Source: Heterostelium album PN500 (Eukaryota; Evosea; Eumycetozoa; Acytosteliales; Acytosteliaceae). From it: a stretch of DNA of 64,000 nt. This document shows positions 1 through 64,000 of this stretch, in pieces. How positions within the stretch are numbered: position 1 is the first letter of the stretch; each line of letters opens with the position of its first letter. Location of the stretch: assembly GCF_000004825.1 (NCBI RefSeq), contig NW_008805090.1:434001-498000 (forward strand), read 5' to 3'. The notes under the pieces were generated by a model. That model made no database searches, was not told the origin of the DNA, and was given only the letters and a program-made list of their open reading frames with translations. The position numbers and the translations under genes were made by a program.

Positions 1-443
1 AAGACGAAGACGATCCAATTTCACAAGATACTTTTGATGTATCCAAATTTGAACCTACAAGAATTAGTAAAGTATCAACTTCATCAGCAACATCAACATC
101 AACATCTACAACACCAACAAAAAGCTATAACAAAAACAACCAACAACCTCACCAACCAAGTAATAATAACAATAATGATTTAGATGGTCCGCTATCACCA
201 GCGAAACCAGTTTTCAAGAGTATTACTGATGACTTTAGTCTTGTGAGTGTGAAACCGAAACCCAAACAACAATCACCACCAACACCAGCTTCACCAAGTA
301 AAACATCATCACCCTCAACAACAAAACTGAAACAAACAACAATAGAAGCTACGACTGCTCCACAGTGGCCACCACCAAACCGAGCCAAAAAACCTCTTGC
401 CAAATCACAGCAACCACCTGAAATTATAGATCTAGACGATTAG
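1..443 (+). CDS. C-terminal 146 codons of an unrecognised, Ser/Thr/Pro/Asn-rich protein; open at left edge
   Basis: Frame 3 is open from the first bases of the window to a TAG at 441-443. The visible part is low in complexity: an acidic start, a Ser/Thr-rich run, an Asn run near residue 60, then a Lys/Pro/Thr-rich tail. No enzymatic domain can be seen. The last residues, PPEIIDLDD, fit the hydrophobic core followed by acids that is typical of SUMO-interacting motifs. That is a short motif, so the functional reading is inference. The 5' part lies outside the window. The composition suggests a disordered tail of a nuclear or scaffold protein, but I do not recognise the gene. Confidence 0.75.
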   Translation, partial: DEDDPISQDTFDVSKFEPTRISKVSTSSATSTSTSTTPTKSYNKNNQQPHQPSNNNNNDLDGPLSPAKPVFKSITDDFSLVSVKPKPKQQSPPTPASPSKTSSPSTTKLKQTTIEATTAPQWPPPNRAKKPLAKSQQPPEIIDLDD

Positions 444-1072
444 TGGCACTAATCTTTGCATGATGATGTAAAATGATCGCTCTCTAAAAAATTGCTAAAT
501 ATATCAGTGAAAGTAGTGAACAACAAAACGTCATCATCAAACAATGTTGGTAATAAAATGTTTTTTTTTTTTTTTCGTACTAGTACTGGTCGTAACTGAC
601 CTACATAACTCTTTTACCAACGACAAACAACACTGTTTTGTTTCATTTCATTTTATTTTGTATTTTTTTTTTTTGATTTTGCAAACTTTTTTTTGAATCC
701 CTGTTTTAAGAAAATCGAGTACCATTAACCCAAAAAAATGTTTTTTCCACCTTTTTACATTTCTTTTTAATTGTTTTTATTGATATTTTTAATATCTCTT
801 TTTTTTTTCAATTTTTTATTTAATTAAATTTTTAAGCTTAAATCATCAATAAAATATCATCAACCCAAAAAATTAAATCAAACCTGTAGTTATCTACGTC
901 ATCCATTTCCATTCATTAATTAACAAAAAAAAAAATAATAATAATCATAAAATAAAGAAAGAAAGTAGAACTAAAAAAAAAAGAATATTATTCATTACAC
1001 ATTCAAAACAATATTATCAATCATCTTTTTCCTCAATATTGTTTTTCATTAGTATATCGTATATAGTTTAGT
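444..1072. other. Intergenic region, 5' flank of the PH/coiled-coil gene
   Basis: About 630 bases of A/T-rich DNA with T runs (560-575, 660-675) and A runs before the next ATG at 1073. This is the usual look of a dictyostelid promoter. No other structure seen. Confidence 0.6.
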
Positions 1073-4000
1073 ATGTCTAATAGTGGAACCAGTAATGGTA
1101 ACTCTCAGAAACCACACCTAGAGGGTTGGCTAGACAAACAAGGAGTAAGTGTTTGTTGTTTTGTGTTTTTTTCCCACTAGTTTTTATTTTTTGATCTTTT
1201 GGTCATTCATTGATTCCCACAAAATGTTAAGATGTTAAATCTAATTCTTCAATAATAATAATAATATTAGGATAAAGGATTGATTAAAGGATGGAAAACA
1301 AGATTCTTTTCATTGTCACCGAATGCATCGGATCTACATTACTATGAGAATCAACCGGCACCGGTATCGAGTGGATCGCAATCGAATATCAGTGTTATCG
1401 GATCGAATTCACTGGGATCGATCGATATTAAGCAGGTAACCTCTACGAAAATACATGATCCTGCAACCTATATGTTCTCGATTGACGTTCCATCGAGATC
1501 GTATGTACTGCGTGCCAAGAATGAACGTGAGATGCAATATTGGATACAAGGTGTTGCCAACGTCATCCAATACCATCAGAAACTACGAGAGAATCGTAAC
1601 TCACTCAACGCTGTAACCCTCCTAGAGAATACAATCACTCAGAAGGATTTGGAAATGAATAAACTCAAAGACATCATAGATGTTCAAAAGAGAAATATAA
1701 AACAATTGACACTTCGTCAACAGAAAGATGAATTGGTAAATGATTATAACTAATAGATTTGGGTGGTTTGAGAAACAAACTAACTAACATGTTATATTTA
1801 GGAAATTCAAACGTTAACTGAAAGATTGGATAATTCAAAACAAGAGTTGGAAAAGAAGGAGATCACTATTGGTTCGGTGAGAAGAGAATCGATGATTGCA
1901 AATACAGAGGAGTTGAACAAGTTGGCGTTGGAAATCAGTACGTTGAGATCGAAGGAACAGGGATCGGTTCAGGAGAAGGATGAACAAATCAAACGGCTGG
2001 AACAGACGATCGTCGATTACAAGCTGGAGATGCAAACAGAGTTGATGAAGAAAGCACAGGAGTTGAAGGAGATCGAGTTGAAGATGGAGACTGCAGAGAA
2101 GCAAAAAGCGAATGAGTTGGAACTGGTGGAGCAACGTCATCAACTGAATTTGCAACAAGCGAAACTTGTAGAGTCGCGACTACAAGAGGATATCGATGAT
2201 CGTGATCACGAGATTGAACGTCTCACCAAAGAACGACTGGAAAAGACAGTGTCGCTGCGTGACGATATCGAGCGTGAGCGACAAGAGTCACAGAATGCAA
2301 TCGCTTCACTGCAAGAGAAGTATCAATCCACTATCAATCAGCTGCAACAACAGATTACAGAGTCGAACAACCAGATTGCTCAGCTTGGACAGCAAAGCGC
2401 AGAGAGCAGCGCTCAACTAGAGTTGAAGATATCCGATTTGACAGAGCAGTTGAATGCAAAGAAACAATCTTTAGAGTCACTTGAGAAGCAGTATTCCGAG
2501 AGTCAAGATCAACTTCAAACCAAGAGTCAGTCGGTTGAGTCGTTGGAGAAGGAATTGGAGTCGACAAAGAATGTAGTTTCAGAGATGAAGGAGCAGTTGT
2601 CATCGAATCAAGATGATCTACAAGCAAAGTTGGTTACATTGACTGAAGAGTTGGAGAGTAAGAAACAATCGTTGGATTCAGTCGGCCAGGAATTAGAGTC
2701 TGCCAAACAATCTTTAGAGGAACTGGAGCAACAGTTACAAGAGGAAAAGAATACTGTACAATCACTAAATGAACAACTTGCTTTGGAGAAACAGCAACTT
2801 CAACAACAACTAGATGATGTAAATAGAACTTTGACTAATAAGACAGATGAAATAGAACAGTTGAAATCAGAGAATAGCGAGCTCAGAATCGGGGCTAACA
2901 AAGTTGGAGAGTTGACAGAGCAACTTACTGTGTTGCAGTCTGAGAAGGACAAAGATGCTCAGGGTTTGGCAAAGAAGCTAGAGGAGTTGGCGTCACTACA
3001 GAGCCAACTATCAGAGTTGTCCAATGAGCAACGTGATTCAGCATCGAAAGCAAAGGAGTTTGAACAACTCTCGAGAGAGTTGGGACAACAAGTCAAAGAT
3101 AGAGATGCGGATATCGAGCAGTTGAATTTGTCGCTCGGTGCATTGAATCAGCGATTGGTGGATAGCAGCCAAGCGATACAAGAGGTAAAGTCAGAGTTGG
3201 AGTCAAAGAAGCGAGAGATCTCCGATTTGGAGAGATCCGTTGCTGAGAAGCAACAGGCTGTCAATCATTTGAATGATCTCGTTCAAAAGAGTGGAGAAAC
3301 CAACGAGGCGATTGCACTGTTGGGTTCGACTGTGAGTCAACTCACCGTGAGCAAGGAGGAAGATTCCAGTCGTATGAGCGAGTTGAAAGCAGCACTTCAA
3401 GAGAAACAAGAGGATATCGATCAACTCAAAGAGGAACTGGCCGAGAAGGACGAAAAGATCGAGGAGCTAAGAGAATCCGTAAGTGATATTGCGTCGGATT
3501 CCAAAAAGATGATCGATGCCAAAGATGAAGAGTTGAATGTTGCCAAACAACAGTTGGAAGAACAATCCAATGTTTTGTCAAAGAAGGAGGGTGTCATTAG
3601 ACATTTGGAGGATGTAGAGATGCCACAACTCAAGGAGAAGTTGGAAGCACTCCAGAAGGCGGTGGACACTCAGAGCGACAGTGGTAAAGAGAATATCAGT
3701 CAGTTGGATAGCCATATTGAAGATTTAAAAGAAAAGTTAACAGAGTCTGATTCGCTGTTGAAAGAGAAGGACGATGAGATTGCAAGAGTAAGACAAGAGT
3801 TGGAGCAACAAAGAACAGCTAGTTTGGAACAACAACAACAACATCTTCAACTTTTACAGTTGCTACAACAACAGAGTAGTAGTGCTAGTCAAGCAGAAGA
3901 TTTGTTGTTGTCCACTAATAAGCTTAATCAAGAGTTAGAGGAAAGAGATAGTAAGATTAGTGAGTTGGAGAATCAAGTTCTTTCGTTGAGTGATGAAAAC

Positions 4001-5179
4001 AACACCATTAAAGAGTCAGAAGCAACTCTAAGCAAGGAGCGAGATGAATTACAACAACAGCTATTACAACTCAAACAAGAGGCAAGTTTGAACAGCGATG
4101 ATAGTGAACAGCAACAACAAGTCGTATCAGAACTAAAGGAATCATGTGAAAACAAAGAGAAAGAGTTGGCAGAGTTAAGAGGATTGTTGGAGCAAATAAA
4201 GACTGAAAGTGAGTCAGCTATCAAAGAAAGACAGTTGGCACAAGAAGAAGTACAATCATTGTTGATCAAAATCGAAGAGCTGGAGACAACCAACAGTCAC
4301 AAGGAGTTGGAGATATCAGATTTACAAGAGAAGTGTCAACAACTGACCGATGAACACTCTAGAATGCAATTGGATTCCGTAGAGGCAAACAATACTATGG
4401 AGTCAAAGATGATTGAAATGGACGAGTTGAACGCTGCACTCATCAAAGAGTTGAAATCGCTCAAAGACGAAGCAAAGACATCGCTGTACTCGCTCGACGA
4501 TGTCAAGAGTCGTGTCAATGCAATGGATACAACCATTAAAGCACTGACCGAAGAGAAGGAACGATTATCCAGAGAGAACGGACAACTAAAGGATAGTATT
4601 GGCAAGGAGTTCTCAACACTCGTTACCTCGGGTGACGAACATGCCACCGAGAGATTGAAACAAATCATCAGCATGTCAAATTCAATCGATGACATTGCTC
4701 ATCAACTCGAAGAAGCAGAGAGCAGTGATAGATATCAAAAGGAGAATGAACAGCTGCTTGCCGAGTTGAATGCCGTCAAGCAGGAGCGTGAGGATTTGTT
4801 GAAACAAAAGTCATATCTCTCACAGGTATTGGAGGACAAGGAAGATCAATTGGTAATCATTCGTGTCGGTAAGGAAGACGGTGAAAAGAAGTTCAAACAA
4901 CTGCATGCCAATTTCTTGGAGTTGCAGCTCGATATGGACAAATCACAGATTGAACTCAGAGATATGCGAATGAAATACGACTCTGAGAATCTCATTCGTT
5001 TGAAGGAACTCTACTTCCTGACGGTTGCCAGAAGTATAAAACTCCAAATTGCCAACTTGGGTTGGGAGTGTAATCTTAACATCTATGACCTCTACGAAAC
5101 CGCTATCAACACACCGAAACTTTCATTTGAAGAATGGCCTATGTGGATAACAAAACAATTCGAATCAAATAAAATATAA
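1073..5179 (+). CDS. PH-domain protein with a very long coiled coil (1304 aa)
   Basis: Three exons, 1073-1144, 1271-1735 and 1802-5179, joined by GTAAGT..TTAG and GTAAAT..TTAG introns; all phases agree. The start ATG is the only one that joins the first PH strand. Residues about 14-125 form a pleckstrin homology domain: EGWLDKQG, then GWKTRFFSL, LGSIDIKQV, and the C-terminal helix Trp in MQYWIQGVANV. It resembles the PH domain of TBC1D2/Armus-type proteins, but no TBC domain follows. Residues about 150-1220 are almost unbroken Glu/Gln/Lys/Leu/Ser heptads, so a rod-like coiled coil. The last ~60 residues (LKELYFLTVARSIKLQIANL...) are a compact, non-coiled tail. A membrane tether or cytoskeletal scaffold recruited by phosphoinositides is a reasonable inference. 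The exact family is unknown to me. Confidence 0.9.
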
Positions 5180-5328
5180 ATTTTTAAAATAAATTCCAAG
5201 TCCATTTGTTGTTGTTATTTCTTTAAAGATCTTCAAATGAAGAATGAATATAATATAAATATAAATTTTATTTTTTTAGTTATTTCCAAAATTTAATTTG
5301 TATAACTTGTAAATTTGTTAATAATTGA

Positions 5329-7850
5329 TTATTGTGATGCGTTTGTTGGAACATCGGATTCAAGTGAATTTAATAAAAATGAAGAACTTCTCCTGACATT
5401 CAAGGTTTTATGAGGACTAAGGAATGATCTAGTTCTTTCCTTTAATTTTCCAACTACACTCTTTCTCTTCTTTGGAGTAAATATTTGTGTTTGCATTTGG
5501 TTTAGTTCCTAAATTAATTATAAAAGTAAGTAAAATGTTGATAATTTGAATAAAATAATAAACACTTACCTCCAAAGCTTTTTGAGCCATTGGGTATTTA
5601 ATGACAACCTCTGGATCAAATACATTCCAACCCTCTTCATCGCTACCTTCTAAACGTATCTTCTTACGTCGCTCCTGTAGTTCGACGTCATCTTTAATCA
5701 ATAGCTCGATTGCTTCATTACATTCCTTTACAAATTGTTCCTTTAATTCTCTGCTTGCAGCATTGAAAAAGTAGGTACCAGAATTATGATGTATTGAAAA
5801 CTTTAGTGGTACTGTGTGTATTTCGGTAACAATTATTAGTTAATGTTAATTAATCCAGATTATTAACGTGTTTATCTGTTAACTTACACTGTGGATATTC
5901 TTTAAATATGGTTGTTGCAAGTGTTGCTTTTAGTAAAGCAGTTTGTTTCGTTGTTATTTGTTGCGATGGAACACCAATAACAAACAAATCGTTAAATAAA
6001 TACAGATTGCAATCACTTGGAATCAATTTCTGATTCTTTTTCTTTTTGGTTCCGCTTGAGTAGTCTTCCTCGTCGGTGTCGTCATCGTTGTTAACATAGT
6101 GGTCGTTAATTTGTGAGATATTTTTACAGGGTAACAATTGGAACTCTGACGATTCCTTTACTAATCTACGATGAATTTCATCCAAGAACTAGAGATTAAT
6201 AAAAATATTATAATATTAGTTATTTATAAATACTTTATAATAAAAACATCTTTACATACACCAATGGAATCATCGAATTTCAAACGAATGTTTGTTACTA
6301 ATTGTGTCTTTTCAGAATCTCTAATACGTTCATTAATCGATTCCGTTAGTTTCTTTGTCATGGACATTGCATTTTGTAAGTGTACATAATCTGGATGTAA
6401 TGGATTGGTGTATTGTAATATTGCATCAATCAGTAGAGTGTATCTAGGAATTCTCTGTTTAATATGTTGAATAAAACAATTACTAATTAGTATTAAATTA
6501 ATAATAATATTTTTTTATAAATACCTGACATGGCATAATTAATAATGATTTCAAATTTAAAGTGATCAATGATTTATCATCAATGAATTTCTTTATCTTT
6601 TTACACTTTGCCAACCATTGATCCAAGTTATGTAATGATCTGTACCAATTGACATAATATTCTTTGTAAATTTCCAATGTTGGAATCTTTATTAAAATAA
6701 AGTAGTATAATATTAAATTTCAAGTTAGAAAATAAATAAAATAAAATAATAATCTTAATAATAAAAATAATAGACTTACAAATTTAAATAAAACATCTGA
6801 AAGCACTGTATCATTTGTTAGTGAACTGTTGATTCTACTTGAGAGTAGTGCCAATACATTCTTGTTGGCATCTCTAATGACTTCGATATTCGAGAAGATA
6901 GATACAATAAATTTAACTTCTTCAGGAGCAGAGTAATCACGTCTAAGTGGTAATAAATAAATCTAGAAATAATTAAAGAAATAATTAATTTAAATTAGGA
7001 GAAAATAAATAATATATAAAATATAAATTTGATACTTTACATCTACAATTGTATTTAAATGATTGAGATAGGTATTCTCAGAGGTTAATAACTCTTTGAT
7101 TGCCTCCAATCTCTTTTTAACTTGCTCTGGAACGGTAGGGGTTGGTTCAGGTTTTCTCTCGGTTTTCATCTCCAACTCTGACTTTTGTCTGGAAAGGAAA
7201 ATAGTGAGGTCACGCTTACTGGCTTGTTTGGAGATGGCTGCCGATCTTCTTTCCTCACGACATCTTTCATTGAGGTCGGAAGTCTCAATCTTTACAGACC
7301 TTCTAACCATTTGTTTGCTGTGTCTGTTGGCAGCTGATGACATCTGTGGAGTTGGTGGTGCCAGTGTTGTTGACGTTGTAGTTTGAGATCTCGAGACTGT
7401 TTCGAAAACATTTGAGTAACGCTTTGTATAGGCTAGAGGTGGAGGTGGTCCCATCAAAGTTGATGATGATGAAGATAGTGATGATGGTGGAGGCATTATC
7501 ATGGACGATGACAATGACAATGATGATGATGATGCCGACGATAAAGTCAAACTTGAACCACTCGCACCACCATTTTCAAGACCACCACCTGAGGACATGG
7601 AAATTGGTTGAAGTGGCATAAGAAATGTGTGGTTGGTAGGGGCGATTGTTGACTCACTGTGATTATTCAAACTGAATGGAATTGGTAGTGAGGCCGTCGA
7701 ACTGTTGGCCGAGGTCTGTGGTGGTGACATGGCCATCGGTGAAAGTGGCTTCGATGGCGAAAGTGTCTGTTGTTGTTGAATACTTAGATTAACATTATTT
7801 AAATTCTCTTTATTTTGATTTAAAAAATAAAGATGATTTGAATCTATCAT
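5329..7850 (-). CDS. Rho guanine-nucleotide exchange factor (DH-PH), 690 aa
   Basis: Seven exons on the minus strand: 7850-7041, 6962-6780, 6686-6525, 6454-6260, 6188-5888, 5811-5570, 5508-5329. All have GT..AG borders and matching phase. Residues 1-240 are Ser/Pro/Gln-rich and probably disordered. The Dbl homology domain covers about 245-445: KRLEAIKELLTSENTYLNHL at its start, and the conserved helix LKSLLIMPCQRIPRYTLLI near 375-395. A PH-like segment follows (NLYLFNDLFVIGVPSQ, then FSIHHNSGTYFFNAASRELK). The tail is basic and Ser-rich (TPKKRKSVVGKLKERTRSF). The family activates Rho/Rac GTPases and controls actin, phagocytosis and motility. Dictyostelids have dozens of such genes, so I give no symbol. 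It ends 150 bases from the end of the convergent coiled-coil gene. Confidence 0.88.
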
Positions 7851-8728
7851 TTTATTAATAAATTATATATAAATAGATTTTATTTGAATAATATCTAAAT
7901 AAATAATTGATTATAAATATTTCTTTCTTTTTTTTTCAGTAAGTAATATTATTATTATTTAGTTAATTATTTAAGTATTACTACTACTTCTGGATATTTA
8001 TAATTTTAATGCTGTTTATATTTAAAATTTTAATCTTATTATTCTACTCTTTGTTTAAATGGTCAACTATTATTGTATCCAATAACCAAACCATTTAAAT
8101 CAATAATAATAATAAACAACAGCAAATATAAATAAATAAATAATATTGGTGAACAAAAATACAATTATATTTTTATCATTCAAGATCGATCAGATTTTCA
8201 CAATATTTAGCTGTTAGTTTTTTGAAATTTTAAATTAAGGAGGGTGAAAAACTTTTTAGTTGTGCAAAAATGCGGATTCTGATGACGAATAACAAAAATG
8301 ACACTACCTCATTTTCGAAAGGAATGTTATAACAATAAGGGGTGTGTTTACGAATAAAATACTAATATTAGTTTTTTTCAATAGATTTAAAATGACTATT
8401 GATAAAATATATTACCATTAGTATTATTGGTATTATAAAATTTGCAAACTTGAGTTGAATTAACAAACAAGTACTTATATGGAATATATTAATTCTAATA
8501 AATATTTATTATTTAATATTTTAATTAATATTATTTTATTTTTAAAAAGTGTTTGTTTTTTGTTGTACAACCATTATTAAAACTAGTGGGTTAAAGTTGT
8601 AGTTGTAGTTGTGTGTCAGACTTTAAATTAATAATAATAATAGACGACAAATTATTTCTTAATTAATTGCAATGATAATTTAAATTAAAGATTTTATTTT
8701 GATAAATTTGATTATTGTTGTTGTTGTT
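7851..8728. other. Intergenic region between SLU7 and the RhoGEF
   Basis: Upstream flank of the RhoGEF gene and downstream flank of SLU7, both on the minus strand. It is A/T-rich with no open frame of note. No recognisable RNA gene or repeat was seen. Confidence 0.5.
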
Positions 8729-10448
8729 TCAATCATCGTTATCTTTAAAATTAGCCATTGGATCGTCAGCTCTCAATCTCTTTAGATTGTATGCTTCCAT
8801 CTCTTCCTCTGTTACATTAAAACCTTCGCTTGACAATGAGTTGTAGTCTCTCTTTCTTTCGTCTGTCGATGTCGATTTGTTTAGTTTCTCTTGTTCTTTG
8901 ATTGTCTTTCTTTAGTTTCTTTTCTTTTTCTTTTTCTTCTTTCTCTTGTTTCTTTTTTGATTTATCTTTACTACTACTACTATTATTACTATTATTTCTT
9001 TCTTCTTTATCATCTTTAACTGTTTCTTTTTCTTCTTCTTCTTCTTCTTGTTTATCTTTATCTTCGTATTTCTTTGAAATTGGTATTGTAGGTTGTTCTT
9101 TAAGTTTTCTTCCAGCTTCGCCTGTACAGTATGACATTTTGATAGTTTGTTTACAACATTGGAATCCCCAGACACCGTTCTCCCAGTATGATCCCCAAAC
9201 GGCAGTGTGATTATTAATATATACATCCTCTTCATATTTACTCTTTGTCAACTTCTCTTCACCCTTGATGAGTTTACCCGAAGCAGAGTACTCCTGATAG
9301 ATCTCTGTCTGTGGAACAATGTCGACAGCACCACTGCCGCCATTCTCTGGATTCCGAAGTGATTCTTCACCACCATACTTGTTCAAAATCAACTCTTTCG
9401 TCTTGTTCTTCAGCTGCTCTTTCTTCTTCAAGAACTCCTGATGCAGGATCGCCGCTTGTGAGGGTGCCGCCGACAAGTCTACATCTTGACCCTTATCGGA
9501 TGCCTCCCAACTGAACATCTGCATCTGTTTGAACTCTTTAGTCTCACCGGTGTTTCTCGTAAAGTTGTCACCGGCAAACGGAATATCCGTAATGTTGGCG
9601 GCAGGCAGTGGGTTCTGTCTCATGGAACGCGACTTTGGTTCGTAATGCGCCGAATCCAAATCCAAATTATACAAATACTTTGCTGTATCCTCACGAATTC
9701 TGAGATTTCTCACGGTTGTTCTCGACTTTGGATCCATCTTTTGAATCAACGCTGCATCTTCATTATCAAATGTTTGATCTTCCTCTTGTTTCAACAGTTC
9801 CTCTTCATTCAACTCTCCTTCCCTAATAATAATTGATTGTATATTAATATCTATAGCAGCTCTCTCTTTTCATTATTATTATTATAATCGTAACACATAC
9901 TTTAAATTCTGTTCTTTCATAATCTCTTGTAGACGTTTCTTCTTTCTGGCAGCTTCTGCCTTCTCGTAGACAGCCATGACATCTTGGTATGACTCTGGGT
10001 CGTAGCCATTGTAGGGGTCGCGCTTACTGTCGTAGTCGAGCTGTAGCGACTGGATCACTTCGTCCGGTCTGATGTCTTGGTTGGTGTAGCGCGCACCCAC
10101 TTTTCGCGGACGTTCGCAGCAGTCTTTGGCTTGGTGAGTCATCGCACCGCAATTGGTACACGCACCCTTTCTGAATTTGGTGGCAGCCGGTGCAGCGTAG
10201 ACACCGCGATCATACCACTGCTTGTCGTAGTCGGTCTTCTTATTGAATGCACGCTGATGTTTCAACGACGGCTTATTGGTATCGACGTACCAAGGCGCCT
10301 TTGTAATATACTGAGGAATGTGAGGATTGATTTCCTTTCCGTCTTCATCGAGCTCTGCCGGAGCGGTACCAGCTTTTCTAGCCTCCTCCAACTCCTTTTG
10401 TTTTCTCCAATCCTCTCTTTTCTTCCATGTCTCTGATTTCGATGCCAT
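8729..10448 (-). CDS. slu7: Pre-mRNA splicing factor SLU7; C-terminus displaced by a one-base frameshift
   Basis: Two exons on the minus strand: 10448-9901 and 9822 downward, with a GTATGT..TTAG intron. SLU7 acts in the second catalytic step of splicing, in selection of the 3' splice site. Seen: the N-terminal [18 protein letters not shown], a CCHC zinc knuckle ([14 protein letters not shown], about residues 97-110), [14 protein letters not shown], and the conserved central [13 protein letters not shown]. The main frame then enters a Lys/Glu-rich stretch and stops at 8817. The true family ending (DERKRDYNS, then [13 protein letters not shown] and DDPMANF) is present but one frame away, ending in TGA at 8729-8731. 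No GT..AG intron can bridge the switch. The shift must lie at about 8890-8925, because the second frame has a stop just upstream. Either one base too many in the A-rich tract or a real mutation. Confidence 0.9.
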
Positions 10449-10999
10449 TTATATCTTCTATCTTTATTTTATTATATTCTATCTTTTTATTTGATCAATA
10501 ATATTAACTAATAATAACAAAATAATAATAAAAATAATAAATAATAAAAAGAACAACAATATATTGTTTCTTTTTTCAGTTAGTTGTTTAAAACATTCAA
10601 TATATTTTTGATTTTTCAAAAGTGTTGTTATTAATATTTTTGAAACAAAAAAACGAACTACAATTTCTCACCTTTTTTTATTGACATTGGAAAAGTTTGT
10701 GGTGAGGTGGATGACACCGCAATTGATTTGATTGCAATCAAATCACAAAATATCTGATAATTTATCATTATATTTATACATTTTTCATTCATCTGATTTC
10801 ATATATATATTTCAGATTTTTATTTATTTATAATAATAATAATGTTAATAAAATATAAACATAGTAATAATATAGTATAGTATAGTGTTTAATAATATTT
10901 ATTAAATAAAATAGTTGTAATAATAATAAAAGAGAAAATAAGATTATACAAACTAGTTAAATTAAATACTAGTCGAATTTTTGAACAAAAAAAACAAAA
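10449..10999. promoter_or_regulatory. Divergent promoter region between SLU7 (-) and the transporter (+)
   Basis: 550 bases, nearly all A/T, with starts facing away on both sides. Only general features of dictyostelid promoters (A and T runs) are visible. No specific operator was recognised. Confidence 0.5.
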
Positions 11000-12357
11000 A
11001 TGACAGCATCCAAAAAGTCAGGAAATAGTGGAGCTCCGCCAGGTAGTACTGTATCGAGTACAAACAGTGCGATCAATGCAGAGATGTTGAAAGCACTCAC
11101 CTATTGCGGTGTTTTTCTAGGTTCTGGAATTTGTAATACCCTTATTGTACAATTAATATATGATACTGCTAAATTTGGTATGGAATCAATCAATCAATCA
11201 ATCGATCAAACAAACAATCTATTTTAAGTTAATAAACAATCTAACCTCTATCTATCCATCTATCTATCTATTAAGATTCTAGAGCAATGTTAACAAATAC
11301 ATTTATATTTATGGGATATGCTATGATGCGATTCTTGCCGGCACCAACGAAAGGCACTGTGAAACTACGTCCGGGATCTGCGGTTCCCTCGAAAGTGTAT
11401 ATTGTATTGGCGGTACTCGATGCCTTTGCATCGTTGCTTACAACAGTTGGACAAATCAGTATTGGCAGTGGGTTGTTTCAAGTGATATTCTCATCAAAGA
11501 TCATATTCAGTGCGTTGCTCTCAAAGTTTTGGTTGCGCAGGTCACTGACACCCGCAAAGTGGGCATCTATCTTTGTCATTGTATTTGGTTTGATTATATG
11601 TGTTTATAAACCATCTAGTGGTAGTAGTAGTGTTGTACCAAATACAGTAAATACATTACCAACTGTTGATTCAACAACTTCTACTGTGGATGCCCTCGAT
11701 GCGGCAACTAAACAACAACAGCTAACAACTACAAACAACTCTTCGTTTTTCGCTGGTATCATTGCTGTGCTGCTAGCATCGTTCATCTTCTCCGCTTCAC
11801 ATATCTACTCTGAGCATATGTTGCGTGAGTTTGAGGTGTCGCCGTTTGGATTCGCCGCTAGCTACGGCTATTACAGTGTGATATGCTGTTTGATCTACTT
11901 GTCGACTATCACACTCTACAATATCAACGGTTGGATTCTGACACCGTTGTCGAACGTCCCCTACGACGGTCTGATGTTCTTGCTGACACTGTTTTCCATT
12001 CTCATCTGTACGAGCACACTCCGTTCGTATGGTATCTTCAATGTACTGTCAGAGTATGGTACAGTGACAATGGGTGTTCTCTACGCGTTGCAATCGATCG
12101 TTGTTTTCTTCTCGAGTGCAATGTTCCTCTGTGATCCGACGCATCCAACACGATCCGGTCAGTGTTTGACCACCTCCAAACTCTTGGGTTCAATGATAGT
12201 TATCACCGGTGGACTTCTCTACACATTCTCCTCAGCAGCTGCATCAAACACACCGACACCCGCCAGCAACACCAACAATACAAACTCAACACAAAACACT
12301 AACTTTATTCCACCATCACCTTCAAAAACATTATTAATTAAAACACCAACCAACTAA
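11000..12357 (+). CDS. Multi-pass transporter of the drug/metabolite (nucleotide-sugar transporter-like) superfamily, 419 aa
   Basis: Exon 1 is 11000-11177. Exon 2 starts at 11276 or 11285 (two in-frame acceptors; the first gives 419 aa) and ends at the TAA at 12355-12357. About ten hydrophobic helices are visible, from YCGVFLGSGICNTLIVQLIY in exon 1 to LLGSMIVITGGLLYTFSSAA near the end. The segment ISIGSGLFQVIFSSKIIFSA followed by SLTPAKWASIFVIVFGLIIC is the typical repeat of EamA/SLC35/CRT-like carriers. A Thr/Ser/Gln-rich loop (near 210-235) separates the two halves. The tail is Thr/Asn-rich. Substrate unknown; a Golgi, lysosomal or contractile-vacuole location is possible but not shown. 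Confidence 0.82.
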
Positions 12358-12622
12358 CTAACTAAACAAATAAACAAACAAAACAAAACAAAACAATATC
12401 ATTTTATTCTTTATTTTTAATATTATTTTTGAAATCATCAAACAAATGTTATGTTTAAACTTATTGACGGTTGACAGGTGTTAATATTTACTTTGGCGCC
12501 AAAAATTCCAAGAATTCAAAAATTTGAATAACATTTGTTTTAAAAATATTAATAATAATAATTATATTAATAATTATTTATTATATCTATTATAATATTA
12601 GATCTTTGTTAGTTATTTTAAT

Positions 12623-15600
12623 ATGAAAAGATTAAAAAGAACAAATAGTAAATATAGTGATGACGATGATGATTTCATTTCAGATGAAAAACATGATGAT
12701 AATGATGCCGATGACTTTGAAAGTCCTGATGAAGTAGAGACAAGAGTAAGATCTAATAGTAAATATAGCGATGATGATGACTACGAAGAAGAAGAAGAAG
12801 ATAGTGATAGTGATTTTAAACCAAAAAAGAAACATAAATCAGCTACATCTACAACCAATAATAATACTAGTACAAAGTCAAAAACAAAAGCAAAAACAAA
12901 AACAAAAGCAAAAGCAAAAGAAACAACAAACAACAAACCAGCAGTAACACCAAGAAAGAATAAATCAACAACGTCAACAGCAGCAACATCTAAACAACAA
13001 TCAAAAATAACAAATCATTTCATATTATCATCAAATAATAATATAAGTAATATAAATAATAATAATAACAATAAAAGTAATGATGGTGATAATAAACAGA
13101 ATGTTATTACAAGTAGTAGTAGTAATAATAATAATACAGTAATTATAAAAGATGAAAATAAACCGGTACATCCATTTTTCACTAGAGGCGAAGAGATTGT
13201 TAAAAAGAAGAAACAGAAGGAGGAGAATCAAAAGTTGTTGGAAGACAAGTTTCATAATAACGGTGGTCCAGTTGCAGAGATATTCAAATCGAAACAGGAG
13301 AAGGACCAAGAGTTTGTCGAGAAACTACAGGATGAACTCAGACAAGATATTATAAAGACATGTCAAGATCGTGCAAACATTTCAATTGGCAAAGTTATAC
13401 ATCCATTCTTTCAAATGACACCTTCAACATCGTCAACATCAACAACTATTAAAAGTAGTAATAGTAATAACAATAGCAATAATAGTAGTAGTATTAGTAA
13501 TAATAATAATAATAATATAGTTACAATAGTGGATTGTGATAAACTTTACAATTTAAATGATTTTCCAGATAAATCACAGTGTCATATTGGATATACAGAG
13601 TGTGAACAGTGGAAAGATGGCGAAGAACTGGAAAGAATGAAACTTTTGGCATCACAAGAGATATTGGATTCAATGTTGGTGTTTGATTTGAATACATTCA
13701 TCCCAAACTTCACAAGTATGCTTAAGGAAATCGATCAACAACTTGGATATAGTAGTTCTTCACAATTACAACAACAATCACAGAAATCACAACAATCACA
13801 AGAGGAATTAGTAGTACAAGTACAAACACAACAATCAATTATATTAGATGAAACTCCAACTACAATAACATCCTCATCAACAACATCACCATCAAATATA
13901 AATAGTAAACAAGAGATAATAATTGAAAAGTTGTATCAATTGTTGGTTCAAGGTATTGAAAGTGGTGGTGTTGAAATGATATCCATTGCAACACTGTCCA
14001 ATATGTTCAATCAATTTAGAGGATCTGTTTCTCAGAACACTACTTCCACTAAGAATAGCAACAACAATAGTTTGTGGTCTGACAAATACTTTTCGAACAA
14101 GTTCAACGAGATATTCCAAGTGGTTACAAAGAGTAATAATACGTACACTGCGATGGACTTTGCAGAATGGATGGGTTGTTGGCGTGATAAGGATAAAGAG
14201 AGATATCAGGTCACCGATAGTAGTGCCACCAAGAAGCGAAAGTCAAAGAAGAACAGCGAAGAGTTGAACTCTACCATTGTTATGGTCGGGCCGGTTGGAT
14301 GTGGAAAGACAGCGTTGATCTACTCGTGGTGTAAGCAATACAACTACCAAATTCTAGAGGTGAATCCATCGATGAGAAGAAATGGAAAAGCCATCATGGA
14401 TCTACTAGGTGAAGCAACACAATCAAAGAGTCTTTGTAATTTTAATAGTAATAATAACAATAGTAACAATAGTAGTATTAATAATAATAGTAATAATACT
14501 AGTAATAGTAATACACTTACAACACCAAAGAAGTCAACAACAAACAAGAGAAATAATAGTGGAGGAGCTTTACAACAAACGAGTAACAACGATCTTAAAC
14601 TACCATCGATGAGTGCAACATTGGTTTTATTCGAGGAAGTGGATATCTTGTTTGAAGACGATAGAGGATTTAGCAATTCTCTAACAACTCTGATATCCAC
14701 TTCAAAGATTCCAATTATTATTACTTGTAATGGTAAGTTACTAACGACAACCTATAGAATCTAAATTTAGATAGCTATCTATTTTGTTCTAACTATTTCT
14801 TGACAAACAAAGAGAGTACACCTTTAATAGAAAGAATTATAGAGAGTAACGATTTAGATGCATACTATTTCGAGAGATATGAAGAATTGGAAATCCTATT
14901 GTTGCTGTATTTCATTTTGATGATGGAGGGCAAAGTAGAAACATTTTTAAATGAAGAGCAGTTCAATTCACTTTTACAATTTATTCGGATTCATAATAAT
15001 GATATAAGAGGTTGTATCAATGACTTGGAGTTTATATGTTTAGGTAAATTGATGACGACGACAACAGCAGCGGATGGTGTGTTTTGTGACTCTGGTAATC
15101 TAAACTTTTATCAATTGGGAGGTGTTTCTGGTAATAATTTGGCAACGATTGTCACTGGAGTATCGACATCTAACCAACCGGTCGATCAATCAACACTCAC
15201 TCAAATAGCAGATGGATTACAATTGGATGTATATTTTAGTAATTATCTAGATGCTTTTAGAGTTGGTAAAGGAGCAAGTGGAAATGGAAATGAAAGTGGC
15301 AGTGGAAATACTGTCGACAACCAAATTAACCCACAAATGACATTGGAAAATCTTTGGAAGCTTTCCAATGATATTTCATTTTGTGATATAATTTCAAATG
15401 AACCTGAAATTCAATCAAGATACTTAATTGTAAGTTAGAAACAACAATTCAATTTGATAATATAATATTAAACAACTATTTATTTAAAAACAAACAAAAC
15501 AAGGGATCTGATGGAGAATTTAATAGTGAACTATATGAATTCGATGAAAATACATCGAATCTTATACAAACACCGGAACTCATTAATCATTTAACAAAAT

Positions 15601-15989
15601 CAACAAATTCAATACAATATAATAATCGATCAAAGACAATCACCTCATTGATATCTCATCTAGGTATATCGACGTATCGATCTTCGACTATCAGCAGTTT
15701 AAAGTCAACACCAACACAACAATTGGAAGCACCGGCGATGATTGCCGATATCAATCGTGGCGATAGGTTAATTTACCAAAACATTATCTATCAGTACAGT
15801 CTGCTATCGTTCAGTAATATCTCCTACGGTAAAATGCTGTTGGAGTACCAACCATTCCTCCAGTGTATATGCAATTCCGAAAACCACCGAAAGTCAAACA
15901 ATCCAAAGCGAGGCAATCGATTCAGTCACTATCTAAACTATGATGAATATCAATCTAATATTGTCATGAATCATAGTATCAAAATTTAG
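12623..15989 (+). CDS. ATAD5/ELG1-like AAA+ clamp unloader, 1070 aa
   Basis: Exons 12623-14732, 14813-15429 and 15504-15989; introns GTAAGT..AAAG and GTAAGT..CAAG. The family forms an RFC-like complex that removes PCNA from DNA after replication. The first ~110 residues are acidic then Lys-rich. Residues 126-133 (QSKITNHF) fit the PCNA-interacting PIP box. A motif HPFF occurs twice, in KPVHPFFTRG and KVIHPFFQM. The AAA+ core shows Walker A GPVGCGKT at 556-563, then ILEVNPSMRRNGKAIMDLLGEATQ, and the Walker B-like LVLFEEVDILFEDDRGF, as in ATAD5 rather than RFC1. The region between them is broken by an Asn/Ser insert of about 60 residues. Exon 2 starts with NESTPLIERI, which matches the family at this point. 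A polar C-terminus ends in HSIKI. Confidence 0.85.
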
Positions 15990-16153
15990 AAAAATAATAT
16001 TTTAAATAAACAAACTTATTATTATTATATTATTTTATTATCGATCGATTATTAATATCGTAACACTATCTTATCCTTATATTATAATTATTTGGTCTAA
16101 ATCTATATTTATTTTGTTCGGAAAAACAACAACTACCACTACTATTTTTTTTT

Positions 16154-17955
16154 TTACAATAATTGTTGGAACATTTGATCTACTGTACCCTTGATTGGTG
16201 ATTGTGGTGAAAGGATTTGGTAGTGTTTGGAGAGTGGCTCTTCACGGTTGTCCTTGTTGTAGAGTGTAATTTTAGCGGTGTAGGCCTTGGTGACATCGAT
16301 ACCTTGGACATCTGAAACTTCCAAAACGATCTCTCTGGTGTTGGCATCCTTCTCGACGATGGTTGGTGCATCTGGATCGGCTGGATTCTCAAACTCACAG
16401 ACGACAACAGAGTTTTCTGGAACTGTAACGTTTTCGTGGCATGCAAGAATGATTGAAAACTCTGATTCCTCTTCGACATGAGCTTCCTTTGTTTTGAAAT
16501 ATTTAGATACTGATGGAATTGTATAAATTAAATTCTCTGAGCTAATAATCGCGATTAATAAACATGTAAGTAATCTTTTATATTATCATCACATTAATTA
16601 CTACTACCTACTTTTTAACTTCATTGAATTTCTCAATGGCTTCATCTTCGCGACCGACAATTAAATAACCACAACCTAATCTGTTGATTTCATTGAGTAG
16701 ATAGTTTCTTAATTTCAAACGCTCGCTCTCAGAGTTTTCAGTGTTGTTGTTAACCTTTGTTTCGAAAAGTGGAATGATTTCCTCTTGTCCTTTAATGTAT
16801 TTTTCATAGTAACCGTGGGCAAAGTAAATTGGTGCGGTAACTCTAAGGAATGAAATCTTTTGTTCACCTGGGAAGTGTGCCAAAGCTTCTTCTACTGTTT
16901 CATCAATCTTTTCGTCATTCTCTAAATTAATGTGATTATCATTATAATTAATATCTATCATTACCCTTTTGTTTTTCAAACTATTCTAAAAACATCTATC
17001 AATATTGATGTTGTGATTTGTCTTACTTTGAGCAACATAGAATTCAATTAAATCGATTAAGCATGATGCAACGAATTGAGTATTTCCTGATTTCTTTGCG
17101 TATTCAACTGACTTGTGAACGGCATCTAACCAATCACTCTTTGCATCGATCTTATTGTATAACTAAAGATATGTAAAGTAGATAGATATTATTAGTTTAT
17201 CACATTATAATATATATATATACTCTCCGAATCCTGATAATATCATACATTTGCAAGAATTGAATAATGATTTGAAAGTTGTTCTGCCTTAAGGTTGTAT
17301 TTTCTTGGAATTGACTTGGCCAATTCAATAGCTTCATTATATTTCTTATCGTCAGTCAAATCCTTCAAGATAACTTCATAGAGATTCAATGTCTCTTCTA
17401 ATTTCTGTCCTTGTGGATTTGGTCCATTACCATCAATCAAACTATTAAATTATTATAAAGTGAAGTATAAATAAATAAAGTTAATATGTTATAGTATAGT
17501 TAATAATATTAAAAAATAAATAAACAAACTTACATTTGAGCATATTTAACCATTTTCTTTGTATTTTGAGTGGCATTGGCCAAACGGAATACCATGAACA
17601 AGGTGTTTCCGTGATCGACGTTCTGAAGGGTGATCGATTTCGAAACGATTCCGTACATGATTTCAAAGATCTCGAGAGCTCTTGGTAGATCTTCCTCTTG
17701 GAGTGCCTCCTTACCGATCTTACGGTAGGCTTCAAACTCCATGACCAAACGCTCGTCGTCAGCCTGCGAAAGCTTCTTTGGCTTCTTCATTCTCGGTGCC
17801 AACGAGTCGTCGCCACCTGAAGATCCAAACAAAGAGCTCTGTGTGAATCCTTCCTCCTCGACATAGTCTTGGTATTGGTCGTAGATCGACATCAACAATG
17901 ATCCGACCACAAAGGAGATACCTCCATATGTCATAATCTTTGAGAATGAAACCAT
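16154..17955 (-). CDS. Membrane-anchored TPR-like protein of unknown function, 482 aa
   Basis: Five exons on the minus strand: 17955-17534, 17441-17249, 17162-17027, 16921-16612, 16541-16154, all in phase. Residues 8-26 (MTYGGISFVVGSLLMSIYD) form a likely single membrane helix or uncleaved signal anchor. From about residue 70 to 330 the chain consists of amphipathic helix pairs (YRKIGKEALQEEDLPRALEIFE, YNEAIELAKSIPRKYNLKAE, GREDEAIEKFNEVK) typical of tetratricopeptide-like solenoids. The last ~110 residues look like a beta-rich domain (EFSIILACHENVTVPENSVVV, ending QMFQQLL). A mitochondrial or ER membrane adaptor is possible. I do not recognise the family. Confidence 0.8.
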
Positions 17956-18475
17956 TTCTTTTCTTTCTTGTTGTTTTGATATAAATCAAATCTAAAATCT
18001 AATCTAATGTGAAAAAAAAACTAAACTAAACAAAGAAATTACTAATGTAAAAAAATGATGATCGAATAAATAGTCGTCAAAATAAAAAAAATTTTAAAAA
18101 ACTTAAAACTATTTTTTAACATTTTTTTTTCACCTGCAACACTTTTAATCAAGCATATGCAATTAACAAGTTCAAATGACCTAAGAGACATCAACAACAA
18201 CAACAATAATAATAATTCGACCAATTAAACATAAAAAGATTAAAATATATTCTACCCTCTACTCTTTCCCACTTTTAATGGATGACCAAAAAAAAAACAA
18301 TCAAATACTTTCATGTATTACAGTGGGTAATAGGTGCTTATTAAGACTATTAAGGTTATCTATATGCAAGACACACTATGCCACTATGCAATGGAGCTAA
18401 TACAAACTCGATTTTTAAAATTATTTTTAATAGCTAAAAATAAAAAATTAAATTGAAAAAAATTGAGTTTGTATT
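17956..18475. other. Intergenic region containing the left arm of a tRNA-derived inverted repeat
   Basis: A/T-rich flank of the TPR-like gene. Its last 100 bases hold the inverted copy (18380-18416) described with the tRNA. Otherwise nothing seen. Confidence 0.5.
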
Positions 18476-18494
18476 GGCTCCATTGCATAGTGGC
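18380..18494. repeat. Inverted repeat made from the 5' half of the tRNA gene
   Basis: Left arm 18380-18416 is the reverse complement of right arm 18458-18494, with two mismatches in 37 bases and a 41-base A/T-rich loop. The right arm covers 18 bases of 5' flank and the first 19 bases of the tRNA (acceptor strand and start of the D arm). So a truncated tRNA copy points the other way just upstream of the full gene. Confidence 0.9.
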
Positions 18495-18559
18495 AGTGCA
18501 TCTGTCTCGTAGGATGCTAAAGTTAACAGAAGGTGCGAGTTCGATTCTCGCTGGAGCCA
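18476..18559 (+). tRNA. tRNA-Thr (anticodon CGU) with a 13-base intron
   Basis: Acceptor stem GGCTCCA pairs with TGGAGCC (7 bp); discriminator base A. D stem GCAT/GTGC with loop AGTGGCA. Anticodon stem TCTGT pairs with ACAGA only if about 13 bases (GGATGCTAAAGTT) after anticodon loop CTCGTA are removed, the canonical place of nuclear tRNA introns (after position 37). T arm GCGAG-TTCGATT-CTCGC is perfect. The loop C-T-CGT-A gives anticodon CGU, so Thr(ACG). The stem and loop resemble eukaryotic tRNA-Thr(CGU). Confidence 0.88.
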
Positions 18560-19050
18560 TTATGTTTTGTGCCCCTGATGCGCGCATAATTAACAATGTT
18601 TTACATTGTCTTTTAAAATTACCGAACATCATTCTTGATCAAAAGAAATAAGTGTAATTCTTTCTTTTTATCAAATTTATTTATTAATAATATTTTAATG
18701 AATGATCAAATAGAACTAAAAAATTTTATATAAATTATTTATTTTGAAATTTTATTTTAAATTTTTAAAATAAAAATCTGTGTGATTTTACCCCACTTTT
18801 AATTAAAATTGTCAGCTGAAATTTCGTTTTAATTGTTTTTATTTTGAAATTAATTTAATAAAATATAATTGTTATTGTTGCATTGCAAAAAAAAAAGAAT
18901 TTTCTATTATTAAGATATATTTTTAATTTTCTATTTATTTTATTAATAACAAGAATAATAATAATACACATTGTATAAAGATTGTTAAATATTACATGTT
19001 AATTTTTTGATATAGAGAGTAAGAGTAATTTAATTAATGAAAAGAGAGAT
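18560..19050. other. Intergenic region after the tRNA
   Basis: A/T-rich DNA between the tRNA and the ATG at 19051. A T run just after the tRNA (18663-18668) may be the RNA polymerase III stop. No other structure seen. Confidence 0.5.
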
Positions 19051-21370
19051 ATGAGCAATGCTATAAAGAGAAATAATAAGAGTGAAAATCAAGATATAGA
19101 TGAATATGAAGAAGTAGTTGGAGATTATGTTAGCAGCAATAATAATAATAATAACAATAACAACAGTAATAGTCAACAAGATAATTTAAGTAGTAGTACA
19201 GGAAGTATAGGAACTACTTTGAAGGATCCACAACGATATATATTCAACGATGTCGAAGTGGATTCAAAGTCTGTTGATCTCAATGAAATTGTAAATAAGA
19301 CACCAAAGCTATCATTGTTACCATTGAAACTATCTTCGAGTAAACTTGACCTTGAACCAATAGATAATACATCCGAAGAAGATGATACAGATGATACAGA
19401 TGATAAAGAAGAAGTTGAAGGACTAATAGAAGATGAAAAAGAACAACAAAATAGTAGTTTAGATAATATTAATAAAATAGATAATCTTGTTGTTGAAAGT
19501 AAAAGTAAATATATTGACTCTAATGATGAGAGTGATAGTAACAACAACAGTAGTAGTAGTAGTAGTAGTAGTAATGGAGATGAATATGAAGAGGATGATG
19601 AAGAGGATGAACATGATGAACAGCATTTGGAGATAGCAGATACAACCATTCCAGTTTCACCAGCTTCAACTAATTCCTCAACAACAGAGGATGGTATTGA
19701 AGATACACACGATGATAGTAACAACAACACCACCGCCAACACACCTACTGAAAGAAATCCATTCACTCTCGAGAACAAACAGAGCAGAGAGATCTACACT
19801 TCAAAGATATTAGATAGACAAAAGAGTTTAGAGAATGTACCATCCTATTTCTCACCAAACAAACCACTTATCAACAAAAGTAAGTAACAACAAATATTGA
19901 ATGTTTTACACGCAGCAAACCACTAATACATCATCGAAAAATAGGACATAGTTTCATAAAGAAAATAGTTAATAGAGTTTTCATTACTTTAAAATCAGCG
20001 ACTTCCGAGGACTTGTTGACATCTCAGAAGAATCAGATATTGAAAGAGTTGTTTAGGAACGTTGCTTCGGAGTTGGATGACTCTGTGCTGGAGTATCTGC
20101 AGTGTGTCGAGAACAAACAGTCGTCGCCGATGCGTCCAAAGAACTTCACATCGTTCTCACCGCTGCATCTATCGGCGGACAACGTCTCGCTGCCCCCAAT
20201 GACACTACTCAATGAATACTCTGACTCACCGATACAAATAACGAAACTACCGCATCCACCGACAGCATTCGACAAGTCACAATACCACAGCTATCCGATA
20301 CTGGACGACAAGAGTACACCGACAATCTACTACTACCAACTGATTTCACAGTACTTTTACAACGTACCGAGTGAAGTCGATCGATTCCGTCCACTCTTAC
20401 ATTCACTCTGGAACAATCATTGGTTCTTTCTCATTTTTTCATCGTTATTCAATCAATGGGTATATATATTTATATGTTAAATCTTCATTTCCTTTCACTA
20501 TAGTGAATACTAACTATCTTTTCTGAAATATATATCTTAGATATTAGAATATAGATTATCATTGATACCACAAGTAAATGTATTTATAAAAGCTACGAAT
20601 CGGTTGTTTTGGCATGATATGGATAATAATACACAGCGATTCAAAGACGTATATTTGTTGTTAAAGAAGAAACTGTTGGATGGCAGTCTGTGGCGCGGAT
20701 TGAACGAAGCGACCAATCCCAACGACGAACCACTCATGCTTAGGAACCGACGTATATGGATCGATTTCTATCATATCATAACCGTGTTTTACTTCTACTA
20801 TGAGTTGGAGGTCGATCAACAATCGCTAGACGCATTCACCAATCGTGTACACATCGAATACCAAGATTATATCAACGAGAAGAAAGAAGCGGAAGCCGAC
20901 CAACAACTTACGGTGAACGATATCTTTGTACGTGGAATCATACGACAACTCTATCTAATTAAAACCGAAGAAGTTTTAATTAAATATATTGAATTATCTA
21001 TATTATTTAAAGGTAAATATATATAATAACAAAAATAATTAATACTATTTATTATTAATATTTTAATTTGTTTTGTTTTTGTTTAGATTGGAATTTAAAT
21101 GCAGTCACAAAAATTAAATTACAATCTTGTTTATATTCATTCTCAAAGCCAGGATCACCGTTTCACATGCCAAGAGGAGTAAGAGTTATCTCGAGGAAAT
21201 CACTGGATATTCTTTTCCCAGATGGAAAGATATCGCGATACACTGTCAATCTTTTCTTTAGACTATTACATCCCTACTACTCTGCAGGCTCTATCGTACA
21301 TTGGATCGTAGAGACCACCAAATCATATATACCAGCTTGTATTTTAAAACGTCTCAATATTACCAAATAG
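19051..21370 (+). CDS. Unrecognised 699-aa protein with acidic/Asn-rich N-terminus and a globular C-terminal half
   Basis: Four exons, 19051-19879, 19945-20459, 20541-21012 and 21087-21370, with GT..AG introns (GTAAGT, GTATAT, GTAAAT donors) and consistent phase. An upstream ATG (19037) runs into a stop, so 19051 is the start. Residues 1-270 are disordered: Asn run 31-39, then long Asp/Glu and Ser runs. The C-terminal ~400 residues are ordered and rich in aromatics: IYYYQLISQYFYNVPSEVDR, RPLLHSLWNNHWFF, KATNRLFWHDMD, RIWIDFYHIITVFYFYYELE, and a last basic part (PRGVRVISRKSLDILF, ACILKRLNITK). No catalytic motif or membrane span is clear. I cannot assign a family. Confidence 0.82.
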
Positions 21371-22335
21371 AATAGTACATAACATAACATATCCAATCCA
21401 ACAACAACGACAACAACGACAACAACAATAGTAATAACAAACTAGTAATAACGCCCGCCGCCAATACGAAAACTTATTTTTTTTTCATTTCAAAATCTTT
21501 GTAATTAATTTATTTAACATTATATAATTATATTATATTATATCTTTTTCTTTTCTGTATATACATAAATTAAAAAAACTAAAACTAAATCAAATCAAAT
21601 CAAATCAATCTATAATCCGATTATTATTATTTTTTTTTTAAAGATAATTTAATAAATATTTATTTCTTATTCTATTTTTTTAAACCTTAACAAAAAAAAA
21701 ATTAAAAAAATTTTTTAAATAAAATAATAATTTTGCAAATATTAATAAATCTTGTAAGTTCAAACAATTCGAATTACATTAATCGTAAGTCAAACAGACA
21801 GAGTCATACAAAAATGATATTGAACAAAGAAAAAGCGAATTTTAATGTACAGATATAAAATTACTAAAATAAGTGATAACAGATCTAAAAAAAACAAACT
21901 ATCATAGCATTTTCCACATTAGAGTACCACTGTTTTCAAAACAACATTAACACACTAAGATACTTTCTGCATACCACTACCTTCGTTGATAATGAAGATC
22001 TTGTTCTTTTTCACTATGAGTTGGTGTTGTTAAACACAAGTTCAACTTTATTTATTATTATTCTACCAACGCTATCAACTTTTAATATGATGTTGATATT
22101 GATTCAATGAAATAATAATAATCATAAATATATTATTATACATATTTTAATTTAAATTAAATTAAAATACATTAAAATCAACAACAGCAGCAGAATCAAA
22201 ATAATTATAAAAATAAGAATAATAAGATAATTATATAAACTAATTTAAACTATATTTATTTATTTAATATAATAATATTAAATTGATATTTATTATTTAA
22301 CATAGTTGAAGAGCAGAGCAGAACATTGAGTAGAG
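21371..22335. other. Intergenic region of about 960 bases
   Basis: A/T-rich with A and T runs (21622-21720). A less A/T-rich patch at 21960-22030 reads, on the minus strand, as a short coding-like tail after a possible ATAG acceptor (see findings). No complete gene can be built. Confidence 0.45.
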
Positions 22336-22674
22336 ATGTCGATCACATTTAAACACTTACAAAACAGTGACCTAAGAGCATATCAAAATGTATTTTCAAC
22401 ATTTTTGTTTCAAAGACTACCCAATGAACTAAGAGAATACAGTATATTTCTATCGGTTGCCGTCATATCTTTGGTCATTGTATTTTTCGTTTTCATGGGT
22501 TTAATTATATTTGCTGTAAGTTGTCAGTCAACACTTAAACCAATGATTGGTAAAAATATATAACTAACCTTATTGTTAATCTATATCGAAATACAGGGTA
22601 CAAGAGCAGCTCCACAAAGATCATCATCAGCAAAGAAAAATAAATCAAAAGTAACAAAGAAGAAATCATCATAA
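22336..22674 (+). CDS. Small single-pass membrane protein, 85 aa
   Basis: Two exons, 22336-22515 and 22597-22674, with a GTAAGT..ACAG intron. The N-terminal half is polar (SITFKHLQNSDLRAYQNVFS). Residues about 36-60 (YSIFLSVAVISLVIVFFVFM) form one strong membrane helix. After the intron the tail is short and very basic (SAKKNKSKVTKKKSS). This is the layout of a tail-anchored or ER-type small membrane protein with a cytosolic Lys-rich end. Family not recognised. A GTAACA inside exon 2 could in theory join it to the next exon at 22906 (same phase), but the natural stop at 22672 favours a separate gene. Confidence 0.72.
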
Positions 22675-22905
22675 ATCATTACATTTCATAATAAAACAAA
22701 CAGCTTTATATTATTATCATATGATATTGATATTGATATTGATACAAACAATAGATCCTCCATCCATTTCAATTATTTAACATATTAACAACAAAATCAT
22801 TTAAAACATATGCTTTCAATTATCTTATTTTTTTATTATTGTTATTATTTGTTATCTAACAACATTGTTTGTTTAATAATATTATAATTTTTAACAAAAA
22901 TTTAG

Positions 22906-23846
22906 AAACTAGGTAATTGGAATGAAAGATCAGTTCGTTTGAGAACCAAAGTAGATGATCAATTCGGATTGTCATCTCCATTCGATTCAGAGCATATATC
23001 GTCGAGAAATGGAAGTATAGATGTTTATAGAAGTAGGAAAGCTGGTCAGTCAGCACTGCCCGTACTCTCTTTGAATTCACATGCATCAATACCATCACCC
23101 ACCATTACAAAACAATCGAATTACTCTGAAAAACTGGAAAGAAAAGCAAATCATGAGAAGAATGCATCTCGACGCAAGAGTATAGAGCCAAAATACTCTT
23201 ACATTGAATTCGACGAAGACAGTTGCTACGACACTGAATATACTTCATCGTCAATGTCGAGTGAAGAAGAGATTCAACAACATCATCAACATCAACCCAA
23301 AAACCTTTTAAGAACAAACAGCGGCAGAAGAATACAACTCGATCAAGACACTATGATGAGCAATAGGGAAAAGAAAACTGTGATGGAGAGTGACGATGAC
23401 TACGACTACGACAATGGAGGCTATTTAGATGAAGAGGACGAGGATTCCGAAGAGTTTGTAGATTCCGAGGAGGAATCTGAAGATGAATACGAAGAGGTAT
23501 ATGTAAAAGTCGACAACGTCGGAAAGAAAAGAGGAAGAGGCAGACCTCCAAGAAAATCATTACAGAAATCAATGAGCAGCAGCAGCAGTGAGAGCGAAGA
23601 AGACGAACAACAGGAGGACAATGGAATGAAAAAGGCTGGATTAATTGACTATAAAGACCTACCCAAACCAGGGACATCAAGAAAGAAAACCTCACCGGAA
23701 CGTTTCGCAGATTTGGTGTTTGAAGATAGTGGACCAGGTTCGTATAAAATAAAAATTGTTAAAAAAATTAAAAACAATTATCTTCAAGTTAATATCTATT
23801 ATGACTAATTAAATTTGAAACAACAATAGGTCATCCTGTACAATAA
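22906..23846 (+). CDS. AT-hook, acidic nuclear-type protein; first exon not found
   Basis: A frame opens at an acceptor (AATTTAG before 22906) and reads KLGNWNERSVRLRTKVDDQF. It continues to 23737, where a GTTCGT donor and a CAATAG acceptor at 23829 give the last codons GHPVQ and TAA at 23844-23846. No in-frame ATG lies near the start, so a 5' exon is missing; I could not place it with confidence. The protein is Ser/Glu-rich with a strong acidic block (DYDNGGYLDEEDEDSEEF), followed by an AT-hook (KKRGRGRPPRK, about residue 207 of the visible part) and a Ser/Glu block. AT-hooks bind the minor groove of A/T DNA, so a chromatin-linked role is likely. The exact family is unknown. Confidence 0.65.
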
Positions 23847-24421
23847 ATGGTCTGAGGGTCTGTTTTTTTTTCAAAAAAAAAAAAATAATAATATGTAAAT
23901 TAAAATTAATTTAAATAAAATAAAAAAAAAAAGATAAAAAAATTAAAAACAACCATCAGCTCCACATCATAAACCACACAGTTTTTGATCATTTTACAAA
24001 AAATCAGTGATTTTATCATCTTGCACGGAGACGAAACAATTCTCAACGATATTGTTTTTTTAGATATTTAAGTCTCTTCTAAAAAATAAAAAACAATGAG
24101 TGTTTTCAGTTAAAATGTACCAAAATTGAGAAAAAAAAATAAAACTCAAACAAAAAAACCAATAATCTTTGCAAAGTTCTTCTGACACAAGGATTTTCGA
24201 GTACCACCTTCCACACTACAACAAAGTTGTTTTAGTAGTCACTATTGTTTTATTTGTTTTATTTCATTACTTAAGTAAATCAATAAACATAACATATAAG
24301 AATATACAATAATTACATCAGATATATATACCCATACACATATAGTAATAAATTAACGAAATCAAAAAAGAAAAGAAAAAGACTAAGTTCATTAATTTGT
24401 TTCGAATAAAAATAAAAAAAT
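23847..24421. other. Intergenic region upstream of the P2X gene
   Basis: A/T-rich with A runs at 23873-23885 and 23924-23945. No feature besides promoter-like composition. Confidence 0.5.
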
Positions 24422-25894
24422 ATGGGTTTCCTCTCGAATGTTGATTGGGGTATGTACTTAGTTATATTTGCATCTTTTCTAATTATGACTGTTGAAAAAT
24501 TAATTTAAGCTAACCTTTTTTTTTTTTTGTAATATTTCTGTTAAATCTGAAATATTTAGATGATATTTTTTCATATCAAACTGTAAAGATTGTAAAGATT
24601 AGAGATAAAAGATTGAGTATTTTACATATTTTGTTTTTGGTAGCAATCGTTTTGTATATATCCATAGGTACTATTCTTTTAGAGAAGAGATACCTCGCTA
24701 CAGATTCTCCAATCGGTTCAATTAGATCAAGTTTACTTGCTGTATGTATTTATTAAGTATCAAAAAGATTATAATAGAGTAAATTAATTTTTTATTTATT
24801 TTTATGTTATTTGTAGCCAACTTATAGAGATCCATCACCTCCATATTGCAATACTTCAGGAAATGCTGAATATAATGGTTTCCCAACTTTCCAATGTCAA
24901 TACTGGGATGAAGTGCTGGCACTTTATCCATCATCTTCCGATACATCGATGTTTATCACCACACGTGCCACCACTGAACAACAAGACACACTAAACAACT
25001 GCAATCTTACAGAACCCTCATGTGTATACGTAACCTCCAACGTTGTTGATTTATATGTTGCTGATATAGATAACTTCACCATTATGATAGATCACACCGT
25101 TTCCGCACCCAATTTAGATATTGAATATAATGCACGTGAACTCAACGGAAGATTATTAGGTTCCAATGGAAAAGTTTGGACTCCACCAGTAAGTCGACAA
25201 AATATATTAATACTATATATATATTTGATTAATATCTAACTAATTGTTTGTTTTATATAATTTAGCCTCCAAGTGTTGTAGGTGTAAAGAATAAATATGA
25301 TATTTTGACATTGGATGCTTGTTTGGAGGCAGCTGGTATCGACTCTTTGGATCAACCATCACTTAGCAATGCATCGAGAAGTATGAGAAACGACGGTGTA
25401 TTGATTTTAGTATTCATCACATACTCCAATATGTACACATACGATACCAGCAACTTTAGATACACATACGAGTTCAAAGTGATCAAGGATACCAAATTCA
25501 AGGCTATCGAGCCAATCTTTACAACAGGTGTAAATAACAGATTCGTATTCGACCGTCATGGTGTCAAATTGATTTTCATCCAAACCGGTACAATCGGTAA
25601 ATTCGATTTCCAGACTATGCTTTTAACTGTATGTAGTTATAAAATAATATCAATCGCAAAAAGCTTCCTTTATAAATAATAACCACTAACGCCTGGCTAA
25701 TTGATTCTTATTTATTTTAGTTTGTATCTGGTATTGGTTTAGTAACAGTTTCAACAGTTATTGTAGATGTTTTGGCAGTTAAATTGTTGCCACAGAAACA
25801 CAAGTATCAGAAATTGAAATACCAAGAGGTTGGTGTCAGCCTTCCATTGTTAGCCAATGAAAATGAGACTGCAGATGCAGAGCACAAGAATTAA
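24422..25894 (+). CDS. P2X receptor (ATP-gated cation channel), 372 aa
   Basis: Five exons: 24422-24449, 24560-24741, 24817-25188, 25266-25628, 25721-25894, all with GTATGT/GTAAGT donors and matching phase. P2X channels open on binding ATP; in Dictyostelium they sit in the contractile vacuole and serve osmoregulation and Ca2+ release. Seen: helix 1 at about 29-48 (SILHILFLVAIVLYISIGTI), a Lys in LEKRY just outside it, a large Cys- and Asn-containing ectodomain, and helix 2 near 315-340 (GIGLVTVSTVIVDVLAVKLL) with the conserved Asp. The cytosolic tail has the family YxxxK motif as YQKLK. Length fits the 370-380 aa of dictyostelid members. Which of the paralogs (p2xA-E) it matches cannot be told by eye. 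Confidence 0.9.
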
Positions 25895-26328
25895 GATATA
25901 TATATAATTACAAGACTTTTTTTTTTTCTCTCAATTAAATGGTTCATTTCTTTACAAATTGAAATCAAATCAAATAGTTGGACTCCAATCTTTTTTTTCC
26001 CTTCACCACTTTTATATTTAAAAAATTAAGTCAGGCAACTCTATATTTTGTATGAATTGACAATGTAAAGCTTTTCAAATCAAACAAAATAATAAATAAA
26101 TAAATAAATAAAAAAAATAGAGTATTTTTTATATCATATAATAGTCCTAATAGTACATTTTATTATTTATTGTTATTGTTATTTTCTTTTTTTACTATAT
26201 ATAGTTAAGTTGGTTTGTTTGTTTTTTTTTGTTTGTTTTTTATATTCTAATGTTTGATTTATATTAATACATCAGATTGATAAATTCGAATCGGGTTTAG
26301 CAAACACGTTGAATGTTAAAACTATGAT
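25895..26328. other. Convergent 3' region between P2X and MCU
   Basis: A/T-rich spacer of 430 bases between two converging genes, with T runs and a (TAAA)n stretch at 26090-26112. Nothing else seen. Confidence 0.5.
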
Positions 26329-27539
26329 TTAGTTGGCTTTGTCGGCTTCGATTGCGGTTTGTTTTGGTTCAAAATCTACAATACCATCCAATGGGTAGTT
26401 GGCAGCGTATGACAAAGCGTTGAGCTCTTCTTTCTTCTTTGCCAACAATTCATTCAATCTGTTGTACTCGTTGATTGGGAAGTTTTGTCTGGTAAATAAT
26501 TTCTGTTGTTTACGTCTGAACAGGTTGTTGTTCAAAGCCTCGAATGTGTACTCTGTCTTGGTGAATGTGAAATAAATGTAACCAATCAAAACAGTACCAA
26601 AACTGACAAAGTAAGTTACTGGCTCCATAATATCCCATGATAATTCCCACTATCAAATTTAATTAAACAATTAATAATCCATAACAACCAATTAAATTTT
26701 AATTAATACATACCCATGTCAATCTACCGATGATGGCAGCTTGTGCAACCAAGTATCCAAGACCGAGCCAAATGACACGGTGTGCACTCTTCTTTGATTT
26801 TGTGTCGATGATTGACTTGATGTCATCCAATGGTCTGATACGATCTTCGAGGATCTTAATTTCATTCTTCTTATTTTCAATCAATTGTACCAAACCTACA
26901 CCTTTATTTTCAATATCCAATACACTAAAAGCAAAAAAAAAAAAAGCAAGGAATGGTGTTAGACTATTTACTGATCGAAAATAAAAACAAACTTGCTTAA
27001 AGATGATCTTGCTATGACTTACTTATATAATGATTGGTAGACATGATTTGGATTGATAAAAACAGAGTTGGAAAGAGTTGGTGCGGTGGAGTGTGGGAGA
27101 TAAATGATATTTCCTGATTCGGTTAAAGCACTTGCGAGTCTGTTGACCTCACTATCTTGGAATCCAGATTCAACACAAAGATTCTTGAACTCGTCAAAGG
27201 TAATCTTTGTACGTGGATCCAAACTCAATCTTTGTCTCAATTTAGTGGCATTCGATGACTTTAAAATGATATTAAAATCTTGATTTTGTGTTGAGAATGT
27301 GGTGTTTGCAGTAGCTATAATTATTTCGAAACGCATTTTTCACAATCATTATTAGAAACAAACATATAAGAAATAAAAAATAAAAAATATTAATTAATTA
27401 TATATAACTTACAGAAAGATTGAATACTGGTTCTGAAAGATCTTTGTAAATTGTTGACTCTGGTGAAAGATGAAGTGGTAGCAGAGTTACCAAGAACTCC
27501 ACGTCTCATCACAGTACTAAATAACTTTGAGCTATACAT
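26329..27539 (-). CDS. mcu: Mitochondrial calcium uniporter pore subunit, 316 aa
   Basis: Four exons on the minus strand: 27539-27413, 27314-27023, 26924-26714, 26649-26329. The first exon codes for an Arg/Ser-rich presequence (MRRGVLGNSATTSSFTR, LQRSFRTS) fit for mitochondrial import. The matrix domain follows, then a coiled coil (LIENKKNEIKILEDRI), helix 1 (VIWLGLGYLVAQAAIIGRLT), and the selectivity motif WDIME at 215-219 directly before helix 2 (YFVSFGTVLIGYIYFTF). The DIME Asp and Glu that bind Ca2+ are intact. D. discoideum MCU is known to conduct without EMRE, and this compact protein looks like the same kind. It lies tail to tail with the P2X channel gene. Confidence 0.93.
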
Positions 27540-28267
27540 AGATTGATTGTTTTATTTTATATAAATAATATGAACACAATATACAATTTTTTTTTAATCT
27601 AGAGAGGTCGATCATCAATGTTTTTTAGAAAGATCAAACAACCCAAAAAAATTTTGTTGAAAAAAAAAAAATAATAAAAAAAAAAACAATCATTTTTTTT
27701 TTACATGAAAGCACATGGATATTTTTGTGTATGTCTTGCTTTTCTTTGTGATCTCAAAAATAGAAAGAAAATATTATTAATTAATTGAGGTTGTGTTGTT
27801 ATAGTTTCTATATATTATATATTGAATATGGTAGTTTTATTAAAATATTGTTGTTATTGTTGTTGTTGGACGTTTTGGTGATGAAAGAGGAAAATGAAGT
27901 GATGATAAAGTCGTTTTAAAACTATCTATAAAATTACTACTTGTTTTAATTGTTATTTTTTTTTGTTTTTTTTTTTTTGTTTGATTAAAACTACAAGGGC
28001 TTTGTGATGGATTATTATGAGAACATTATTTATATATAAAAGTAAAGTTGTGTGTTTGTCTTTTTTATATAATTATCGTTTTTTGTTGATTACCAAATCT
28101 CGTTTTTTTGTTGTTGTTGTTTTTATGTTGTTGGAGAATATGTGATTGTTTAAGGCAATATGATTTTACACTTTGTTGTTATTATAATGGAGTGGAGGTT
28201 GGTTGGTTGGTTGATTGATTGTATTTTGTTATATGTTGTAATATTGTATTGTTATTGTTAATGTTGT
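27540..28267. other. Intergenic region between MCU and severin kinase
   Basis: About 730 bases, T- and G-rich on the plus strand, so A/C-rich on the minus strand used by the kinase (likely its 3' UTR near 28100-28267). Long A run at 27660-27690. No other gene seen. Confidence 0.5.
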
Positions 28268-30263
28268 TTATCTCTTAAGTGTTTCAATAATTTGAGCAAT
28301 AAGACTGTGTGTAATACCTGGCTTTGCTTTCTCAGCGTTGTCAAATGCCATTTTGAGTTGTGCCAAAGAGTTGATAACGTTTTCATCTTGTGTGCTACGG
28401 AGCAGCTTCGAGAGCACTGGGTAGATGACAGAGGTGAGAGCGCTCGCTCTTGGTTGAGCAGCGCCGGCACCGTTTTGAGCTGGTGCAGAGACGACTGCGT
28501 TGTTGGTGGCGGGTGCAGGCGAAGATGGCGCAGCATTGGCAACGGCGACCGGTGCAGTTGCAACTGGTGTTGGTTGTTGTTGTACGACTGGTTTTTGAAC
28601 TGGTGCTGGTGTTGGTTGAGTGACGACCGGTGGTGGTGTTGGTTTTGTTGGTTCGTCGACGTTTGGTTTGGTGAATGCAGGTTGTGCGGCTGGCTTGGGT
28701 GCAGCCTGTACAGGTGTTGGTTGTGGTGTGGAGGTAGCGGCAGCGACTACCGGTGACTTGGCGGCTTTAATAGTTGGGAAATCCCATCCGTCGTCGTCGT
28801 CGTTGCCTTTGTTGTCTCTATCGTCGCCGTCTTCATCCTCCTCGACGTTGCCACCGTTCAGCTGTATCCACTTTTGTCGACGTTCGATCAACTCGGTGAG
28901 ACAGCTCGTCTTTTTGGCGGCCTTTATGAATTTGTGTTTCAATAGATCTTTAGCTGTTGGACGTAGATTCGGATCCTTATTCAGACACAAACTACAAAAC
29001 TCTTTGAAACCCTTTGAGAAATTGCCCTCGAGGGTGGGAGGTGGATCCTTTGGGATCAAAAAGAGTGCACGCATCGGATGCAAATCGGCTCTGGGTGGCT
29101 CGCCCTTGGCCATCTCCAACGCTGTAATACCCATACTCCAAATATCCGCTTTCGAATCGTAGCCAGTCTGTTTAATAACCTCTGGTGCCATCCAAAACGG
29201 TGTACCTACAAATGTATTTCTCTTTGTCATTTGATCAGTCAATTGACCACTTACACCAAAGTCTATTTTAGTATTAAAAGTAAAAGTAAAAAGTAAAAAG
29301 TAAAGATAAAGAAAAAAAAAAGAGAAGAAGAATAAGTTAGTTAGTTTAATCATTATCATCAATTCATCATAATTTAAAATAGTTAATAGATCTATCATCT
29401 TACCAGCTAATTTAACATCACCGCTGGCTGACAATAAAATGTTGGCAGCTTTAATATCTCTGTGAATCTTTCCTTCGGAGTGGAGGTATTCAAGACCCTT
29501 GAGTAACTCTCTGAGGATGATGGCAATGAATGCCTCATCGAATGGACCTGGCTTCATGAGATCCAAGACCGATCCACCAGCGAGATACTCCATGATGATC
29601 CAGAGCTTAGTTCCTTTCAAGAAAGAACCAAAGTACTTTGTAACGAAAGGACTCTCACATTGTGACAACACATTGATCTCCTGTTGAATATCTTCGATTT
29701 CATCCTCTGCATCGTCGAGATCGATAATCTTTATAGCTATAGTTTCATTTGTTTTCTTATTTATTCTGTATTTATTTATTTATCATAAATATAAATCATA
29801 GGTTAATTCACATTATTAATAATATAGTACTATATATTTAAATTGATAGAATAGATAGAATAGATAGATTTTACAAAAATGTAAAAAAGAAAACAAAACA
29901 ACAACAATGCTATTGCAATGAAAAACATACCCTTTAAATACCTCACCAAATGAACCTTTACCAATCTTTTCTTGTTTAATATACAACTCTTCTGGATCTC
30001 CTTTTTTGCTTGCCTAAATTATAATACGAATTAGTTGATCTGTTTTGTTTTGTTTTTGTTTTTGTTGTTTATTTTTATTTTCTCAAAACATAAACACAAA
30101 CACTAAACGAAAACACATAAGATGTTTTGTCGCATTCATTCGTTCATTCATTCATTCATTGATAATTATCAAATATGAATCTGAATCAATTCGAATCTTT
30201 GTTTTTGTTTGCTTATGTTTATGTAAGATTGATTGATTGGTTGTTTGATGATCGTCATACCAT
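28268..30263 (-). CDS. svkA: Ste20-family (GCK-III) severin kinase, 480 aa
   Basis: Four exons on the minus strand: 30263-30261 (the ATG alone), 30013-29931, 29765-29404, 29262-28268. Joined they give [20 protein letters not shown], close to the known start of D. discoideum SvkA. The kinase phosphorylates the actin-severing protein severin and affects cytokinesis and cell polarity. Seen: Gly loop GKGSFGEVF at 19-27, Lys41 in IAIKIIDL, catalytic [10 protein letters not shown] at 130-138, DFGVSG with Asp150 split by an intron, activation loop [17 protein letters not shown] Pro/Ala/Gln/Thr-rich linker follows, and a conserved C-terminal helical segment ([20 protein letters not shown] ... [12 protein letters not shown]) of the MST3/4 type. 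All motifs are intact. Confidence 0.93.
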
Positions 30264-31258
30264 TTGTCTATCTATTTATTTTTTATTTATTATCAAATAT
30301 TATATTATTATTATTATTATTATATTACTATTTATTATTATTATTATCTAATATTAATACTATTTTTCAAAGTATGTTCTAATATTATTGTGAAGTTTAT
30401 TGTATGTTTGATATTGACTTGGCTTATTTTGATAATTCCTGTGATGTGATTTACTACAAAACAAAAAAATTATAAAAAAATAAAATAAAAAATAAAAATA
30501 AAAATAAAATATTAAAAAAAGAAAAAGTTATATATATATCTATATTATATTATAAATAATCTTAAATATTGTTGTTTGATCAATATTATTGATTATTTAT
30601 TGTATTGTTGTTATTGATTTGATTGATGAAAAAATAAAAAAAATTTGTTTATTGGTTTGATTGATTGTTATTGTGTTTTTTTTATATTGGAGTTATTTTT
30701 TTTTTTATTATTTTTTTTTGTGTCTTTTTTTAGTTTCAAAAAATTTTATTTTATTTTATTTTTAATTTTTTTTGAATAATTATTCCAGGTTTTTTTTTTT
30801 TTTGATTGAAACAATAGTAAAGAGTTTATCTGGTTGGTGATGTTTATTATTATTATATTTGATTATTATTTTAATAGATTGTTTATTTAGTTTAAACAAT
30901 AAATATTTTCTTTTTATAAATTTGTTTGTTTTCTTTTTTTTTTAATTTTTAATTTTTAATTTTTTGCAAAAAATAATAATAATCTTAAAAGATCGTTCAA
31001 AACATTGAAACAAAAAAGATAAGATAACCCAACCCAAAAAGGAAGGAATAAATTAGTTTGATCATCATTAATTTATATATTGTCCAAAAAACAAAAAAAA
31101 AAAACAATGTTGTTTTGGGGTTATATGATTTTACACAATTATTAGGAATGATGATCTGAACAGCCAGCTGTTTATGTTTTATGTTTTATGTTTTTCTTTT
31201 CTTTTCTTGGACTAACTAAATTTAATTAAATAGAATATTTAATAATATATAATAATCA
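30264..31258. promoter_or_regulatory. Divergent promoter region between svkA (-) and the ComB-like gene (+)
   Basis: About 1 kb of A/T-rich DNA with many A and T runs (30470-30530, 30690-30800, 30930-30965). It must hold the start sites of both genes. No specific motif recognised. Confidence 0.5.
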
Positions 31259-32041
31259 ATGGAGAAAACTGGTGGTGAATTAAGTAAGGTTAGTGTTTGT
31301 TTATCACCTGTTTTATTTTATCAATATGCAGAGCAGTTGGATAGTGATTGTATAGTTGTGGTGATCGATGTACTCAGGGCAACGACAACTATTGCAAGTG
31401 CACTCAACAATGGTGCCAGCGGTGTAAAAGCAGTGTCTGAGGTATCGGAGTGCATCGAAGTCGCCGCTCAGCTCAACGGTGTTGCCGGTGGCGAAAGAGA
31501 GGGAAAGGTAGCACCCGGTCTGGAACATGGTAATTCACCACTGGAATACACCAGAGAGTTGCTAGGTGGACGTCCACTCGTGCTGACAACCACCAACGGC
31601 ACACGTCTTCTCAACCTAGCACAGAAACATTCACCAAAGCAAATCATCACCGGTGCCTTTGTCAACCTGGATGCAGTGGTCACTCACATCCGCGCAGAAA
31701 AGAAACTCTCGGAATCCAATCGATTGAATGTCGTTCTAGCATGTGCAGGTTGGAGAGATTCCGTTTGTCTTGAAGACTCTATGTTTGCTGGTGCAGTAGT
31801 GTCGAGACTGAGAGAAACCGGTGACTTTCAAATTCAATGTGATTCCGCACAGACCGTTGAGTCACTCTACAACAGCGCTAAATCCGACCTCTATGAGAAT
31901 CTCAAATCGGCATCACACTTCCAAAGACTAGCGAAACTCAATCTTTTCGACGACCTCAGATTCTGTCTTACTCCAAGCACAATCAATCTAGTTCCATTGT
32001 TCAACGTTGACACTGGATTATTAATTTCAAAAGTACTGTAA
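31259..32041 (+). CDS. ComB-family protein (2-phosphosulfolactate phosphatase-like), intronless, 260 aa
   Basis: A single uninterrupted frame. ComB hydrolyses 2-phosphosulfolactate to sulfolactate in coenzyme M synthesis in archaea; the wider family is common in bacteria. Seen: the family start with VIDVLRATTTIASALNNGA (residues ~37-55), then LEHGNSPLEY, TTTNGTRLL and ACAGW...CLEDSMFAGAVV, which line the active site in this family. Length fits the usual 230-250 aa. The base composition is less A/T-rich than the spacers but similar to nearby exons. Most neighbours have introns and this one has none. A eukaryotic ComB gene is unusual, so transfer from a bacterium is the likeliest origin. The substrate in an amoeba is unknown. 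Confidence 0.85.
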   Translation: MEKTGGELSKVSVCLSPVLFYQYAEQLDSDCIVVVIDVLRATTTIASALNNGASGVKAVSEVSECIEVAAQLNGVAGGEREGKVAPGLEHGNSPLEYTRELLGGRPLVLTTTNGTRLLNLAQKHSPKQIITGAFVNLDAVVTHIRAEKKLSESNRLNVVLACAGWRDSVCLEDSMFAGAVVSRLRETGDFQIQCDSAQTVESLYNSAKSDLYENLKSASHFQRLAKLNLFDDLRFCLTPSTINLVPLFNVDTGLLISKVL

Positions 32042-32126
32042 AATAGCTAACAATAACAATAACAATAATCATAACAATAATCATAACAATTTATAAAGTA
32101 ATGTCCTGAATTAGCTTTGTTTTTAT

Positions 32127-32777
32127 TTAATTATGCATAATTGAATCTGGAATGAATCCATCATTTACTCCAGCGATGTAGAGATGTTCTGGAAACTCTA
32201 GGGGGTGAGGATTGTTATGTTTCAACTTTGAGATGATAAAGTTAGCGAATTGCTGGCTGTTTATCTGTTGGCTCCAGATGCGTGATGATCCTCCTCCATT
32301 GGCCTGCTGCTTTTCTGAGAAGAATTCATTGTACCATTGGTTTTTGATGACATCTTGTAGACCTTCTGCCCAATGACTTGGTTGTCCTTGATGGTACAGG
32401 TTGTCTATTTTTCCAAGGTGATAGTGTAGGCGGTATTTCTCACGGCGATACGATCCCAGACGCTCCAAACATAGAACCACGTTTGAATCTGGTATGACTG
32501 TAGCGGACGACTCTGAAGTGTTCACATCGGGTGAGGTGAACTCACTCTTTCCTTTCACCAAGAAACACTCCAGTCCCGATGGATTGGACAGAGTCGATTC
32601 ACCACCTACATCTATAACAACACTGTACAAACAATTCTGAGTGGGTTTCGACATTTTCTTTTCACTATAGATAACAAGATAGATGTCACCTACATGCTTA
32701 CTATCCACTTCACTATCTGGAAATGGTGTATAAGGTGGTAGTGGAGGTGGAGTTGATTTACTAAATAGTGATCCCAT
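32127..32777 (-). CDS. Unrecognised 216-aa protein with N-myristoylation signal
   Basis: A single exon converging on the ComB-like gene with only about 85 bases between stops. It starts MGSLFSKSTPPPLPPYTPFP: Gly2 and Ser6 fit the N-myristoyl transferase consensus, and the Lys and Pro that follow suit a membrane-apposed tail. The rest is a compact domain (VGDIYLVIYSEKKMSK, LYSVVIDVGGESTL, GLECFLVKGK, VVLCLERLGSYRREKYRLHY, QWYNEFFSEKQQANGGGSSR). No catalytic motif was recognised. Membrane attachment is an inference from the first six residues. Confidence 0.75.
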   Translation of the reverse strand: MGSLFSKSTPPPLPPYTPFPDSEVDSKHVGDIYLVIYSEKKMSKPTQNCLYSVVIDVGGESTLSNPSGLECFLVKGKSEFTSPDVNTSESSATVIPDSNVVLCLERLGSYRREKYRLHYHLGKIDNLYHQGQPSHWAEGLQDVIKNQWYNEFFSEKQQANGGGSSRIWSQQINSQQFANFIISKLKHNNPHPLEFPEHLYIAGVNDGFIPDSIMHN

Positions 32778-33401
32778 TTTAATTATTTTTTATTTCTTTG
32801 TTTTTATTTTTTTAATTTTTTGTTTTTTTCTTTTTATCTTTATAAAAGAATAATTAAAATTATAGTTGGATTATTTAAAAACTATGAAGTTAGTTAACTT
32901 GAAGATGATTATGATATCATAGGAATAAATTAATGAATTATTTATTTTAAAATAACAATATTAATTTAATAATAATTTAATATTTTTTTTAATAGCATTT
33001 TATATTCAAACCGACATAGAGATAAAATCATTGCATTCACTTCACCCGATTGACATGTGACTTACCACACCAAATCCTGATGATTAATTCGATATGATAA
33101 ATAAAAAAATAAAAATGTTACACCACCAAAGATAACACAAATTTGATTCTTTAAATAATTAAAATTTTGAGTTATCCTAGCTTGATTATAATAAATAAAG
33201 AATAATGCTATGTGAATGTTTGATATTTATATATAATCAATAAGAAGAAGTTATTATTATTGTTGATTATTATTTTTGTTTTTTTTTTTTTTTTTTGATT
33301 TAAATAATTATTTTGATTGTTTTGTTTTGTTTATTTAATATATTATATAGTGTCGCTCATTTTATGTTCAAATTGTTTAAAAAAAAAAAGGTAGTACTAT
33401 C
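32778..33401. other. Intergenic region between the orphan gene and SRP54
   Basis: A/T-rich, 620 bases; contains a 16-base T run near 33280. Upstream flank of the orphan gene and downstream flank of SRP54. Nothing else seen. Confidence 0.5.
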
Positions 33402-35352
<1,951 letters not shown>

Positions 35353-35964
35353 TTTTCTTCTTTCTCTCTATTCAACAAATAAACTAACAATGTAATTTAC
35401 AAATTTTAGCAATATATATATATTGATTGAACAATGATCGATTATCTCTGTTTTTGATTTTGATACTATTCTCTCTACTGCTACTGCTACTACTTCTTAT
35501 ATAATATACCAATCTAAAACTAATATCTATCTATCTTTTTACTAAAAATAAAGATACTTTTACAATAATAGTGAATAATATTATAGATTAATTATTATTA
35601 TTATTATTATTATTATTAAGAAACTCTACTAATTTAAAAGTAGGATGTGCAGTTTATTTAAATAAGAAAGAAAGATAATATATAAATGAAATATATAAAA
35701 AAAATTAATATTTTGACTTTGTATGAACACACCAAAAAAAAAAATTCAAAAATAATTCAAACTTTGTACTTTTTTATTTTGTGTTTGCACGCAAAAAATC
35801 GATGATTCATTAATGATTCAAAAATATATTAAAACATGTTTAGCCTTAACTTGAATTCAAATTGATAATGATTTAGAACATTTAAATAATAGAATATTTA
35901 TAGTAATTTATAAATATAGATTTTTGATTGTTTATTTTAAATATTTTTTTTGGTATTATTATTA
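35353..35964. other. Intergenic region upstream of SRP54
   Basis: A/T-rich promoter-side flank of SRP54 and 3' flank of the RidA-like gene. Includes a short (TTA)n stretch at 35590-35618. No gene seen. Confidence 0.5.
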
Positions 35965-36352
35965 TTATTGTGGTACTAATGCAGTTGACTTGATTTCAAT
36001 TAAAAGGTTTGGGTTTGGAAGTTGGTGAACTGCTACGGTGGTTCTTGTTGGACCGGTCTCTGCGTTGAAATATTGATTATAGACCTGATTGAACTTTGCA
36101 TAGTCTTGCATATCGACGAGGAATACGGTTACATCGATGATATTCTCTAGATCGGCACCGGCCGACTTTAAAATCGTTCTGATATTCTCAATGACTGCTT
36201 TGGTTTGTGCTTCAATACAAAGTTGAACTGAACCATCTTCCTGTTTTGTTACCTTGTTGTGTTATTTTAAAATAGAAAGTCAATCACTAATTTATTCTAA
36301 TATTTGAATTTATTTATCTATCTATCTATTTAGTAGTAGTAGTAGTAGTAGC

Positions 36353-36398
<46 letters not shown>

Positions 36399-36574
36399 AT
36401 AGTAAGAGTATTAGTAAGAGTAGTAGTTGTACATACACCCTCATAGGTATTATCAGGTCTTCTCGATGAAATACCAGAGACAAACAAGAAACCACCGGCT
36501 TTACGCATGTGTGGATAGTTTGCAAGTGCCTTTGCACGATCATCTAAAATATATGCTTCTCCGTTCTTTGACAT
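35965..36574 (-). CDS. RidA/YjgF-family deaminase (2-aminomuconate deaminase-like), 141 aa
   Basis: Two exons on the minus strand, 36574-36437 and 36252-35965, joined in phase by GTATGT..CAAG. The RidA fold hydrolyses reactive enamine/imine intermediates; the closest branch by eye is 2-aminomuconate deaminase of tryptophan breakdown. Seen: GGFLFVSGISSRRPDNTYEG, then EAQTKAVIENIRTILKSAGA, DVTVFLVDMQDYAKFNQVYN and the C-terminal GPTRTAVAVHQLPNPNLLIEI, with the conserved Arg that holds the carboxylate. Length matches the family. The intron (36253-36436) holds a long TAG microsatellite. Probably cytosolic. Confidence 0.88.
36330..36399. repeat. (TAG)n microsatellite inside the RidA-like intron
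   Basis: About 70 bases of TAG repeats with one interruption (GCAG near 36351), followed by decayed copies to 36427. It fills most of the 184-base intron. Confidence 0.95.
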
Positions 36575-36719
36575 CTCTCTCTCTTTTAACTTGTTGTTGT
36601 TTGTTGTTTGTTGTTGATTTATAATGAATGGATTAATTAATAAGAATATTCAGATTTGAAGTCCAAAATGAACAATCTCATCACTAATTTAAAAAAACAA
36701 AACCCAAAAAAAAAAAATT

Positions 36720-37116
36720 TTATCTTGGGATATCGTATAAGGATCATCCTCCATTTGTGAGACACTTTATTGCAATTGGTGTTATTCAATATTTTGGATT
36801 GGTGTGTGTAATTACTGGTGCTGTTACTTTGGTGGTATCACATCTCATACCTGGAAATTCGGTTTTACCAACTATTGGAATAATTAATATGATCTGTTAA
36901 ATAGTGTTCCAAATCATTTCAATTGCTTTGGAAGCAACTCTACCTAAAACTTTGGCCAGTATAGGATGGGTTCTCACTCGAGATGGATTAAAATCAATTC
37001 CTTCCTCTGGTTTTGGAATATTTTCCTCGGCGGTTATAAGTGTATTAGGAGTGATCATCTCAATTGTCAGATTCAGACAAATGAAACGTTTTAGAGAATA
37101 TTTAATCCTAATATAA
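36720..37116 (+). pseudogene. Broken 5'-half copy of the local multi-pass membrane protein family
   Basis: From about 36739 the plus strand reads KDHPPFVRHFIAIGVIQYFG, close to the exon-2 start of the paralog at 39250 (KDPPQWVRHFIAIGVMQYLG). One in-frame TAA (36898-36900) interrupts it. After the stop the same frame goes on through IVFQIISIALEATLPKTL to SSGFGIFSSAVISVLGVIIS, again matching the paralog, and ends at 37114. No first exon lies upstream, and the soluble C-terminal domain is missing here. So this is a partial duplicate. The missing domain is found inverted at 37751-38174. Confidence 0.75.
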
Positions 37117-37126
37117 AACGATGATA

Positions 37127-37197
37127 GGCGAACAGTAACTGAAGTTTCAGTCCGCGGCCAGAAGACTGGGGCGAACAGTAACTCGAAACTTCCGCGG
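37127..37197. repeat. G/C-rich direct repeat, two units
   Basis: GGCGAACAGTAACT at 37127-37140 recurs at 37170-37183. Each is followed after 8-11 bases by CCGCGG (37152-37157 and 37192-37197) with a GAAGTTTC/GAAACTTC-like link. The local G+C near one half stands out in A/T-rich spacer DNA. Confidence 0.85.
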
Positions 37198-37413
37198 ATA
37201 CCCGAATGGAAGTTTGTGAAATGTTGACCGTTTTTAATGGTAATAACGAGTGCTATGCGCCATTTTAAAAGATATTCAAATCTAGGTTTAGAATTTCAAT
37301 AGATATACAATTCATGTGTTAAAAAAAACTCACTAAAAATTAATAAAGGTCATTTTTTTTTCCTCTAGAATCAAACCAAGTTGATAACTATGTTTACTTA
37401 ACTTGTACCTATA

Positions 37414-37530
37414 TCATATGGAATAAGTTTCGACCATCATAATATTAATTTTTAAAAATATAATATGATAAAGACAAAGTGTCACAGTTTTAAAATCCAT
37501 CGAGAGATGGTCGAAACTTATTCCATATGA
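37414..37530. repeat. Perfect 25-base inverted repeat
   Basis: Arm 37414-37438 is the exact reverse complement of 37506-37530; loop of 67 bases. Core TTCGACCATC/GATGGTCGAA. It could form a hairpin or cruciform, or be the ends of a very short non-autonomous element. Confidence 0.9.
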
Positions 37531-37750
37531 CCTAGATATCAGTTATGTAAAGATGATTATCAAATAGATTTTGATCTAGGTCAAAACAAAAAGACCAGTT
37601 TTGTGTCCCTAAATGCGGACATGCAAAAATTCCTACTCGGTGGTCATTCTAATTGTACTTTCTTCTCACCCAAAAGAGATGTTGAAGGTGAACATTAATA
37701 GATACATTATATAAATATCAAAAATTTATTATTTATTTTTTTATTTATAC

Positions 37751-38174
37751 TTAATTTATATTATTTTCATTTTCTTTAGTTTCTTTTAATATAAAATGAC
37801 ATCTATAATGAGTTGGTTCGTTGTTTGGACCCATAACTGGAATCTCCTTTACAACCAATTCGTACCATAGCTTATGATTAATCACCAGATTGTTTGGAAC
37901 AATTAATGATTCTGGTGGAATGTTTGGACCATTTGGAAGAACAACTGGTTTGTCTGGATTTGCGGAATCATACTTCTTGAGTACATTGTGTTGGTACTCC
38001 ATTCAGACCTATAACTGGAATTGTAATAGGTACAATTCTATACCATAACTTTGGATTGATTTCAATATCCGCTGGAACGATTAGGTTTGGCTGAATCGGA
38101 GTTGGTTGATCTTGATTGGCGGTAGTTGTCCAGGTTTGTACAGGTGATCGTGTTGGTGCTGCTGAGGAATCCAT
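37751..38174 (-). pseudogene. Inverted copy of the C-terminal domain of the same family, frame-broken
   Basis: On the minus strand, MDSSAAPTRSPVQTWTTTAN at 38174 matches the paralog segment after its last membrane helix (MATSVTPTQSPVQTWSTTNP). It continues through EINPKLWYRIVPITIPVIGLNGVPTQ. A deletion of about 14 bases relative to the paralog (near 37990) shifts the frame. The next frame then reads NVLKKYDSANPDKPVVLPNGPNIPPESL to the end at 37751. Similarity reaches further upstream on the minus strand to about 38205. No promoter or first exon belongs to it. Confidence 0.75.
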
Positions 38175-38552
38175 ATCGATCAGTGGCTTTGGTAAATAAA
38201 GGAAGAATTAGAAAATAATTTGAGATTGGTCGGATATCAACTTCTTTTGTTATATTATAATTAAGAATATTAAAAAATGAAAAATAGTATGATAAAATCT
38301 TAATAAAATTTTTTATTTTTTATTTTTAATAATCTTTTATCGTAGATCCTAAGATATAATTCATTAGATTCCTTTTGTTTGAACTATTATTCTTCAAGAT
38401 ATTTATTTCTATTTTTTTTTTTTGGACTTAATCTTTTTAGTGAAATAATTTATTAGTACTAGGTCATTTTTATACAAACGAACTCAGTCTTAATGATTGT
38501 TTTTACAAAGATACTAATGACCTCTAAATCATTTTAAAGACTTGATCGCTAA

Positions 38553-40178
38553 TATTACTAATTTGGTTGTGTTGTCACCATCTGTTTTAAAAAACTAAAG
38601 AATTGAGGAGTTTTTTATTTTAAGATTCGCAAAATTGTTTTTTTTTTTTTTAATCGGTATTTTTCATATGTAACTGACTCAATTTATTTCCTTTTAAAGA
38701 GTTCTGTATATATTTTGAAAAAGAATGCTACCTAATATATTTTAGTGATATCTTAGAATTGATTTGAGGGATATGATTTAGTTTTAGAGATCGAATTTTA
38801 TGATAGGTCAAAAATTTTTTGTATTCTATTCATTTCTTTTTCTTTATACTATAAATTTGTATTCTTTAATTTATTTAAACTAAATCATGGATCTTTATAA
38901 AATAAAACAAACTCTTTCGAAATACACTCGATTTCAATTAATTATATTTATATTGTTTTCAATAGTAATTGCAGCATTGTTTAGTTTATCAATTGCCTCG
39001 GTTTCAAGTGATTGGTACTACGTTAGGTACTATGATTATATAAATCCCAGTGATTATGTACCAGGATATCAGATTTTTTATAAATCATACTTCAATTTAT
39101 ATAAGCTCAAAACAGAAATAGTAAGTACTATTTAGTTGTTTTCAATTTTTTTAATTGTCAACTAATTTTTTTGTGTTTTTTAATATGTTAAGTTTAATTC
39201 TTGATATCTATATATAACAGAGGGTTATACAACTTTAACATCGATTAAGGATCCTCCTCAATGGGTGAGACACTTTATTGCAATTGGTGTTATGCAATAT
39301 TTGGGATTGGTGTGTGAAATTCAGTGGTAGTGAGTATAGTGATCAATTTAAATGGGGTCCTTCCTCTGGTTTTGGAATTTGTATTGCCTCTGCAGCTGTA
39401 AGTGTATTTGGATTGTTAATTTCCATTATTAGATTCGGCCAAATGGTAAATATAAGAGTACAAATACCAAAGCCTCAGATCGACATGGCTACATCAGTAA
39501 CACCAACACAATCACCCGTGCAAACCTGGTCAACTACCAATCCATATCAAACAGCTCCAATTCAACCAAACCTAATAGTTCCAGCTGAAATTGAAATCGA
39601 TCCAAAGTCATGGTATAGAATTGTACCTATAACAATTCCTGTTCTGGGTCCGAATGGAGTACCATCACACTATGTCCAACACAATGCGTTAAAGAAGTAT
39701 GATTCCGCAAATCCAGACAAACCAGTTGTTCTTCCAAATGGTCCAAACATTCCACCAAAATCATTGTTTATTCAAAACAATCTGGTGATTGATCGTAAGC
39801 TATGGTACCAATTGGCTGTAAAGGAGATTCCTGTTATGGGACCAAACGACATACCAACTCACTATAGATCGCATTATATATTGCAAGTATCTAAAGAAAA
39901 TGGAAATGAAAATAATGAAAATAAAGTATAAATAATTTGAGTTACAAGAACTATAACAAGTGGATGAGGAGAAATCATTAAATTAATAAAAGAAGTTTTA
40001 ATTTTTCTTTTTTTAATTTTATCATAATATTAGTTTCTCAAAGAATCAATGATCAAAAAAATTATCACATTTTACAAAAATTACGAAATAATAAATCTTT
40101 TAAATCAAAAAAAAAAAAACTCCTCAATTCTTTAGCTTTTGAAATAAGAGGTTGACAACACTACCAAATTAGTACTAA
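38553..40178. repeat. Imperfect inverted repeat of about 65 bases flanking the membrane-protein locus
   Basis: Left arm about 38553-38616, right arm about 40114-40178. The segments reading CTAAAGAATTGAGGAGTTTTTT (left) and its complement (right) agree exactly, as do ACTAATTTGG...GTGTTGTCA parts, with some mismatches between. The arms enclose a 1.5-kb segment holding only the membrane-protein gene. Confidence 0.8.
38887..39931 (+). pseudogene. Multi-pass membrane protein with two WY-repeat tail; frame conflict in exon 2
   Basis: Exon 1 (38887-39120) reads MDLYKIKQTLSKYTRFQLII followed by a strong helix (FILFSIVIAALFSLSIASV). A GTAAGT donor and an acceptor at 39222 lead to GYTTLTSIKDPPQWVRHFIA in phase. 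That frame stops after LVCEIQW (39319). The rest of the protein (GPSSGFGICIASAAVSVFGL, then the soluble tail to TAA at 39929-39931) is in another frame. Against the copy at 36720 a segment of roughly 150 bases is also missing here. The tail holds two similar repeats: IEIDPKSWYRIVPITIPVLG.. and LVIDRKLWYQLAVKEIPVMG.., each ending in GPN-x-x-P-(S/T)-H-Y. Either a decaying gene or, less likely, a shorter gene starting within the second frame. Function unknown. Confidence 0.6.
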
Positions 40179-40589
40179 TGATTAAACCAAAAGCACCAAA
40201 TCATTTATACTTATTACTTTTCGAAAAAATAAATTTCAACTATTGGGGTACTTTAAACTTTAAAGTATTTTCATAAATATATATATTATGAAAAAATAAA
40301 AATCCAAAAAACATAAAATAAATAAAACAACGAGAAGTTGATAGATAATCATATACTAGTCTATATATCAAAATTATCGATTTCTTGTTTTCAATAAAAC
40401 AAATGTCCAAAATATCTTTTTGAAATCGACACCACATTTAATAAAACCAAGATAAAAAGATAGAAAATCATTATACGAGTCTAAAGATTTAGAAATTATT
40501 AAAAATTAATTTCTACTAAATGATTTTATCTTTATTGTTTTAATGAATTCCTGCGATCAAATCCAATTGGTATATGAATGTTTGTAAAA
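39932..40589. other. Spacer with right arm of the inverted repeat
   Basis: A/T-rich; holds the arm at 40114-40178. The open frames seen here are short and low in complexity. No gene supported. Confidence 0.5.
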
Positions 40590-41045
40590 TTTTTAAAATT
40601 AATATAAGAGATATATTGTCATTTTTTCTCTTGCTTTTTGAAGTAGTTGTCTTCTTGTCATTTGCTCACCATTTGGAAGTGTAATCGTTGTTCTGTCATT
40701 GATTCTCCATTATTTAGTGTGATTAATTCTTCATTTGAAAGTGCATTGCAAGGTTAATAAAAAATCGGAATTTGTTGGATCACACCCTATTGCTTTCAAG
40801 TATAGTTGTATCATAGATTCTCAAGTAGGAAGCGCGATCGATTCTCCTGAAAGAGGCAATTCATGGTTATGATAATACTCGAAATTGGTTGGATCACATT
40901 CTATTGATTTCAAGTATAGCTGATATTGATTGATCTGATAGAAGAATGGTAGATGATCGAATTTCAGCTTCCAGAATTTATGCCAACTTGTAATAAACAA
41001 AAAAATAAAAAAAAATACTAAAAATTTAAAAAACTGCAGTTGCAT
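40590..41045 (-). pseudogene. Remains of a TPR-type repeat gene
   Basis: On the minus strand the motif QLYLKSIECDPTN occurs at about 40885-40925. A second copy (QLYLKAIGCDPTN) at about 40770-40810 lies after a stop. Between and after them are pieces such as SGESI, ITLNNGESMT and ITLPNGEQMTRRQLLQKARE in changing frames. Such units (LYLKAI-x-CDP-x-N followed by ITL-x-NGE-x-MT) are, from memory, typical of an expanded dictyostelid repeat family. The frames here are broken at several points. The ATG at 41045 with a hydrophobic start is probably chance. Confidence 0.5.
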
Positions 41046-41142
41046 ATTGTTGACCGGACTTCTAACCAGTATTGGTCAGATAATATCGGCCGATTTTTGA
41101 GTTAGACACTTTTGCTATGTGATTTTAAAAAGATTTATTTAT

Positions 41143-43107
41143 TTATTTAAATGAATTAATAATAGTAGATCCATAATAACAACGATCATTCTCATCGTTC
41201 CAATCCAATTTACACCATGAATCATTCTCGATTGAATATAAATGATTTCCATATTCTTTACCACCAATTAAATAGATATAACTTTCATTATCGCTTACTC
41301 TATTGAATAGCATCTTAAGATAGTTCTTGAAAACAAATTTGATAGTGGTGCATCTAGTTATTTCTTTTGAATCCAAGTTAATTCTTACGAATCTGATGAT
41401 AGAGGTTCCAATATAAGTAACGTAGATATTTCCATTATCGTCGGCACAGCACGATCCAATCTTTGAAGAATTGTCCAACTTGATGTGTTCGCACAGTTGT
41501 CTACTGATTGGACTGATCTTGTAAATAATCTTTTTGTTATTTGCCAAAATGTACAAATGATAATTGTAGTAGAAGCATGCAATGGCACCGTAAAATGTCT
41601 GAGTATCATGATCGAACAAATGAGAGAATCGCTGTGTCTTTATATTGAATTTAATAATCTCCAGTGGATTGTTGACTAAGTAGAGATGGTCGAGTCCGTC
41701 GTAACACACCGATAGTAAATTGGCTTTGTTTTTCAAACAAAGATTATCTTGGAAATCTATTGATTTCGATTTCAAAGAGAATCGATAGTATTTGTTGATA
41801 AACTCATTCTCGATGAAACAACCAAACATATAGACATACTCGCCAACAGCAACCATCGAATGTGGAATAGAAAGTGAATTGTATTGGAAGTTCATCTTCT
41901 CAATGATGATATTGTCTCGGTTCGAGACATCGATGAGAGATACAACCTTTTGACCATCGGAAGCCAATATCAATGATTGTTGAACAGGCTGATTTGACTC
42001 GACTACAGGTTGACTGGATTGAGATGGTTGTTGTTGCTGTTGTTGTTGTTGTTGAGAAATAGCTTTGAAAGAGGTTGGATTTGGTGGTTCATTCCTCTTT
42101 AAAACAATATTGTGTTCAATGGTCTTTGGTTCAAGGTAGATGGATTTGCCAAGATTCAATTTGAAATCTTCGATGAAATCTCTGTTGACAATAGCGACAC
42201 CAAAGTGTTTCTTACAAAGATATGACTCGTAGGTAACATTTCCTTGGTTATTGTTGCTGTAATCATGGAAATACTTTTGGATTGACTGTAGAGTTTGGAG
42301 GTTTTGTTCGTGGGTGTTGGATGGCAAACAGCATACATTGGAGAACAAAGAATGTGTATTACTATTGACGAAATCATCGATATTCTTTGATTCATTGATT
42401 GATTCAATGATGTTTCCAATGAAATGGCGATGGTGACTCTTTGCTTCGAGTTCTTCTACTTCTTCCTCTTCGTCCAAATCGAATTGTTCAAAACAAGAGG
42501 TGGCAGAGGATACTGATAGTCGTTTGAGATGGTGATGGTGGTGGTGGTTCTGGTGGGAAGATGATGTGGCATCAACAAACTCTCTACCATGTATATTATT
42601 GACAATGACATTGATCTGTTTCAATTCATTGACTAGCTTATCAATGCTATCGGACACCTTGTGTTTCTCAGAGATTACCGATTGTTTCAGTTGGTGTTCT
42701 CTATGCTTGAGGATATCATGGAGCTCAGCAAACGACTTGCCAATAGAATCTTCGGTCGCTTCCAACGATTTGTATGAATCTTTTAATTCATTAATGGTAC
42801 TCCATATTTGATCGATTCTCATGTTAACCGGGTTGTTATTGTTGTCAGAGGAGTGATTTGAATGACCATCACTATTGTTGTTGTTAAGTGACATACTACT
42901 ACCACTGCAACTACTACCAACACTACAACATGAAAGGTCAGTCAACCCAAATGGTTTAATCGACTTTTTAATATTGTTAATATGGTCGAATTGATGTCTA
43001 TTGTGACTTGGTGAACATTGAGAACAAAGTAATTCATTGCAACAGTAGCAAATCATTTCCAATCTTCCATTATGGAATTCACAATGTGTACTATAAATAT
43101 TATTCAT
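41143..43107 (-). CDS. B-box zinc-finger protein with coiled coil and beta-propeller-like C-terminus, 654 aa
   Basis: Intronless, minus strand. A B-box zinc finger sits at residues 9-42: Cys9, His12, Cys20, Cys23, Cys28, Cys31, His35 and His42 in HCEFHNGRLEMICYCC and NELLCSQCSPSHNRHQFDH. Asn/Ser-rich linkers follow, then a helical coiled-coil region (about 95-165, ATEDSIGKSFAELHDILKHR). A Gln run lies near residue 355. The C-terminal ~280 residues show repeated beta blades (YVYMFGCFIENEFINKYYRF, HLYLVNNPLEIIKFNIKTQR, YIYLIGGKEYGNHLYSIEND), like a kelch/NHL propeller. Dictyostelids hold many genes of this layout. No RING domain is present, so a ligase role is not implied. Role unknown. Confidence 0.82.
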   Translation of the reverse strand: MNNIYSTHCEFHNGRLEMICYCCNELLCSQCSPSHNRHQFDHINNIKKSIKPFGLTDLSCCSVGSSCSGSSMSLNNNNSDGHSNHSSDNNNNPVNMRIDQIWSTINELKDSYKSLEATEDSIGKSFAELHDILKHREHQLKQSVISEKHKVSDSIDKLVNELKQINVIVNNIHGREFVDATSSSHQNHHHHHHLKRLSVSSATSCFEQFDLDEEEEVEELEAKSHHRHFIGNIIESINESKNIDDFVNSNTHSLFSNVCCLPSNTHEQNLQTLQSIQKYFHDYSNNNQGNVTYESYLCKKHFGVAIVNRDFIEDFKLNLGKSIYLEPKTIEHNIVLKRNEPPNPTSFKAISQQQQQQQQQPSQSSQPVVESNQPVQQSLILASDGQKVVSLIDVSNRDNIIIEKMNFQYNSLSIPHSMVAVGEYVYMFGCFIENEFINKYYRFSLKSKSIDFQDNLCLKNKANLLSVCYDGLDHLYLVNNPLEIIKFNIKTQRFSHLFDHDTQTFYGAIACFYYNYHLYILANNKKIIYKISPISRQLCEHIKLDNSSKIGSCCADDNGNIYVTYIGTSIIRFVRINLDSKEITRCTTIKFVFKNYLKMLFNRVSDNESYIYLIGGKEYGNHLYSIENDSWCKLDWNDENDRCYYGSTIINSFK

Positions 43108-43619
43108 TATTATTAAATGTCTATAGCTAAATAAAGACTTTGTAATAAATAAAACTAAGAATAATTTAAATATATATTATTTATTATATTGTTTGTGTTT
43201 TGTAATAGTAATATTTATTTGGTGATGATAATAGTCAATGTGAGGGTAATCATGATGATGTTGTTTATTATATACATTGTATTAATTTATTTTCTTAATT
43301 AATCTATTGATTTATTCAACTTGAAGAGTTAATTGATTAGTGGTGATTGATTGATTGGTGTGTTTTGCAACAAAAAAGGTGATAAATCTGATGTAAGTCC
43401 ACCACTACTAAATCCATAGAATAAAAATACATAGGTTTTTATTCGACATACAATGTGTGTTGTATTTTTAATTTTTATATGTTTATCAACAACATTGTCC
43501 AACACATTTATTATTTGAAATAAAAAATATATAAATATTGTTTTATTATATTTGATTATATAATTAATTGAAAAGTCAAACACAACATTTTGATTGATTT
43601 AATTTTAAATTATTTAATT
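43108..43619. other. Intergenic region between B-box gene and PPR-like gene
   Basis: A/T-rich, 510 bases, upstream of the B-box gene and downstream of the PPR-like gene. A short frame at 43329-43583 lacks coding character. Confidence 0.5.
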
Positions 43620-45543
43620 TTATTTATTTAATAAATAATCAGCTGTTTTTGGATCTTTTGAACTTAGATATGGATAAAGTTGAGCGAAATGTGGTGATAA
43701 ATGATTGGTAGTGCAACTCTTGAAAAGTTCGATGGTCGATACTAAATTGGTGTAGTCATTTTCGTCGATGAGATGTTGGAATATACTTCGCCAGAATGGA
43801 AGTTGATCGATTTTAATGAGTTGGAAGTAGGAGGAGTTCAATATCTCACGACAGCTGTTATAGGCGGAGGGTGTCGATGCTCGCTTACAGAGATACTTGA
43901 CTATGGGATAGTAGGTCTCAGAGTTGGCTTGTTTCTGACGAGTGAGGAACTGGAAGATTGCCCATGCCTCGGCGATCTTCTCCTCTTTGAGCATCGAGAG
44001 AATCAGAATATTATAGAAATAGGGATCCTTTTCAAAGACCGACTGGAACTTGGCTTTGGAAAAGTTGAACAAATCCATGATCTTGGCGCTCGAGTCTGGC
44101 ACTTGCAGGAGGATCTTGGCGAAGCGGACAACCGCCTGCTGAGTTACGAGCTCTGGACGATCACGTGCCACCTCACTCCAGAACGAGATGGTTCTCTCTG
44201 GCGGGTAGCAGCTGAGCATGTTGTAGAAGACGGTCGAGTTCATCAGCTCCTTGGCGTTGGGCATCGACTCGAACAGACGGATACACTCGGCGGAGCGATT
44301 CTCATGTTTCGCTTTCGCCAATCCACTGATGATCGAGGAGAATAGCAGCGTATCCATTTCGACATTCTCCGACTCCATCAGCAGCTTTAGCAGGTTGTCC
44401 AGCGAGTGTCCGTTGGTGGCGACCGCGAATCTCGGGATGAGCGTAGTGTAGCTGATGGCGTCCAACTCAATGCCCTGACGACGCATCTCACCGATGATGG
44501 CATCGCACATCTGGAACTGGTGATTCTCGGCGAGACGACGCAGCAGTTCGTTGTAGGCCGATGCGTCTACAGTCAGCTTCTGGTGCGACTGCGACAGTAC
44601 TTCCAGTGCTTTGTCGACCATCGACGCATTGATATAAGTGATAATCAAGATTGTGTAGGAATGACGCGTTGGTTCTTCCATCGATTGGAAGAGTTCCTCT
44701 ACTTTGGCAACGTCGCGCTTCTCACAGAAATACGACATCAGCGTGTTGTATATATATGCTCGACTCTCCTTGTCGGCGGTGCTCTCTGCGTTGTCTCTAT
44801 AGTGATTGAAAACTTCTATCAACTCTGGACCGGCCATCAATCGTTTCAAAGCAACCATCACCATATTGTAAAACTTTGAAGGTATCAACCCTAGCAACTT
44901 TTTATTGTTACAATTCGCCTTATAAAAATCCATTATCTCATCGACATCATCCAATTGATTCAGTGCATGTAATCTAATAACAAAAAGGTAAAAGTTAATT
45001 GGAAATTTAGTCACTAATTGAATAATAGGTAGGTGAATATTATATTTGTACATACTGAAATTTAGGTGATAGTTCATTGAATGGACCTGTTACTGTTTTA
45101 TTATTGTATAGAATACTCTTTACTATTGTATTACCGTTTTCATCTTTGTTTGATATGGGTTCAGAGAGTGTTTGATCAAACTTGTTCAATGATTCCAATG
45201 AGTGTTGTTTGTTGTTTCTTTTGTTTGATGATGACGACGACGATGATGATGATGTTGATGATGATAATTCCGATTTAAGTTCATTAATTTTGTAACCTGA
45301 ATGTCTCTTACGTCCTGTACTCTGTGACTGAACAAATTTATGATAATATGCAACTGATCCTCCAGCACTATTATTACTATTACTCTTATTAAACAGACAT
45401 GTTACATCATTGCTATAACAATGACTAGATGATTTCAAGAATGTTTGATTTGCTGTTGTAGTTGCTAATCCATTTCTATATATTACTTTTTTGAATAAAT
45501 TTAAAATATTATTATTATTATTATTAATAGATATATTTAACAT
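43620..45543 (-). CDS. Pentatricopeptide-repeat-like organelle RNA protein, 613 aa
   Basis: Two exons on the minus strand, 45543-45056 and 44973-43620, with GTATGT..TTAG and matched phase. The N-terminus (MLNISINNNNNNILNLFKKV, then NGLATTTANQTF) resembles a mitochondrial presequence, followed by Ser-rich linkers. From about residue 170 the chain consists of ~35-residue helix pairs of the PPR kind: AYIYNTLMSYFCEKRDVAKV, HSYTILIITYINASMVDKAL, SAYNELLRRLAENHQFQMCD, ISYTTLIPRFAVA. PPR proteins bind organellar RNA and act in its processing or translation. Exon 2 has clearly higher G+C than its surroundings (44000-44700). No extra catalytic domain is visible. Confidence 0.8.
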
Positions 45544-45827
45544 TCTAGATATCTATCTTATATATATCTATAAATATTTTTACAACAATCTGACTGATCT
45601 GAAGAATGATAAATTTAAACTATTAAATTCTTAAAAAAAATAAATTTTCGTTTTTAAAAAAAAAAAAAACGACGATTAATATATATTTGTTGTTTATTTT
45701 TAATCATTTAAAGTTTACATGTTATATTAATATAGATGATGGGTAGTATTTATTATTTAGTATTATACAATATAAACAGATGATCAACAATTAATTGTTG
45801 TTTATGTTGAATTAATTCAATTTTGTT

Positions 45828-47726
45828 CTATTGGTTTCTTGGCTCCAAGATGATTCCGTATTTGTGTGGGTGGATTGTAATACCGTAGATTTCTTCATCA
45901 TTGATTGGAGTACCACTTGCAGAACTTAATTTAAAGTTCAATATAATATTGGTTGTTGCAACAAATATCTCTTCAATTGCCAAACTATATATTTTTAATT
46001 TAGTTAATAGCTGTTGTTAAATCTATAATATTATTTTAGAATTATTAGAATAATTACTTTAAACCAACACAATTTCTTGGACCAACACCAAATGGAATCC
46101 AAGTTTCATGATTGTTCACATTCTCTGGCTCCAAGAATCTATCGGGATTGAATTGCTCTGGATTTGGCCAATACTTTGGATTGTGATGAACCGAATAGAT
46201 ATTCATTAATAATTGTGTCTAATAATATTATTATTATTAAATGTTAGTAAAATAAAGAAATGTTTAATATTATTGAGTTAATAGTTATCATATCGTACCT
46301 CTTTTGGAATGAAATAACCGCAGATTTCAGTATCTTCATTATTTGATCTGTTCAATCCCATTGGTGCAGTCGGTCTTATTCTCAACACCTCTTTAATCAC
46401 GGCATTGGTATATGGTGCGTTTGGTTTGTGTGACAAATTAACCTCGTTGGTATTCAATTCTTTCAATTCTTTTGCAACTTTCTCTTGTACCTCTGGGTGA
46501 TTAATCATGAAAAGCATAAACCATTCTATAGTGGATGCACTTGTATCACTTCCAGCCAACAGAAGATCAATTGAAACTCTTAGAATTCTATCAACTGAAT
46601 CTTTACACTCTGCAATTACAATATCAAACAAATCTCTTGGACTATAATATATGATGACTTTTCTGTTAGTAAACGCTATAGATTATTCATTTAGTTGTTT
46701 TATAATAAACTTACTTTTCAGCATCGAAATCAATAAGATGTTCATCGTAGATGGTTTTGATGTATGCTCTACACTTTTCGATCTCTCTCAATACCAGATA
46801 ACTCTTTACATAAAGCAGTGGTTTTAAAATTGTTACAAAATTAATTATTGATCCATGACCCATTGCCTTTAGCATCATGTTGAAAGGTTCGATCAACTGT
46901 GCCATGATTCCAACATTTACATCTTCTTCATCAGGAATAGATTTAGAGAATGCAATTCCCAGAACTACATTCATTGCAAACTTTTTACAATATCTCTCTG
47001 GATAGAACTATAGATATTATATTTTAAAGTGTTAAATATACTGAATTAATTCTTCTTTTAGTAAATTAAATATTTATGAATTGATAGTTACCACTTGATT
47101 TGATCTTTGGAATTCTTTCATTGTTTCTATGAGGTGTCTTGATTGACTCTCGATAAGAGTGGTCATTGTTCTGATCTTTGTCTTGGTGAATGACGAAGAT
47201 ACCAATGCTCTCATTGGTTTCCAAGTTTCATAGTCAGAAGTCGCCAAGTTTGTATAGTTACCACTCAATAACTTGGCAGTATCAGTATGGTATCTATTAG
47301 TAAAATTCATAAAATTCTTTGACCATATCTCCCTAATATTAATAGAATTTTAATAGAAAATAAGTAAGAATATATTAAAAATAAAAAGATGAAGGTATTT
47401 ATAATAATTACTTTATAATAACAGGATCAGTAACAACAATTGTATAACGATCACCTAACCAAACTCTAAACATTCTACCATCACCTAAAGTCATAGACAT
47501 ATCATTCAGCTTTCTGTGTGGCAATTTACTGATTTTATGAATCGATCCAAGAATTGGCCATTCAATTTTATTTCCAATTGGATCATTATTAGAGAATTTC
47601 TTATTCTTATCAATCTGAATAATAATTAATTAAAAGATTCGTGTTTTTTGAATTTAATTATAAACTTACAAATGACTTTATAACATATAATAAAAATACA
47701 AATAAAATAAATATAAATATATTCAT
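45828..47726 (-). CDS. Cytochrome P450, downstream copy of a tandem pair, 484 aa
   Basis: Seven exons on the minus strand: 47726-47670, 47614-47412, 47332-47092, 47007-46715, 46641-46299, 46218-46058, 45984-45828. Exon 1 encodes an N-terminal membrane anchor (MNIFIFILFVFLLYVIKSF). I-helix motif AGSDTSASTIEW, K-helix ExxR as KEVLRIRP, and heme loop FGVGPRNCVGLNLA with the Cys ligand are all intact. P450s insert oxygen from O2 using NADPH reductase; the anchor places it in the ER. Its substrate cannot be read from the sequence. Exon lengths equal those of the copy at 48437-50315 in every exon, which proves tandem duplication. Confidence 0.93.
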
Positions 47727-48436
47727 TGTTGTTTTTTGATTTACTAAATATATCTTTAAGAAGGTTTATTAAACAACTTTGATACGTCAGTCAAATTAAG
47801 TGCAATTTCATCTGTCCAATGGACTACCCCATTTTTTTTTAGAATTCGACATTTTTTTCTAAATTGGTAACCAATCATGATGATGCTTTAAATGAAATTT
47901 CTGAATCCCATCAAAATAAATATCTTTTTTTTCAACTTTTTTTGTGATTATTCAAAGATACAATCACTCAAAAACAAACATATTTAATACCAGGTTTAGA
48001 ATGGTTGCTAAAATGAACAGATAACTTTTCTTATTATTTAATATTTCCAAATTACAAATATTTTTATTGATCTTTGATGAGATAATAAATAAAATCAAAG
48101 GAAATTCCCACATTGCGAAAAAAAAAAAAAAAGAAATTGTGTTTAAAAATAAAAACAATTCAACAAAATTGATATCCAACTCTAACATGAAAAATAGCTA
48201 TTATAATCAACCCCTTTTTTAATTATTTAATACCAATTGTACACAATTATTATTTCTTTGTTACTTTTTTTTCTTCAAACTCTTCAAAGAGTTCTTCAAA
48301 CTTTGGCTATGGATAAAATTTTAAATATTCGAATTTTCTTTTTTTTTTTTTTTTAAAACTTATAATTTTTTTTTTTTTTTTTTCATAAAGTGTTATTTAC
48401 AAATAAATACTAATGTTATCTACAATTTATTTTGTT
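47727..48436. other. Spacer between the two P450 genes
   Basis: 710 bases, A/T-rich; promoter side of the downstream P450. T runs at 48343-48354 and 48367-48383. The open frame at 47964-48188 has no coding signs. Confidence 0.5.
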
Positions 48437-50315
48437 CTATTGTTTCCTTGATTCCAATAGTACTCCATACATTTTAGGACGAATAGTTAATCCATATATC
48501 TCCATGTCATCAAGTGTTGATCCAGTTGAAGATTTCAATTTAAAGTTTAATAAAATATTTGAAAATGCAACATATATCTCCTCCATTGCCAAACTATTTT
48601 TTTAACAAACTAATATTAATATCTGTATCTAATTCTGTATTAATAATACTTATTAGAATAATTACTTTAAACCAACACAATTTCTTGGACCAACACCAAA
48701 TGGAATCCAAGTTTCATGATTGTTCACATTCTCTGGCTCCAAGAATCTATCGGGATTGAATTGCTCTGGATTTGGCCAATACTTTGGATTGTGATGAACC
48801 GAATAGATATTCATTAACATATGTGTCTAAATTGGTAAAAAAAAGAAAAGAATTTAATAATCATTTTACAATCAATTGATAGCTATCCTACCTCTTTTGG
48901 AATGAAATATCCACAAACTTCTATATCCTCATTGTTTGATCTGTTCAATCCCATTGGTGCCAATGGTCTTATTCTCAACACCTCTTTAATCACGGCATTG
49001 GTATATGGTGTGTTTGGTTTGTGTGAAACATTGATTTCAGTAACATTCAATTGTTTCAATTCTTTTGTCACTTTCTCTTGAATATCTGGATTATTGATCA
49101 TGTATAGCATAGACCATTCGATAGTTGATGCACTTGTATCACTTCCAGCCAAAAGAAGGTCAAGTGAAACTCTTAATATCCTATCAACTGAATCTTTGCA
49201 CTCTGCAATTACAATATCAAATAAATCTCTTGGACTATAATATATGATGACATTTCTGTAAGTAAACCATTGATTATTCATGCTAGTTATTATAATAAAC
49301 TTACTTTTCAGCATCGAAATCAATAAGATGTTCATCGTAGATAGTTTTTATGTATTCTCTACACTTTTGAATTTCACTTGCAACACGATATGTATTATAC
49401 CATAGAACTGGCTTTAGAATGTTAATGAAATGACACATGATACCTTGTGCCATTGACTTTAAAATGAATTGAAATGGCATAACCAATCTATCTACAATAC
49501 CGCCATGTACATCCTCAGTATATGGTATTGTCTTTGAAAAGACCGTTCCCAAAACAACATTCATTGCATACTTTTTACAATATCTATCAGGATAGAACTA
49601 AAAATATATGGTAGTGTAAATGTATGAGTTAATAATAAATATTTTGCTTCAATATTTAAAGTACATACAATTTGACCTGAATTTGAGAATTCTTTCATCG
49701 ATTCAATTAAGAATCTTGATTGATCCTCAATCAGTGTGTTCATTGTTCTAACCTTTGTTTTGGTGAGTGATGAAGATACCAATGCTCTCATTGGTTTCCA
49801 GTGTTGGTAATCGGCAGTTGCTAAATTGGTGTAGTCTCCACTTAAGATACGAGCTGATTCATTATGAAATCTATTTGTAAAACTCATAAAATTCTTTGAC
49901 CATATCTCCCTATTATTAGATATTAAATTAGTAAAAATTTAAAATAGATGTCAATATTAAAAAGTAATTGTAATATTTACTTTATAATAACAGGATCACT
50001 AACAACAATTGTATAACGATCGCCAAACCAGATTCTAAACATTCTACCATCACCTAAAGTCATAGACATATCATTCAGCTTTCTGTGTGGTAATTTACTT
50101 ATTTTATGAATCGATCCTAGAATTGGCCATTCTATTTTGTTGCCAATAGGATCATTGTGTGAAAAATTTCTATTTTTATCGACCTATTAAAATAAATAAA
50201 TATAGATATGTGAATTAATATTAGAAACATAAAAATAAGATCTTTTCTTTTAACTTACAAATGATTTGATAACATAGATAATAAAAACTATTAATATAAA
50301 TAGAAATATATTCAT
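48437..50315 (-). CDS. Cytochrome P450, upstream copy of the tandem pair, 484 aa
   Basis: Seven exons on the minus strand: 50315-50259, 50183-49981, 49909-49669, 49597-49305, 49234-48892, 48826-48666, 48593-48437. All have the same lengths and phases as in the neighbouring copy. Anchor MNIFLFILIVFIIYVIKSF, I-helix LLAGSDTSASTIEW, ExxR in KEVLRIRPLAPMGL, and heme loop FGVGPRNCVGLNLA are intact. Divergence from the other copy is clear in exon 4 (VDRLVMPFQFILKSMAQG versus MAQLIEPFNMMLKAMGHG), which covers the region that usually contacts substrate. Exon 6 is almost identical in DNA. Both copies look functional. Confidence 0.93.
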
Positions 50316-50789
50316 GTTTGATTGGAGTTTTTTTATTTAAAATGAATTTAATTCATTTAAATACTTTATGATTGCTTTGCTAAAAGCCTATTTTCATCCT
50401 CTAAACCGAAAGATATTTTACATTTTTAGCAAAAAGTTAAATTAAGTTGGAGTTTTTGACCACCCTTACAATTCATTTGTTTTTATAATAATTAATTGAT
50501 TGATTAGACATAATGAATCATCAATTCACAAAAAGGAAGGTTCTATCAATAAATTAAACTTTCAAGTTATTTTTAGAGAATAAAGAAATTAAAAGTTATT
50601 ATTTATTTTGTAATGAACGTGACAAGCAAGATTTAAAAAAATATTAAACTCAAACTTTTTTCAATAATCACTTTAATCCAATTTCTTGGAAAAAAGCACT
50701 TTATAACCATCGATAATTATATCAGGATTGAATATTTTATTTTTTGAACCAAAAATTGTTCAATATCTTCATTGTTTGGTTACCTCTAT
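50316..50789. other. Intergenic region upstream of the P450 pair
   Basis: A/T-rich promoter side of the upstream P450 and 3' side of the F-box-like gene. No further structure seen. Confidence 0.5.
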
Positions 50790-52358
50790 TTATTTTTTTA
50801 CATAGGAAAAACATAATTGATGAGTATTCTCATAGTGTTTGAGACTATAACTTGGGAGATTGATACTTGAGAATTGAACAGTATCTTTAATCAATAATTT
50901 CAACTTTTTTTGATGATTCTTGATTTCCTTTATTGTTGGACCCATGTCATCAATCCAATGGAAGTTGAGTGATGCTCTCTCGATTTCACCTATTGGCAGT
51001 GAGAAATAAAAGTGGCTAATCTGATGTTCACCAATCGATCGCTCTAACTGTACAATAAAATTCTTGGTTGCTTCGATGTTGGTACTCCCTCTTAATACCA
51101 GAGTTTTCAACGATTTCATACACGAGAGTGGAGAAAGATCTACAGATTGATCCCACATTGTTGTTTCAATCCTTAGATTGACCACCGATTCGGTCTGTGA
51201 CATCAATGATATCATTTCACTGTCGAACTGGAATTCGTTAACATGAAACCACCTTAATTGACGTTTATAGAAATCTCCACGTAGGAAATACTCCAAACAC
51301 TGTTTTCCATTTTGATTCCACTTTGTAAAACTGAGCAAAAGATATTTGATATGTGAATTACTAAAACCAGGATTAATAACAACAGCGTTATTGTTGTCAC
51401 CACTGGGTGGTTGAAGATATGATATCGCCATTGTTAATTCCAATCTTCTGACTTTGAGAAGTGGTAAGATATCGAGCCAGTCGCTATTCAAGTGGTGGAT
51501 GTATAGCTTGAAAACTTTAACTCCTACTATCGCTGTTAGATAGCTTTTAATATTGGGATAGATAGTTGGCTGGCTATTGCATTTGAGAAATAGCGTTTTG
51601 ACATTCGCGAAATTCAAAAACAAATTTGGATCGTCTACCTTCTCTAAAACATGATCGTACAACGATAGATCCACAACATGTTGATACAGCTTAGGGTTTT
51701 GCACTTTCGATTTGAAGGTTTCGTCTGTCCATCGCTCGACGAACAACTCATATCTAATACTCGGTGGAATGATCTCATCTGGTGTTGGAAGCATTGCACA
51801 AACCGAAGAGGTACTTGTCTCGGCAGTATGAATTTGAATCGTTTTCGTCTTGAGTTGCGTTGCCAATTGGTAGACCTGGCGGTAATCTACATCGGCAAAG
51901 AAAATAGTTTTCAAACATTTACACTCTTGGTCGAGTTTCAAGAGTAGCGGTGTTGTCTTTGCTGAGATTTCATCTACTACCAACATACGTGCAGTATTCA
52001 GTAGTGGGCCATAATCTCCCAGATCCAACAGATCCTGATTCATATAGATAACTCTCGGTCCTTTGATGACACAATACTTGTTGTTAAAATGTTTCAAGAA
52101 GTAGCGCAATTGATAAGTAAGTTTGACAAACTTTGTAATATACAACTGTACCCAACCAAACCAATGATGTGATACCAACGCCAATCGGAGTTTGGAACGA
52201 AATGGAAACTCTCCAATGTCCTTCCCACATGCATAAGCTACTACTCTCTGTTGTATGAAATGAGGTAAAGATGAATATTGATTAACAACTTCATCATCAT
52301 TACTAGAAGAATTCTTCTTTTTATCTATTCTTAAGAGAGTTTTAAATAAATCAAACAT
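50790..52358 (-). CDS. F-box-like / LRR-like dictyostelid family protein, 522 aa
   Basis: Intronless, minus strand. Near residues 30-75 the pattern SLPHFIQQRVVAYACG...FRSKLRLALVSHHWFGWVQ resembles the F-box-like start found in large dictyostelid families: Leu-Pro, helix, then Leu-Val-Ser-(x)-Trp. The rest consists of alternating short helices and strands with Leu spacing suggestive of irregular leucine-rich repeats (NVKTLFLKCNSQ, LEKVDDPNLFLNFANVKTL, SCMKSLKTLVLRGSTNIEAT). Members may act as substrate receptors of SCF ubiquitin ligases, but the F-box match by eye is weak. No membrane helix. Confidence 0.72.
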   Translation of the reverse strand: MFDLFKTLLRIDKKKNSSSNDDEVVNQYSSLPHFIQQRVVAYACGKDIGEFPFRSKLRLALVSHHWFGWVQLYITKFVKLTYQLRYFLKHFNNKYCVIKGPRVIYMNQDLLDLGDYGPLLNTARMLVVDEISAKTTPLLLKLDQECKCLKTIFFADVDYRQVYQLATQLKTKTIQIHTAETSTSSVCAMLPTPDEIIPPSIRYELFVERWTDETFKSKVQNPKLYQHVVDLSLYDHVLEKVDDPNLFLNFANVKTLFLKCNSQPTIYPNIKSYLTAIVGVKVFKLYIHHLNSDWLDILPLLKVRRLELTMAISYLQPPSGDNNNAVVINPGFSNSHIKYLLLSFTKWNQNGKQCLEYFLRGDFYKRQLRWFHVNEFQFDSEMISLMSQTESVVNLRIETTMWDQSVDLSPLSCMKSLKTLVLRGSTNIEATKNFIVQLERSIGEHQISHFYFSLPIGEIERASLNFHWIDDMGPTIKEIKNHQKKLKLLIKDTVQFSSINLPSYSLKHYENTHQLCFSYVKK

Positions 52359-52609
52359 TATTATTATTTTATCCGTTATTTATTGCGGTTGGTGTAAATA
52401 AATAATCAATAAAAATCTTTGAATATCATGATATAGTTTTGTGAAAACTTTAACTTTATTTTTAATTTTAATTAATTTTACAACTAATAAATTATTGGTT
52501 TAATTGATTTGATTGATTTGATTGATTTGATTGATCATGTGAAAGAAATGGAAAAATATTTTGAATGAATTCGTTGGTTTGTTTTTTTTTTTTTTGGAAA
52601 ACTAATTTA

Positions 52610-53408
52610 TTACACATATTGAGCAACCGGTTCTTTGTTATTAAGAATTGGTGATTTTGGTTGCGATGGAATGTTGTTACGGTTGTAGTTTTGTGGAGCT
52701 GGGTTGAGAGCGATTGGCTTAAATACTGGCAATGGGATGTTGTTGTCACTGAGATGCTTCTTGTATGCTAAAACGACCTTTGGTAATGTTTCCATTGTCT
52801 TTTTCAACTCTGAAAGAATGTTGGCTTCAATCATTGACGAGAACCATTGGAGTGGTCCAGTAAATCTGAAATTAATCTTTTGTACCTTGAGACAGTTGTT
52901 ATCATCTAATGGTTCTACAGTAATAGTACCTTCAATACTATAATTATCAAATTAAATATTAATATTTGTTTTAAAAATAAATAATATAAACTTATAAGTT
53001 TTGTTAAAACACTTACAAAATATTTTCTGATAAAAGAGGTGGGTTTGTCTTGAATAAAATTTCTCTCTTTACTTTGGATTTAAGTTGAGTGTCTTCGTAT
53101 GATACCTCTGATTTACCACTTGAAAACTTTAAAAGAATGGCTGGTACGCTTGTCTTTGGTTTTACACATACTTTTCTGAAAATAACATCGCCCTAATAGA
53201 GAGAAAAAATAAGAAAATTGGTTAATTATTGGTTTTGGATAATAGAAAATTAATAATTGTAACTTACTTCATCTCTTTCTTCTTTCAATTCAAGTGAGTT
53301 AATACCCATATATGGAACTTGGAATTGATCGAATTCTGGTGTCTCTGTAATGGCGTAGAATGAATCAGCGTTCATTGGGATGATTTGTGTAAGTGTATGA
53401 GTTGACAT
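52610..53408 (-). CDS. START-like / SRPBCC-fold protein of unknown ligand, 214 aa
   Basis: Three exons on the minus strand: 53408-53268, 53192-53017, 52937-52610, in phase. The order is a start with STHTLTQIIPMNADSFYAIT, strands (DVIFRKVCVKPKTSVPAILL, SEVSYEDTQLKSKVKREILF, FIEGTITVEPLDDNNCLKVQ), then a long C-terminal helix (MIEANILSELKKTMETLPKV). This is that of START-like lipid-binding folds such as PRELI or VASt. The tail is Pro/Asn-rich. The fold assignment is by pattern only; ligand and location are unknown. Confidence 0.7.
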
Positions 53409-56400
53409 GGTTGGTTGTATATTATAAATAATTAATTTATTTGAAAATGCGTTTATATAAGTTAGGTATATTAAATATTTGAGTTTACTGGTTGATTGAT
53501 TATTATAATGCTGCTAGCGTTGAATACTGTATTGCTAACAAAAAAGATGATATTAATTAATTAAATAAATAAATATAAAGGTTACTGGAGATAAAAGACT
53601 TTTAATAATAAATAATATTATATTACTATAAATTCAAAATTCTATAAAAAATAAATAAAAATAAATAAATAAATCAATATATATAATATTAGTATATAAT
53701 GTCTTTATTAAAATATAATTTGTTTCAAAAATAAATATAACATTAAAAAAAGTACAATGAAATAATTAATGTAATGGTAATAAAAGTAATGGTAGTAGGA
53801 GTAATAATATTGGTAGTTAAAAGGTGGGTGATTTATGCTGGTGTATCTGCAAATGGTCAGCCTCAGTCTTTTAATATTTTAAATCTAATAATACTGCCGA
53901 AAAGAAATATGAAACAATTACAATGTTATTTGTTATGTGGAGTTGTTATTGTTGATATTAATTTGTGTGTGTGTGTGTTATTGTTGTATAATACTAGAAG
54001 TAGAAACAATAGATTGAATGAAGCAAATATAATATAAATAATATTCAAAATGGAGTATTAATAAAGACAAGATAGATCTTTAATTAAATGAAATTGGAAT
54101 GTTGTTGTTGCTGTGTTGTTCTTAGTTTGTTGTTATTTATTTATTTATTTAGTTTAGTTAGTTTTTTTTTTTTTTAGTTTGTCAAGGATGCAAACCGATG
54201 TTATTGTTAATTGTCGGTAGCACAATATTAAGATGGGTAGGAAGTTTGCACAAAAGGTTTGACAAAAACGAGAAACATGATGATGAACAGTCGTCGCACT
54301 GTGTTCTACAATTCTAACCTGGGTGAATTTTGTGGTGGTGGGGTTAATTTGCAAAAGATGGCAAAAGATAGAGAGATAGGGTGAATTTTAAAAAAAATAA
54401 AATTTTAATTTGTCGTCTGTGTGTGAAACAAAAAACTGTGACTGTTTGAAAATGTTCTTTATTATTATTACTACTTTAATAATAGCTATGTTGTTAAAAT
54501 AGGTTTTTTCTACTTTAAACAATGACGTAGGTAATTACCTTCTATTTTCGAATTGGTATTAGAATATTTGCAAAAATTAAATAAAAAAGTATTTACAAAA
54601 AAGATTTAATTTAATTAAATTAATGTGTATAGTTTGTTTTGTTGATAAATATATTTATTACTTTTAGGAAAATTGATTATTATTAACTATGATTGTTATT
54701 ATTATTTCTATTTATATAATTATAGTTTGTTTTGTTTTGTTTTGAGTTGGTGATGCTTATATTATTGTTGTTGCTGTTGTTTATTGCAAAAATGTTCTTA
54801 TTGTAAAGTTATATATATATGTGTGTGAGAAACTAACAAGTAGGTCAGAAAATGTTTGCTGAACAAAGAACAAAGCTGAAGAAGTAACTTTTTAAAATAA
54901 ATAAAAAAACACACCAAATCAATTGTTGACCATATATAGAATTTAAAACAAAAATTCGAGAACTTTAATTAGGAAAAGGCGAATTGCGAAGTTGAAAAAA
55001 ACATAATTTTGGTCCTCTTTTGTAAAAATATAAATATATAAAGAATTCTTAAAAATAATAACAATAACAACAACAAAATAATAAATAAAATAATTAATTA
55101 ATTAATTAAAATAAAAATAAATATTTGATTTTTTATTTTATTTTATTTAATTTTGTAAAAGAGGAGTGAAGTTGACATTTTTACCACACACACACATATA
55201 TATGTTGAAAAATGAAATAAGTTTTTATTTCAATTTTGAATTAATTAACACATACACACACAGATACACAAATTAAATAATTTGAAAAAGAACAACAAAT
55301 ATGTATGTTCAAAAAAAAAAAAAAAAGAGGGTGATTTTTATAAACAAATATAAAATGATTTACCTACCAATATGATATGAATAAGTATTTAGTATCTTTT
55401 TAAATTTACTTTTATATTTATTTGTTTGTTTGCTTTTTAATTTTTTTTGTTTTTTTTTTTTTTTTCTAAATTATACTATTTGCTCGAAAGGTGGGTGAAC
55501 TAAAAGGATAATTATTGTTTTAAATAGATAAAAGTTGATGTACCAATAAAGTGTATGATGATTTTATATAATATTTTAGTTGTTTTTAAATTAATTTGTT
55601 TTGGTGAAGAAGTGATAGAGTGTTAAAGTTCACACAAATCACGACTCGAAAAAGAAATAAAATATAAACAAGAATAAAATGATGAAAAATGATAAAACAC
55701 TTGGGTAATATAACTAATATTTATAAATAATTGTTGATATTAGATGGGCAGTTTGAAATTGCTTTGAAATTGTGGTATTAGAAACAAATAGATTTATTAA
55801 TTTAGAAGGTTTGAGTTTGATTTTATAAAGAATAGAATGGTCTCTCTTTTGATTGAAAAGCTAATGCAAGACAGACTGAAATTGATGATAATTTCGAAAA
55901 AAATGAATAAAAATTAATTTTAATGAAAATTTATGATTCAAAAGTTTGAAAAATAAGGTGCATCAAATTTTTGACTGTTGGAATGGGCGGCTTCCTGTTT
56001 TGTGTTGGTCGTTTGTTGATGTTGTTGTGTGAGTGTGGGTGTGTATTTTCAATTGAGGTGGTGATGGGTTTTGGGTTTGATTATGATGTGGTTTCATCAT
56101 TTTTTATTTTTTATTTTTTAATTTTTTATTTTCAAGTTGAATTGCAAGCAATGTCTATGAAAGTTATATTATATTTACCTTGGGTATTTGATTTTTTTTC
56201 GTGAAAAATGATATTGTTGTTTATAAGGAAATTAAAATAAAATGAAATTTGTTTAAATAAAAAAAAGATTTAATTTTAAAAGATTTTTCGAAATCTTTGC
56301 ACTCCTTGTTTCTTTTTTTAATAATCCAAAAAAAATAAAATAGGAAATGGTAGTGGTGAGTGTGTGATGGTGTGAAAATGGATGTTGGTTTTTTTGCACA

Positions 56401-57566
56401 CTATTTTGTAAATCATTTGTCATCAAAAGGAATTTTGCAAAAAAATGATGAAAATTGTCAAAAAAACAAACATTAAAATCGATTTTTTTTTTATTTTTTT
56501 TGGAACCTCACACCCAGTGTTTTTATTGCGCTACATTTTTCAATCACCACCAAAACCAACGAGCCTCTGCACGACTAGTGATGAATTAACCTTTCATTTC
56601 ATGACCAAATTAATTAGCAAATCGTCAGTTGTTGTTGACACTTTTGATTATTAAAACACTCGAACACTCTTCTTGTTTTTCAATATACACACCAACACAC
56701 ACAATGCACCCACCACTACATCTTAAAATATATGGTAGTAACAACATTGATAGTCGAGATGATCCTTCGTAGTGCATTATGATGACGGCAGTTGTGTCTA
56801 TCATGATGGAACTGGAACACACAAACAAACGTTTTGGAATTTTTAGTGACAAAGATGCAGTTTTGATCAATCATGGATTCCAATACCTCTGATGTATTCT
56901 ATTTTGAGTTTGATGTTGTACCCTGCACTACCAACAACAAATAATAATAACTTTATTTTTGTGTTAGGGTGTAGATTTAGAATTAGTTATAAATTAACCG
57001 GGGTTACATGTGAGATGTCAACCAACTGCCTCAGAACTTATATTAAATATTTTTTGACATTGTCAATCATCGACCTTTTTTTAAGATCAGATCATTTTTA
57101 AAAATATCCTTTAAAAGAAAAAAAAATTAAATAAAAATAAATTATAACAAAAAATTAGAAAGAAATAAAATTGAAAACAATTAATTCTCTAAAGTTGATG
57201 ATGTACTTCTTCTCATTCGATACTTATTCAATTATTTTTAATTTGAGCCAATGAAGTGCCGTGAGTTTAAATCTAACTAAAACCAAAAGTTGTTTAGGAT
57301 TTCAGAATACACAAAGTCAATTATTATTATATCCGATGTCGCTTTTATAATCAAAAAATATTATTGTTATACATATTAGATAGTTCGTGAGAATGAGTTT
57401 CCTTATTCCACAGTGAATAAACTTATTGGTTTGCACAGCTGAATACTGCCTCCTGAAAAAAAATAAAAATTTGAATTTTTTTTTAAAAAAATTGTTAGAC
57501 ATACCCTGAACTTATATATAAAATTTGATATTAGTAAACATAATTTGATATAATATAGATTATAAA
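53409..57566. other. 4.2-kb region with no recognisable gene
   Basis: It lies between two divergent gene starts (53408 to the left, 57567 to the right). It is A/T-rich, with purine/pyrimidine-skewed stretches, T runs (54161-54175, 55440-55466), CA/TG tracts (53965-53980, 55185-55205), and less A/T-rich patches near 54180-54370, 55970-56090, 56500-56900 and 57240-57440. The open frames present (for example 53774-54037, 55971-56204) are low in complexity and lack splice partners or family features. No tRNA, snRNA motif or mobile-element protein was recognised. Confidence 0.55.
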
Positions 57567-58210
57567 ATGTCGGATTTAGAAATAACTGATATGCAGGTAT
57601 GTTTAAGAGAGCTATTTTAACATTATGGTTGTGCTTGATACTAAAAGTTGTTATTATTACTGAAGGCGTTTCAAGAGATTCGTGAGAAACTCTTCAATTT
57701 AAATAGAAACTTGAATAACATCAGACAAAAGATACAGGTATCCGATAAAGATAGACAAAGATGTGTTATTACATTGAAGGAGCTAGAGACACTCCCACCA
57801 AATACAAAAACATACAAATCTGTTGGTAAAATGTAATATATCATAATCGTTCGATGCATTCTAGAATGCATCAATTACTATATCTATTAAATTTAGATCA
57901 ATAACTAATACAATCGAATCATAATAAAATAATGATAATAATAATACAGGTTTTTAGTTGCACCAAAAGATACATTGAAAAAAGAACTTAAAAAACAGGT
58001 AGAGAAAGACGAAGAAGATGTTAAAGGTTTAATGGTAAGCAATCATACCAAAAGATAACATAGCGCAAATCACATGTATATCGATCAAATTACTTAATTA
58101 ATCATCTTTTATCTTTATTATTTATAAATTAGAATCAAGGAAAATATATAGATGCTCAGATTTCAGAAACAGAAAAGAGTTTGAAAGAATTAGTGATCAC
58201 AAAGAAATAA
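57567..58210 (+). CDS. pfdn1: Prefoldin subunit 1, 119 aa
   Basis: Four exons: 57567-57596, 57666-57832, 57950-58034, 58133-58210, with GTATG, GTAATA and GTAAGC donors and matched phase. Prefoldin is a six-subunit cytosolic chaperone that passes unfolded actin and tubulin to CCT. Seen: an N-terminal helix (FQEIREKLFNLNRNLNNIRQ), the beta-subunit hairpin core (CVITLKELETLPPNTKTYKS, then VGKMFLVAPKDTL), and a C-terminal helix (YIDAQISETEKSLKELVITK). Two antiparallel coiled-coil helices around the short beta hairpin, and the length, fit PFDN1 well. Confidence 0.9.
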
Positions 58211-58515
58211 ATTAAGAATAAACAACACCAATAAAATAATAGTAATAGATATTTTAAAACGACACATCTAAACTATGGTCATCATTAATTATGTTCATAT
58301 GAATTACATCGATTGTTGTGTTGTTGATATTAATACATAATCTAAACGTATTCCTAAAATCAACTTTTTTAAAAAATTTTTTTTTAAAAAAAACTAAAAT
58401 TAAAATATTAATATAAATTTAAAAGTTATATTAATTAATTAAAGATTATCTATTTAATTATTTATTATTTGTATTATTTAAGTATATATATATTTTCAAA
58501 AAAAAAAAAAAAGAT
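58211..58515. other. Short intergenic region
   Basis: 305 bases, almost all A/T, between prefoldin and the next start. Nothing seen. Confidence 0.5.
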
Positions 58516-58946
58516 ATGCCACTGTGGATGAATCTTGCATTGTTGGCAGTTGCCAAGAAAGTGATAGTATACACTGTAGCAAGGGTATGTTTTTGAATGC
58601 TAAAGTAATAAGCAAGATGTTAGTCATGGTTATTTATAGAGTTATTCGCAATGAAATGAAACAGACGTATGGAATACCAAAGTTATATCTGAAGGCAAAA
58701 CGATTAAATCATTCTGTAATGCCAAACTCGACAAGGGAGAATATAGACAGCTTTATTGAAACATCGTTTAGACTGCCAAACAAAATATACGATAAATATT
58801 GGAAGTCAAGTAGTAGCAATGTTTCAAATCCAACAACAACAACAACATCTATAAAAACAAAACCACCAACCACGAATGAACCAACGACCACAAAACTAAA
58901 AAGAAAGAAGAAAGAGAAATCAAAAGAAGATGAAATAGATGATTAA
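58516..58946 (+). CDS. Small unrecognised protein, two exons, one-base phase conflict at the splice junction
   Basis: ATG at 58516 reads MPLWMNLALLAVAKKVIVYT, a hydrophobic N-terminus. A consensus donor GTATGT follows AGG at 58585. A TATAG acceptor at 58635-58639 leads to (A)GTTATTCGC, whose good frame reads RVIRNEMKQTYGIPKLYLKA and ends with a Thr-rich and Lys/Glu-rich tail (KLKRKKKEKSKEDEIDD). The two exons fit in phase only if the GGG at 58583-58585 had one G fewer, giving AG|GTATGT. The intron would then be the usual ~55 bases. So a homopolymer error or a true frame defect. The single-frame alternative lacks an ATG start. Product about 125 aa; family unknown, perhaps a small organelle membrane protein. 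Confidence 0.55.
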
Positions 58947-59093
58947 ATAAATAAATAATGTAAATATAAAAGAAAGATTAAAACTATAGTTTTTATTTTT
59001 ATTTGATTGGAATTACTATTATTCCTTATTTACAAAAAATATGCACGTGTGTTTGTTGTTGTTTGATTTTGGCAACATAATTTAAACTTGATT

Positions 59094-59447
59094 TTAATTG
59101 TGCTTTACGGTCAAGATGTAACGATCGGTTTTATCATGTTTGAGTGTCACCGATACATTCTTTTCTTTGGAGCATTTGTTGTCGGGACCTTCAATCTCTA
59201 GCTCCTCCAACTCGATTTGATTTTCCGAGAACCATTTCTTGTCGAGGTTGGTTTGTACATTCGGTTCGAAAGTATAGAACTCGGTCAGAGGATCGGAAAC
59301 ATGGATGGTTGAATGTGCACAGCTACCACTTATCCAGCCACCGGAATGAGTTTTATCCCAAACGAATGGTTTGAATGACAATTTATATTGACAATCGACA
59401 CATCCACTGAAATTTGAATTATCTTCTTCAGTATTAAGAGATGACAT
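59094..59447 (-). CDS. Unrecognised 117-aa protein
   Basis: A single exon on the minus strand, starting MSSLNTEEDNSNFSGCVDCQ. A compact soluble protein with a possible Cys pair (CVDC) near residue 16, aromatic strands (YKLSFKPFVWDKTHSGGWIS, TIHVSDPLTEFYTFEPNV) and an acidic segment (ENQIELEELEIEGPD). Convergent with the gene at 58516-58946, with 147 bases between stops. No family recognised. Codon use resembles real neighbours, so I think it is a gene. Confidence 0.68.
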   Translation of the reverse strand: MSSLNTEEDNSNFSGCVDCQYKLSFKPFVWDKTHSGGWISGSCAHSTIHVSDPLTEFYTFEPNVQTNLDKKWFSENQIELEELEIEGPDNKCSKEKNVSVTLKHDKTDRYILTVKHN

Positions 59448-60786
59448 TGTTAAATTATTATTATTATTATTATTATTTATTTATTTATTCTTATTTATAA
59501 ATAATTAAGATTTGATAGAATATAATATACTTTTTTTCTTTTAAGTTTTAAACTTTACAAATACAAACAAAGTATTTTCTTTTTATTAAAATTAACTGTT
59601 AATCTCTTAAGGCATTCTTTACTTAATCTAATTTTCAAATAACAATATCATTATTCAATATTTATACTTCTTTTACCATTGAATTACCAAAAAGAGTAAA
59701 TCTTTTTTAAAAATATTAGTTTTTGTCAAATCAAAACTTTTTTGATATTCTTTTTAAGGAAAAGTCTTTGAAATCTGTATTACTACGTATGATATCATTG
59801 TTAAGAAAAAAGAGTTAGTTATTATTTTCTTTTTTGTTGTTTTCAATAATTGTTTAATTAATGTTGTTCTAAAAATAAAATAAAAAAACCAACAACATGA
59901 TCTCTCCTTTGAATTGAAACATCATCACCTTGGTATTCAGAAACTAAATTTTTTGATTCTTTTAAGTGGCAGAAACAATTTAAAATATCTAGAAAAACTT
60001 TTTCGATTTCTCTTAACAATTGATAGATATTTGTGAATTTACACTATGATTGTTGGGATTTCGATTGCTCTCGATTAATTATTTTCAGGATGCTCGTAAA
60101 TGAAAATGATGAAAGAACCACCTGTGCAAACTTCACATTCCATTTTTGCAAAAATGAAATAGCATTAAAGTTTTCTTAAATTCAGAAAGATGTTTAAAAA
60201 TTGATTTTTTTCATTTTTAACAAATTTTTTGAAAATTTCATTGGGGAGCCACACTCTGAGAGTACTATCTAGCAACCAAGGTTTAATAGATAATATAATA
60301 AACAAACCCTTATTTTTTTAAAAAGATATATATTTTTCATTAAACCATTTTTTAGTTTAGTCTTTATAAATAATATTTATATATTTAAAGTAATAATAAT
60401 AAAAAACACCACTTACTTTCTTTCTTTATTGATAATCAATAAAAAGAAAAGTAATTCACATTTAACACATTTAAAAACAAAACATACGAACGATTTTAAA
60501 AAAAATCAAAAGCAAAGCAAACAATCAAAAGTTGTAAAATAATAATAATAATTAAATTAATAATAATAGTTAACATAATATTTTAATTAATCATATATAC
60601 ATATGTATTAGTGGTTTTGTATATTTTTTAGTTAAAGTTTAGTTTAGTTTATTTTAGTTTAAGTTTAGTTTTATAGAAATTTGTTGTTTATATATATTAT
60701 AGAGTTAAAAGAAAAGAGAGAAAAAGGAAGAAGAAAGAAGAAATCATACAGATTGTTAGATATTTATATATAGATAATTGATAAAG
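59448..60786. other. Divergent intergenic region, 1.3 kb, upstream of VPS13
   Basis: Between the 117-aa gene (-) and VPS13 (+). A/T-rich with somewhat more mixed patches at 59900-60290. The last 150 bases hold TTTAGTTTA repeats (60630-60670) and a purine run just before the ATG. No RNA gene recognised. Confidence 0.5.
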
Positions 60787-63700
60787 ATGTTTGAATCTTT
60801 AGTAGCAGATATATTGGTTAAATATATTGGTGAATATATAAAGAATCTTTCATCAGAGCAATTAAAAGTAAATGTATTCAGTGGAAATGTGGTTTTGAGA
60901 AATTTGGAAATCAAAGGTGAAGCTTTACAATCCTTTAAACTACCGTTACACGTTCAGAAAGGTATCATCGGTACCTTGGAATTAAAGATACCATGGACTG
61001 TATGTATAATCTATAGTTAACCATCATCCTGCGAATATTAATATATTAATATCAATATGACAACTTAATTGTTTGAAGAATTTAAAATCGATGCCAGTCA
61101 TTCTGGAAATAGATTCAATTTGTTTATATGCAATTCCACAGACTGGATTCGAGTACAACGAGGAGGAGGAGCGAGTCAAACAACAGCTGACAAAGCAGAA
61201 GAAGTTGGACAAGTACGAGTTGATCCGGTCGTGGAAGGAGGGTGGCGGTCTCGAGGGTGGACCGGCTGGACGTTCGCAAGACACATTCATGTCGAACGTC
61301 ATGTCAAAGATACTCAATAACATCGAGGTGAAAATCAATACATTCCACTTGCGCTACGAAGAGGTTCGCAATGGAAAGATCTATTCGCTCGGTCTGTCGT
61401 TTGGTTCACTCACCGCCTATTCCACCGATGGCAACTACACTCGCCAATTCCACAACAATGGTTCGCCAACTGCTTCCAACAACAATACTGCTGGCGGCGA
61501 CAACGATACACTCTTCAAATACGTTGAACTCTCTGACTTTTCGATCTATTTGAACTCTGAGGAGGAACAACACCAGGGCGAATCGATACGCGATCTCTCC
61601 AACGATGAGTTTGCGCGCAAGTTAAAGTCGATGACTGGAACCAACCGCAATTTGGGCGACCACAAATACATCTTGAAACCGATAACCGTTACGCTCAAGG
61701 TGGAGGTCAACAAGAATCTACAGATGGACAAGTCGGTGCCAAAGATGAAGGTGCAGTGTCAGTTCGAGGAGGTGTCGTTCTACATCGAGGAGAATCAGTA
61801 TCAAACCATTCTGAAGCTGTTGACAACGATTGGCGCGTACGCACAGGAATTAAAGTATCTCAAGTACCGACCGAAGCTGCGTCCTAAACAGGATCCGAGA
61901 GCGTGGTGGCGTTACTTTGCCGAGGTGTATCGTGAGTCGATTCGTGAGAAGATACAACAGCGTTCGTGGAACTACATGCAGAAGCGTCGACAGAACCGAA
62001 AGGAATACGTCGTACTCTTTAAAAAGTTACAGGCAGTCGAATGGCTAGAGCCAATCAACGAAAAGGAAAAGAAACGACTGCAAGAAATGGAAGAATTTTT
62101 AAGTTTTGAAGATATTATATAGTAAGTTTGCAACTTAAGATTACATTGGATTATTTCTTGTTTATCTAATCAATCAATCAATCAATCTATTTAGTTTTAG
62201 ATCATTGGCAAGAAGAGAACTTGCAAAAGAACAGGCGATTGCAGATTCAAAGAAAGGTGAATTCTATAGTTCTGTAAACAGAACAAAAGGTTTCTTTGGA
62301 TTCTGGAAGTCAAACGAACCAAAGATGTCGATTCAGCTGACAAAAGAACAACAAGAAGAGATCTATAAATCTATGGAATATGATGAGATCGCATTGAGTG
62401 CAACCATTGAAATGCCACCTGATGTAAGTAGTTTTAGTTTAGAATAGTTGGTATCTAGAAGAACAAAACACACAACTAACTAATATTGATGATTGATTAT
62501 GTTTAGTATATTCAAAATGTATTACAAGTTCAAGTGTCAGCGATTATTTTCACTATTATAGGAAGTCGTGAAGGAGAAGATCCTTTGATGAAATCCTACC
62601 TCAATAATATTTCATTCAAGATGTCTCAGAGACAACAGGGTTTTAGAATAGATTTGGATCTCGAGTCATTCAACGTTATCGATCACAACAATGTCGACAG
62701 TTTATTCCCATATATCATCACATCAACGCCAAGATACAAATGTGGAATCAACAACAAGAAATTATCAGAGTTGGATTCACCAACATTACATTCATCATCA
62801 TCAAATTTAAATACTTTAATACAAAACAATAATAATAATAATAGCAATAGTAATGACAACAACAACAATAACAATAATAACATTAATAATCATTTATTTA
62901 ATATAACATTTGAAACGAATCCAATTTCAAGTACATACGATTATAGATTATCATTGATATTGAACACTATGGAAGTAGTTGTAAATAAGCCACAGATTGA
63001 AAGATTGATAGAGTTTGCTACACCCGAGGAAAATGTAAATTTGTTCCCATTGTCGTCGGTGGCGATGGAGGAGTTGATCTTGCTGAAGGAGATGACGATC
63101 TTCCAGCTGCGAGAGGTAATCAATCATCACAAGACAATCGATCTCTACGTAGATGCCAAGGCACCGACCGTCATCATAACGGAGCATGCCAACCGTGTCG
63201 ACACCTCGCTGATCATCGTCGATCTCGGAAGTTGCTTGATGCACTCTGACCTCAGTCAAAAGTCTGCGAAAGTAAAGGATTCAATCGATCGTCCGTTGCT
63301 CCTAACCGAGTTGGAAACACCGGTAAAAGAATCCGATCTCTACGACCACTATCGTGCAACTCTATCTTCCATAAAAGTGATGTTGGCGCGAAACGACCAA
63401 GAGTGGTGGCGAGCCACTACCAATGGCAACACCAGTTCCGGAAATTCCAATTCCAATTCCAATTCCAGTGTGGACGTTAGTAATGGATTCCCACTTATTG
63501 AAGAGATGGCGATTAATCTTCATATTCAGAGTTGTATCGAACCGAATGAGTTGTCGTTGGCGTTGTTCAAGGTGAGTGGAACGCTGCCAGAGGTGAAGAT
63601 CAACATCTCCGATGAATCGTATCTTCAGTTGTACAGAATGTCCAAGACTCTTGCTGCAGAATCGACTCACTCGTCCAACGCCTACAATCAGCTTATGGAC

Positions 63701-64000
63701 ACACTCTACACCACCAAACAACAGTCGGAAACAGTCGTCGATGTCAGTCAAATGGAAATCAAGCTATCGGAAGCATATCGTCAGGTTCTATCGAAACGAA
63801 AGATATTCGAAGGTGAATTCACTCTAGAGAAAGTATTGGTAGATGTACATAGTAGTAGTAATATATCGTCGTTGTTCAACAACGGTAACAACAACAACAA
63901 TAGCAATGGTAATGTTGGTATCAATCAACCAACCAATATACGTTTGATACAGTTGAGAATCAATGAATTACAATTGTCGCTAAAGAAGAAGACCTATGAT
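60787..64000 (+). CDS. VPS13-family bridge-like lipid transfer protein, N-terminal part; open at right edge
   Basis: Exons 60787-60999, 61079-62121, 62195-62423 and 62507 to the window end, all in phase. VPS13 proteins are long hydrophobic grooves that move phospholipids between organelles at contact sites. The start is the chorein N-domain: MFESLVADILVKYIGEYIKN, LSSEQLKVNVFSGNVVLRNL, then KIPWTNLKSMPVILEIDSIC, with the family's splice-spanning PW-x-NL. Later: RYEEVRNGKIYSLGLSFGSL, WWRYFAEVYRESIREK, then FRSLARRELAKEQAIADSKK. An Asn/Ser insert lies at about 62820-62890 and another Asn run near 63890. The ATG at 60787 is preceded in frame only by TTG ATA AAG, so it is the start. About 990 residues are visible; the family is usually over 3000. 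Which paralog (vps13A-F type) cannot be told. Confidence 0.92.

Follow-up and report, generated by a model that had tools for sequence, protein, structure and literature searches.

The genome of the social amoeba Heterostelium album PN500 carries one intronless gene for a ComB-type phosphatase (the family of 2-phosphosulfolactate phosphatase), which forms a well supported group with the ComB-like genes of Chitinophagales-type bacteria and is, on the sequence evidence, very probably of bacterial descent. Chitinophagales-type Bacteroidota are soil bacteria of the sort such amoebae feed on, and the account we propose is that a comB gene was captured from them and has since adapted to the amoeba host. 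Its product would be a ComB-fold phosphatase, Mg-dependent by family biochemistry, that cleaves phosphate esters of 2-hydroxycarboxylic acids; the putative substrates are 2-phospholactate, 2-phosphoglycolate and similar side products of the amoeba's own metabolism, and the enzyme would act as a stand-alone phosphatase in repair or scavenging. The catalytic activity of the amoeba protein, the metal it uses, its substrate and its role in the cell are our inference, and we give the account as a whole, from capture to repair or scavenging of 2-phospho-hydroxyacids other than phosphosulfolactate, an even chance.

The gene lies at C28:465259, within a window by which we mean the whole 64,000-nucleotide stretch analysed (C28:434001-498000, on a contig of at least 498 kb). 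It is a single unbroken frame of 260 codons encoding 260 residues with no internal stop (Table 1), opening with the ATG at 31259, the earliest in this frame after an upstream TAA, and closing with the stop codon at 32039-32041. The position, strand and frame given in an earlier note on this DNA are exact, and the four family motifs it quoted, VLRATTTI, GNSPLEY, TTTNGTR and CLEDSMFAGAVV, all stand in the translation as written. A 45-row alignment shows R40 and A41 of the first motif to be invariant, as are D37 just N-terminal of it, S93 and P94 of the second, N113 and G114 of the third, and D173 and G178 of the fourth. The description of the gene as intronless also holds, as the match to Pfam PF04029 (2-phosphosulpholactate phosphatase; E=1e-66, 224.8 bits against a cut-off of 26.4) runs from profile position 12 to 223 of 226 in one frame, and both ends of the protein align with bacterial proteins.

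Table 1. Features of the comB-type gene and its neighbours, in window coordinates.
Feature	Position	Strand	Basis
ComB-type (PF04029) phosphatase ORF, one exon	31259..32041	+	frame, Pfam, genome search, model, conserved columns
TAA in frame, two codons 5' of ATG 31259	31253..31255	+	printed sequence
Motif VLRATTTI, residues 38-45	31370..31393	+	45-row alignment
Motif GNSPLEY, residues 91-97	31529..31549	+	45-row alignment
Motif TTTNGTR, residues 110-116	31586..31606	+	45-row alignment
Motif CLEDSMFAGAVV, residues 170-181	31766..31801	+	45-row alignment
Upstream neighbour, part of protein kinase gene with PDCD10-type dimerisation domain	28268..29593	-	Pfam
Downstream neighbour, 216-aa ORF, no Pfam match	32127..32777	-	Pfam scan
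SRP54 gene exon (SRP_SPB domain)	33402..33767	-	Pfam
Further SRP54 piece	33998-34318		Pfam

Assignment to the ComB family is upheld at the level of sequence, fold and conserved residues. Three solved relatives (2yyv, 1vr0 and 2z0j) are recovered by sequence at E<=0.001, and a predicted model of the amoeba protein (pLDDT 95.3, pTM 0.93) retrieves seven chains by Foldseek at the same threshold, all from these ComB-family entries, with TM scores to target of 0.87-0.92 and the next match at E=0.1. When the protein is aligned with 44 relatives and highly conserved columns are defined as those filled in at least 40 sequences with one residue in at least 90%, it retains 30 of 30, so that the loss of active-site residues named in the earlier note as a ground for doubt, judged here as loss of conserved columns in the alignment, is not seen. 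From this sequence and the predicted model we consider it highly likely that the amoeba protein is an active phosphatase with the ComB fold. Eight NCBIfam ComB-type models match at E<=0.001, every one under its own curated cut-off (the best at 170.4 bits against 330), which places the protein in the family and outside NCBI's named ComB equivalog groups. It thus has family, fold and all 30 columns in common with the ComB of coenzyme M biosynthesis represented by the three structures, but differs from ComB sensu stricto in falling under the cut-offs of the eight models it matches, and its host gives no match to the ComA, ComC or ComE models.

Searches by protein and by family model find one copy only in the 32.9 Mb, 39-contig assembly. 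Twelve other frames, a part of the genes in the window, were scanned against Pfam, with matches to SRP54 and Slu7 (two pieces each), VPS13, PPR, Kelch, a kinase with a PDCD10-type domain and a nucleotide-sugar transporter, the remaining frames having no match. The flanks of the gene are AT-rich, and AT-rich spacers and poly-asparagine tracts are features of this DNA. Under host codon use the synonymous codon score of the gene is -1.69 bits per codon, compared with -1.43 to -1.76 for ten other window frames scored by leave-one-out, and it fits the codon use of bacterial comB genes more poorly (-1.86). The eukaryotic context and native-like codon choice indicate a resident, host-adapted gene. 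A bacterial family and a lack of introns are what contamination of the assembly by bacterial DNA would give, but the gene has eukaryotic neighbours to its left and right on a long contig, lies between AT-rich flanks, shares at most 56% identity with the bacteria found, and has native-like codon use; context, divergence and codon use together rule contamination out, and we attach practically no probability to it. In the upstream kinase frame the PDCD10-type dimerisation domain is C-terminal, as it is in GCKIII-type kinases.

The closest relatives found are ComB-like proteins of Chitinophagales. A first scan of a collection of 84,980 prokaryotic species gave 596 candidates, at least 569 of them confirmed; among the 80 of 569 listed, Bacteroidota take the top rows (L007-L035, 34-40% identity), followed by cyanobacteria mixed with more Bacteroidota, four Bacillota and one Planctomycetota. 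The closest clade is absent from these 80 and was found by a later whole-genome search, so a ranking drawn from the first scan alone would mislead. The later search gave a ComB match in 162 of 296 genomes of the phylum of G001 (Bacteroidota) and in 129 of 298 of the order of G102 (Chitinophagales), the best 30 of the latter at 48-56% identity, and in 26 of 394 genomes at E<=1e-66 in the family of G564, probably Chitinophagaceae. Phylum and order are named from the loci L007, L009, L011, L015 and L017 (G001-G005), which fall in Chitinophagales, and it is to this order that the best matches belong (identity up to 56%, 239 bits). The amoeba and Chitinophagales proteins share an N-terminal LSP-L segment, whereas two short extra loops set the amoeba copy apart from those shown in the alignment. 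Seventeen Chitinophagaceae-type rows agree without exception at 71 positions; the amoeba protein keeps 58 of these, and eight of its 13 changes there are conservative by hand count. A plasmid collection yielded six weak matches. A viral vector for the gene was considered and rejected: a single-protein scan of a viral collection gave seven pattern matches, lying outside the family motifs, and no relative, a scan with alignment A3, the fair test of the two, gave 24 pattern matches and no relative, and tblastn against 50,697 phage records gave no match.

Trees place the gene with these bacteria. FastTree was run on the amoeba protein, 121 locus proteins and two PDB chains (124 rows in all, with most Prochlorococcus loci left out), and a mixture-model tree was made with IQ-TREE from 67 of them picked after the FastTree result. 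The 57 dropped rows comprise four long ones (L004, L005, L006 and L057) and otherwise come from Bacteroidota and cyanobacteria. Bacterial start codons were translated as M, and five of 49 rows checked begin at no start codon. In the IQ-TREE analysis the amoeba gene falls in a 32-row clade with Chitinophagales-type bacteria (support 100/99), within which inner sets of 31, 30 and 25 rows also hold it (98/80, 95/90 and 100/98, respectively). FastTree recovers it in the same clade at another place, with a long-branch warning, and the amoeba branch is indeed long, at 1.1 changes per column in IQ-TREE. AU tests, for groups named after the tree was seen, reject trees that keep the amoeba out of the full set of 53 Bacteroidota-type rows (p 0.0076) or out of the inner clade of 48 (p 0.0154). 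They do not reject a tree that sets it apart from all 31 Chitinophagaceae-type rows (p 0.38), and one that sets it apart from 29 of them equals the free tree in likelihood (p 0.49), so the support values for a nested position are not a safe guide. The clade and the AU tests thus bear out the transfer from bacteria suggested in the earlier note and make its source specific, the Chitinophagales type of Bacteroidota; of the phylogeny it had called for, the part that stands is the grouping with Bacteroidota among prokaryotic rows, and the last two p values admit both a sister and a nested position.

An old eukaryotic gene, passed vertically through Amoebozoa or more widely and lost in other eukaryotes, would also be expected to show a long branch and native-like codon use, as any old resident might, but the tree of prokaryotic relatives puts the gene inside Bacteroidota and the AU test speaks against a place outside them, leaving such a history very improbable. 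Bacterial capture is itself compatible with an early date and later vertical inheritance among dictyostelids. PMC10559540 describes the acquisition of the diguanylate cyclase gene dgcA by dictyostelids through horizontal transfer, the same sort of event with a different gene, and the literature searched yielded no account of an amoeba ComB-type protein. Bacterial genes in dictyostelids are therefore already known, and it is the physiological use of the amoeba ComB that may be new.

Its substrate is probably not phosphosulfolactate, judging from the lack of detected partner genes in the amoeba genome beside the presence of ComA in ComB-bearing Bacteroidota. The earlier note had seen no obvious partner genes nearby, and this extends to the whole genome for the models searched: neither ComA (PF02679; matched in 2 of 14 control prokaryotes) nor ComC (PF02615; 4 of 14) has a match, and sulfopyruvate decarboxylase beta (ComE; TIGR03846) has no amoeba candidate at all, its matches in 14 of 14 controls being related enzymes. 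The searches were six-frame with introns ignored, took sulfopyruvate decarboxylase by its beta subunit rather than ComD alpha, and used 14 prokaryotes as controls, so the absences are only as good as the search. ComA, by comparison, is found in 23 of 23 tested Bacteroidota with ComB. These are 7 of 7 in a first set and, among Chitinophagales, 16 of 16 (the top scorers among 129 genomes with ComB); of the Chitinophagales genomes in which ComB had no match, 2 of 12 have ComA (taken from the top of a list of 169, one skipped). The contrast is weakened in that the genomes are related, were picked by score and include incomplete ones. Chitinophagales copies of comB co-occur with comA, and often lie downstream of gcvT, whereas the amoeba copy has no detected partner. 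Phosphosulfolactate is an unlikely substrate on these grounds, and as no source of it was detected in the amoeba, another 2-phospho-hydroxyacid is the most economical candidate.

Since comB accompanies comA in the donor clade, what the amoeba captured may have been a phosphosulfolactate specialist. Dictyostelids form spores, as does Bacillus subtilis, of which sulfolactate is a known spore solute. PMC517825 puts it at 5% of spore dry weight. Phosphosulfolactate, from digested bacteria or from an unrecognised amoebal route, could on this basis still be the substrate and yield sulfolactate, for example as a spore solute. Against this, the amoeba genome gives no ComA, ComC or ComE-model match, and a phosphorylated dietary intermediate would hardly make a steady substrate; we judge such a use quite unlikely. 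As to the role of ComA and ComB in the donors, sulfonolipid synthesis finds no support in the available part of PMC9304779, in which the sulfonolipid route begins with cysteate and the word 'sulfolactate' is absent. A shikimate dehydrogenase-like gene is present at 9 of 10 comA loci (Pfam on one).

The gene order around bacterial comB raises the alternative that the amoeba protein is a 2-phosphoglycolate phosphatase supplying glycolate to glycine metabolism. The glycine cleavage T protein gene, gcvT (identified by Pfam on one copy), precedes comB on the same strand in 42 of 52 Chitinophagaceae-type loci, 10 of which have it within 400 nt and the others with a gap, and in 19 of 20 further loci from the whole-genome search, within 400 nt in 18. 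Consistent with such an activity, the amoeba genome gives hardly any match to the eukaryotic PGP model, and on a plasmid of Allomeiothermus silvanus (L004, 1-6684) comB lies 3' of RuBisCO, cbbX, phosphoribulokinase and aldolase genes on the same strand, a Calvin-cycle gene order that suggests a phosphoglycolate phosphatase in that organism. However, among named loci a gcvT at no more than 400 nt occurs in 18 of 35 from Bacteroidota, 0 of 40 from cyanobacteria and 0 of 9 others; as it does not adjoin comB in 17/35 (a few of these with little upstream sequence), 40/40 and 9/9, respectively, the gcvT-comB arrangement may be an order particular to a lineage that says nothing about function. The co-occurrence of ComA with ComB also points elsewhere, and a dedicated 2-phosphoglycolate phosphatase seems unlikely, if less so than continued use of phosphosulfolactate. 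A small conserved ORF is seen in the gcvT-comB region of 34 loci (L007-L035, L091-L162); one copy was scanned and had no Pfam match.

The proposed clearance of several 2-phospho-hydroxyacids brings the amoeba protein close to eukaryotic PGP, an enzyme of the HAD family. According to PMC6904873, PGP acts on 2-phosphoglycolate and 2-phospholactate and clears 2-phospholactate and 4-phosphoerythronate, side products of glycolytic enzymes. The amoeba ComB would be a possible functional analogue, though it belongs to a different family and the likeness is one of proposed function alone. In the amoeba genome the eukaryotic PGP model (PGP_euk) finds a weak fragment of 23.5 bits against a cut-off of 201.95, covering 43 positions (204-246 of 279) at C3:2962225, and the wider NagD/PGP-like Hydrolase_6 family gives one partial exon of 47.1 bits at C14:257544-257717. 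From these matches the amoeba may be without a canonical PGP; equally, the partial exon means that PGP may be present, and this lone exon could belong to another member of the superfamily. Given what PGP clears and these weak or partial matches, a metabolite-repair role is plausible, and we hold it tentatively, at somewhat below even probability. That the captured ComB has replaced PGP, a fold of the coenzyme M pathway doing metabolite repair in a eukaryote, is a doubtful further step. If repair is indeed its role, the protein would represent a non-HAD answer to a task that eukaryotes usually leave to PGP.

The gene would be a well-placed example of bacterial metabolism retained by a social amoeba, with its pathway undetected, a specific donor clade and an easily assayed protein. 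An orphan yet conserved ComB could also help explain ComB-like proteins in organisms where the phosphosulfolactate route is missing, by which we mean the tested ComB-bearing cyanobacterial, Planctomycetota, Sporomusa and Clostridium genomes, with ComA in 0 of 4. On a Mesorhizobium plasmid (L005, 5015-9801) comB is part of a gene run with a ribokinase, an oxidoreductase, a mandelate racemase family protein and an SMP-30 family protein. On a plasmid of the amoeba-associated Legionella lytica (L006, 3017-6645) it lies directly 3' of a very long gene (2913 bp) annotated as phosphosulfolactate synthase, and the ComB encoded there is distant from the amoeba gene, at about 26% identity.
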